From NCBI GenBank assembly GCA_014376695.1, contig JACMRA010000005.1, positions 1-38,421 on the forward strand: a stretch of 38,421 nt of DNA, in the 5' to 3' direction. The position numbers and the translations under genes were made by a program. Of the stretch, positions 1 to 38,421 are shown piece by piece (position 1 is the first letter of the stretch; each line of letters begins with the position of its first letter). The notes beneath the pieces are model-generated. The model was not told where the DNA came from. It searched no databases and saw nothing but the letters and a program-made list of their open reading frames with translations. Source of the stretch: Minisyncoccota bacterium. GTDB taxonomy: Bacteria > Patescibacteriota > JACMRA01.

Positions 1-1079
1 CTAACATCAAAGATACAACCAACTTTGTTATTACAACTGATGCTAACACTCCAGCTCGTTCTACCTTCACACTAACTCCAACTGACACCAGTGGATTAAC
101 TGGAACTCCAGGAACTTGGATTATTAACATAATTGATCCAGTGATCAATATCACTAAGAACTGTCTAGTAGCAGGTACCACAAATACTTGTGCTACTCAA
201 AAGCCAGGAGACAAAGTAACTTATGTCATCAAAGTAATTAATGGCACCTCAGCCGAACTTAAGGACATCACGGTTACTGACGACTATGACCAAAGCCGAC
301 TAGAAGCAATTAGTAATATCAATCCAGCCGCTAACAAGCTTGATACTGATAATGGTATTATCATCTGGAACTTCGCTAAAATGACTTCTGGTGAAGTCAA
401 AGAACTTCGGTTCGATGCCACAGTCAAGATGAATCAAACAAACACAACTATCGAAAATATCGCTAATGTCAAAGCCGAAGGACTTCCACTAAAAGAAGCC
501 AAAGTCAGTTTTGATGTAGTGGCCCGACCTGATATGGGCATTAGTAAGACTTGTGTCTCCCCCGTATCAAACAAACCATGTGCACAATCCGAACTCAAGG
601 CTGGAAACATTGTTAACTACACAGTTACCGTCAAGAACACAGGAAATGCTGCCGCAACTAATGTAAAGGTTAGTGATGACTACGACCAAACCAAATTAAC
701 CAATATCACCAACATTCTCCCAGCCGCCGCATCTGTGAATATTGAGGCTGGAATGATCAATTGGAATCTTGGCAATATGGAACCAAACGCGGTTATCGTC
801 TTAACTTACCAAGCGACAATTCTTAATAGTGTTGTCAACGGTGACAAAGTTGATAATGTAGCAACTGTTAGTGCCGATGGTATCCCACCAAAGTCCGCTA
901 ACACCATCTTCCCAATTTTGACTCCACAAGTAACCCTTATGGCTCCTGTAACTGGAGGTGTAAGTATATTCGCTGCTTGGGCAACTGTAATATTTGGCGG
1001 ATCTGTCGCTTACTACCTACATTCCAAAAAGAATAAGTACGGAGCAGGATTCACCCCAAATCGAACTAGCGAAGAATAA
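1..1079 (+). CDS. DUF11-repeat surface protein, 5'-truncated by the window edge
   Basis: The reading frame is open from the first bases of the window (codons begin at base 3), so the gene starts upstream and an internal GTG near 141 is not its start. Two tandem DUF11 (conserved repeat) modules are visible. Each begins with an 'I(T/S)K-C' strand, continues through a 'KVTYVIKVINGT' or 'NYTVTVKNTGNAAATNVKV' strand and has a 'DDYDQ' turn. This Ig-like/beta-sandwich repeat is typical of extracellular stalk proteins. The C-terminus has 'APVTGG', then about 20 hydrophobic residues, then a basic tail (HSKKNK), the layout of a sortase-type sorting signal or a plain membrane anchor. A terminator follows about 30 bases after the stop. 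The protein is probably a surface-exposed structural or adhesive protein; its ligand cannot be told. Confidence 0.85.
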   Translation, partial: NIKDTTNFVITTDANTPARSTFTLTPTDTSGLTGTPGTWIINIIDPVINITKNCLVAGTTNTCATQKPGDKVTYVIKVINGTSAELKDITVTDDYDQSRLEAISNINPAANKLDTDNGIIIWNFAKMTSGEVKELRFDATVKMNQTNTTIENIANVKAEGLPLKEAKVSFDVVARPDMGISKTCVSPVSNKPCAQSELKAGNIVNYTVTVKNTGNAAATNVKVSDDYDQTKLTNITNILPAAASVNIEAGMINWNLGNMEPNAVIVLTYQATILNSVVNGDKVDNVATVSADGIPPKSANTIFPILTPQVTLMAPVTGGVSIFAAWATVIFGGSVAYYLHSKKNKYGAGFTPNRTSEE

Positions 1080-1107
1080 CCTATTTCTACACGAATAACC
1101 AATTCGG

Positions 1108-1133
1108 CCCTTGATTAATTTCAAGGGTTTTTT
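1108..1133 (+). terminator. Rho-independent terminator of the DUF11 gene
   Basis: A 7-bp stem CCCTTGA/TCAAGGG with a six-base loop is followed directly by six T. It lies 29 bases after the stop codon and points in the direction of the gene. Confidence 0.85.
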
Positions 1134-1150
1134 GATGGGGTAATTATTGC

Positions 1151-1179
1151 TTGACATTTGTATTTATCTATGCTATTAT
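1151..1179 (+). promoter_or_regulatory. Consensus sigma70-type promoter with extended -10
   Basis: TTGACA (1151-1156), a 17-base spacer, then TATTAT (1174-1179) preceded by TG one base upstream (extended -10). Transcription should start near 1186. This is among the closest matches to consensus in the window, and it drives only the short unit that ends at the terminator near 1364. Confidence 0.85.
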
Positions 1180-1213
1180 TTGAATGCATATCTTAGCTTA
1201 AGGAGTCAAATAG

Positions 1214-1273
1214 ATGGAAACCCTACGATTGGTCAAATTCTTCGTAGTCTGGGCTTTCTTGGCCCTTTTATAG
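1214..1273 (+). CDS. 19-residue hydrophobic peptide (possible type I toxin-like)
   Basis: ATG at 1214 follows a good Shine-Dalgarno AAGGAG (1200-1205) with 8-base spacing. The frame reads METLRLVKFFVVWAFLALL and stops at TAG. It has a short charged N-terminus followed by a continuous hydrophobic stretch, long enough to insert in a membrane. Size and composition resemble Ibs-type toxins (18-19 residues) of type I toxin-antitoxin systems, which are also made from structured transcripts. It could instead be a leader peptide or a chance frame inside an ncRNA. No convincing antisense promoter was found on the opposite strand, only a TATAAA with a poor -35. Confidence 0.4.
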   Translation: METLRLVKFFVVWAFLALL

Positions 1274-1341
1274 ACTGCACTAAGCTCTCTGGAATTTTTG
1301 CCCGTAACACGGCAACCCAGAGACTTAGACTAACCATTTTT

Positions 1342-1364
1342 CTCACCCTAAAGGTGAGTTTTTT
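1342..1364 (+). terminator. Rho-independent terminator of the small transcript
   Basis: A 6-bp stem CTCACC/GGTGAG around the loop CTAAA is followed by TTTTTT. The same CTAAA loop flanked by C and G runs recurs in the terminator after dnaA. Confidence 0.9.
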
Positions 1365-1383
1365 GTTTTTAATTTTACCCCAC

Positions 1384-1406
1384 CAAAAAACCTCTTAGAA
1401 TAGAGG
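1384..1406 (-). terminator. Terminator of the TetR gene
   Basis: On the minus strand CCTCT-ATTCTA-AGAGG is followed by six T. It lies about 60 bases beyond the TetR stop codon. Confidence 0.7.
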
Positions 1407-1464
1407 CAGTTTATGTAGTTGGGACGTTGGAATGAGATGCGATTGCATAGGGCCTGTCGGGTGC

Positions 1465-2061
1465 CTATCGGCCGGCGATGGCTGGGGTGTAGGCATCTAC
1501 TAGACGATTGAGGTAGTCTTGAGAATCTATCTTAGTCGAGGAGACTTTGTTTAGATGCGTCAAGCTGACTAGTCCGTGAACATTGGCCCAGATCAATTCT
1601 AAGCACGACTTGGCACTGTCGGTGGATGGTTTGATTTTTTCTACTAGGAAGTTGTAGACTCTGTTGGCTTGTTCGGAGCTTACGTTGGTTTGGTCGGTGT
1701 AGTTTTGACCGTACATTGCGTGGTAAATAGCTGGGTTCTCGACGCCAAACTTGTAGTAGGCTTCGCAGTAATTGAGTAACTCGGTTTTGAGGTCTCGATC
1801 GTCAGATTCGACTGCGGCGCTGAGTTCGGTCATTAGTTTGTCATAACCTTCGTTGGCTATCAAATATATAATCTCAGCTTTGTCTTTGAAATGGGAGTAA
1901 ATAACTGGTAGAGAGTAACTGATTTCGGCGGCAATCCGTCTAATTGTAACACTGTTCCAACCTTCTTTGATGGCAATTCTTTTGGCCACGGTAAGGATTT
2001 TTTTCTTTAAAGCTTCTTTTTCTTTTTGTCTCCTGGTGCGAAGTAGTGTTGATATCGGCAT
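1465..2061 (-). CDS. TetR/AcrR family transcriptional regulator, WHG-type C-terminal domain
   Basis: A DNA-binding repressor of the TetR family. At 198 residues the length is typical. Residues about 18-65 form the TetR helix-turn-helix ('ILTVAKRIAIKEGWNSVTIRRIAAEISYS', quoted here only by its ends ILTVAKR and RRIAAE, with 'YSHFKDKAEI' after the recognition helix). The C-terminal ligand domain has 'CLELIWANVHGLVSL', matching the W-x-x-x-H-G signature of the WHG domain (TetR_C_33). It is divergent from the AlaRS/helicase fragments and followed by its own terminator. The ATG is in a sensible place relative to the basic N-terminal arm. The effector and targets are unknown; the divergent intergenic region 2062-2265 is the natural operator candidate. 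Confidence 0.85.
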   Translation of the reverse strand: MPISTLLRTRRQKEKEALKKKILTVAKRIAIKEGWNSVTIRRIAAEISYSLPVIYSHFKDKAEIIYLIANEGYDKLMTELSAAVESDDRDLKTELLNYCEAYYKFGVENPAIYHAMYGQNYTDQTNVSSEQANRVYNFLVEKIKPSTDSAKSCLELIWANVHGLVSLTHLNKVSSTKIDSQDYLNRLVDAYTPAIAGR

Positions 2062-2265
2062 AACAAAATTAGTAAGTTAAAATAATTAGTATATGATATT
2101 CTTAGAAAACTTTTTTTATATTGTCTAGTATTTATTCTATTGATATAAGTTTTTGTTTGGTTTTATCATCTAAATAAGTAATATTTATCAAATTTTATTT
2201 AGTCAAGTTTTGACAAAAGTCCAATAATTCGGGAACCTACTATTATTAACTCAGCCTACGCTTTT
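2062..2265. other. AT-rich divergent intergenic region
   Basis: About 200 bases between the TetR gene and the AlaRS fragment. It is very AT-rich. A TTGACA is present at 2210-2215 but no -10 element sits at proper spacing. No clear inverted repeat operator was identified by eye. Confidence 0.4.
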
Positions 2266-2628
2266 ATGACTCAAAACCCCCTCAAAAACCACCAATACAT
2301 TATAGCTGACCATATTAGGCCAATATGCTTCATTGTGGCAGACGGAGTCCTTCCGAGTGGCAAAGGTCGCGGATACATCCTCAGGCGGCTTATGCGACGC
2401 TTAATGGCCTCTAGCCTTGCTCTGGGAATCGATATTAAACAAGATGAGTATTTTGCTGAGTTGGTTGATAATATTGTCGAGGTCTATCGGGGAGTTTATG
2501 ACGAAGTTGGGGCGTGCCGAGAAACTATTGTTTCTATCTTATTGCAAGAATCCGTAAAATACCAAAAAGCTATTACCACCGGCGAAAAAGAATGGGCCAA
2601 AATCTTTAAGACCGGTCAAGTTAGTTAA
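2266..2628 (+). CDS. Alanyl-tRNA synthetase-related fragment (end of catalytic domain plus helical domain)
   Basis: The 120 residues match an internal part of AlaRS. 'IIADHIRPICFIVADGVLPS' corresponds to the conserved 'VIADHIRAxxFxIADGVLPS' stretch, followed by 'GKGRGYILRRLMRRL' (normally N-x-G-R-G-Y-V-L-R-R-I-x-R-R) and the start of the tRNA-recognition helices. Everything before roughly residue 220 of a normal AlaRS (class II motifs 1 and 2, the activation pocket) and everything after about residue 350 (editing and C-Ala domains) is absent, so it cannot charge tRNA by itself. The stop is one base before the start of the next gene, so the two are probably co-translated. It may be a relic or a repurposed RNA-binding piece; a full alaS should exist elsewhere. 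Confidence 0.75.
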   Translation: MTQNPLKNHQYIIADHIRPICFIVADGVLPSGKGRGYILRRLMRRLMASSLALGIDIKQDEYFAELVDNIVEVYRGVYDEVGACRETIVSILLQESVKYQKAITTGEKEWAKIFKTGQVS

Positions 2629-2629
2629 T

Positions 2630-3937
2630 ATGGCCAAATACGATCTTGAGCAACAGTTCTTGAAAGAATATAATCGGCTTAACCCAAATCAAAAGCTAGC
2701 CGTAGACACGGTGGAAGGCCCCGTTATCGTCAACGCGGGACCTGGAAGCGGAAAAACCCAAATCCTAGCTCTTCGAATTGCCAATATCCTTCGAAAGACC
2801 GATACAAATAGTCGCAACATTCTTTGTTTGACCTTTACCGATTCAGCCGCGGCCAATATGAAAGAGCGTCTTTACAAAATGATTGGGGCCGAATATACAA
2901 AGCTGAATATTTTTACTTTTCACTCTTTTGCAACTGATATAATTGCCAAGAACCCAAGTAGTTTTTTTGGCGGTAATAGCTTTACCCCGATGGATCCAAT
3001 CACGGGCAACCAAATCCTCAATGCCATCTTTGATATTATCCCCTATGGCAACCCGCTTTTTGGCAAGTATCAAGATAGTTATACCTATATCAAAGACACC
3101 AAGTCCCAAATCAGCAATCTCAAAAAAGCTGGTATTTCGCCCATGGAGTTCAAGGCCCAATTGGTAGAACTCCAAGAGTTTTATATTCGAATTAATCAAT
3201 TGCTTGGATTTTTCGGTGGGCGAGTTACTGCCAAAATGTATAATAATATTCAACAATTGGTAACTGAGATTAACGAGATTGATACACCTACGCCCATTAG
3301 TAGCCCGTCGTATCAATACAAAAAGCTTCTTCTTGAAACTCTTAGCCCGCTTTTGGTGGAGTCGGCAAATGACAAGCCAAGTACAAAGCCTCTGACCGAG
3401 TGGAAAAAAAGATTTATTATCAGTCTATCGGAGACCGAAATAGTCCTAAACGACACTCAAATCATCGGCAAAAATTTGGCTGTGGCTGATATTTATCAAT
3501 CTTACCAGAATAAATTGTGGGAGCTTGGATTTTTTGACTTTGAGGATATGTTGGTCGAAGTCTGCAAAACTCTCGCGGATGAGAATAATTTTTGGCTCAA
3601 AAGTTTCTTGCAAGAACAGTATCAATATATTTTGATTGATGAGTTTCAAGATACCAACGGTATTCAGCTCAAATTGGTTAATTATGTAATTGACAGCGGG
3701 CTAGAAAACCCCAATATTATGATAGTTGGAGATCCAGACCAGGCTATCTTCAAGTTTCAAGGCGCCGGACTGACTAATCTGAGCCAATTTAATCTCAAAT
3801 ACCCCAAAGCCGAGATAATCAATCTAGTCGATAACTACCGCTCGCACCAAGCAATACTTGATCTGGCTCACGGACTAATAGAGAATAGTGGACAGAGATT
3901 GGGTAACTGCCAAAAGCTGACTAGTCGGGTTGACTGA
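2630..3937 (+). CDS. UvrD/Rep-like SF1 helicase, N-terminal half only
   Basis: At 435 residues it covers domains 1A and 1B of a UvrD/PcrA-type helicase. Visible motifs in order: Q motif 'LNPNQKLAV' (~20), Walker A 'AGPGSGKT' (~37), Ia 'LTFTDSAAANMKER' (~65), 'TFHSF' (~93), Walker B 'LIDEFQDT' (~335), III 'IVGDPDQAIFKFQGA' (~365) and IV 'VDNYRSHQAI' (~395). It then ends at a TGA after 'KLTSRVD', so domains 2A/2B and motifs V-VI needed for unwinding are missing. A piece with the expected continuation lies far away at 31623-32261. The motor half could still bind ATP but should not translocate. It starts one base after the AlaRS fragment. It is most likely a broken gene. Confidence 0.85.
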   Translation: MAKYDLEQQFLKEYNRLNPNQKLAVDTVEGPVIVNAGPGSGKTQILALRIANILRKTDTNSRNILCLTFTDSAAANMKERLYKMIGAEYTKLNIFTFHSFATDIIAKNPSSFFGGNSFTPMDPITGNQILNAIFDIIPYGNPLFGKYQDSYTYIKDTKSQISNLKKAGISPMEFKAQLVELQEFYIRINQLLGFFGGRVTAKMYNNIQQLVTEINEIDTPTPISSPSYQYKKLLLETLSPLLVESANDKPSTKPLTEWKKRFIISLSETEIVLNDTQIIGKNLAVADIYQSYQNKLWELGFFDFEDMLVEVCKTLADENNFWLKSFLQEQYQYILIDEFQDTNGIQLKLVNYVIDSGLENPNIMIVGDPDQAIFKFQGAGLTNLSQFNLKYPKAEIINLVDNYRSHQAILDLAHGLIENSGQRLGNCQKLTSRVD

Positions 3938-3958
3938 TTAGGTATCGTGTGGTATAGT
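3930..3958 (+). promoter_or_regulatory. Promoter for the metallopeptidase gene, apparently leaderless
   Basis: TTGACT (3930-3935), 17 bases, TATAGT (3953-3958) with a TGG just before the -10. The predicted transcription start (about 3964-3966) coincides with the ATG at 3965, so the mRNA would have no leader. The -35 overlaps the TGA that ends the truncated helicase. Confidence 0.6.
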
Positions 3959-3964
3959 TGGGAC

Positions 3965-4045
3965 ATGTCAGATAAGTTAGAAATAAGAAAACGACGCCCG
4001 TTTCAGACTAATATGGGGGGGGGTTATATCGGACCGAGGCTTTAA
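3965..4045 (+). other. Probable true N-terminus of the metallopeptidase, thrown out of frame by a G9 tract
   Basis: The frame from ATG 3965 reads MSDKLEIRKRRPFQTNMGGG, then YIGPRL, and stops after 26 residues at 4043-4045. The peptidase frame, on the other hand, stays open upstream of 4071 through the G run back to about 3987 without an ATG, GTG or TTG. Removing one G (or adding two) joins the 19 residues up to 'NMGG' to 'VISDRGFKFEEIPKLR' and then to the peptidase, giving about 403 residues. This is inferred from frame logic plus the promoter placement. Confidence 0.6.
4015..4023 (+). repeat. Homopolymer run of nine G at a frame junction
   Basis: Nine consecutive G in an AT-rich region, exactly where two reading frames of one apparent gene meet. 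Runs like this slip during replication and are the usual basis of phase-variable genes. A sequencing error in the run is the plain alternative. Confidence 0.85.
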
Positions 4046-4070
4046 ATTTGAGGAAATACCTAAATTAAGA

Positions 4071-5177
4071 GTGAATCTGGGATTAGCCTATGATAGAATT
4101 AAGAAGCTGTGGGGAAAGCTAGGTTCTGATAACTTAGAGATAACACGAGAGGAAGCCGTTGGCATAATGACAAGAATAGATCCATCTATTCCGGAAGAGG
4201 CTCATATCGCGAGTCGAGACTGCCAAGGCACGTCGCTTACTTTGAAAAATCTCGAATCTGTCACAAATGGCACTGTGACTCACGAATTAATCCATACCAT
4301 CGCAATACACAATCAAACAACTCGAACAGATTTGATCTTATTAGGTGATTTCGAGGGTGTAGAAAGAACCATAAAATTAAAGCGAAAAGTCTCACAGGTT
4401 GGTATTCGACTAGAATCTTGCGATACAATACAATTTGGCAACTTCGCCCAAAATAAAGAAGTCTATGAAGATATTGTTAACTTATTAAGTTCAAATCAAT
4501 TGCCAAAAATAAAAGAGAAATATCCCACTCAATATCATATATTGAACAATTTCTTTGATCAAAAACCCGGCAATAAAGAAAAATTTATGCTAGGTATTAT
4601 CCAAGATTGGAATTGGTGGGATGAGGATATTCAGGGTTTTGGAGTGCAATTTCAGATGGAGCATTTCAACGGGAATTTCAATGAGGCAATTACTGTTTTG
4701 TTGACTATTTTTGCAGACAATCCCAGTGGTAACTTTGCTCTACCGACCAAACAATACACCGATGCTGGCTACCATCACGAACCGTGGATGCAGGCGCTGT
4801 TGAATAAATACAAAAAATTAAATAATTCAGATCGATTAGAATTAATCAAGTTACTCCACAAAGCCATCACCACTGAGCATCCTACAGTTGAGTTTGAAGA
4901 TATTAGCTATAAACTAGCCTCAAAATACTTTCTGGAAATCGACAATATAGAAAGTCGGGGAACTCATAGAAATAATGGCGAGTTTATTGAGGTACCAAAA
5001 GAAATGATTTTTAGTAATAATTTGCTAATTGGAGTATTTGCGAGTTCACTCATAATGTTTGGATTTGGAATGGCTAAATGGGATAGTCGTGGTCAAATAG
5101 AGCAATTAGAAAATCAGATAAAACAGGAGAGGTTAGATAGGAATGACACTAACTCGTTGCCTCCAATTCTTAGATAA
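4071..5177 (+). CDS. Membrane-anchored zinc metallopeptidase-like protein (HELIH), probably phase-variable or frameshifted
   Basis: The 368 residues counted from GTG 4071 contain 'VTHELIHTIAI' (~75), a perfect HExxH zinc motif. About 120 residues later 'NFNEAITVLLTI' offers a plausible third, glutamate, ligand as in gluzincins. Near the C-terminus 'NNLLIGVFASSLIMFGFGMA' is a single membrane helix, followed by a charged tail rich in Gln and Glu that could form a short coiled coil. There is no signal peptide at the visible start. The GTG is a poor start: the nearest purine-rich GAGG is 17 bases or more upstream. The true start is likely ATG 3965 in another frame (see that entry). No known peptidase family was recognised beyond the zinc motif. 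The gene sits between the truncated helicase and a convergent glycosyltransferase. Confidence 0.7.
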   Translation: MNLGLAYDRIKKLWGKLGSDNLEITREEAVGIMTRIDPSIPEEAHIASRDCQGTSLTLKNLESVTNGTVTHELIHTIAIHNQTTRTDLILLGDFEGVERTIKLKRKVSQVGIRLESCDTIQFGNFAQNKEVYEDIVNLLSSNQLPKIKEKYPTQYHILNNFFDQKPGNKEKFMLGIIQDWNWWDEDIQGFGVQFQMEHFNGNFNEAITVLLTIFADNPSGNFALPTKQYTDAGYHHEPWMQALLNKYKKLNNSDRLELIKLLHKAITTEHPTVEFEDISYKLASKYFLEIDNIESRGTHRNNGEFIEVPKEMIFSNNLLIGVFASSLIMFGFGMAKWDSRGQIEQLENQIKQERLDRNDTNSLPPILR

Positions 5178-5202
5178 CACCTATTTAGTTGTGTTTAGAA
5201 TA

Positions 5203-6273
5203 TTATTTGCCCACCTTTCCCCTATAAGTCGCAAGGAACAGCCCGCAAAAAACTAAATACTGGCCGAGGAGTACCCAGATTTTGTAGGCGGTTGGGACAT
5301 TTAGGGCGATTTGGCTGGACGTGATTATTAGCCAAGCGGTGATTGCCAGGACTTGAATCTTAGAAAATCCGTAGTCAAGCAAGCGGTGGTGCCAGTGGGT
5401 TCGGTCCCCCTTGAGTATACTGCCAAGAGACCCCGATTGCAAAAAGCGAAAAAACATCACCAGTAAAATGTCTAAGACAAACCAGCCAAGGGTAATTCCT
5501 ATTGTGGCAACTTTGGCCCCAGCCAGCAATGAAAATATCCCTATAAAATAACCAATAATGGTTGAACCTCCCTCGCCGAGATACTGACGGGCAGACGGAA
5601 AATTACTCGGCAAAAATCCGATCAAAGACCCGGCCCCGCCAATTGATACTAAAGCAATAAATGGCTGATTGACGCTAAGACTTAGAGCAACTCCGGCAAT
5701 GGTCAGCAAATTAATAATCCCGACGCTTGTTACTAAGCCGTCCAAACCATCCAAAAATTTGGTGGCAACGAGGCAAATCCCAACCCAACCAAAGGCCAAA
5801 AAATACTGTAACCAGTCAGTAATTGCCAGTTTATCAAACGGATAAGCAAAATTCTCAATTTTAACACCACCAACAACAATAGCAATCAATAATCCAACAA
5901 AAATCATCGGAAAATAAATCTTCGGGGAAAGTTCAAAAGCATCGTCAAGGCACCCAGCCAAATAGATAATCAAACCACCGATTAATATGTAAATTAGCTT
6001 GAACGGATAAAAAAATCCTTGATGCAAGAAAGTAGAATACCCAAACCAATTAAATTTGACCTCAAGCCAAAGGCCTACCAAGGCCATAATAACTACCAAA
6101 AAGAAACCGAGGCCACCAAAAAGAGGAACTGGCTGCTTTTGAGATTTGCGGTCGGGGTGGCTAAGCGGGTTGTCAGTCAATTGATACCTAAGAGCTAGTA
6201 TTCGACTTATTCGACTAATTATATAACCTATAATTGCACTCACAATTAGTGTAATTACCAACAAATAGAGCAT
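5203..6273 (-). CDS. Glycosyltransferase family 4 (WecA/TagO/MraY superfamily) sugar-1-phosphate transferase
   Basis: An integral membrane enzyme that should transfer a nucleotide-activated sugar-1-phosphate to undecaprenyl phosphate, the first step of making a cell-surface polymer. At 356 residues with about ten hydrophobic segments it has the family size. Conserved cytoplasmic motifs: 'GCLDDAFEL' (~105, Mg-binding DD), 'KFLDGLDGL' (~173, the NxxDGxDGL catalytic loop), 'LGEGGST' (~233, usually GDxGS) and 'RTHWHHRLLDYG' (~294). The HHRLLD motif is typical of the WecA/TagO branch rather than MraY. The Asp-to-Glu change in GEGGS is unusual. It starts two bases after the gatA stop, so the two form an operon. 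Substrate sugar unknown. Confidence 0.85.
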   Translation of the reverse strand: MLYLLVITLIVSAIIGYIISRISRILALRYQLTDNPLSHPDRKSQKQPVPLFGGLGFFLVVIMALVGLWLEVKFNWFGYSTFLHQGFFYPFKLIYILIGGLIIYLAGCLDDAFELSPKIYFPMIFVGLLIAIVVGGVKIENFAYPFDKLAITDWLQYFLAFGWVGICLVATKFLDGLDGLVTSVGIINLLTIAGVALSLSVNQPFIALVSIGGAGSLIGFLPSNFPSARQYLGEGGSTIIGYFIGIFSLLAGAKVATIGITLGWFVLDILLVMFFRFLQSGSLGSILKGDRTHWHHRLLDYGFSKIQVLAITAWLIITSSQIALNVPTAYKIWVLLGQYLVFCGLFLATYRGKVGK

Positions 6274-6275
6274 AG

Positions 6276-7808
6276 TTAGACGGCTAGATTCTTGACTTTG
6301 ATGATTTTCTCGATTTCTAGGCCTAGTTCATATAATCGGTCTTCGCACAGTTCAGGAGCCAAAAGTTGACATCCAGCTGGGAGCGGTAACTCTGACTGAG
6401 TATTTTTGAGGAGTCCCATTGGCACAGTCAATCCAGGGATTTTGACCGGATTAATCCCGCAGGTAAATACATCGGAGAGGTACATCTTGAGCGGGTCGTC
6501 AGTTTTGGTTCCGAGAACGAAGGGAAATTCTGGAGTAGTTGGAGTCAGCATTATATCGCACTTTTGGAAGGCTTTTTGAAAATCTAACCTGGCCAATTCA
6601 CGGACCTTTTGGGCTTGGTTATAAAAGGCGTCGTAATATCCAGCCGACGAGGCGTAAGTTCCAATCATAATCCGTCGCTTGGCTTCCTCGCCAAAATACT
6701 TGGAGCGGTGATCAGTGAACTGATTGGCATAAATAGATTCTTGTTTGGAGTATCTAATGCCATCTACTCGCTCAAGATTGGAGGCTACTTCTACGCCCAT
6801 AGTCATATAATAGACTGCCACGGCGTACTTGGTAAGTGGTAAATCAATTTCTATAAGTTTGTGACCAAGCTCCTTAAGCTGTAACAAGAGATCTTGCAGT
6901 GATTCATAGATTGACGGATCAACGCCTTCTGGTTGATAAAATTCCTTTGGGATACCGATTCGCATTGGGTGGATAGACTTAGTGACCGCGGTGGAGTGTC
7001 TGTGCGAGATGTTTTGCTTGTTGATAATAACCTCTAATTGATCTATTAAGTCGACAGATTCAATTGTCGTTTGATCATTGGTATCAATCCCGGCAAGTAC
7101 CCTAGTTACTAATAAGTTATCATAAACGGTGTTTGTAAATGGACCGACTTGGTCAAAACTACTGGCCATCGGCATTACTCCCCAGCGACTAACAAGACCG
7201 TAAGTTGGCTTGAGACCAACCACATCGCAAAAACTAGCTGGCTGTCTAATGCTCCCACCTGTATCAGATCCAAGCGAAAACACCACCTGACCTGAGGCCA
7301 CGGACGCCGCCCCTCCAGAAGAACTCCCGCCAGCTGTTCGAGTCAAGTCGAAAGGGTTTTTGGTGGTTCCGTAGGCTGAACTCTCGCCGCTACTTCCCAT
7401 TGCGAATTGATCCATATTATTTATTCCCATCACAATACCCATAGACTGATTAATTCTATTGTACACAGTGCTTGAATAAGGGGCGATATAACCCTTGAGA
7501 ATATTCGAGGCCGAAGTAAATTCCAATCCCTCAATCAAAATAATGTCCTTGATCCCATACGGTATCCCAAAAAGTGGATATTGCTTAATAATACTCTCAA
7601 AAGTCTGACCGCTCTCGAGTATATCTTGACAGTTATTGGCTTGCTGGCTGGCCAAATCTTCGGTTAATCTCAAAAAACTATTGAGCTTGGGATTAGTTTC
7701 TTTAATCCGATTATAGAAGAACTGAACAACTTGAATTGGGGTGGCTTTTTTGGTCTGGTAGAGGGCGTGTATTTCTTGGATAGTTGGACGCTTAGATATC
7801 TTGAACAT
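6276..7808 (-). CDS. gatA: Asp-tRNA(Asn)/Glu-tRNA(Gln) amidotransferase subunit A
   Basis: The glutaminase subunit of GatCAB, which converts mischarged Glu-tRNA(Gln) or Asp-tRNA(Asn) to the amide form. The amidase signature is complete: catalytic Lys in 'FGIPYGIKDI' (~88), the glycine/serine-rich 'TAGGSSSGGAASVASG' (~160) with the cis-Ser, and the Ser nucleophile in 'LGSDTGGSIRQPA' (~180). From the ATG at 7808 ('MFKISKRPT') the protein is 510 residues, the family norm. A longer in-frame start 96 bases upstream would add 32 unconserved residues and would lie beyond the promoter's start site, so I reject it. gatB and gatC are not in the window. It shares an operon with the downstream glycosyltransferase. 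Confidence 0.95.
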   Translation of the reverse strand: MFKISKRPTIQEIHALYQTKKATPIQVVQFFYNRIKETNPKLNSFLRLTEDLASQQANNCQDILESGQTFESIIKQYPLFGIPYGIKDIILIEGLEFTSASNILKGYIAPYSSTVYNRINQSMGIVMGINNMDQFAMGSSGESSAYGTTKNPFDLTRTAGGSSSGGAASVASGQVVFSLGSDTGGSIRQPASFCDVVGLKPTYGLVSRWGVMPMASSFDQVGPFTNTVYDNLLVTRVLAGIDTNDQTTIESVDLIDQLEVIINKQNISHRHSTAVTKSIHPMRIGIPKEFYQPEGVDPSIYESLQDLLLQLKELGHKLIEIDLPLTKYAVAVYYMTMGVEVASNLERVDGIRYSKQESIYANQFTDHRSKYFGEEAKRRIMIGTYASSAGYYDAFYNQAQKVRELARLDFQKAFQKCDIMLTPTTPEFPFVLGTKTDDPLKMYLSDVFTCGINPVKIPGLTVPMGLLKNTQSELPLPAGCQLLAPELCEDRLYELGLEIEKIIKVKNLAV

Positions 7809-7849
7809 AGCAATACTTCGGTTTTGGTAGCGGTTTTGGTTATATAGAA

Positions 7850-7879
7850 TATATAGACATTTATGCCAAGGGTTGTCAA
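7850..7879 (-). promoter_or_regulatory. Promoter of gatA operon
   Basis: On the minus strand TTGACA (7874-7879), an 18-base spacer, then TATATA (7850-7855); the transcript would begin about 34 bases before the gatA ATG. The -35 forms an 8-bp inverted repeat (GTTGTCAA 7872-7879 / TTGACAAC 7895-7902) with the -35 of the divergent promoter. Confidence 0.65.
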
Positions 7880-7894
7880 TTTGAACATATATCG

Positions 7895-7923
7895 TTGACA
7901 ACACGCTAATTTAGGGTTAAGAT
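7895..7923 (+). promoter_or_regulatory. Divergent promoter for the SPFH gene
   Basis: TTGACA (7895-7900), a 17-base spacer, then TAAGAT (7918-7923), about 58 bases before the ATG. A perfect TATAAT at 7943-7948 is an alternative -10 but has no good -35. Confidence 0.45.
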
Positions 7924-7980
7924 ATGTAATAATTAGGTCACTTATAATTACCTTAAAAATTATTCACAAAACCACTGATT

Positions 7981-8796
7981 ATGCCCTCTAATAACTTTTT
8001 TAATATTTCGACCAAACAGCTTGTTTTAATAATCTTAATGACCCTTATTGGGGCACAAGTCTTTGGCCTTTTTGTTTTTGATTTAATCAAAGTCAATGAC
8101 CGTGAAGTAGCCGTAATTGCCCGATTTGGTAAGGCTCAATCAACCATTCAAGGCTGGGGGCTAAAAGCTCCGTGGATCGATGGCCACGCCGCTACTTATG
8201 ATACAAGCGTTCAATCACTGTCCGTCAAGGCCAATTCCGCGACCAGCGACCAGCAAAGTTTAGTCATCAAGGTAAATGTGCAATATCGCATCGACAAATC
8301 AAAAGCAATCGAAATCTATCGAACCGTCAAAGATCAAAAATTTCTTAACGATTTCATTATTCCACCCTTCATCCAAGAAGCTGTTAAGGCAAGTACTACA
8401 AAATTTACTGCCTCCGAATTGTTGAGCAAAAGGGACTTGGTCAAATCAGAAGTGGAGACCGCGCTTGGTAATCGACTAAAAGAATATTATTCAACTGTCG
8501 TTGCAGTTAATCTAGAAAATATCGATTGGTCCGATGCCTACGATAAGGCTATTGAATCCAAAGTGATCGCCCAACAAGAGGCTGAAAAAGCCAAACAAAC
8601 TCTCGAAAAAACCAAAATTGATAGCGAAATCAATAAGATCCAAGCCCAGACCGAAGCTGACTCAATCCGCATTCGAGGAGAGGCGCTGCGGCAAAATCCC
8701 GAGACTTTGGAAAAAGCCAAAATTGACAAATGGGACGGCAAATTGCCTCAAGTAACTGGAAGTAGTAGCAACATAATCAATCTCGAAAAAAGATAA
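7981..8796 (+). CDS. SPFH/Band 7 (prohibitin/HflC-like) membrane protein
   Basis: 271 residues: one N-terminal membrane helix (about residues 13-34), then an SPFH/prohibitin domain beginning 'VNDREVAVIARFGKAQSTI' and including 'WIDGHAATYDTSVQSLSV', then a long alanine/glutamate/lysine-rich helix ('AQQEAEKAKQTLEKTK') that would form the coiled coil of an oligomeric ring or cage. Such proteins scaffold membrane microdomains and often control membrane proteases such as FtsH. No catalytic residues. The stop is one base before the start of the next gene, so the unknown downstream protein is probably translated with it and may work at the same membrane site. Confidence 0.88.
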   Translation: MPSNNFFNISTKQLVLIILMTLIGAQVFGLFVFDLIKVNDREVAVIARFGKAQSTIQGWGLKAPWIDGHAATYDTSVQSLSVKANSATSDQQSLVIKVNVQYRIDKSKAIEIYRTVKDQKFLNDFIIPPFIQEAVKASTTKFTASELLSKRDLVKSEVETALGNRLKEYYSTVVAVNLENIDWSDAYDKAIESKVIAQQEAEKAKQTLEKTKIDSEINKIQAQTEADSIRIRGEALRQNPETLEKAKIDKWDGKLPQVTGSSSNIINLEKR

Positions 8797-8797
8797 A

Positions 8798-10306
8798 ATG
8801 ACCAGTATCGAATTACTGCAAGACCGGCTTGCAAGGCACCCTGAAGAATACCTCGAAATATGTCAAAGTCTACTTGAGTTTGGTAGGATAGAGATAAACT
8901 ATGAATTTATTAGATTGTTTGTCCCGTTGATTGAAAAGGGCAAATCCGAAGTTAGTGTAATGATAATTAATAATCTACATCAGTTCGCAGTACCTATGAA
9001 TGGAGGTTATGTCGTTGATTTTGCTAAGTATTTACTTAATTATTCTAGTTCTATTCCGACTGCGGGGATAATTCTTATAGATGCTTATCCTGTACTTGTT
9101 AAAGAAAAATGGATATGGCACTTTATCAAATTTGGAGGTGGATCGCTCAGTAATCTTGAATGGCTCAAAGCACTCATAACCAGAATTAGTACCCAAAGCG
9201 TCAATGCAAGCTATAAACTCGAGGACAGTATTATTCCGCTGCTCGAAAATCACCCGTGGCTCTTGACTGACATTCTCGAAACCTTGGCCGTTCAAAATAT
9301 CCGATTACCGCTGTATTCTATGGTAGAGTATTTTATCCGAAGGCGCCAGATTGACTTTGGTAACCCAAAACTCTGTCTTTTACTAGCCAAAACAAGTAGC
9401 CAACCTGCAAAAATTTTGGAACTTTTAATAATCGATAATCCCGAATTGACAATTCAACTAATCGAAATATTCGCAATTTCTGGCATAATTCAACCGTATG
9501 ACGTAGAAGATATAATAATCAGTCAAATATATAGTGGTGCCCGCGATGACCAATCTTTGATAATTCTTATTGACAAAATTTATAACAAAGCACCCATTCC
9601 AAAAAAAATACTAGTTGGGTTGTTTGCCTCTGATAAGTTTTCGCAAGATTTTTTGAGTAAGTATTCTGTAAGTCCTACTTTGTACGAAGCTTGGTTTGAT
9701 AAAATTGACTGGCTCAAAGACCTTGCAACCAATAACACTGAGCAAATAAAAGTTGCCCGCTTTTGTTATCGCCTGGCCTGGGATACTAACTTTGCAACAC
9801 TCCCGCTAGGTCTTCGCCAGACTTTTATTAGATCTGTTTGCGCCCTTCCGGCTAGCTCTGAAAAGGATCAAGTCCGCCTGCTAATATTGGAGCTTATCAA
9901 AATGGATGGTTCCACTTATTATTCTGGACTTGCACGCGATTGGACAAGGCTAATTAATCAAGAACAAGCCAAAACTCTCTGGCACAGCGTTCAAAAAGCC
10001 CAAGAATATACATTCATTGACAACGACCTAATTATCACAATAATTGCCTCCCTCTCAGAAAATGACCAAAAAATATGTCTAAAAAAGCAATTTCGGCCCG
10101 TCTTTATCAAGAACAAATACCAATTCCAAAATATTCTAGAAAATCTAGTCGCAATGGATCTAAATAAATTCAATTACTGGTTTATCAAATACAATAAACC
10201 GCTTGGAAAAGGCTTTGGCAAGTACGATAAATTCCCAGCCATAAAATCCGCGGCCTGGAAAAAGCTTGGAATCCGCCAAAAATTACTCAACTTTTTTAGT
10301 TTTTAG
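8798..10306 (+). CDS. Large all-helical protein of unknown function, coupled to SPFH
   Basis: 502 residues, no family recognised. The sequence is leucine/isoleucine-rich with repeated 30-40-residue helix pairs (for example 'LEICQSLLEFGR', 'LIEIFAISGIIQPYDVEDII', 'LLILELIKMDG'), suggesting an alpha-solenoid (HEAT/ARM-like) scaffold. It has no signal peptide and no clear membrane helix, so it is probably cytoplasmic. The C-terminus is basic ('KSAAWKKLGIRQKLLNFFSF'). Its ATG is one base past the SPFH stop, with no promoter of its own. I infer, but cannot show, that it is a partner of the SPFH assembly. Its 3' end abuts the relic of a restriction-modification gene on the opposite strand. Confidence 0.75.
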   Translation: MTSIELLQDRLARHPEEYLEICQSLLEFGRIEINYEFIRLFVPLIEKGKSEVSVMIINNLHQFAVPMNGGYVVDFAKYLLNYSSSIPTAGIILIDAYPVLVKEKWIWHFIKFGGGSLSNLEWLKALITRISTQSVNASYKLEDSIIPLLENHPWLLTDILETLAVQNIRLPLYSMVEYFIRRRQIDFGNPKLCLLLAKTSSQPAKILELLIIDNPELTIQLIEIFAISGIIQPYDVEDIIISQIYSGARDDQSLIILIDKIYNKAPIPKKILVGLFASDKFSQDFLSKYSVSPTLYEAWFDKIDWLKDLATNNTEQIKVARFCYRLAWDTNFATLPLGLRQTFIRSVCALPASSEKDQVRLLILELIKMDGSTYYSGLARDWTRLINQEQAKTLWHSVQKAQEYTFIDNDLIITIIASLSENDQKICLKKQFRPVFIKNKYQFQNILENLVAMDLNKFNYWFIKYNKPLGKGFGKYDKFPAIKSAAWKKLGIRQKLLNFFSF

Positions 10307-10441
10307 GGGGGTAGGGATTTTGGCAAGACTAACCACACAAAAATCCACATTGCCAATTATCTTAGCCGTATCAAAAAGCGAGAAATATTCGGTGCCAACC
10401 TTGTTCTTGAGTTCCTCTTCTCGAATATTCGGGTATTTCAT
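10283..10441 (-). pseudogene. N-terminal relic of a type II restriction-modification enzyme
   Basis: A 52-codon frame beginning 'MKYPNIREEELKNKVG', then 'TEYFSLFDTAKIIGNVDFCV'. The pattern of acidic helix, Y/F-F-x-x-(F/Y)-D-x-T-x-I-I-G-x-(I/V)-D-F-x-V resembles the extreme N-terminus of large single-chain restriction-methylases (the region I know as DUF7149-like). After about 43 residues the similarity stops and the frame runs into the antisense of the 502-residue gene before ending. Only the first 5% or so of the enzyme survives. It marks the left edge of the accessory island. Recognition is from memory and tentative. Confidence 0.45.
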
Positions 10442-10446
10442 ATAGC

Positions 10447-10479
10447 CATAGTCAAGAATAGTTCGGCAAGTTTGTCAAA
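10447..10479 (-). repeat. 33-bp direct repeat, copy 1
   Basis: Matches 11221-11253 at 32 of 33 positions. Both copies lie 4-16 bases beyond a stop codon of an immunity-like gene, and both read in frame with that gene as FDKLAELFLTM on the minus strand. Confidence 0.8.
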
Positions 10480-10494
10480 AAAAATGGCTAAGTC

Positions 10495-11019
10495 TTAATC
10501 CTGATTATAATTAACTCGAAAAATAAAATCTTCGGCTTCGATCCTCTCTTTCGAAAAATGATCTATTGCAAACATAATCTCAGTCCCAAAATCCACTTGA
10601 AAATCTGGCACATATTCGTCCTCGCCCTGATACCTCGCTCCAAAAAAATCAAGGAGAGGTATCCAATTATCAGCAACTTTGACCTCAAATTTACTCCAAA
10701 AATTGGATCTAAACCCAAGGACTGTTATGATATCAATATACTCATCAACGGTATAATAAGCATCCAAAAAGATCTCGCCATCTTCAAGGTCGACTTCGGT
10801 GATACGGCAATAACAGGCCTTTAGGATTTCAAACAAATCATTAGTCAAGCTCTCACCAACTAGAAATTTTGCCTCATTGGAGGTTAGGATGGATGTTATT
10901 ATATTTTGTAATAGAGTATTTTTGGTGTCTTGTTTTAGTTTTTCCAAATGCGTTGATGTTTGACTTTTTAGATTTAACTCTTCTGTTTTGTTCCAAGTTG
11001 TTGCATAACTATCGATCAT
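10495..11019 (-). CDS. Orphan immunity-like acidic protein of the toxin island
   Basis: 174 residues, strongly acidic ('TEVDLEDGEIFLDAYYTVDEYIDI', cited by its ends TEVDLEDG and VDEYIDI; 'ARYQGEDEYVPDFQVDFG'), soluble, no signal peptide. Small acidic cytoplasmic proteins are typical of immunity proteins that neutralise polymorphic toxins, and its position in line with two toxin/immunity pairs supports that role. No toxin tip remains upstream; instead a 47-codon frame precedes it by 11 bases. The function is therefore inferred from context and composition, and I recognise no family. It ends in TAA and is followed by copy 1 of the 33-bp repeat. Confidence 0.6.
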   Translation of the reverse strand: MIDSYATTWNKTEELNLKSQTSTHLEKLKQDTKNTLLQNIITSILTSNEAKFLVGESLTNDLFEILKACYCRITEVDLEDGEIFLDAYYTVDEYIDIITVLGFRSNFWSKFEVKVADNWIPLLDFFGARYQGEDEYVPDFQVDFGTEIMFAIDHFSKERIEAEDFIFRVNYNQD

Positions 11020-11030
11020 ATAGACCTATT

Positions 11031-11174
11031 TTAATGTGATAAATTTCCTTCGTTGTCAATTTCAACTTGATCCGATTTGTTGTAACAATTGGTGTATAGT
11101 AATAATGTTAAAAAATATCCAAAATCTCTATTGTACATTTCAACTTCTGTTTTGGATTTGCGAGGTGTAGCCAT
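11031..11174 (-). CDS. 47-residue small protein preceding the orphan immunity-like gene
   Basis: The frame reads MATPRKSKTEVEMYNRDFGY, then FLTLLLYTNCYNKSDQ, and ends 'NEGNLSH'. It has a basic start, a short hydrophobic centre and an acidic end. An A-rich tract with a weak SD (AAAAAAAGATGG) precedes the ATG. It ends 11 bases before the 174-residue gene, suggesting co-translation. It could be a small protein in its own right or a decayed gene. No family recognised. Confidence 0.4.
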   Translation of the reverse strand: MATPRKSKTEVEMYNRDFGYFLTLLLYTNCYNKSDQVEIDNEGNLSH

Positions 11175-11220
11175 CTTTTTTTCTCTAATTGACCAATGAT
11201 TTAGGGTGTTTTTAATTGTG

Positions 11221-11253
11221 CATAGTCAAGAATAGTTCGGCGAGTTTGTCAAA
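11221..11253 (-). repeat. 33-bp direct repeat, copy 2
   Basis: Differs from the copy at 10447-10479 by one base. On the minus strand it directly follows the TGA of the 191-residue immunity-like gene and continues that frame as SFDKLAELFLTMHN before TAA. Confidence 0.8.
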
Positions 11254-11256
11254 GGA

Positions 11257-11832
11257 TCACGGATTATTTTTTACAAATCGATATTGATTAATTACCGAAA
11301 TAATATCAATCGTACTCCTGCCTAATTTTGATAATTGGTCATAAATCAACTTTTCAAGATTATCAATTAAAATCGGGTTATCAAAGTCTATTAATTCCAG
11401 ATTTTTAAAGTCTGTTAGTTTACAGGCTCTGATATAGTTATTTGCACTAGAATAGTTATAAACCAAAAAATAACCGTCTAACTTAGAGATTGGATATAGA
11501 TAATTTTCAGCATCTCCTTTGTATCGGTAAAACTTATCAAAAAAATAGGTAGGTATTTCCGTGGCAGAGCTATAACCAATATCATTCAACCGATAGCTAA
11601 AGTCAGCCTTATCAAATTCTAAAACGCTCGGCTCAAATTGCTGAACACTGTCGAATAGCTTAATATCCTGAATTAACTCTAAATTTAGACTTAAGTAAAT
11701 AGCAAGGCATCCAAAACCTTTTTCATTGGCAATTGGATAAATTAAACAAGGTAGTTTGCTCAACTTATCAACAAGGTGAAAAAAATACTCGTGTTTATTG
11801 ACTGAGCTTGTTAATTCTTGGTAAGTATTCAT
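11257..11832 (-). CDS. Predicted immunity protein B (partner of toxin tip B)
   Basis: 191 residues, soluble, mildly acidic, rich in Tyr/Phe/Leu ('HEYFFHLVDKLSKLPCLIYP', 'YFFDKFYRYKGDAENYLYPI'), no signal peptide. It begins 9 bases after the stop of the toxin-tip frame, the invariant toxin-then-immunity order of CDI/Rhs-type modules. The general look (alternating strands with aromatic residues) is like SUKH/SMI1-type immunity proteins, but I could not pick out a defining motif. It stops with TGA, which no intact core gene in this window uses, consistent with acquired DNA. Beyond the stop an in-frame FDKLAELFLTM repeat follows. Confidence 0.65.
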   Translation of the reverse strand: MNTYQELTSSVNKHEYFFHLVDKLSKLPCLIYPIANEKGFGCLAIYLSLNLELIQDIKLFDSVQQFEPSVLEFDKADFSYRLNDIGYSSATEIPTYFFDKFYRYKGDAENYLYPISKLDGYFLVYNYSSANNYIRACKLTDFKNLELIDFDNPILIDNLEKLIYDQLSKLGRSTIDIISVINQYRFVKNNP

Positions 11833-11841
11833 AAATATATC

Positions 11842-12204
11842 TTAATGATTTATAGCCCCATCTGGGTTAATATTTTTGTGACCTCCCTTTTTTAATTGAA
11901 CGTCCCAATGCAAGTTATCTTGACTTTTTTTGATTGAAGTTTTATCAATTGTCCAGATATTGCCTTCACTATCTAACAATCCCTCTTTGGTCTTTATTTT
12001 GTTCCAATCAACTTTTCCATTTTTTAGAGATGGCGGTTCAAATTTGAAATTTCCTGGCGAGCCTTCTAATGGTAAATTTTCGTAGTACGGATTACCTTTA
12101 TACTTTGGATTATTTTTGAATTCTTGCGACCAGCCTTCCTTGAGACACCCGGCAAAGGCTACTTGCGTAATCCCCAGAAATACATCTGGATGACTAAAGG
12201 CCAT
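11842..12204 (-). CDS. Polymorphic toxin C-terminal tip B (silent cassette)
   Basis: The frame is open from 12300 but has no usable start until ATG 12204, inside the 136-bp repeat. It therefore looks like a tip to be joined to another gene rather than an independent one. The first part (PRPKSRPRELVKPKSEVP, then 'TPGWQMAFSHPDVFLGITQV') is the shared leader; from 'AFAGCLKEGWSQEF' on it is unique. The end 'NIWTIDKT...HWDVQLKKGGHKNINPDG' recalls the 'WDVQ-x-GxGH-x-N-x-x-PDG' pattern of small RNase-like toxin tips in CDI/Rhs systems; the exact toxin family is unverified. No secretion signal is present in this fragment. The immunity-like gene follows after 9 bases. Confidence 0.65.
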   Translation of the reverse strand: MAFSHPDVFLGITQVAFAGCLKEGWSQEFKNNPKYKGNPYYENLPLEGSPGNFKFEPPSLKNGKVDWNKIKTKEGLLDSEGNIWTIDKTSIKKSQDNLHWDVQLKKGGHKNINPDGAINH

Positions 12205-12293
12205 TTGCCAGCCTGGGGTTAGGGTTGAGCTGACACAAGGGACTTCGGACTTCGGTTTGACTAGTTCTCGAGGTCTGGATTTTGGACGAGGGC
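12158..12293 (-). repeat. 136-bp perfect direct repeat (toxin-tip leader), copy 2
   Basis: Identical by eye to 13121-13256 at all 136 positions, in the same orientation and reading frame. It encodes the Pro/Arg/Lys-rich linker and 'GWQMAFSHPDVFLGITQVA' that heads each tip. It starts exactly where the upstream immunity gene A ends. Confidence 0.9.
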
Positions 12294-12842
12294 CTAGAAT
12301 TTAATTATAAACTCTCGAATAAAACCGCATCCATCTAGACTTATGTTGACATCTTCATCGAAATAACTCTGATATTTTACGCATAAATCATCACCAAGGC
12401 TTGAATGCACAATATTACTTTCAAAAGCAAATCTATTAATGGTTGTACTTCGTTCTTTTGAATCGGTGGTAATAATAATTTTTGGTGGATTATTTTTGGC
12501 CAAAGTATTCATATGCCAATTAGGATTGCCAAGCCAAAAAATTGGATTAGTTTCTAATCGAACCTCTGAAATAATATAAGTTAATGATATTACCCAGTAT
12601 ATTTTTAACGAAGGATTAGATGCTCCTAATAATTTTTTTAATTCTCGAGTGTCGTCAATTAGGTTTTGCAAATTAAAATCATATGTGTAGTAATTTTCGT
12701 AGCCGTCTTGCGCTAAAGAGTCTATTCGACTTGCGTAAATATATTCGTAATGATCAGAAATATAATTTTTGTTTTGTAGTTCTGATTGAATTGTATGAAA
12801 CCAATTCTTCAAATAAGGTGAGATCATAATATTAGAACCCAT
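12294..12842 (-). CDS. Predicted immunity protein A (partner of toxin tip A)
   Basis: About 182 residues from an ATG that overlaps the last 11 bases of toxin A (a second ATG five codons later is also possible); a longer frame to 12998 exists but would run through the toxin coding region and is rejected. The overlap implies translational coupling, usual for toxin/immunity pairs. The sequence is soluble and mixed alpha/beta, with 'MISPYLKNWFHTIQSELQ', 'IIITTDSKERSTTINRFAF' and a C-terminal 'DGCGFIREFIIKF'. I recognise no family. The stop codon coincides with the start of the second copy of the 136-bp repeat, so the cassette boundary is sharp. Confidence 0.6.
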   Translation of the reverse strand: MGSNIMISPYLKNWFHTIQSELQNKNYISDHYEYIYASRIDSLAQDGYENYYTYDFNLQNLIDDTRELKKLLGASNPSLKIYWVISLTYIISEVRLETNPIFWLGNPNWHMNTLAKNNPPKIIITTDSKERSTTINRFAFESNIVHSSLGDDLCVKYQSYFDEDVNISLDGCGFIREFIIKF

Positions 12843-13545
12843 CGGGTAATTTCCAGTTAATTTCGGTGAGCCATTTTTTTGTCGTTTTATCAAGCTGAAA
12901 ACTTTTCGGTGGTGTATGTTTCCAAGTCCCATCTTTAAGCAACGCACAATTCTGACAATTGTTAAAATGGACTTGAGCAGGATCTTGATAGTTTCCACCT
13001 ACAATTTCGCCCCCATTAACATCCAAACGTTTAACTTGTTTCGGTGCCGATCCTTTTTGAATCTGACGATTAATTTGTGTTTGGCTCATTTGCCCCCAGT
13101 CACACCCTCCTCTCGCCTCCGCTACTTGCGTAATCCCCAGAAATACATCTGGATGACTAAAGGCCATTTGCCAGCCTGGGGTTAGGGTTGAGCTGACACA
13201 AGGGACTTCGGACTTCGGTTTGACTAGTTCTCGAGGTCTGGATTTTGGACGAGGGCGTCCGATTGGTAGTTCACGACTAGCGATAGAACTTGGTTTAGCT
13301 CCGAGTCCGCCAGCTCCAAATTCCATTAATGCCGCCACAGCCATCATCGCAAAAGGGGCTAGGGCGTCCGAAGAAACTGCGTTTTGAGTATCTCGGTTTC
13401 TTCGCCGAATAGCCTCCATTTTATCCTCAGGTATATCAAGGAGCGCTGGAGGGTTGGCAAAGATAGCCATTAAGGGCTGATTGTATTTTTGTTTTTTGTA
13501 AAGTTCTAGTTCGACCTTGATTCGGTTAAAATACAAATCAGGCAA
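12832..13545 (-). CDS. Polymorphic toxin C-terminal fragment with tip A
   Basis: Up to 237 residues counted from a weak TTG; the frame begins just after an in-frame TAA at 13570-13572 and a terminator hairpin, so it may be a start-less fragment. Residues ~45-85 are Ala/Met/Gly-rich ('LAPFAMMAVAALMEFGAGGLG'), followed by the shared Pro/Arg linker and 'GWQMAFSHPDVFLGITQVA'. The unique tip has 'INRQIQKGSAPKQVKRLDV', then 'AQVHFNNCQNCALLKDGTWKH' (given here as AQVHF and CALLKDGTWKH around a CxxC) and ends 'WLTEINWKLPDGF'. The 'APKxIxRxD...HVHFxDGxALxxDGTWKH...WLxxxGWxLP' pattern is one I know from the ends of many Gram-positive polymorphic toxins. The enzymatic activity is unproven. Confidence 0.65.
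   Translation of the reverse strand: MPDLYFNRIKVELELYKKQKYNQPLMAIFANPPALLDIPEDKMEAIRRRNRDTQNAVSSDALAPFAMMAVAALMEFGAGGLGAKPSSIASRELPIGRPRPKSRPRELVKPKSEVPCVSSTLTPGWQMAFSHPDVFLGITQVAEARGGCDWGQMSQTQINRQIQKGSAPKQVKRLDVNGGEIVGGNYQDPAQVHFNNCQNCALLKDGTWKHTPPKSFQLDKTTKKWLTEINWKLPDGF
13121..13256 (-). repeat. 136-bp perfect direct repeat (toxin-tip leader), copy 1
   Basis: Same sequence and frame as 12158-12293, offset 963 bases. It lies inside the 237-codon toxin fragment, directly before the point where its unique tip begins. Confidence 0.9.
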
Positions 13546-13570
13546 TTTACCCTCAAAGCCAATTACATAT

Positions 13571-13603
13571 TAAAACCCTACTTGTAGTTACACGAAGCAG
13601 GGT
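13571..13603 (-). terminator. Terminator of the 86-residue gene
   Basis: ACCCTACT (13575-13582) pairs with AGCAGGGT (13596-13603) with one mismatch; on the minus strand TTTT follows the stem. It sits between the 86-residue gene and the toxin fragment, so the fragment would not be read from that gene's promoter. Confidence 0.4.
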
Positions 13604-13633
13604 AGTTTTTAACTCGAGAATTCTCAAGCTACT

Positions 13634-13894
13634 TTAGTTTTTATTGATCGTTGCCGTTAGAATGGCTTGAACATCAAGTCCGACGGAAACAGCGACAGAG
13701 ATACCTGCTGCGTACTCGTTGGAACCATAAGTGACTCCTTCGACGTCGCGGGCAACCCATTCGCCGTTTGGATACGTGTGAACATGAGGGTGTCGGTCTG
13801 TTTGACCATCTGCGGTTTTGAGAGTCTCACCCTTTTCGGAGTGAATTTTGGTCTGAGTACCGTCACCGTTACTCACATTTTTTCCCCAAGGCAT
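13634..13894 (-). CDS. 86-residue protein, unknown, head of the toxin island
   Basis: A good Shine-Dalgarno (GGGAGAG) stands about 6 bases before the ATG, which favours this strand over the overlapping plus-strand frame. The sequence is hydrophilic with 'GQTDRHPHVHTYPNGEW', a histidine-rich stretch, followed by 'VARDVEGVTYGSNEYAAG' and a hydrophobic end 'ISVAVSVGLDVQAILTATI'. No family recognised. It lies upstream of the toxin fragment in the same direction but is separated by a probable terminator. It could be another short accessory gene or a decayed part of the island. Confidence 0.5.
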   Translation of the reverse strand: MPWGKNVSNGDGTQTKIHSEKGETLKTADGQTDRHPHVHTYPNGEWVARDVEGVTYGSNEYAAGISVAVSVGLDVQAILTATINKN

Positions 13895-13946
13895 ATGTTT
13901 CTCTCCCGAAAAACTAATCGTTAGTAGAATTGCTAACTACCTAAAG

Positions 13947-13970
13947 TTGACATATATATATAGTTGTCAA
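13947..13970. promoter_or_regulatory. Palindrome TTGACA-N12-TGTCAA between divergent genes
   Basis: The two half-sites enclose an alternating AT run. Each half is a -35-like hexamer facing opposite ways, so it may combine divergent promoters or be an operator. -10 elements at correct spacing are weak. Confidence 0.35.
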
Positions 13971-13994
13971 ATTAGTATTAAGTACCTTGCCTAT

Positions 13995-14399
13995 ATGACT
14001 AAATACCCGACTCTCAAAAAAAATAATGTGACATTAGTTCTAAACGATAGTGATTTGATTCTTGATATTATCGATGAGTCTTCATCTCCCAATCCGCGAA
14101 ATTGCCTCCCAGTATTCAGAGAATATATAAAAAATATCTTGACCGAGATCCTGCTCGCAAGCAATGGCGATATCAAGGTTTTGAAAACTAAATTACTAGA
14201 TCTTGTGTTTGTGCAAGATAATTCTGACTTAGAATTTACCAAAATTTTTACCAAAATGACCACCCAGCAATCACTTGATCTAATCAAAAAAGCCTCAGAA
14301 GAAAGCCTAAATATCAAAACCTATATCGAGCAAAATCAAAATAGCATCGATGAAAATTTATGGATTGAGATAGAGGATTACCAATATCGTGCCAGGTAA
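13995..14399 (+). CDS. Hypothetical 134-residue protein
   Basis: I take ATG 13995 ('MTKYPTLKKNNVTLVLNDSD') as the start; an upstream in-frame TTG at 13947 would use the -35-like hexamer as coding sequence and is unlikely. The protein is soluble, acidic and mainly helical ('EYIKNILTEILLASNGDIKVL', shortened here to YIKNILTEILLAS), ending 'LWIEIEDYQYRAR'. It is the only plus-strand gene in this stretch and converges on the PriA fragment. Its size and acidity fit an immunity-like accessory protein, but nothing specific supports that. Confidence 0.55.
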   Translation: MTKYPTLKKNNVTLVLNDSDLILDIIDESSSPNPRNCLPVFREYIKNILTEILLASNGDIKVLKTKLLDLVFVQDNSDLEFTKIFTKMTTQQSLDLIKKASEESLNIKTYIEQNQNSIDENLWIEIEDYQYRAR

Positions 14400-14487
14400 A
14401 TAATCTGTAACAGTTATTTAATACATAGCAAGGTTTGGATTGCTTGTCAAAATGATCCAGGTAGTTTGGATTAATTATAACCCTATC

Positions 14488-15438
14488 TTACATCACTGTC
14501 CTTGGATTAATTCGAGCCTGTAACCGATAAGTCCCAATCAAGCTTGCTAATTCCTTTTTTAGGGCGACAAAATCTTTGTAACCTCGAGGGTATTTGATAA
14601 GCAGATGATAGCTAAATAAACCCTTTCGCTTGAGTAATTTGGCTTTGTAAGGGCTTGAGAATTTGATCTCGGGGTAGTCAGCTTGGATACTTTCGAGATA
14701 GGTTTTGACAGCGGTTAGATGATTTTTGGCATCGATTTCTTTTTTGGTGTGGCTGGTTAGAAGGACCATATTCCAATCCGGGGGAAACCCAAAAACTAGA
14801 CGGTAATCAGCTTCCGCATCGAGTTTAGTCTTGTGCCAGTCAATAACATCTTGTACAGAGCGTATCTGGGACAAAGTTTCAAACAGCGGATTTTCTACGT
14901 CCTTAATATCCAAAATTATAGGAATTATTTTATCCCCTAGGCTGCTCGCGGTTATCAGATCAGCAAGCGACTTAATCAACTCTTCTTGCACCTGATAATC
15001 ACTGGAAGCCAAAAGAAAATCGGCCTGCACAAGTATAATCTTATCAAAAATACTGTAATCGATAGACGGATCATATAATCTCGTAGTCAAAAAAATTTGC
15101 TTACTCTTGGCAGAATTTACGGCCATCTCAAAGTTAAACTTAGTCTTCGGTAAGTCTAATCTAATCGGCTCTAGCTGATATTCGTCCCTAAAAAGCTTAT
15201 CCAAGTCATCAATCCCGCTAAAAACTGACTTAATTTGCGTCTGTCTACAACTTGGGCAGCTGCTTGGGTAGTTATATACCGATTGGCATTGGTGGCAAAT
15301 TAGATTTAGTCCATAGCTACTTTGACTATAAGTCACAAGATTGGCCGAACAGTTTTGGCACTCCCATTTGTACTTGCAGTTTTGACAAATCGTTAGCGAG
15401 AACAAACCTTTTCGGCAGTGGATAAACAAGATATTCAT
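14488..15438 (-). CDS. PriA C-terminal half: zinc-binding and C-terminal domains without the helicase front
   Basis: 316 residues. Near the N-terminus 'RKGLFSLTICQNC' corresponds to the PriA 'RRGYxxxLxCxxCG' junction, followed by four CxxC knuckles (CQNC, CQNC, CHQC, CPSC) that bind two zinc ions, then 'SVFSGIDDLDKLF' (PriA: GxGTExxxexL) and the C-terminal domain with 'FGFPPDWNMVLL' and 'SSPYKAKLLKRKGLFSYHLL'. A full PriA has about 700 residues; the 3'-binding domain, Walker A and DEAH box are missing. The ATG begins 9 bases after the jag stop, so this looks like a translated gene rather than the tail of a longer frame. It could act as a helicase-free primosome-loading factor, or be decaying. 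Confidence 0.8.
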   Translation of the reverse strand: MNILFIHCRKGLFSLTICQNCKYKWECQNCSANLVTYSQSSYGLNLICHQCQSVYNYPSSCPSCRQTQIKSVFSGIDDLDKLFRDEYQLEPIRLDLPKTKFNFEMAVNSAKSKQIFLTTRLYDPSIDYSIFDKIILVQADFLLASSDYQVQEELIKSLADLITASSLGDKIIPIILDIKDVENPLFETLSQIRSVQDVIDWHKTKLDAEADYRLVFGFPPDWNMVLLTSHTKKEIDAKNHLTAVKTYLESIQADYPEIKFSSPYKAKLLKRKGLFSYHLLIKYPRGYKDFVALKKELASLIGTYRLQARINPRTVM

Positions 15439-15447
15439 CTTAGAAGC

Positions 15448-15978
15448 CTAATCGTAAACCTTGGTAAAGTCAAGTAAGATAGCCCTTTCGAGGCCGCCAT
15501 TAATTGAACTTTCTGAGTTGGGCATTACCACTAATTTGCGATTATTGCCGCCTCCAACCGAGATAGACTGGATACCTTTGGTTTCGGATAGTGACTTGTG
15601 AACAATTAGGCGCTCATAGCTCGACAAACCCAGTACCATTAAAGTCATCCCTTGGACAAGCACTGAGGTACTCACCATTTCGGGAATCTTGTTATTAATT
15701 AGGTCTTCGCGAGTTCGCCGGTATCGACCAATATCAATAATAAAGTGAGTTTTGTCATCTGGTAAATCCTTATGAACAAGAGTTCGGATAATGTGTTGAA
15801 ACGAAGATAGCGTGTCGCCGTCAGTACCAATTAATAGACTATTTGGCTTATCTTCCAAGTCTACAACGATTCGGTATTGATCTCCTTCCTTGATTATTTC
15901 TGTAGTATATTTGGTACCCATTGCAGATACAATTAAGTCAATATATTTTTTTATTTTTTCTTCAACAGTAGGTATCAT
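15448..15978 (-). CDS. jag: Jag/KhpB-type RNA-binding protein (KH-II plus R3H)
   Basis: 176 residues with an N-terminal KH-like domain ('NSLLIGTDGDTLSSFQHIIR', the GxxG-type loop being IGTDGDTL) and a C-terminal R3H region ('SSYERLIVHKSLSETKGIQ', where R-x-x-x-H is the hallmark). The N-terminal Jag-N domain of Firmicutes is absent, giving a shorter form. The protein binds RNA and is linked to cell division and envelope synthesis in other bacteria. jag normally follows yidC, but here yidC is about 15 kb away. It is the first gene of a two-gene unit with the PriA fragment and has its own promoter. Confidence 0.85.
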   Translation of the reverse strand: MIPTVEEKIKKYIDLIVSAMGTKYTTEIIKEGDQYRIVVDLEDKPNSLLIGTDGDTLSSFQHIIRTLVHKDLPDDKTHFIIDIGRYRRTREDLINNKIPEMVSTSVLVQGMTLMVLGLSSYERLIVHKSLSETKGIQSISVGGGNNRKLVVMPNSESSINGGLERAILLDFTKVYD

Positions 15979-16008
15979 AGTTAGTGTCGTTTAATATTTG
16001 TTACATTA

Positions 16009-16036
16009 ATTCTAACCAGAATACACCTATTGTCAA
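16009..16036 (-). promoter_or_regulatory. Promoter of jag-priA' unit
   Basis: On the minus strand TTGACA (16031-16036), a 16-base spacer, TAGAAT (16009-16014). The start would be about 25-30 bases before the jag ATG. The -35 hexamer begins 9 bases from the metG stop codon. Confidence 0.6.
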
Positions 16037-16044
16037 GCCTTTAA

Positions 16045-17565
16045 TTACAGTCGTTCGAATAATGGCGTGGCCTTAACTATCTTGTCACATCTTAAATAAT
16101 TGTCAACAAGTTCCGATGTTGCAGGCAAAAATAGGCTTAGCGGTTCTACCAAAGTTAATAATCCAAAAATTGCAATATGTAATATCTTTGTTATTTCTTT
16201 TGAATTGGCTTGTTTATCTTTCATCAAAGTCCAAGGCTTAGTATCCTCCAGATATTTGTTAATTTTGCTAACTTCATCGAACCATGCTCGAAGGCCATAT
16301 TCGGGACGCAGGCTCTGTAACTCGCGATAAATTGTCTCGGTTTCGAGTCTCAGCACCTGGTTATCCTCATAAGCATCTTTGGCAGCCTCAATGTCCAAAT
16401 CTCCATCATTAAAATTACTTATTAGAGTGGTTAATCGCATTACCAGATTGCCAAGCTTATTACCCAAGTTGCTATTATACATTTCTAACAATTTGGCCTC
16501 ATCGTAATTAGTATCCCCTATGCTATTACAATAAAACAGGACAAAGAACCTCACGCCCTCAGCCCCAAGTTTGTTATATAATTCGTCAAAGCTCACTCCA
16601 TTTCCCAGAGATTTGGCAAACTTTCGGCCACCCGCGTCATTGATCATACCGTGAATTATAATCGACTCAATCGGCTCAATGTCCAGCCCGAACAGAATTG
16701 CAGGCAGTATCACAAGATGAAATTTGGAATTATCGGTGCCAATGACTTGGAGATTTTGGGGGGTATTTTCGCTAATTATTTGCCAGGCTTCAAGTTCTAC
16801 GGCTTTTTGAATATCGGGGGTTGAATCAATCCAAGTTTCGTATAATTCGTCTGGGACCAAAGGGCTCAAATATGTAAGCAAAGCCTCAAACCATACATAC
16901 ATCGAGTGCTGCGGGTCGCTATCAACCACTACGCCCCATTGAGTTTTTTGGCGACTAACATCCCGTGAGATCGAGATATCTTGCAAATCCGCACAAAAGT
17001 TTTTCAGCGAATTGATAATGCTTGGGTCATTGACTCGAACGCGCCTTAGATAGTCAAGTATAGAATCGTGAAACGCAGTTAATTTAAAGAAATAATTTTC
17101 TTCTTCGACATTCTGTATCTCCAAATTTGGGTGAGTCGGGCAACGACCGTCGACAAGTTGGCTAGCCGAATAGAAATCTTCGCAGCCTTTGCAATACAAG
17201 CCTTGATACTGTTTTTTGTAGATTAAGTTTTTGGCCGACAGTTTCTCCCAGGCCAGATTAGCCAACCATTTATGCTTAGCATCGCTAGATTGCATAAAAT
17301 TATCAGAGCTCAGTTCTAGGAGATCAAAAACCTGTTTAAATTCTTGGTATTTAGTATTAACAAATTCTTGCGGGCTAATCCATTGCTTGATCGCTTCGTC
17401 GGCTATCTTGCTACTATGCTCATCAGTCCCCATCAAAAAAAATACCTGCTGGCCAAGCAGTCGATTAAATCTAGCATATACATCAGCATAAACAGGATCT
17501 AGTATCGTTCCGAGATGTGGCGTTGCGTTAGTGTAGGGACGCGAGGTGGTTATGTAATAGGTCAT
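16045..17565 (-). CDS. metG: Methionyl-tRNA synthetase
   Basis: Charges tRNA-Met. At 506 residues it has the class I fold: 'TTSRPYTNATPHLGT' (HIGH box as PHLG, ~17), the zinc knob 'CKGCEDFY...CPTHP' (~125-145, single zinc type), 'MGTDEHSSKIADEA' (~45), and the second signature 'GGRKFAKSLGN' (~316) in place of KMSKS. The C-terminal anticodon-binding helices are present ('DTKPWTLMKDKQ'). There is no C-terminal EMAPII/Trbp111 dimerisation domain. The KFAKS variant replaces the usual Met-Ser, which still leaves both lysines. The start ATG matches the conserved N-terminal strand 'MTYYITT'. Confidence 0.95.
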   Translation of the reverse strand: MTYYITTSRPYTNATPHLGTILDPVYADVYARFNRLLGQQVFFLMGTDEHSSKIADEAIKQWISPQEFVNTKYQEFKQVFDLLELSSDNFMQSSDAKHKWLANLAWEKLSAKNLIYKKQYQGLYCKGCEDFYSASQLVDGRCPTHPNLEIQNVEEENYFFKLTAFHDSILDYLRRVRVNDPSIINSLKNFCADLQDISISRDVSRQKTQWGVVVDSDPQHSMYVWFEALLTYLSPLVPDELYETWIDSTPDIQKAVELEAWQIISENTPQNLQVIGTDNSKFHLVILPAILFGLDIEPIESIIIHGMINDAGGRKFAKSLGNGVSFDELYNKLGAEGVRFFVLFYCNSIGDTNYDEAKLLEMYNSNLGNKLGNLVMRLTTLISNFNDGDLDIEAAKDAYEDNQVLRLETETIYRELQSLRPEYGLRAWFDEVSKINKYLEDTKPWTLMKDKQANSKEITKILHIAIFGLLTLVEPLSLFLPATSELVDNYLRCDKIVKATPLFERL

Positions 17566-17636
17566 ATAAACCCAATCCTAAATAGATTACCGAAATTTGG
17601 CAAGATTAGGATGTGATTGAGGAAGGTAAACCTAGT

Positions 17637-18200
17637 TTAAAACTCAACTTTGATATTGGCTCGCTCTATGGTTGGGTTCTCCAATTCGAAAAATTTCTGT
17701 TTGGTAGCTCCAGCCATCCCCGCAAAGAACATTCCTGGGAAAGACTCTTGTGAAGTGTTGTAATCAGAAACCACTTGATTATAAAATCGTCTGGCCGACA
17801 AAATTCTATCTTCAGTATTGGTCAATTCCTGTTGAAGTTGGAGGAAGTTATTACTACTTTTGAGGTCAGGATAATTTTCGGAGAGGGCAAACAAGTTCTT
17901 AAGCGTACTGCTTAATGCGTTCTCAGCTTGCGTCTTGTCCTCGCCAAGTCCTGTGATAGACATTGCACTGTTGCGAGCTTGGATAACTTTTTCTAGGGTT
18001 TCGGCTTCGAATTTGGCAGACCCTTTGACTGTGCTAATAAGGTTTGGGATTAGGTCGTAGCGTCGCTTGAGCTGGACATCAATGTCACTGGCGGCTTCTT
18101 GGACTTTGTTCTTGAGATTGATTAATGAATTGTAACTACCAATAGCTACAAAGGCGATAATTACGATAATAACAACAGCAACGATAATAAGAATAGACAT
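17637..18200 (-). CDS. lemA: LemA family protein
   Basis: 187 residues with the standard LemA layout: one N-terminal membrane helix (about residues 3-22, 'IIVAVVIIVIIAFVAIGSYN') and a cytoplasmic or external helical bundle. Family signatures are 'NSLINLKNKVQEAASDIDVQ', 'LKRRYDLIPNLISTVKG', 'VIQARNSAM', 'YPDLKSSNNFLQLQQEL' and 'ISARRFYNQVV' (here LSARRFYNQVVSDYN). The biochemical role of LemA is not established; it is widespread and membrane-associated. It is monocistronic here, between metG and a repeat/tRNA region. Confidence 0.95.
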   Translation of the reverse strand: MSILIIVAVVIIVIIAFVAIGSYNSLINLKNKVQEAASDIDVQLKRRYDLIPNLISTVKGSAKFEAETLEKVIQARNSAMSITGLGEDKTQAENALSSTLKNLFALSENYPDLKSSNNFLQLQQELTNTEDRILSARRFYNQVVSDYNTSQESFPGMFFAGMAGATKQKFFELENPTIERANIKVEF

Positions 18201-18366
18201 AAAAAAAGATTAAATTTGTTTTTTGGATTTGGTTAGATTTGGGTATATTCTTAGGCTATATAATATTCAATAATCAGTCAAGTTTCTGGGCAATTTATTG
18301 GTCGGTTTTGGGCAAAAATCTAATGGTTTGTCTTGGCTATAATTTTGTATTACCTAACTCACAATT

Positions 18367-18466
18367 ATACCCGGTTTACTTCGTGTCCACCCTTTGAAAA
18401 AGGGAATCGGGACTACTTAAAATTCCCCTTTTCTAAAGGGGTGGCAGTCGTAGACTGACGGGGTAT
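18367..18466 (-). repeat. Palindromic dispersed repeat (MITE-like), copy 1
   Basis: About 100 bp bounded by ATACCC and GGGGTAT. Inside, two G/C-run hairpins (CCCTTTGAAAAAGGG and CCCCTTTTCTAAAGGGG) make it nearly self-complementary as a whole. Its reverse complement aligns with 24294-24397, including the core around 'GGGGAATTTT' and 'GTAGTCCCGAT'. It contains no coding capacity and lies in the intergenic space between lemA and the tRNA genes. Confidence 0.7.
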
Positions 18467-18507
18467 CAGTTGCCATTTGCTACTGTCAATTAAGAACAGG
18501 TCTTAAC

Positions 18508-18535
18508 ACAAAAAAACCTCCCGGTTGTTGGGAAG
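18508..18535 (-). terminator. Terminator of the tRNA pair
   Basis: On the minus strand CTTCCC/GGGAGG (one G-T pair) with a seven-base loop is followed by a run of T. It lies about 20 bases after tRNA-Cys. Confidence 0.7.
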
Positions 18536-18555
18536 TAATTTATAAAGTTTAATTT

Positions 18556-18629
18556 TGGAGACATCTAGCGGAGTCGAACCGCTCTGGAAGGTTTTGCAGA
18601 CCTCTGCCTAACCGCTCGGCCAAGACGTC
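18556..18629 (-). tRNA. tRNA-Cys (GCA)
   Basis: 74 nt with encoded CCA. The acceptor GACGTCT pairs with AGATGTC (one G-T); discriminator U as expected for Cys; D arm 'GGCCGAGCGGTTAGGC'; anticodon loop CTGCAAA with anticodon GCA between GGT and ACC; T arm GCGG-TTCGACT-CCGC. Confidence 0.92.
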
Positions 18630-18641
18630 AATTTAGTCTGT

Positions 18642-18718
18642 TGGTAGCGGTGACTGGGATCGAACCTGTGACCTCAGGCTTATGAGTCCTGCGCTCTAAC
18701 CAACTGAGCTACACCGCC
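18642..18718 (-). tRNA. tRNA-Met (CAU), elongator type
   Basis: 77 nt with encoded CCA. The acceptor GGCGGTG pairs with CACCGCT (G-U at position 1-72), discriminator A; D arm 'GTAGCTCAGTTGGTTAGAGC'; anticodon loop CTCATAA with CAT; T arm ACAGG-TTCGATC-CCAGT. The lack of a C1-A72 mismatch excludes initiator tRNA. A lysidine-modified tRNA-Ile(CAU) cannot be fully excluded. It is upstream of tRNA-Cys in one transcript. Confidence 0.88.
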
Positions 18719-18804
18719 AATATAGACTTCTTTATCATTACTAGGTGGCTGGTTTTTGTCAAGAGCTATACAATAAACAAAAAATCGTTTTGACTTGTAA
18801 GTAT

Positions 18805-20100
18805 ATGTTACAACAACGACAATCACGCACTAATTCATCAAGATCAGGCTCAAGTTACGGTAGTTCTCGATCAACTGATTCACAACGAACCAGCAACTCC
18901 AGGCCGGGCTCACGCTCCAGTAATCCGGGTTCTCGACCTCGATTCGATAGGCCAATGCAAGGCGCCGGTCGCCCAACTCGAGTCCAAAAAACCATGGACA
19001 TAGACTACAATATTCTTATCAAAGAAGCCAAACCAGTGGCCATTACTGACTATACACCATCTAAGACTTTTGCCGAGCATGGATTGAGCGATCATCTAGT
19101 TCAGAGTCTCACCGCCAAAGGCTATACTCAACCAACTCCAATCCAAGATCAGATTATGGGGCATATTATGGGGCGAAAAGATGTTATCGGGATAGCCAAT
19201 ACCGGAACTGGCAAAACCGCCGCCTTTTTGCTACCGCTCATTGACCAGGTTTATAACGATCTCGATAAGTCAATTTTGGTTCTAGCTCCAACTCGCGAAC
19301 TAGCCGGGCAGATTTACACCGAACTCAAAAGCTTTGTTAATCACAGCAGCGTCAGTTCAACATTGGTCGTCGGTGGAGTCGGCCCACAGACCCAAATCAA
19401 CGCACTCCGTAAACCCAAAAACTTTATCATCTCCACCACTGGCCGAGGATTAGACCTTATTAATCAAGGCTTCTTCCCAATTGGCACAGTTGACACCATC
19501 GTACTCGATGAAATGGATCAAATGTTAGATATGGGATTTATTAGCGATATTCGCAAGATTCTCGGTATGGCCAAAAAGTGTCGCCATCTTTTGTTCTTTT
19601 CAGCGACTACGAGCCCCTCAATCAACAAAATTGCAGGCGAATTATTGACCAATCCCGTCACCGTCTCAGTAGTTCAGGGTCAAACCAGCGACAATGTCAA
19701 TCAAGACGTCATTACGGTAGGCCCGGACGATAATAAGTTCGATATGCTCTGCGAGTTGCTTCAAAAACCAGAAGTAAGCAAGGCCATCGTCTTCGAAAAT
19801 ACCAAACATGGCTCAGCCCGCATCGAGCGCGAATTGGTCAAGCGAGGGTTTAAGGCATTAGCAATTCACGGTAACAAAAACCAAAATCAACGAACGCGAG
19901 CACTGGACGCCTTCAAACAAGGTCATATCAACGTCTTAATAGCAACCAATGTCGCGGCTAGAGGGCTTGATATTCCACAGGTCTCCCACGTAATTAACTA
20001 TTCGCTACCTCAATCCAAAGAAGATTATACACATCGAATTGGGCGAACAGGCCGAGCTGGCGAAGTCGGTCAAGCCTACACATTCATCGACAAACGATAA
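18805..20100 (+). CDS. DEAD-box ATP-dependent RNA helicase with Ser/Arg/Gly-rich N-terminal extension
   Basis: 431 residues from ATG 18805 (an upstream frame to 18745 adds 20 unlikely residues). About the first 70 residues are low-complexity Ser/Arg/Gly ('SRSGSSYGSSRSTDSQRTSN'), an RNA-binding tail that in most bacterial relatives is C-terminal. The core follows in order: Q motif 'YTQPTPIQDQ', I 'ANTGTGKT', Ia 'APTREL', Ib 'TTGR', II 'DEMDQMLDMGF' (DEMD rather than DEAD), III 'SATT', IV 'IVFENTK', V 'ATNVAARGLDIP', VI 'HRIGRTGRAG'. It ends right after motif VI with no C-terminal extension. Expected roles are ribosome assembly or mRNA decay. Confidence 0.92.
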   Translation: MLQQRQSRTNSSRSGSSYGSSRSTDSQRTSNSRPGSRSSNPGSRPRFDRPMQGAGRPTRVQKTMDIDYNILIKEAKPVAITDYTPSKTFAEHGLSDHLVQSLTAKGYTQPTPIQDQIMGHIMGRKDVIGIANTGTGKTAAFLLPLIDQVYNDLDKSILVLAPTRELAGQIYTELKSFVNHSSVSSTLVVGGVGPQTQINALRKPKNFIISTTGRGLDLINQGFFPIGTVDTIVLDEMDQMLDMGFISDIRKILGMAKKCRHLLFFSATTSPSINKIAGELLTNPVTVSVVQGQTSDNVNQDVITVGPDDNKFDMLCELLQKPEVSKAIVFENTKHGSARIERELVKRGFKALAIHGNKNQNQRTRALDAFKQGHINVLIATNVAARGLDIPQVSHVINYSLPQSKEDYTHRIGRTGRAGEVGQAYTFIDKR

Positions 20101-20124
20101 TCGAATATTTGATCCTAAGATAAG

Positions 20125-20149
20125 CCCGCAAATCAATGCGGGTAATTTT
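20125..20149 (+). terminator. Terminator after the DEAD-box gene
   Basis: The 6-bp GC stem CCCGCA/TGCGGG with a six-base loop is followed by TAATTTT, a weak U tract. It begins 24 bases past the stop. Confidence 0.6.
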
Positions 20150-20168
20150 ACGGTATAAAATTTAATAT

Positions 20169-20579
20169 TTATTTAACACCGGTGTGTTTTTGGTCATTTT
20201 CATCCATAAATTTGGCGATAAAGAACTTAACCGACACAAATACTATAAACATCAGAACCAAAAAGTTAATCGTCTCCGAAATCAAGGTACCGTATTCAAG
20301 GGACTGAGTAACCGATGTTTCAATACCGGTCACCTTGTCTTTGACGCTGGTTGTGATAAGATCGAACTTGCCGTTCGGGCTGAATTTGACCAGGGCTAAT
20401 ACGGATTTGACCAATGGATCGACCATGGTTTTAACCACCGCATCGACATAGTCTTTGACAGCGGTACCAACAATAATACCGATTGCCAAGCCGATTACAC
20501 CGAATTGTTTCATGAAGTCTAGGAATTCTGCTGCTAGATTTTTGGCTTTTATTGCGCCTTCTGTAAGATTAGTATTCAT
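20169..20579 (-). CDS. mscL: Large-conductance mechanosensitive channel
   Basis: 136 residues from the ATG at 20579 ('MNTNLTEGAIKAKNLAAEFL'); a longer frame adds 14 residues that lack similarity. The first membrane helix 'QFGVIGLAIGIIVGTAVKDY' contains the glycine/alanine-packed pore-lining pattern of MscL, followed by 'VDAVVKTMVDPLV' and a second helix 'INFLVLMFIVFVSVKFFIAK', with a charged cytoplasmic tail. The protein forms a pentameric emergency valve opened by membrane tension during osmotic downshock. The periplasmic loop ('FDLITTSVKDKVTGIETSV') is polar. It is monocistronic. Confidence 0.9.
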   Translation of the reverse strand: MNTNLTEGAIKAKNLAAEFLDFMKQFGVIGLAIGIIVGTAVKDYVDAVVKTMVDPLVKSVLALVKFSPNGKFDLITTSVKDKVTGIETSVTQSLEYGTLISETINFLVLMFIVFVSVKFFIAKFMDENDQKHTGVK

Positions 20580-20708
20580 AATAAGATTTTTTGGGGGTGT
20601 ATCAAAGATTCTGTAATTCATATTTGGTATATATACTTCGTTTGCAAAATTTAGAGTTTTGACAAGTATATGGATTTTGATAAACTAGTTTTGACGCTGA
20701 TTGATCAA

Positions 20709-20733
20709 CAAAAAAAGCCAGATTAACTCTGGC
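20709..20733 (-). terminator. Terminator of the fasciclin gene
   Basis: On the minus strand GCCAGA-GTTAA-TCTGGC is followed by a run of T. It is about 50 bases past the stop codon. Confidence 0.8.
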
Positions 20734-20783
20734 AAATAAATTCCTACACACTATTTATCTTTAGTTTATTCTGGGGATTATTA

Positions 20784-21560
20784 TTAATTTTTTACTTTTA
20801 TTGGCCTCACAATCATTCGAAGCCCCGCTCCAATTAATCCAAAAGTAACTAGAACCATCGGTACCGCAAAATTGGAACCTGTTCTAGGTGTGGCCGCTGC
20901 CGCTGGTGAAACTTCGGTTGTCACCGCAGGAGTAGATTTAGGGCTTTCGCTAGAACTGCTCGATTGAGTTACTGCAACACCACTGGCTAGTGATTCGAGA
21001 TTTATACTGCTTGGCACCAATACTTCGTCAATTATATGCAGAACACCGTTAGAGGCCTTGATATCGATTTTGGATAGATTGACTTTGTCGTTGATTAAAA
21101 TCTGGGAACTAGTTAGTTTGATAGTTAATTCCCCTCCTTCTATGGTTTTGAGGGCCTTGCTTGAGACAATTTGGACACCGTTAACAACACTCCCAATAAG
21201 ATGATAATTGATAAACTTGACCAAACTGTCTTTGTTTGCGGGCTTGAGCAGATTTTCAAAAACGCCCTTTGGTAATTTTTCAAGGGCTTGGTTACTAGGG
21301 GCTAGTAAGGTCAATTTGTCGCCGTCGGTTTTGGATAAATTGCCTTCGAGGCCGGCTTTTTGGACAGCGTCTTTGAGGAGCGAAAATTGACCGTCATCTT
21401 GAATTAGCTTGAATAGGCTTGAGTCTTCAGCGTGAACATTAATGCTTATCCCAGTTAAGATCAAGCCCGTAATTAGAAGCGTCAATAGGATTTTGGAAAC
21501 TTTGGAAAAAGAATTGGCAAAGGAACTGATAATTAAGTTCGAGGTAGTATAGGGTTGCAT
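20784..21560 (-). CDS. Fasciclin (FAS1) domain surface protein with xPxTG-like tail
   Basis: 258 residues. An N-terminal signal sequence ('ILLTLLITGLILTGISINVHA' shortened: LLTLLITGLILTG, cleavage likely after VHA) is followed by one FAS1 domain: 'FSLLKDAVQKAGLEGNLS', H1 box 'LTLLAPSNQALEKLPKGV', and H2 box 'NGVLHIIDEVLVP'. A Ser/Thr/Ala/Pro-rich linker leads to 'TPRTGSN', a hydrophobic stretch and the basic end 'RPIKVKN'. This is a cell-wall or membrane-anchored adhesion protein. The tail resembles that of the DUF11 protein at the window start (APVTGG), suggesting a common sorting route. Confidence 0.9.
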   Translation of the reverse strand: MQPYTTSNLIISSFANSFSKVSKILLTLLITGLILTGISINVHAEDSSLFKLIQDDGQFSLLKDAVQKAGLEGNLSKTDGDKLTLLAPSNQALEKLPKGVFENLLKPANKDSLVKFINYHLIGSVVNGVQIVSSKALKTIEGGELTIKLTSSQILINDKVNLSKIDIKASNGVLHIIDEVLVPSSINLESLASGVAVTQSSSSSESPKSTPAVTTEVSPAAAATPRTGSNFAVPMVLVTFGLIGAGLRMIVRPIKVKN

Positions 21561-21599
21561 AGTGATGGTTCTGGTATTTAAACCCCAATTCTATGTAAC

Positions 21600-21666
21600 A
21601 AAAAAACACTCCTGACAAGTTATAACAAGGATATTTTATCTTTGATAATAGTTATTAGTAGTGTTT
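21600..21666 (-). terminator. Possible long-hairpin terminator of the 185-residue gene
   Basis: AACACT (21605-21610) and AGTGTT (21660-21665) can pair across about 50 bases, and the minus strand then reads a run of seven T. The long AT-rich loop makes this less certain than the others. Confidence 0.35.
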
Positions 21667-21722
21667 GATTAATCTTGTCGCCCAAGTTAAAATATTAGCT
21701 TTGAGCTTAGTTTCTAACTTAG

Positions 21723-22280
21723 TTATTTAATAACTGACAGGCCTCCTTTAAGTAAGGTATCTGCAGACAATACGATTAGCCCATCTAATCCTGATCCATT
21801 ATACATTCCAGAAGCTGGGTTTTGACTTTCTACTTTTATTAATTTGTAAATTGTGGGTTCTGGGTTATTAGGAAGTAAAGCTTTGAAATTGTTTGCAGTA
21901 TCTGCTTCTAAAATACTTGGAAATTCTTCAGGCGATACCAAGTACAATTTTGCTCCATTAACTGTTATCTCTAATACTCTTTTTAGAACTTTTTGATTTG
22001 TGTTTAAATCTACTGACATCAGCACGACTGGCGTGGCAGTATTTAGGTCAGCATTAGTAAATTGCTTAATGGTCTCAATTTTGTTTTGGCCTACATTTTG
22101 AGCTGTTGGCTCAGATTGGGAGATTAGGGATTCTCCACCTTTAGCCATTACAGGTTGTGCGAGTGCTAACGCAGTTAAAAAGCCTAGAGCCACCACCCGT
22201 GCAGGCAGTAACTTACCTCTAATTCTATCTAAATGTTGATTTAGCTTAGTTTGAGTTGGGTTGGGTTGGCTTTCTGACAT
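21723..22280 (-). CDS. Secreted or membrane-anchored protein of unknown function
   Basis: 185 residues. A hydrophilic N-terminal stretch of about 28 residues ('MSESQPNPTQTKLNQHLDRI') precedes a hydrophobic segment 'ARVVALGFLTALALAQPVMA', which looks like a signal sequence with cleavage at VMA. The rest is a small mainly beta domain ('VVLMSVDLNTNQKVLKRVLE', 'VNGAKLYLVSPEEF', 'GLIVLSADTLLKGGLSVIK'). No family recognised. It is transcribed alone, divergent from dnaA. Confidence 0.65.
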   Translation of the reverse strand: MSESQPNPTQTKLNQHLDRIRGKLLPARVVALGFLTALALAQPVMAKGGESLISQSEPTAQNVGQNKIETIKQFTNADLNTATPVVLMSVDLNTNQKVLKRVLEITVNGAKLYLVSPEEFPSILEADTANNFKALLPNNPEPTIYKLIKVESQNPASGMYNGSGLDGLIVLSADTLLKGGLSVIK

Positions 22281-22638
22281 AATAGCTATATTATGTGTAG
22301 GTTGTGATTTGATGTCAAGGTTGAGAATTTACCGCTATATCTTAACTCGTAAGTGATGACTAAAACTTATGACATAGATAGATTTGAGTCACTAAAAATT
22401 TTTTGGACAGGTCTTTTTTGTTGATTTTAATCAGCTTTATATGGCTAACAATGCTTTGCTATTCCGAGTTCTGCTGATAGATAGGCTAGTTGACAGACAG
22501 GAGTTTCTTTACTAACTTTTAAGTAAGCCCGATGAATAGACACTTCTCATCTAATTCATCGCATTTTTTGACATTGTAATACTAGCCCTATAACTACCAA
22601 AAAAATATTTCCAAAACCCCACCGACAAATTTCGCATA
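22281..22638. other. 358-bp intergenic region upstream of dnaA
   Basis: This is the place one would expect an origin or dnaA control region. It has a TTGACA at 22571-22576 followed by TATAAC after only 15 bases, and another TTGACA near 22490 with a poor -10, so promoters are uncertain. I see no TTATNCACA DnaA boxes, no AT-rich 13-mer array and no reading frame of note. Confidence 0.5.
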
Positions 22639-24276
22639 ATGACAGTCATAAACGCTTATTGGAACTGTGTCCAAGACGATCTCAAACTCAAAATATCCTT
22701 GAGTCAGTATCAAGCGTGGCTAAGTCGGGTCAATTTCGTAAAAACCACTAATCTTGGCAAAAACGCTATCCTCGAAGTCCCCTCAAAATTCAACAAAGAG
22801 CGAATCGAAAAAAAATACCGCCAAGACCTTTTGGCCTCGATGAATAAATACTACCCAAAAGTCTGTCAAATTGACTTTATTATCAAAGAACCTACCGAAG
22901 CCCAGCAACTCGATGAAGACCAATTCGTAGAAGCCTTGATAGCTAGCACCGATCCCGAAATTAACTCCAAAGACCTTTATCAATCGCCCAATTCTTACGC
23001 CAGTCGCACCCCATCAAAATCCAAAAAACATGACTCCGGTGTGGTTTCTCAAGATTTGATTGTATCCACTACACACGCCGAAAATTCCCCATTAATAAGC
23101 TATTCTGTACTCCCCAAACAAAATATACACAATCTCAATTCGAAATTTACTTTTGATAACCTAGTTTCAACTACTTACAATGAGTTAGCGGTAAGCGTAG
23201 CCCACGCCGTCATCAAAAAACCCGGGCAACTGTATAATCCAGTCTTTATCCATTCGTCCACCGGACTTGGCAAAACCCATCTTCTCCAAGCCATAGGCCA
23301 CAAAGTACTCGAGACTTACCCCAGCTACAATATTCGCTACACCACTTCAGAAACATTCCTGAATCACTACACTGCTTGTATGCAAAAAGGGCGAGGTAAC
23401 GAATTTCACGAATACTATCGCTCGGTTGATATCCTTCTGATCGACGATATTCAGTTCATTACTAACAAGGTTTCAACTCAAGAAGTTCTTTTTCACACTT
23501 TTAATGAATTACATCAGCAGAATAAGCAAATTATCTTTACTAGCGATCGAAGCCCCAAGCAACTTAGTGGATTTCAAGATCGTTTAATTAGCCGATTCGA
23601 GTGGGGGATGGTACTTGACCTTGGGCAGCCGACTACCGAAGATAGGATTGCCATTATCAATCACAAACTCCAAACTCTCAATCTTACACTTAGTGATAAG
23701 CATATTCATCTTATTGCCGAAAATGTCCAGACTAATATTCGGGATCTCGAAGGCGTGCTTAATCAAATTCAAGCTCGAGTGGAATTTCAACCTAATCTTC
23801 AAATCGACGAAGTTTTCTTGACCAAAATTTTGGCCCCTTATATCGGGATTATCAACCAAGGTTCGATGCAATTTACTTATAATCCAACAACTCTAATTGA
23901 ACATAATCAGACCCTTGGCAACCTCCCAGTTCTTGCAGGTAATAAGCCCTCAAAGCTATCTAAGCTTGCCAAAGTTGAACTTCGAGGATCCAAGCATACA
24001 GACTATAACAAAATCTTTGAGCTAATTGCCATCAAACTCCACGTCTCCAAAGAAGAAATAATGTCCAAACGACGAGACAAAAATACATCATTAGCGCGCC
24101 AAATTATAATGTATTCCCTAATCAAAAAATACGGCCTCAGCACAACCAAAGTTGGTAAATTAATCGGAGGCCGAACTCATCCAACAGTACTCCACGCCAT
24201 CAAATCCATCCAAAACAAATCCCTAAAAAACAAGCAATTCCAAGATATGGTCAGCATGATTTTAGTCCAGGGGTAG
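22639..24276 (+). CDS. dnaA: Chromosomal replication initiator DnaA
   Basis: 545 residues, longer than the usual 450 because of a polar linker. Domain I (1-80) has the 'WNCVQDDLKLKISLSQYQAWL' opening (cited as SQYQAWL); a Ser/Asn/Lys-rich domain II spans ~85-165. The AAA+ domain III starts 'FTFDNLV' with Walker A 'SSTGLGKTHLLQAIG' (~206), Walker B 'ILLIDDIQF' and sensor 1 'IFTSDRSP'. Domain IV ends with 'SLARQIIMYSLIKKYGLS' and the DNA-contact signature 'IGGRTHPTVLHA', where the usual D-H-T/S-T is T-H-P-T. It binds origin DnaA boxes and opens DNA. A palindromic repeat and a strong terminator follow. Confidence 0.97.
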   Translation: MTVINAYWNCVQDDLKLKISLSQYQAWLSRVNFVKTTNLGKNAILEVPSKFNKERIEKKYRQDLLASMNKYYPKVCQIDFIIKEPTEAQQLDEDQFVEALIASTDPEINSKDLYQSPNSYASRTPSKSKKHDSGVVSQDLIVSTTHAENSPLISYSVLPKQNIHNLNSKFTFDNLVSTTYNELAVSVAHAVIKKPGQLYNPVFIHSSTGLGKTHLLQAIGHKVLETYPSYNIRYTTSETFLNHYTACMQKGRGNEFHEYYRSVDILLIDDIQFITNKVSTQEVLFHTFNELHQQNKQIIFTSDRSPKQLSGFQDRLISRFEWGMVLDLGQPTTEDRIAIINHKLQTLNLTLSDKHIHLIAENVQTNIRDLEGVLNQIQARVEFQPNLQIDEVFLTKILAPYIGIINQGSMQFTYNPTTLIEHNQTLGNLPVLAGNKPSKLSKLAKVELRGSKHTDYNKIFELIAIKLHVSKEEIMSKRRDKNTSLARQIIMYSLIKKYGLSTTKVGKLIGGRTHPTVLHAIKSIQNKSLKNKQFQDMVSMILVQG

Positions 24277-24293
24277 AGGTACTATACCCTATT

Positions 24294-24397
24294 ATACCCC
24301 GTCCACTGCGTGTCCACCCCTTTAGAAAAGGGGAATTTTTGTAGTCCCGATCCCCCTTTTTTCAAAGAGGTGGGTTAACAGAGTCAAATCGGGGTAT
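24294..24397 (+). repeat. Palindromic dispersed repeat (MITE-like), copy 2
   Basis: 104 bp bounded by ATACCCC and GGGGTAT, with internal hairpins built on CCCCTTTAGAAAAGGGG and the weaker CCCCCTTTTTTCAAAGAGG. It aligns with the reverse complement of 18367-18466, best across the central half. It begins 18 bases after the dnaA stop. Confidence 0.7.
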
Positions 24398-24476
24398 TCA
24401 ACTAGAGGCACCTAGAAAATCCAATCCCAACCACAAAACCTGATAAAATATACTTCGTGGGTTTTCTCAAAGACCG

Positions 24477-24500
24477 ACTAGCCCTAAAGGCTAGTTTTTT
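24477..24500 (+). terminator. Terminator of dnaA transcription
   Basis: The perfect 7-bp stem ACTAGCC/GGCTAGT around CTAAA is followed by six T. It lies 200 bases past dnaA, after the palindromic repeat, just before the convergent gene's stop. Confidence 0.85.
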
Positions 24501-24501
24501 G

Positions 24502-25689
24502 CTACCTCCGAACCAGCTTAAAGACCGCGTGAGCCACTTTGGTTTTGGCACGCTTGTAGATTATGTAATCAGTCCTGTCTCCCAATTTGATAATTCGAAA
24601 CTTGGAATCATTGAGCCAAGAATTGACTTGTGACATATGATCATCCGAGATATTTGAGAAGTTGAGATGATACGGCAAACAAAAAACAATCTCTTGTATA
24701 AATTCTTGAAGGCTGGCTTTGTCGATAATTGACTTCCAAACTTTGGATAGCCATAGATAATCCTTGAGGATAGTTGCGGGGATTAATTGCTCGGTGATGT
24801 TGGTGCCAAGCCATCCCTCGGTCACGATAGAGACATTCTTGTCGTCAATTCCAGCCAATGTCCCTGACTCGAATTTAGAATCACTAGCGCTGATAGTTCG
24901 AGATCCCTTGATAGCGTCTACGGCCAAACTCTTGCCAAACTTCGGGAGGAATTCACGGAGGAATTTGATATTGGTTGGAACTTCTTGGTCTATACAAATC
25001 GGCGCCAAATCATCCATCCAAAAATAATTTTTGATATCGAAGCTTGAAACCATATTTCTACCGGATCCGCAGAATGGATCCCAAATATTTTTTGAGCGGG
25101 TTAAATTGTTGAGGCTTCGCGCCAGTTTTAGGTTAATAATTCCCCGCTTCATATCTCCACAAGGCAGAGCCATATCAAGTTTAGCCCAAAATTCTTGATC
25201 AAAGTAGCTATCAATTTTGTAAATATAATTAATATTACCAATCTTAACCTGGCAGACCCAAAACTGATTTTGCTTCCAATGACCGATATTTGGAGTAGTT
25301 CTGTTAATTAAAAGAGTGTTTTTGATTTTGAGCGGTTTGGTAATTTTTAGCACTTGAGTTAGTGTAATTGGACAGTCCAGACTTACGCCCATTTTCTTTG
25401 GGATTTCGAGGGTTGCCAAAATAACTGCTAATTGTTCTTGGGTATTAATCAAATTTTTACCAGTTTCAAAATCGTATTCACAAAGAACTTGACCACCATA
25501 GACAAGGGAGCCCGATAAGTTTACATCAAGTTTGGTGTAGCCAAAAAGATAGTCATCAACCACCCGAATAGATTTGGGACTTAAGCCCGTAAGGCTAAGA
25601 TATTCTGCAACGGCTAGTTCCTGGCAATGACCGAGCTTATAAATGTATAGAATTTGATTTTTGTCGTTAGTATCAGGGGTATTAGTCAT
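24502..25689 (-). CDS. TRM11-like class I SAM-dependent methyltransferase
   Basis: 395 residues. The N-terminal part ('LYIYKLGHCQELAVAEYLSL') has the opening of the TRM11/TrmG10 family; the middle 'DMKRGIINLKLARSLNNL' is the typical R/K-x-K-R-G...K-x-A-R element before the catalytic fold, then motif I 'IWDPFCGSGRNMVSS' (SAM binding). Motif IV reads 'IVTEGWLGTN' where DNA/tRNA guanine or adenine N-methylases have D-P-P-Y; I have the impression TEP/TEG-type variants occur in this family but cannot confirm it. The substrate could be tRNA or DNA. It is the last gene of the ssb-side group, 18 bases after ruvX. Confidence 0.75.
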   Translation of the reverse strand: MTNTPDTNDKNQILYIYKLGHCQELAVAEYLSLTGLSPKSIRVVDDYLFGYTKLDVNLSGSLVYGGQVLCEYDFETGKNLINTQEQLAVILATLEIPKKMGVSLDCPITLTQVLKITKPLKIKNTLLINRTTPNIGHWKQNQFWVCQVKIGNINYIYKIDSYFDQEFWAKLDMALPCGDMKRGIINLKLARSLNNLTRSKNIWDPFCGSGRNMVSSFDIKNYFWMDDLAPICIDQEVPTNIKFLREFLPKFGKSLAVDAIKGSRTISASDSKFESGTLAGIDDKNVSIVTEGWLGTNITEQLIPATILKDYLWLSKVWKSIIDKASLQEFIQEIVFCLPYHLNFSNISDDHMSQVNSWLNDSKFRIIKLGDRTDYIIYKRAKTKVAHAVFKLVRR

Positions 25690-25707
25690 ATAGTATTTAA
25701 TTAGTAA

Positions 25708-26112
25708 TTATAATGTCTCGCGAAAGTAATTCTGGAGGATTTCGCAGGCGGCTAGGGAATCATAGTTTTGAATTTTACGATTGTCTAAACCTCGATCTCG
25801 AAGCTTTTGGATTGAAACTTTGCTCGATCCTCGTTCGTTGTAATGGATAATTGTGAGTTTGGGGTACTTACTTTGTAGCTGAGCCGAAAACTCCTCTATA
25901 TTAACGGTAGTGGCAGTCTTCGTAAGTGTCAATGTTAGCGGCAATCCCAGAACGACCGTCTGGATCGGATTAGCCTTAAGTATGTTTGATAAATGCTCAA
26001 TAACTTGCGCGGTGGCTACTACGTCTCGGGGTACTGCTAATTTGAGCGTTGGATTGCCAAGTGCTAAACCTGTTTTTTTGGTACCCCAATCGATTGCCAG
26101 ATATGTCCACAT
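25708..26112 (-). CDS. ruvX: Putative pre-16S rRNA nuclease / Holliday junction resolvase YqgF
   Basis: 134 residues with the RNase H-like fold of the YqgF family: 'LAIDWGTKKTGLALGNP' (first Asp of the active site; normally D-Y/F-G), 'TVVLGLPLTL', 'YNERGSSKVS' (catalytic Glu, normally D-E-R-x-T/S-T) and 'NYDSLAACEILQNYF' (final Asp). All three acidic residues are in place. Family members trim 16S rRNA or resolve recombination junctions. It begins 6 bases after the upstream 298-residue gene, so it is part of that operon. Confidence 0.9.
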   Translation of the reverse strand: MWTYLAIDWGTKKTGLALGNPTLKLAVPRDVVATAQVIEHLSNILKANPIQTVVLGLPLTLTLTKTATTVNIEEFSAQLQSKYPKLTIIHYNERGSSKVSIQKLRDRGLDNRKIQNYDSLAACEILQNYFRETL

Positions 26113-26118
26113 ATAAAA

Positions 26119-27015
26119 TTACATATAGTCGCCGTTATCGAGATCCGCTTGTGAGGTTTTAGCTTTGACTGTTCGCTTGACAACCGGTTTAGCTGCCGCG
26201 CGCGTGGATTTGGCTCGGGCAGTTGTTGTTTTGGATGCACTAACTCGAGCGACTTTTTTGACGGGAGTGAACTCAATTATCTTTTCTTCAATTACGGGCT
26301 TATGTATAAAGTCTGGTAAATCGTAGTCACTAATCATTAAATTGGGTATTGAACTTACTTTGGACTTTTCGGCCAGTATTTCGCCTGGTGTGTAGACATC
26401 TCTAAAAATTGAAAGGTCTGAATACCTGCCTTCTTCACGCTGTTTTGAAGCTTCTTGATATTCGCTGGAACCTTGTACAATACTAATGAAAGCCCCCCAG
26501 TGAGACTTAGTATCCTTTGGAATTAATATTGAGACAATGTCGCCGGGTTTGAGACTTTGGGTCTTCATTGCAAAGGTTGCACTAGCCTTGAGAATTTTAA
26601 TCGGATGATCTATCCCTTCAACCACTACGTAATATGTATCATTATCAATCAAAAATTGACCTTCAACTTTTTGTCGTTCTACTGGTTGAATTAATTTGAA
26701 AACTTCGCGATTAGTAGTCAATATCCACTTCATTCTGTCCCCTACAACCAATTGAGTCTTGGATGCGTAATTTTGGGGAACGATATAAGTTCGGCCGTTA
26801 TCTCCAATCATATTCTCGCCATCAAAATACCCTTCGACTACCTCGCGAGCCAAATCCTCTTCGCGAGATAACCTAGGTGTATTAAGCTGAATACTCGGAC
26901 TGCTAGTTCTATTGCCCGACTCTTCTAATAGCTGATTGAGTAGAGCCTTGACGGTTTTTAGGTTATTTTCAGCAATCTCAATAAGACTGTGAACTGTCTG
27001 GATTTTTTTGATCAT
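26119..27015 (-). CDS. 298-residue protein with nucleic-acid-protein-like basic tail (CPR-type conserved hypothetical)
   Basis: Three regions: an N-terminal helix ('IQTVHSLIEIAENNLKTVKA') likely to self-associate; a central beta-rich domain with 'YFDGENMIGDNGRTYIVPQN', 'GDRMKWILTTNREVFKLIQP' and 'LKPGDIVSILIPKD'; and a C-terminal tail of Lys, Ala, Thr and Arg ('VKKVARVSASKTTTARAKST') like histone-H1 or HupB tails. I recall proteins of this pattern in many Patescibacteria genomes, without assigned function. It lies between ssb and ruvX in one direction, which hints at a nucleic-acid role. Confidence 0.65.
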   Translation of the reverse strand: MIKKIQTVHSLIEIAENNLKTVKALLNQLLEESGNRTSSPSIQLNTPRLSREEDLAREVVEGYFDGENMIGDNGRTYIVPQNYASKTQLVVGDRMKWILTTNREVFKLIQPVERQKVEGQFLIDNDTYYVVVEGIDHPIKILKASATFAMKTQSLKPGDIVSILIPKDTKSHWGAFISIVQGSSEYQEASKQREEGRYSDLSIFRDVYTPGEILAEKSKVSSIPNLMISDYDLPDFIHKPVIEEKIIEFTPVKKVARVSASKTTTARAKSTRAAAKPVVKRTVKAKTSQADLDNGDYM

Positions 27016-27090
27016 ATTTGTATTTGTATTAGGTTTATTCCTGATGTCTTTAAGAAAGAGATATCTTATTTTGTCAAATTAGTTTTTGAA

Positions 27091-27561
27091 CTAAAAAGGC
27101 ATTGAGACCTTGATATCAAGATCATTTATATCGATTGCCGGGAGGTCGTCGTTTTGTGCTTTCGCCCTAGCAGGAGATGATGGTTTGGAAGTTGCTACGC
27201 TAGCCGGTTCGCTCTGAGGGGTAGAATGACCTAGTCTCTCGGCTTCGGCTCGGCTGGTTAGGAGCTCCATTTCGGACATTGTAACTTCTGTGGCGTAGCC
27301 AATCGTACCATCTGGCTTGTCCCATTTTCGGTTTTGTAATTTTCCGATTACAGCAAGCTTATGACCTTTTTTGACATACATTTCGATAATTTCAGCTTGT
27401 TTATCCCAGGCTTTAATTGTGAAATATTGGACTAAGTCTTGTCCGTCCGAACCTTTACCATCATTGACAGCGATGACGATAGTTGTGACTTTTTTGCCGG
27501 TTGTAGTTGTTCTGACTTCAGGATCTTTGGTTAAATTACCAATTAAATATATTTTGTTCAT
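27091..27561 (-). CDS. ssb: Single-stranded DNA-binding protein
   Basis: 156 residues: OB-fold of residues 1-105 ('MNKIYLIGNLTKDPEVRTT', 'YFTIKAWDKQAEIIEMYVKK', 'LAVIGKLQNRKWDKPDGT'), then a disordered Ser/Pro/Ala linker, then an acidic C-terminal tip 'DINDLDIKVSMPF'. The tip recruits replication and repair partners; the usual ending is D-D-D-I-P-F, here the acidic cluster is set back and the last residues are S-M-P-F, keeping Pro-Phe. It coats single-stranded DNA at forks. Confidence 0.95.
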   Translation of the reverse strand: MNKIYLIGNLTKDPEVRTTTTGKKVTTIVIAVNDGKGSDGQDLVQYFTIKAWDKQAEIIEMYVKKGHKLAVIGKLQNRKWDKPDGTIGYATEVTMSEMELLTSRAEAERLGHSTPQSEPASVATSKPSSPARAKAQNDDLPAIDINDLDIKVSMPF

Positions 27562-27691
27562 AATAGTGTTGTGTTGTGATTTGTTGTATAACGATATACT
27601 TATAATTAATAATTCAAGCGTGTTATCCGAAAAATTCTTGTTTGAAATATTGTTTCAAGTTCTAAGAGAAAAATAATTGTTTGTCAACTAG

Positions 27692-28063
27692 TTACTCCAC
27701 GAGAGATGCCGATGGCATATTGTGCGTTTCTAGCAAATACTTATCGAGATGTCTAGCGCTTTCCCACTTGAATATATGCTGGTTCATTCGAGAAGGATCA
27801 TCGATTTCCACCGTCAAAAAGGTTTGTTGCTCCCCCTCTTTGTTGGTCAGCTTAAAAAGCTTAATTCGATTGACATATTCAGTTTCGAGCAAAAACCGCT
27901 CCTTGAGTATGCGAAAAGTCGGGAAACCGAGTAATTCAGCCTCGGAATTGAGATGACAAACCTCTACTGGTATATGCTTGTCCGTCTCGTTAAATAATAC
28001 AAGCAGTTCATTGACTCGCTTGGTGTGGATGACGATGTTGATGGAATATTTTTTAGTAGCCAT
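27692..28063 (-). CDS. Hypothetical 123-residue protein
   Basis: I take the ATG at 28063 ('MATKKYSINIVIHTKRVNEL'); the frame opens four codons earlier. Soluble, alternating strands and helices, with 'VCHLNSEAELLGFPTFRILK' and 'RIKLFKLTNKEGEQQTFLTV'. It occupies the position upstream of ssb where rpsF often lies, but the sequence does not look like ribosomal protein S6. No family recognised. About 130 bases separate it from ssb. Confidence 0.6.
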   Translation of the reverse strand: MATKKYSINIVIHTKRVNELLVLFNETDKHIPVEVCHLNSEAELLGFPTFRILKERFLLETEYVNRIKLFKLTNKEGEQQTFLTVEIDDPSRMNQHIFKWESARHLDKYLLETHNMPSASLVE

Positions 28064-28298
28064 TAGAAAAATCAAAAAAAATAGGTTGAAAGATCGATAA
28101 ACTTTAAGTTATATCTACACACAATACATACGAAAAAAATCGTATCTTGTCAATAGTAAGGTATTTGACCTGTTTTAATTTTAGCGACCACTTGTCAAAA
28201 ATCAAAAAAAACTTTATCTTAAAAATATCATTTCAACATAAGCACTACGCTATAAAATAGTAGTCCTTAATACCAATTAAATGTAAAATCAAATCAAT

Positions 28299-29492
28299 AT
28301 GCTTGCCTATTATAAGTCGCGAACCGAAATAACACGGGAATTTGGAGTTTCAGAAGGAGCCGTCCGCAACTGGATCCGCAAAGCTATCGACGGAAAACTC
28401 AGTCTCCAATTAATCGAGCTTAACAATACTCAATATATCCTTAAAAATAGTCATAATTTTAATTTAATACATTTACTAGTAGCCAAAGGCCAAAAATTCC
28501 GTCCTAACGAGTCAAGGTTGACTGTCACCGTCCCAGATGAAGTGTATAATATACTGGATGAAACCCAAATCCACGCCTTAATGGCAGATCTCAAGGCTAA
28601 TAAAAACATATCGTTTAAATTTGCGTATCTCGGAGATGGATCAAAAAATTGGCATACATTAATGAGGCAATATGATTACGGGTGCAATCAAAAAGATGCT
28701 TATTTACTTAAGCAGTCCCTGAATCTTATTTTAGATCATTATAACGATGATACTGTATTTAACATAATTGACATTGGGTGTGGTACAGCGGAACCAATTT
28801 TTCAGTTTCTTACTGATTTAAAATCTGCAGGCAAGTTAAACAGCTACACTGCCCTTGATATAAGTGAAAGTATATTAAAATTAAACAAGGAAGTGATTAC
28901 TGCCGCTTTCCCTACCGTTCCTTATGACAATATTGTTGCTGATTTCGAAACCCGGTCTCTTCAAAGGAAGATCTTCCAAAACAGTTATCTCGGCAATACG
29001 AAGACAATAAACTTAGCGCTTTGTTTAGGGGGTACCTTATATAACTATGAAGATTATATTATATCACTTTACCATATACGAGATGCACTATCACCTTTAG
29101 ATAAATTAATTATATCAAATCCTTTTTTGGGTAACGATTTAGACAACTATAGCTTTGATAATTACTTAGGTAGCGATTTTAAAAAATTCATTAATTGGTT
29201 CCCCTCACTCCTTGGATTCAATGAAGAGAACTGCTCCGAAATTCAGGGATATAATGAAAAAACCGGATTCCGAGAATATCATATTGTTATGAATCGAGAT
29301 GTTGAACTGTGTTTTGAAAAATATCAAACCAATATCCTTTTTAAAAAGTATGATAAAATTAGATTTTGTCTCGGGAGAAAAGACACATTTGAGCATATAC
29401 AAAATACAGCTAAATTGGCAGGGTTAAAATCGTCCTGGATTATTAAACACCCGAGCTCAAATTCTGTAATGTATATGCTTGGTAAAGTCTAG
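28299..29492 (+). CDS. HTH domain fused to a histidine-specific-type SAM methyltransferase (EgtD-like fold)
   Basis: 397 residues. Residues 1-50 form a helix-turn-helix ('TEITREFGVSEGAVRNWIRK'), like a MerR/transposase-type HTH. From about residue 120 a class I methyltransferase follows: 'NIIDIGCGTAEPIFQFLTDL' (motif I), 'YTALDISESILKLNKE' (motif II, acidic ribose ligand), and 'INLALCLGGTLYNYED', which matches the F-x-G-S-x-x-G-N position of the Methyltransf_33 (EgtD/histidine N-methyltransferase) family. The combination suggests a DNA-bound or regulatory methyltransferase. The substrate is unknown. Local AT-content and its isolation by 220 bases upstream suggest a stand-alone unit. Confidence 0.65.
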   Translation: MLAYYKSRTEITREFGVSEGAVRNWIRKAIDGKLSLQLIELNNTQYILKNSHNFNLIHLLVAKGQKFRPNESRLTVTVPDEVYNILDETQIHALMADLKANKNISFKFAYLGDGSKNWHTLMRQYDYGCNQKDAYLLKQSLNLILDHYNDDTVFNIIDIGCGTAEPIFQFLTDLKSAGKLNSYTALDISESILKLNKEVITAAFPTVPYDNIVADFETRSLQRKIFQNSYLGNTKTINLALCLGGTLYNYEDYIISLYHIRDALSPLDKLIISNPFLGNDLDNYSFDNYLGSDFKKFINWFPSLLGFNEENCSEIQGYNEKTGFREYHIVMNRDVELCFEKYQTNILFKKYDKIRFCLGRKDTFEHIQNTAKLAGLKSSWIIKHPSSNSVMYMLGKV

Positions 29493-29553
29493 TATTTGCC
29501 AAAAAAATAATAATCCTGTTTGATATAGACATAAGAAATAGATTTTCTGTTCT

Positions 29554-30072
29554 ATGCATAATTCTAACAAATCAAATTATATTAACATTGCAATCGTTGT
29601 AATCTCACTTGGAATTGTCATCTTTGGGATCCTATTTCTGCAACAATTATTCTTCGGGCGTAGATCCAGTGGGGTATCTAGCGTAAGTACTTCTAGCTCC
29701 AATTCAGCCTATCGAAATGCTGACTACTATCTCAACAAGTCAGACGCCGAAAACCAGACCAAGAATACAGATACAAGCAGCAATTCAAAATCTGGATCAA
29801 GTTCAAAAAGTGGAAGTGCGTCTAGTAAAGATGTCGGTAATCTAAAAGTTGGCGAAGCTCTAGTAAAATATTTGGGCGGCGACAAAAATAACTTCGATAT
29901 AATTAATTGTAATCTTCCAGAAATCCACTTCTGCAAAGCTGGGGTCAAGTTAACTTTAGGTAGTAACAAAGAACTTAAAGAAGGTCAAAACTACAAATTA
30001 TCAAACGGTACAATTACCGATACCGCCGAAGGCCTAAAAATGGACTCAATTGACATAGTTCCAGTTGAATAG
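29554..30072 (+). CDS. Membrane-anchored hypothetical protein with Ser-rich linker
   Basis: 172 residues: a single N-terminal membrane helix (about residues 10-31, 'IAIVVISLGIVIFGILFLQQ'), a Ser/Asn/Lys/Gly-rich linker of some 60 residues ('SSNSKSGSSSKSGSASSKDV'), and a compact C-terminal domain with two cysteines ('IINCNLPEIHFCKAGVKLTL') that could pair in a disulfide outside the cell. No family recognised. It is followed within 27 bases by the RbfA-like gene and then yidC. Confidence 0.65.
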   Translation: MHNSNKSNYINIAIVVISLGIVIFGILFLQQLFFGRRSSGVSSVSTSSSNSAYRNADYYLNKSDAENQTKNTDTSSNSKSGSSSKSGSASSKDVGNLKVGEALVKYLGGDKNNFDIINCNLPEIHFCKAGVKLTLGSNKELKEGQNYKLSNGTITDTAEGLKMDSIDIVPVE

Positions 30073-30098
30073 ACCTGATATAAATTAATAAATGTAAT

Positions 30099-30452
30099 AT
30101 GCCTACGCCAAAAAAAATCAAGAATCTGAATATTTCAGAACGACACACCCGTCAGATGAACTTAACAATTAGTATGTTTTTGCTCGGGAATGAAGCTATG
30201 ATGGGGCTTGTGTGGACTGTCCACAAGGTTGATTATAATCGCTCCTCGCAAACCGTCAAAATCGGTATCGACACGGTCAAAAGTAAGCTTGGCACTACCC
30301 TAGCAAAGATGCGAAAACTAGCAAGGCCGCTGGCCGAGTATTTGTTTGAGAGTGGCCTGACATTTCGAATTGCCCAAATCGAATTTTACGTCAACAAAGA
30401 GAATGAATCCGTGCAACGAATATACAGTATCTTGGACAGAGTCAGTCTATAA
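30099..30452 (+). CDS. rbfA: RbfA-like ribosome-binding factor (tentative)
   Basis: 117 residues with the KH-like pattern of RbfA: an opening helix 'ISERHTRQMNLTISMFLLGN', a strand with 'SQTVKIGIDTVKS', then 'LARPLAEYLFESGLTFRIAQ' followed by 'IEFYVNKENESVQRIYSIL', which fits RbfA's 'LRxxLxxxLxLRxxPxLxFxxDxSxxxxxRIxxLL'. The typical 'D-L-x-x-A-x-V-Y-V-S' strand is weak. RbfA helps 30S maturation and cold adaptation. Position before yidC is where rnpA usually sits, but the RNase P protein motif (R-N-R-x-K-R) is absent. Moderate confidence only. Confidence 0.5.
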   Translation: MPTPKKIKNLNISERHTRQMNLTISMFLLGNEAMMGLVWTVHKVDYNRSSQTVKIGIDTVKSKLGTTLAKMRKLARPLAEYLFESGLTFRIAQIEFYVNKENESVQRIYSILDRVSL

Positions 30453-30494
30453 CCAACAAAAAATAACCATTAATCCAAAACAAAAAATCCTAAT

Positions 30495-31595
30495 ATGCCA
30501 AATCCGCTCGACGCCTTCAAATTCCTATTTGATACCCTTGTCTACTACCCTCAATTAAACCTTTTACAATTCTTTTTTAAGTTCACCAACGACATTGGTT
30601 TTGCGATTATTTTGGTTGCTATTGTGGTTAATCTTTTACTTTGGAAGGTAATTTCGGGATCTTTTATTAGCGGTATTAAAATGCGAATTCTAGGACCTCA
30701 GATGAAACTTATTCAAGATCAGTACAAGACTACAAAAGACGATGCTCCAGAGGTTATAATGACCAAAAGCACTGCAACTCGCAAAGCCATCGGCCAATTA
30801 TATGCCAAGCACGGCATCAAAACTGGATCATTTTTTTGGGTGTTATTTTTTCAGCTTTTCTTTGCCTCTGGTGTTTTTTATGTAGTTAATAATGTCGCCA
30901 ATAGCATTAAAGATAGTACAACTATCAAAGGAATTTATGAGAATATCTTTGGTTTTAGTAGTACAGTTTTTCCATCCGGAGGTCTTAATAACCTAATCAA
31001 AATTGACGCGCCTTCGACTAACTATCTTTGGTTGCCGGTTCTTTCGCTTGTTTTGTCCTATTTATATGGGCGATATACATTCCACTGGGCTCCAAATCTC
31101 AAGATAATCAACCAACTCGTCAACAACAACACCCCAAAAGATCCAAAAGATCCAAAAAAAGATGACGTTCCTGGAATCGACCCAGCGGCTTTGCAGCGAA
31201 ATCAAGAATTTATGGTGATTTATATAATGCCGGTAATCACTTTTTTCATCAATTCGTCTTTTAGTGCCGGTCTTAATCTCTATTTTGTGACATTGTCACT
31301 CTTTAATCTTATTCGCCAAATTATAATTTCTAATTACTACGCGACCCACGTTGATAAAATGCTCCAAGATGTCGCTGACAGCGACCCTACAAGTAGCGAC
31401 GGTAATCCATTTAATAACATAGATTCACCGGTCGATGTAGCCTTAGTGGCAAGTAACCTGCCCACAACTTCAATTGAACTTACCACCAAGTCACCTATAA
31501 CAATCATCGACAAGACCGTTAAACCCAAAAACGACCAAGCTAATTCAAAGGCCAACAAAAAAAACTGGAAAAAAAATACCAATAAAAAAAGGTAG
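30495..31595 (+). CDS. yidC: YidC/Oxa1 family membrane protein insertase
   Basis: 366 residues with the Oxa1-type core and no large periplasmic domain. Hydrophobic segments at about 30-50 ('IGFAIILVAIVVNLLLWKVI'), 110-130 ('FFWVLFFQLFFASGVFYVVN'), 170-190 and 235-265. The positively charged 'KMRILGPQMKLIQDQYK' segment after TM1 is the cytoplasmic helical hairpin. The C-terminus is basic ('NKKNWKKNTNKKR'), as in ribosome-binding YidC2/Oxa1 forms. It inserts proteins into the cytoplasmic membrane, with or without SecYEG. It follows the RbfA-like gene by 42 bases. Confidence 0.92.
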   Translation: MPNPLDAFKFLFDTLVYYPQLNLLQFFFKFTNDIGFAIILVAIVVNLLLWKVISGSFISGIKMRILGPQMKLIQDQYKTTKDDAPEVIMTKSTATRKAIGQLYAKHGIKTGSFFWVLFFQLFFASGVFYVVNNVANSIKDSTTIKGIYENIFGFSSTVFPSGGLNNLIKIDAPSTNYLWLPVLSLVLSYLYGRYTFHWAPNLKIINQLVNNNTPKDPKDPKKDDVPGIDPAALQRNQEFMVIYIMPVITFFINSSFSAGLNLYFVTLSLFNLIRQIIISNYYATHVDKMLQDVADSDPTSSDGNPFNNIDSPVDVALVASNLPTTSIELTTKSPITIIDKTVKPKNDQANSKANKKNWKKNTNKKR

Positions 31596-31622
31596 CTTTG
31601 GGATAAGCTCCAATTTGTTAAT

Positions 31623-32261
31623 ATGTCCATTCAGGCTCTAGAAGTAGAAACTTTCGACCAGCAACTCCTATTGCTTCGAGATAAAATCAACCAAATCACC
31701 ATCTCCTCTGCCTATACCGGTAAAGTGCCAACAATTGGAGTAATCGCCAAAAAACACTCTAGCCTTGGGGCGGTGGCAAGCCTCCTTAATAGCTACAATA
31801 TCCCTATCAAATATGAGAAATCTGACAACATTCTCGAGTATAATCATATCAAATGGATTATCCAAATAATGAGATACTGCCTTGAATATAACCAATCCAC
31901 CAATCACCGAGATCTAGATTATTTGGTTCAAGAAATTATCAGCTATCCATTTTGGGGGATTAATCCTATAACTTTATTTGATTTGGCGACCCAGACTAAC
32001 AGCTTGCAACGCCAAAATAAAGAGTTAAGCTATCTGGTTTCTATGCTCGAATATACTCCAAGCCAACTGGCCATTCAAACCATTGGAGCTGATACATCAG
32101 GGCAAATCCTCATCAGCTCTATAGCTAATTGGCTGATCAATCTGGGGACAAATAGCCCCAATCTGAGCCTAGGGCAAATATTGGATGTGATTCTAGGCGT
32201 GGAAATAAGCGATTCAAATGGCATTGTTAATATCCGGACAGTGGATGAGGATTACGAGTAG
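31623..32261 (+). CDS. UvrD-like helicase, middle (2A/2B) fragment
   Basis: 212 residues that match the part of a UvrD/PcrA helicase following motif IV: 'IQALEVETFDQQLLLLRDKI', then 'TIGVIAKKHSSLGAVASLL' and 'YNIPIKYEKS', i.e. the 'IAVLxRxxxxxxxxxxxLxxxxIPY' strand of domain 2A, then helices of 2B. It stops at 'GIVNIRTVDEDYE', just where motif V ('V-x-I-x-T-x-H-x-x-K-G-L-E') should come. No Walker motifs. It looks like the missing continuation of the 435-residue fragment at 2630-3937, which ends at 'KLTSRVD'. It begins 28 bases after yidC on the same strand. Probably a relic. Confidence 0.7.
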   Translation: MSIQALEVETFDQQLLLLRDKINQITISSAYTGKVPTIGVIAKKHSSLGAVASLLNSYNIPIKYEKSDNILEYNHIKWIIQIMRYCLEYNQSTNHRDLDYLVQEIISYPFWGINPITLFDLATQTNSLQRQNKELSYLVSMLEYTPSQLAIQTIGADTSGQILISSIANWLINLGTNSPNLSLGQILDVILGVEISDSNGIVNIRTVDEDYE

Positions 32262-32306
32262 AAAAGATGCTAATTATGAAACTTACTAATTTTGTTTGAT
32301 TTATAA

Positions 32307-32432
32307 GTAGACATCTTTCAATTGCTTGATAATAACCTACAAAATGGAAAAGAATTCACGGTGAGTGACGGTCCTATTATAATTTTAAACGATGAGCCGA
32401 TTATTAACCCAGAGCAAACTGCCTATAATTGA
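32307..32432 (+). pseudogene. Possible coding relic in the gap after the helicase fragment
   Basis: A start-less frame of 41 codons reads VDIFQLLDNNLQNGKEFTVS, then DGPIIILNDEPIINP, ending with TGA. The composition looks protein-like in an otherwise AT-rich gap, but there is no start codon or family match. The rest of 32262-32543 holds only the promoter listed next. Confidence 0.25.
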
Positions 32433-32476
32433 ATAAGCAACTATATTGCGTAACTGAATAATCATATTCCATAAGT

Positions 32477-32505
32477 TTGACATTCTAATCAAGTTAAACT
32501 AAACT
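32477..32505 (+). promoter_or_regulatory. Promoter of the solute-binding protein gene
   Basis: TTGACA (32477-32482), a 17-base spacer, TAAACT (32500-32505). The start would be about 30 bases before the ATG at 32544. Confidence 0.6.
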
Positions 32506-32543
32506 ACAAGCAATTCAAACAACCTGACAAAAACCTAAATGCT

Positions 32544-33998
32544 ATGCTGGAAAATTTAAAACTGAGCTTTGACCAATATCGAAACCGTTGGCTCATCGGG
32601 ATTGTCTGCGGCGTCCTAATTCTAGGCTTGGTTATCTTGGCTTCTCTCAATCAGCCCAAACCCAAAGCGACAACAATCGCTAGTCCAGCCGTTGAGCTTA
32701 CGTGGTGGAAAACCGATATCAATCCGCAAGTCTACCAAGACACAATCCAGGCCTTTAACCAGACTCCTGGCAACCAAAATGTCCGAATCAATATTGTCAC
32801 CAAAGAAACTAATAACAAATACTACAGAGATTTAGTTGAGGATTTAGCCCAAAACATCGGGCCAGATATATTTAGTCTGGCCAACGATGATTTACCCGCT
32901 TATCAAAAATTCCTCTCCCCAATTGACATATTCAAAGGCAAAGAACTCACCGATTACAAGCAGAATTTTGCCTATTTAGCGGTCCGAGAAACCATTAGCA
33001 AAGATAAAGTTTATGGAATAACTAGTTATATCGATAATCTGCAGCTTTACTATAACAAAACTATCCTTACACAAAACCAGCAAGCCTCACCGCCGACCAA
33101 ATGGGAAGAAATTTCAAAACAGATAGACTACTTTAGCAAAAAAGTCCTCGGTTCAGATAAATTTATTCAATCAACTATTGCTTTAGGGACTGGCGGCCGA
33201 TCAGCGCTTGGGCCTACGACCAGTAATATTCCACTCCACCCCGACATACTCCCTCTTCTAATGTTTCAGTTTGGCGGGCAAATGTACGACTACCAAACTG
33301 AAGAAAATGCCATGCTCAAAGGTGAGAACTCTACCCGAAAACCTGGAATATCCGAACAAGTTATTGATGAAAATAGCCCAATTTACCGAGCTATAAGATT
33401 TTATAGAGATTTTGGTGACTCGACGACTTCGCGCTATAATTGGAATAATAATAATATAGCCGCCGATGATATGTTCACCCAGGGGAACCTTGCTTACAAT
33501 ATTCAATACTCCTCATTCTCAAATCAAGTCAAAAAGAAAAATCCACGACTCGAATTTAGTGTCACGGCAATACCTCAATTTAACGACCAAATCAAAAAAA
33601 CCTATGGTAAATTCCAGATGGACTCTCTGAATCGAAAACTTGCCAATGATTCCACAGCTTCCCCGACTGGCAAAATAAAGTACCAAAAAGCTCAAGAGTT
33701 CTTGTTTTATTTGTCCTCAAAAAATGCCCAAACAGACTTCGCGACCAAAACTGGTCTGCCGGGAGCACATAACGAAGTAATCAAATCTCAACTGAACGGA
33801 GACCAGCAATCCCGTATTTTTGCCGCCGGTAGCCTTTATTCTGATAATTATTACAAGCCTGATGTCACCAAAGTCAACCTTATGTGGTCGAAGTTATTCG
33901 ATAGAATTCAGTACGAAAATATCAGCCTTACCGAAAGTATCCAAAGGGCCTCGGACGAGTACGATTTGATCCTTAACGATACGCCCAAAATTAGGTAG
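32544..33998 (+). CDS. Extracellular solute-binding protein family 1 (sugar-type), membrane-anchored
   Basis: 484 residues. An N-terminal membrane helix (about 18-36, 'WLIGIVCGVLILGLVILASL') is followed by a family 1 binding fold: 'VELTWWKTDINPQVYQDTIQ', 'GPDIFSLANDDLPAY' (the P-D-I/V-F element), 'DKVYGITSYIDNLQLYYNKT' (the Y-G-x-P...x-L-x-Y-N-K signature), 'PPTKWEEISKQ' (P-x-T-W-d-E), and a late 'EFLFYLSSKNAQTDFATKTG'. No lipobox cysteine, so it is probably held by the uncleaved helix. It would deliver a substrate (oligosaccharide or similar) to an ABC importer, whose genes are not in view. It is convergent with clpC, the stops being adjacent. Confidence 0.85.
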   Translation: MLENLKLSFDQYRNRWLIGIVCGVLILGLVILASLNQPKPKATTIASPAVELTWWKTDINPQVYQDTIQAFNQTPGNQNVRINIVTKETNNKYYRDLVEDLAQNIGPDIFSLANDDLPAYQKFLSPIDIFKGKELTDYKQNFAYLAVRETISKDKVYGITSYIDNLQLYYNKTILTQNQQASPPTKWEEISKQIDYFSKKVLGSDKFIQSTIALGTGGRSALGPTTSNIPLHPDILPLLMFQFGGQMYDYQTEENAMLKGENSTRKPGISEQVIDENSPIYRAIRFYRDFGDSTTSRYNWNNNNIAADDMFTQGNLAYNIQYSSFSNQVKKKNPRLEFSVTAIPQFNDQIKKTYGKFQMDSLNRKLANDSTASPTGKIKYQKAQEFLFYLSSKNAQTDFATKTGLPGAHNEVIKSQLNGDQQSRIFAAGSLYSDNYYKPDVTKVNLMWSKLFDRIQYENISLTESIQRASDEYDLILNDTPKIR

Positions 33999-36575
33999 CT
34001 ATCTGGTCGTAATAATTTCTGGGGCCTCGACTTTTTTGATATCTTGAACTTTTATCCCCGGGAGTTTGAGCTTCTTTTCTTTGACGATAATTTCTTTATT
34101 TTTATCGAGGAAAATTTCCATATTGAGATTAGTTGGATTATCTAGTAGGTATTCGGCAATTGGATTGTGAATTATATTAGCAATTAGAGACTTAACTTCC
34201 CGAGCTCCATATTCGAGTTTATTATTTACTTGGCTAACTATAAAACCGACAATATCATCTTTAAATGTGATTGTTCTACCATTTTTGAGCAGGTGATTTT
34301 GGAGGATTGATAATTCTTTGTGGATAATTTGAGTCAGCACAGTCACGCCAATTGGTCTGAAAACAATTTTTGAGGTAATACGGCCCAGAATTTCTGGCTT
34401 GATCGTCTTTTCGACTTCGTCCATTACATTTTTTTTGATGGTTTGATAATCCTGTTCCTCAGCACTTGAAAGATTGCTAAATCCAATTTTGGAGGCAAAC
34501 TTGTTGAGTTGATTCCGCCCAAGATTAGAAGTCATAAATATCATGGCGTGGCGACATGAGACAATATTTCCCTTGGAGTCGGTAATCTGCCCCTCTTCCA
34601 ACATCTGGAGTAGGATATTCAAAATGTCCTTGGATCCTTTTTCAATTTCATCGAATAATATAACCGAATAGGGATTTTCTCGCAGGAATTCGGTTAGTCT
34701 TGGCTTATCTTCGTAGCCTACATACCCAGCTGGCGCCCCAATAAGCGAAGAAATAGTGTGCTTCTCGCTAAATTCACTCATATCCAACTTTAGCAAATAT
34801 TTATCAAGGCTCCCATACAATTCTTTGGTTATGATTTTGACTAATTCGGTTTTGCCGACTCCTGTTGGCCCAAGTAACAAGAATGAGGCAATTGGACCCT
34901 TGTTTGGATTGACGCCAGTGTAGGCTCGTTTGAGAGCAGAAGTTACAAGCGAATTAGCCTCTCCCTGACCAAAAATTTGGTTATTAAGAGTATTCTCAAG
35001 GTATTTGACCTGAGTAAATATATTAGAAGTGACCCGAACGACTGGTACATTACTAATCATCGAGACGGTGTGTTCAAGCAGCTCTTGATTGACTGTTGGC
35101 TTGGGTTTGGAGTCTTTGGTGCTTTGGTTAAGGACTGATAATTGGTTTTCAAGTGACTTTTGTTCGTGTTCAAATTTTTTGGAAAGTTCGAAGTTTTGCT
35201 CCAAAATAGCTTGATTTTTTTGCTTAATTAATTCCAAAATTTCACGTTCAATCGAGACCCAAGTCTTTTCCTTTTCTTTGTCATCGGTTTCGACCCGGCT
35301 TTGGGCAATGCGACACTTTACCAAGCACTCATCCATAATATCGATAGCCTTATCAGGGAAAAATCGCTCCGGAACAAATCGCTCAGCCAAATCAACTAAT
35401 TTTGGCACCAGCTCATCAGGGAATAAAACGCCGTGATAATTTTCGTAGCTGGACTTAACACCGCGAAGGATACTTATAACTTGAAATTGATCTGGTTCAT
35501 CGAGTTTGACGGGTTGGAATCTTCTTTCGAAGGCTTTGTCTTTTTTGATTAATGTTCGGTATTCTTCCATCGTGGTCGCGCCAATAACGCTAACTTCGCC
35601 CCGAGCAAGGTACGGCTTAAGAATATCTGGCAAAGTAGGCCCACCTGACGAACCAGCACCAGCACCGACTGCACTATGCAATTCGTCAATGAATAATATT
35701 ACATTTTTGGCCTCGATAACCTCCTCGATAATTGTCTTAATTCGCGACTCGAATTCACCGCGAAACATAGTTCCGGCCAGCAGCGAACTGACATCGAGCG
35801 ATAGGATTTGCTTGTCTTGAAGCCAGATTGGAACTTGTTTATCCAAAATTCGTTTAGCAAGCCCTTCGATTGCGGCTGTTTTACCAACGCCGGGTTCGCC
35901 AAGTAAAATTGGGTTATTTTTGGTTTTTCGAGATAAAATTTGGATGATTCGCTCGATTTCTTTTTCTCGCTCCACTAGCTCAAAGCCAATATTTTGTTTG
36001 ATTTTTTTGTTAAGATTTATAGTGAAGTAGTCCAGGTAACTTTGAGGCTGGTTACGCGAAGTTTTGAGTTTGGGATTCTTTTCGCCGACTTTTACACCTT
36101 TTTTGTAGTTTTCGAATACGGTTAATAAAATATCCTTAATTCGGCCGCTGTTTTCCTCATTGAGATTCATTAGCTTTTGACCGTGGGAATTAGTAGTATC
36201 TAATATTCCATAGATAAGATGCTCGAGGCCGATATGACTGTAATTATAAGTCTCGGCTATTCTAATGGCTTTATCTAAGCAGTTCTGTAATTCTTCCGTA
36301 ATTTTAGGGAAAAATAATGTACCGCTGTTGGCTGGATCTTCGTCGGTTTTGCTGTGTTCTTTCATTGTCTCTATACCGACACGTCGAATAACTTCGAGTA
36401 ATTCAGTATTGCTCAGTCCGTCAATAAAAGCCATTTGAAACGGCAGGTCATTTTGAGGTTGAGATAATATACCGTAAATAAGATGATCTGAACCAATATA
36501 ATTATGGGTGAGATCTTGAGCGACTTGTTGAGCTAAATCAAGGGCATTTTTGGCTCGGGTATCAAATTTTAACAT
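33999..36575 (-). CDS. clpC: ClpC/ClpA-type AAA+ unfoldase
   Basis: 858 residues, full-length. Two Clp-N repeats (1-150, '[20 protein letters not shown]', '[14 protein letters not shown]'); NBD1 with Walker A '[18 protein letters not shown]' (~228) and Walker B '[12 protein letters not shown]'; a middle region with a UVR-like helix ('[18 protein letters not shown]'); NBD2 with Walker A '[14 protein letters not shown]' (~568), Walker B '[10 protein letters not shown]', 'TSNLGRNQL' and the arginine finger region 'IKPEILGRI'. The tripeptide 'IGF' in 'ASKIGFSNL' fits the loop that docks on ClpP. Expected job: unfolding proteins for ClpP degradation. clpP is not in this window. Confidence 0.95.
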
Positions 36576-36583
36576 ATGCCAAA

Positions 36584-36612
36584 ACTATAGACAAACTTTT
36601 GATAATTAGCAA
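36584..36612 (-). promoter_or_regulatory. Promoter of clpC, near-leaderless
   Basis: On the minus strand TTGCTA (36607-36612), a 17-base spacer, TATAGT (36584-36589). Only eight bases separate the -10 from the ATG, so the mRNA would start at or within a base or two of the start codon. Confidence 0.5.
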
Positions 36613-36670
36613 GGGGATTTTTTGATTGCCAAAGTTTGGGACAATTTGAGATTAACTAATCAAAGATTAA

Positions 36671-36700
36671 TTGACATTGTTCAAATTGTTAGTTTATAAT
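36671..36700 (+). promoter_or_regulatory. Perfect-hexamer promoter of the subtilase gene
   Basis: TTGACA (36671-36676), an 18-base spacer, TATAAT (36695-36700). The predicted leader is about 60 bases. Confidence 0.8.
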
Positions 36701-36767
36701 ATGTAAATATCGATGTTAAGGCAAATCACTGTGCCAAGTCGACATTAAATCCCTAAAGAAAAATTTT

Positions 36768-38421
36768 ATGATTCACTCTTTCAATAAAAACATCAAAAAT
36801 TTGCTAACGATAACGCTTTTGTTATCGACTTTATCAATGAATTTTATTAATGTTACAGCCCAAAGTAGTTCCAAAACTATGCCCAAAGATCAAGGGACTG
36901 GATATATACCAGGGGAACTAATTATTATTGAAAACACCAAGAATCCAAAAACTCAATCATTGCAAAGTACTTTTATTCCGCCGCAAATCAATGAAATACC
37001 AAAATCATTGCCAGACACTGAAATAATCAAAACTAAAGCTGTGACCAAAATCGTATCAAAAAGCTTAGCTACTCGAGTCGGGAAAGCCCAGCAAGAATTC
37101 AAGCCAGCCTCAATTGAAACGACTCCAAGAATTGACAAAGAGACTCAAAAGACTATTGATGAGCTTCTTAAAGAAGGTATTAAGACAGAGCCAAATTATA
37201 TTTACTCCAAAAACTTAGTACCAACTGATCCCCAATTCCCCCTACAATGGTATTTGAATAATATCGGTCAAAGAGTTGATGGAGTAAATGGCCTCGTTGG
37301 CGCGGACATAAAAGTGATTCCAGCTTTTGATACCGCAATTGGAAAGCCCAGTGTAAAAATTGCTGTTTTGGATGATGGTTTTGACCTTAATCACCCAGAC
37401 TTATCAGGTGCTTATCTACCAGGGTATGACTTTGGAGATAATGATAATAACCCTGATTGGGGAGGTAATGCCAATGCCACGCATGGGACAATGGTTACCG
37501 GAGTTATTGCCTCCAAGATTAACAATGGAGTTGGTGGAGTTGGTACCTGTCCAGAATGTAAGATTCTGCCATTAAAAATAGGAAGGGGGGCTAACGCGAT
37601 CTTGGCCAGTGACGCTATTTTAAATGCAATAGCATGGGCCATAAATAACCAAGCAAGTATCATAACTATGAGCTTTGGTGCTCCTTTTCGCTCGCAAGCA
37701 CTTGAAACTACCCTCAATGAAGCTACCAATTCTGGAATAACATCGATTGCGGCCTCCGGTAATTACGGCGATCGAAATTATTACTATCCAGCTAGCTTTG
37801 AAAGTGTCATATCGGTGGCTTCTACTAATAACCGCGATGTGATTAGCAGTTTTAGTACATATAATGATCAAGTTGACATCGCTGCCCCTGGCGAAGCAAT
37901 ACTAACCACTGCAGTTGGCGCACGATATGAAGCGGTCGACGGAACCTCATTTTCTTCCCCTATGGTTGCGGGCGTAGCCGGATTGATAAAGTCAGTCAAT
38001 TCCTTACTAACGCCGGCTCAAATCAAAAGCATTCTACAATCTAATGCCACAAACATCTCATCTCAAAATCCAAACTTTACTACATTTGGGGGCGTTCAAA
38101 AAAACGTGCTAAGGCTGAACGCAACTGCGGTAATAAATACACCAAAAAATACACCAAAAATTCGAAGTGTAGGTAGCCTTAATAATAATGATAACTTTAA
38201 CGAAATAATCTGGCAAAATACAACTAGTGGAGAACCGTTTGTAAATTATGGTAGTGGTAATGGAATTGTCAAAAAGTCTCAATCTCTCTATCCTGGGTTT
38301 AACGCACCTGAGTGGCAGATTATGGATACTGTGGATATGAACGGAGATGGAATTGTCGATTTGGTTTGGCAAAATTCAAACAATGGACAACCAGTAATCT
38401 GGTATCTAAATTCTGACGGCA
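36768..38421 (+). CDS. Secreted subtilisin-like serine protease with C-terminal FG-GAP/VCBS-type repeats, 3'-truncated
   Basis: The frame is open from ATG 36768 to the window edge (551 codons seen). A signal peptide (about 1-31: 'NLLTITLLLSTLSMNFINVT', cleavage near VTA-QS) precedes a propeptide-like region. The S8 catalytic triad is complete: Asp 202 in 'IAVLDDGFDLNHPDLSG', His 239 in 'HGTMVTGVIASK', oxyanion Asn 332 in 'IAASGNYG', Ser 394 in 'DGTSFSSPMVAGVAGL'. After the protease domain a short linker leads into 'MNGDGIVDLVWQNSNNGQPV', a Ca-binding FG-GAP/VCBS-like repeat of beta-propellers; an earlier 'NDNFNEIIWQNTTSGEPF' is a first repeat. It should act outside the cell, on prey, host or surface proteins. 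Its own strong promoter lies just upstream. Confidence 0.92.
   Translation, partial: MIHSFNKNIKNLLTITLLLSTLSMNFINVTAQSSSKTMPKDQGTGYIPGELIIIENTKNPKTQSLQSTFIPPQINEIPKSLPDTEIIKTKAVTKIVSKSLATRVGKAQQEFKPASIETTPRIDKETQKTIDELLKEGIKTEPNYIYSKNLVPTDPQFPLQWYLNNIGQRVDGVNGLVGADIKVIPAFDTAIGKPSVKIAVLDDGFDLNHPDLSGAYLPGYDFGDNDNNPDWGGNANATHGTMVTGVIASKINNGVGGVGTCPECKILPLKIGRGANAILASDAILNAIAWAINNQASIITMSFGAPFRSQALETTLNEATNSGITSIAASGNYGDRNYYYPASFESVISVASTNNRDVISSFSTYNDQVDIAAPGEAILTTAVGARYEAVDGTSFSSPMVAGVAGLIKSVNSLLTPAQIKSILQSNATNISSQNPNFTTFGGVQKNVLRLNATAVINTPKNTPKIRSVGSLNNNDNFNEIIWQNTTSGEPFVNYGSGNGIVKKSQSLYPGFNAPEWQIMDTVDMNGDGIVDLVWQNSNNGQPVIWYLNSDG

What the first reader, a model, noticed from the sequence alone, without database searches (positions are those of the whole stretch)
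1151..1364. Isolated transcript encoding a 19-residue hydrophobic peptide: type I toxin-like unit or new structured RNA
A consensus promoter with extended -10, an ideal Shine-Dalgarno, a 19-codon hydrophobic frame (METLRLVKFFVVWAFLALL), four strong stems and a terminator are packed into 214 bases. Peptide size and composition are those of Ibs-type toxins; RNA length and independence are also those of 6S RNA. Either way, nothing larger in this unit is encoded, so the cell invests a strong promoter in this small RNA.
Basis: partly seen in the sequence, partly recalled or inferred. Interest (0 to 1): 0.72.

Follow-up and report, generated by a model that had tools for sequence, protein, structure and literature searches.

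The report
Tiny membrane-peptide gene, toxin-like RNA
A free-standing 180-base transcript carries one 19-residue membrane-peptide gene followed by a strong RNA hairpin, and three look-alikes in related small-genome bacteria suggest a recurring toxin-like unit, although no antitoxin partner could be found.

Summary
Window 1151-1364 contains an 11/12 sigma-70 promoter with extended -10, a Shine-Dalgarno (SD), a 19-codon hydrophobic frame, a strong post-stop hairpin (z -5.2) and an intrinsic terminator, with no other gene in the unit. It was found once in its own genome. Sequence similarity barely reaches relatives, but the architecture recurs: promoter, SD, 19-26 residue hydrophobic frame, structured 3'UTR, terminator, twice in family genome G004 and once in G003. 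With promoter >=10/12, a descriptor for this order finds only these four in 2.05 Mb on both strands and none in reversed controls. None of the 10 strict promoter-plus-SD sites read outside G004 was such a unit. Peptide sequences are not conserved; size, hydrophobicity and position are. Rfam, including 6S, finds nothing. Best reading: a small mRNA for a single-helix membrane peptide, held inactive by pairing of its 5' and 3' ends, as in AapA or Hok type I toxin mRNAs. The coding unit is well supported; lock and toxicity are inferred. SD masking is not better than chance and no convincing antisense promoter exists, so membership in type I toxin-antitoxin systems is not established. A harmless small membrane protein is the main rival.

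The parts
1151..1179 (+). Sigma-70 promoter TTGACA-17-TATTAT with extended -10 (TGC before TATTAT); TSS predicted about 1185-1187
   Evidence: 11 of 12, TG before second hexamer; first 14 bases identical in the G004 look-alike
1200..1205 (+). Shine-Dalgarno AAGGAG, 8 nt before ATG
   Evidence: sequence; an SD is present in all four units
1214..1273 (+). 19-codon frame METLRLVKFFVVWAFLALL, mean Kyte-Doolittle 1.68, one predicted hydrophobic helix
   Evidence: counterparts MHHTGVILVLFSIGMLTIAVYCLTQ, MNHRIFRLVLIILIFLFQIIQRFLDN, MFESVLWIFIVSNVNFINS
1280..1328 (+). Post-stop hairpin CTAAGcTCTCTGG...TTGCC/GGCAA...CCCAGAGACTTAG
   Evidence: -20.5 kcal/mol, z -5.2
1193..1202 (+). Possible 5' arm of an end-to-end closing helix (TTAGCTTAAG), overlapping the SD
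   Evidence: by analogy with GTAGTTTAGTAAG in both G004 units; not better than shuffles in the window RNA itself
1324..1333 (+). Possible 3' arm of the closing helix (CTTAGACTAA); its CTTAG is alternatively part of the post-stop hairpin
   Evidence: inference
1342..1364 (+). Intrinsic terminator

Best explanation
The locus is a monocistronic mRNA gene for a 19-residue hydrophobic peptide that inserts in the inner membrane. The strong promoter makes the RNA constitutively. The full-length transcript is kept poorly translated because its 3'UTR folds back on the 5' end, over the SD and start codon; removal or remodelling of the 3' end (or loss of a repressor RNA) would free the ribosome site, and the peptide would then depolarise the membrane, as in AapA/IsoA and Hok/Sok. 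Well supported by sequence: transcription-unit signals, coding frame, strong 3'UTR structure, recurrence in the family. Inferred: 5'-3' lock, toxicity. Not found: an antitoxin.
For: Promoter, SD, frame and terminator. The same order in G004:C2:29669-29901, G004:C10:11139-11370 and G003:C7:3970-4214, at non-syntenic places. With promoter >=10/12 the descriptor finds exactly these four in 2.05 Mb of three genomes on both strands and none in reversed controls. All four RNAs fold better than shuffles (z -4.4, -3.6, -6.9, -2.6), and in the two G004 RNAs the excess lies in the whole RNA rather than in the 5'UTR+ORF. Predicted SD pairing to C/U-rich 3'UTR segments >0.95 for GGAGG in G004a and for the first SD bases in G004b; SD and AUG pair with the 3' end at 0.85-0.94 in the window RNA. 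The AapA3 mRNA (225 nt, 30-codon-scale ORF, 5'-3' end pairing with an anti-SD, active only after 3' trimming) has this anatomy (PMC6733600). IbsC is a 19-residue and ShoB a 26-residue membrane toxin; such toxins lack sequence conservation (PMC8309996).
Against: No convincing antisense promoter (best in the window: TTCTAA-17-TAAAAT, 8/12, TSS about 1365). Replacing the stop-to-terminator segment by shuffles masks the SD about as well (fraction <= observed 0.71, 0.32, 0.19, 0.91), and the 5':3' duplex beats shuffles clearly only in G003 (0.485, 0.205, 0.115, 0.000). In the window RNA the predicted SD pairing uses the terminator stem and competes with termination. The G003 SD is predicted accessible. 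The SD is strong and nothing shows toxicity.
Confidence: 0.42

Rival explanations
1. A constitutively made, non-toxic small membrane protein (a regulator or subunit of a membrane complex, of the KdpF/CydX/MgtS sort) with an ordinary stabilising 3' hairpin; no RNA switch and no antitoxin.
For: Strong promoter and SD without a detectable antisense partner; SD masking and most of the 5':3' pairing are not better than chance; the 5'UTR+ORF is not unusually folded.
Against: A regulator with a fixed protein partner should keep its sequence, but the four peptides share no sequence. Two diverged copies in G004 and different genomic neighbours look more like a mobile or selfish unit. Pfam finds nothing for the two peptides long enough to scan.
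Confidence: 0.33
2. A structured regulatory RNA (6S-like RNA or a trans-acting sRNA) in which the SD-like site and frame are incidental.
For: Length about 180 nt, own promoter and terminator, excess structure.
Against: No Rfam match at gathering score, and only chance-level ones up to E=10; 6S model silent in G000-G005 although it gives sub-threshold hits elsewhere in the phylum. The hydrophobic SD-led frame recurs in all four units, 19-26 codons, starting 26-48 nt after the predicted TSS. No RNA sequence or consistent stem register is shared.
Confidence: 0.15
3. The four units are unrelated: ordinary strong promoters that happen to be followed by short hydrophobic frames and terminators.
For: blastn similarity is confined to the promoter region, and G000 and G003 share no RNA sequence with the others. 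At looser settings (promoter 8/12) real and control counts are similar in G000 and G003.
Against: At promoter >=10/12: four hits in 2.05 Mb x 2 strands against none in reversed controls. The two G004 units share promoter, 5' leader GTAGTTTAGTAAG and a post-stop AACTSCA, so at least these are paralogues.
Confidence: 0.1

Closest known systems
AapA/IsoA type I toxin-antitoxin (Helicobacter pylori)
   Same: Short mRNA (225 nt for aapA3) with own promoter and terminator, one short hydrophobic frame, SD predicted or shown to be masked by a C/U-rich 3' segment through 5'-3' end pairing (PMC6733600).
   Different: AapA has a demonstrated antisense RNA (IsoA) over the message; none is detectable here. 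No sequence similarity was found; the lock here is predicted and not significant against shuffles.
Ibs/Sib and ShoB/OhsC (Escherichia coli)
   Same: Peptide size (19 and 26 residues), single hydrophobic helix, almost no charged residues (PMC8309996).
   Different: Sib and OhsC antitoxin RNAs have no counterpart detected here; the structured part here lies in the toxin-like message itself.
Hok/Sok
   Same: End-to-end pairing of the message as the suggested translational lock.
   Different: Hok is about 50 residues with a coupled mok frame and Sok antisense RNA; none of these is seen here.
6S RNA (RF00013)
   Same: Length, independent promoter and terminator, possible closing stem.
   Different: No covariance match; contains a recurrent SD-led frame.

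Membership tests
Type I toxin-antitoxin system | Toxin gene encodes a short (<60 residues) hydrophobic peptide with one membrane helix | tested here: met
   19 residues, mean Kyte-Doolittle 1.68; 19-26 residues in the three look-alikes
Type I toxin-antitoxin system | Antisense or trans RNA antitoxin that pairs with the toxin mRNA | tested here: inconclusive
   No minus-strand promoter >=10/12 around any of the four units and none at a conserved position; the weak 8/12 candidates prove nothing. A trans-encoded RNA was not searched for.
Type I toxin-antitoxin system | Overexpression of the peptide is toxic | not testable with these tools
   needs expression
Type I toxin-antitoxin system (AapA/Hok kind) | Full-length mRNA translationally inert through 5'-3' pairing that sequesters the SD | tested here: inconclusive
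   Predicted in the window RNA and both G004 RNAs but not in G003; SD masking not better than with shuffled 3'UTRs
6S RNA | Match to the RF00013 covariance model | tested here: not met
Any curated Rfam family | Match at gathering score | tested here: not met
   only two tRNAs in the window
Ibs toxin family | Recognisable sequence similarity to Ibs proteins | not tested
   A 19-residue peptide is below the 20-residue limit of the family search; the 25- and 26-residue look-alikes had no Pfam match

The most novel reading that the evidence does not exclude
A new, rapidly diverging family of type I toxin-like genes, in which a self-masking mRNA replaces or accompanies the antisense antitoxin, in a phylum of small-genome bacteria from which the papers searched report no type I systems.
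Probability: 0.3. Interest if true: 0.75.

Novelty: new variant of a known kind. Interest (0 to 1): 0.5.

Why it matters
Type I systems are reported from only three phyla plus one cyanobacterial case, and that narrowness is blamed on search methods tied to known sequences (PMC12390103). A family of hydrophobic micro-peptide mRNAs in a deep-branching lineage of about 1 Mb genomes, found by architecture rather than sequence, would widen the range and give a direct test: express the peptide and see whether cells stop growing. It would also show tiny genes that gene callers miss in reduced genomes.

Tried and rejected
Rfam at gathering score and E<=10: nothing. 6S model over 38 relatives: no hit in the family. 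blastn of the RNA at family, order and phylum level: only promoter-sized matches. TetR neighbour as a synteny anchor: absent from the family genomes. The glycosyltransferase of the window as a probe for named relatives in genome contigs: no close relative. A G004-type promoter-leader pattern in viral contigs: none. A covariance model was not built: MAFFT cannot align the four RNAs in register, and the apparent ungapped G004a/G004b match puts the hairpins out of register, so covariation counts would mislead. I first took the end-to-end pairing as shown; shuffling the 3'UTR demoted it to inference. A second descriptor hit at window 36177-36354 (14-residue frame, 9/12 promoter) was set aside as within the control rate.

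Full report
What is there. Window 1151-1364 holds a compact transcription unit. The promoter is TTGACA-17-TATTAT with an extended -10 (11 of 12), and the terminator is CTCACCCTAAAGGTGAG followed by T6. The transcript starts about 1186. AAGGAG lies 8 nt before an ATG at 1214, which opens METLRLVKFFVVWAFLALL and ends with TAG at 1271-1273. It is the only short frame with an SD in the transcript. Upstream is a DUF11-repeat surface protein ending at 1079 with its own terminator at 1106-1129; downstream a TetR-type regulator runs the other way, 2061-1465, with its own terminator at 1407-1390. So the frame is the only product of the unit; there is no downstream gene for it to lead.

Structure. The RNA folds to -52.9 kcal/mol, better than shuffles (z -3.6; -4.4). 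The excess is in the segment between stop codon and terminator, a hairpin at 1280-1328 (z -5.2); the 5'UTR+ORF is ordinary (z -0.1).

Relatives. The genome is a roughly 0.96 Mb draft (78% complete) with five other genera held in its family and order. The size and the many other 0.5-2 Mb genomes in the phylum suggest Patescibacteria; this is inference, since no tool named the organism. blastn reaches only the promoter, but one such hit, G004:C2:29667, proved to have the same order of parts: SD, GTG frame MHHTGVILVLFSIGMLTIAVYCLTQ, hairpin, terminator. Using it as query gave a second G004 unit at C10:11138, MNHRIFRLVLIILIFLFQIIQRFLDN. A promoter-plus-SD pattern over the family gave a third, G003:C7:3970, with a 12/12 promoter and MFESVLWIFIVSNVNFINS. 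The other matches of that pattern which were read were ordinary genes, a tRNA or chance sites. Genomic neighbours differ in each case.

Is that more than chance? I wrote a descriptor: promoter, SD-led frame of 13-45 codons starting within 70 nt of the TSS, terminator within 260-280 nt. I ran it on nearly all of G000 and on parts of G003 and G004, 2.05 Mb in all, both strands, with reversed sequence as control. Requiring a promoter of at least 10/12 and a hydrophobic frame leaves exactly the four units and no control. With weaker promoters (8/12), real and control counts are alike in G000 and G003 but not in G004 (31 against 7), so the strict class is what carries weight. A stricter promoter-plus-SD pattern over 58 genomes gave 10 sites outside G004 (nine in other families of the phylum, one in G001); none of those read was such a unit. 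This suggests, from a small sample, that the units are concentrated in this family. The descriptor was written after seeing the first three units, so their recovery is not independent; the absence of other hits and of control hits is.

How it may work. The size and hydrophobicity of the four peptides are those of membrane-acting type I toxins such as IbsC (19 residues) and ShoB (26), a group known for lack of sequence conservation (PMC8309996). The anatomy of the message resembles the aapA3 mRNA: 225 nt, 5'-3' end pairing, an anti-SD, translation only after 3' trimming (PMC6733600). In both G004 RNAs the SD is predicted to pair with C/U-rich 3'UTR segments next to a closing helix formed by GTAGTTTAGTAAG and CTTACTTTAGCTAC or TTTACTACTAC; in the window RNA, SD and AUG pair with the 3' end at 0.85-0.94, partly with the terminator stem. 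However, shuffling the stop-to-terminator segment masks the SD about as well, and the 5'-3' duplex is clearly better than shuffles only in G003. The lock is therefore a hypothesis. No strong or position-conserved antisense promoter exists; the best in the window is 8/12 with a TSS about 1365.

Not 6S. There is no Rfam match. The 6S model gives sub-threshold hits in four other genomes of the phylum but none in the six family genomes. A recurrent SD-led hydrophobic frame is not a property of 6S RNA.

Verdict. Expressed unit coding for a tiny membrane peptide: likely (about 0.8). Type I toxin-like in function: about 0.4. Membership in type I toxin-antitoxin systems: not established, because the antitoxin was looked for in cis and not found, and toxicity cannot be tested here. 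It is novel in place, since the papers searched list type I systems only from Proteobacteria, Firmicutes, Tenericutes and one cyanobacterium (PMC12390103), and two literature searches for such systems in this lineage found no relevant paper.

Noticed in passing
window 2266-2628 (+): A 120-residue free-standing frame matches only positions 269-373 of the 552-position class II alanyl-tRNA synthetase domain (tRNA-synt_2c, E 1.6e-24); looks like a fragment or relic next to a helicase gene.
   Followed up: no
window 2630-3937 (+): UvrD/REP-type helicase frame of only 435 residues that carries just the N-terminal domain; possibly truncated.
   Followed up: no
window 4071-5177 (+): 368-residue protein with an HELIH zinc-protease-like motif and a C-terminal hydrophobic stretch; no Pfam match.
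   Followed up: no
L038 1501-1660, L039 1501-1653: Sub-threshold 6S RNA hits (E about 1e-7, 42 bits) with rod-like folds and a shared CACCCACCTxGATTA segment in other genomes of the phylum: likely 6S RNAs that the Rfam model under-scores; L040 and L041 are weaker.
   Followed up: partly
L049 1490-1540: The second G004 unit has stacked promoters (overlapping TTGACA boxes 12 bases apart), unlike the others.
   Followed up: no
window 36177-36354 (+): A weaker descriptor hit (9/12 promoter, 14-residue frame [14 protein letters not shown], terminator); within the control rate.
   Followed up: partly
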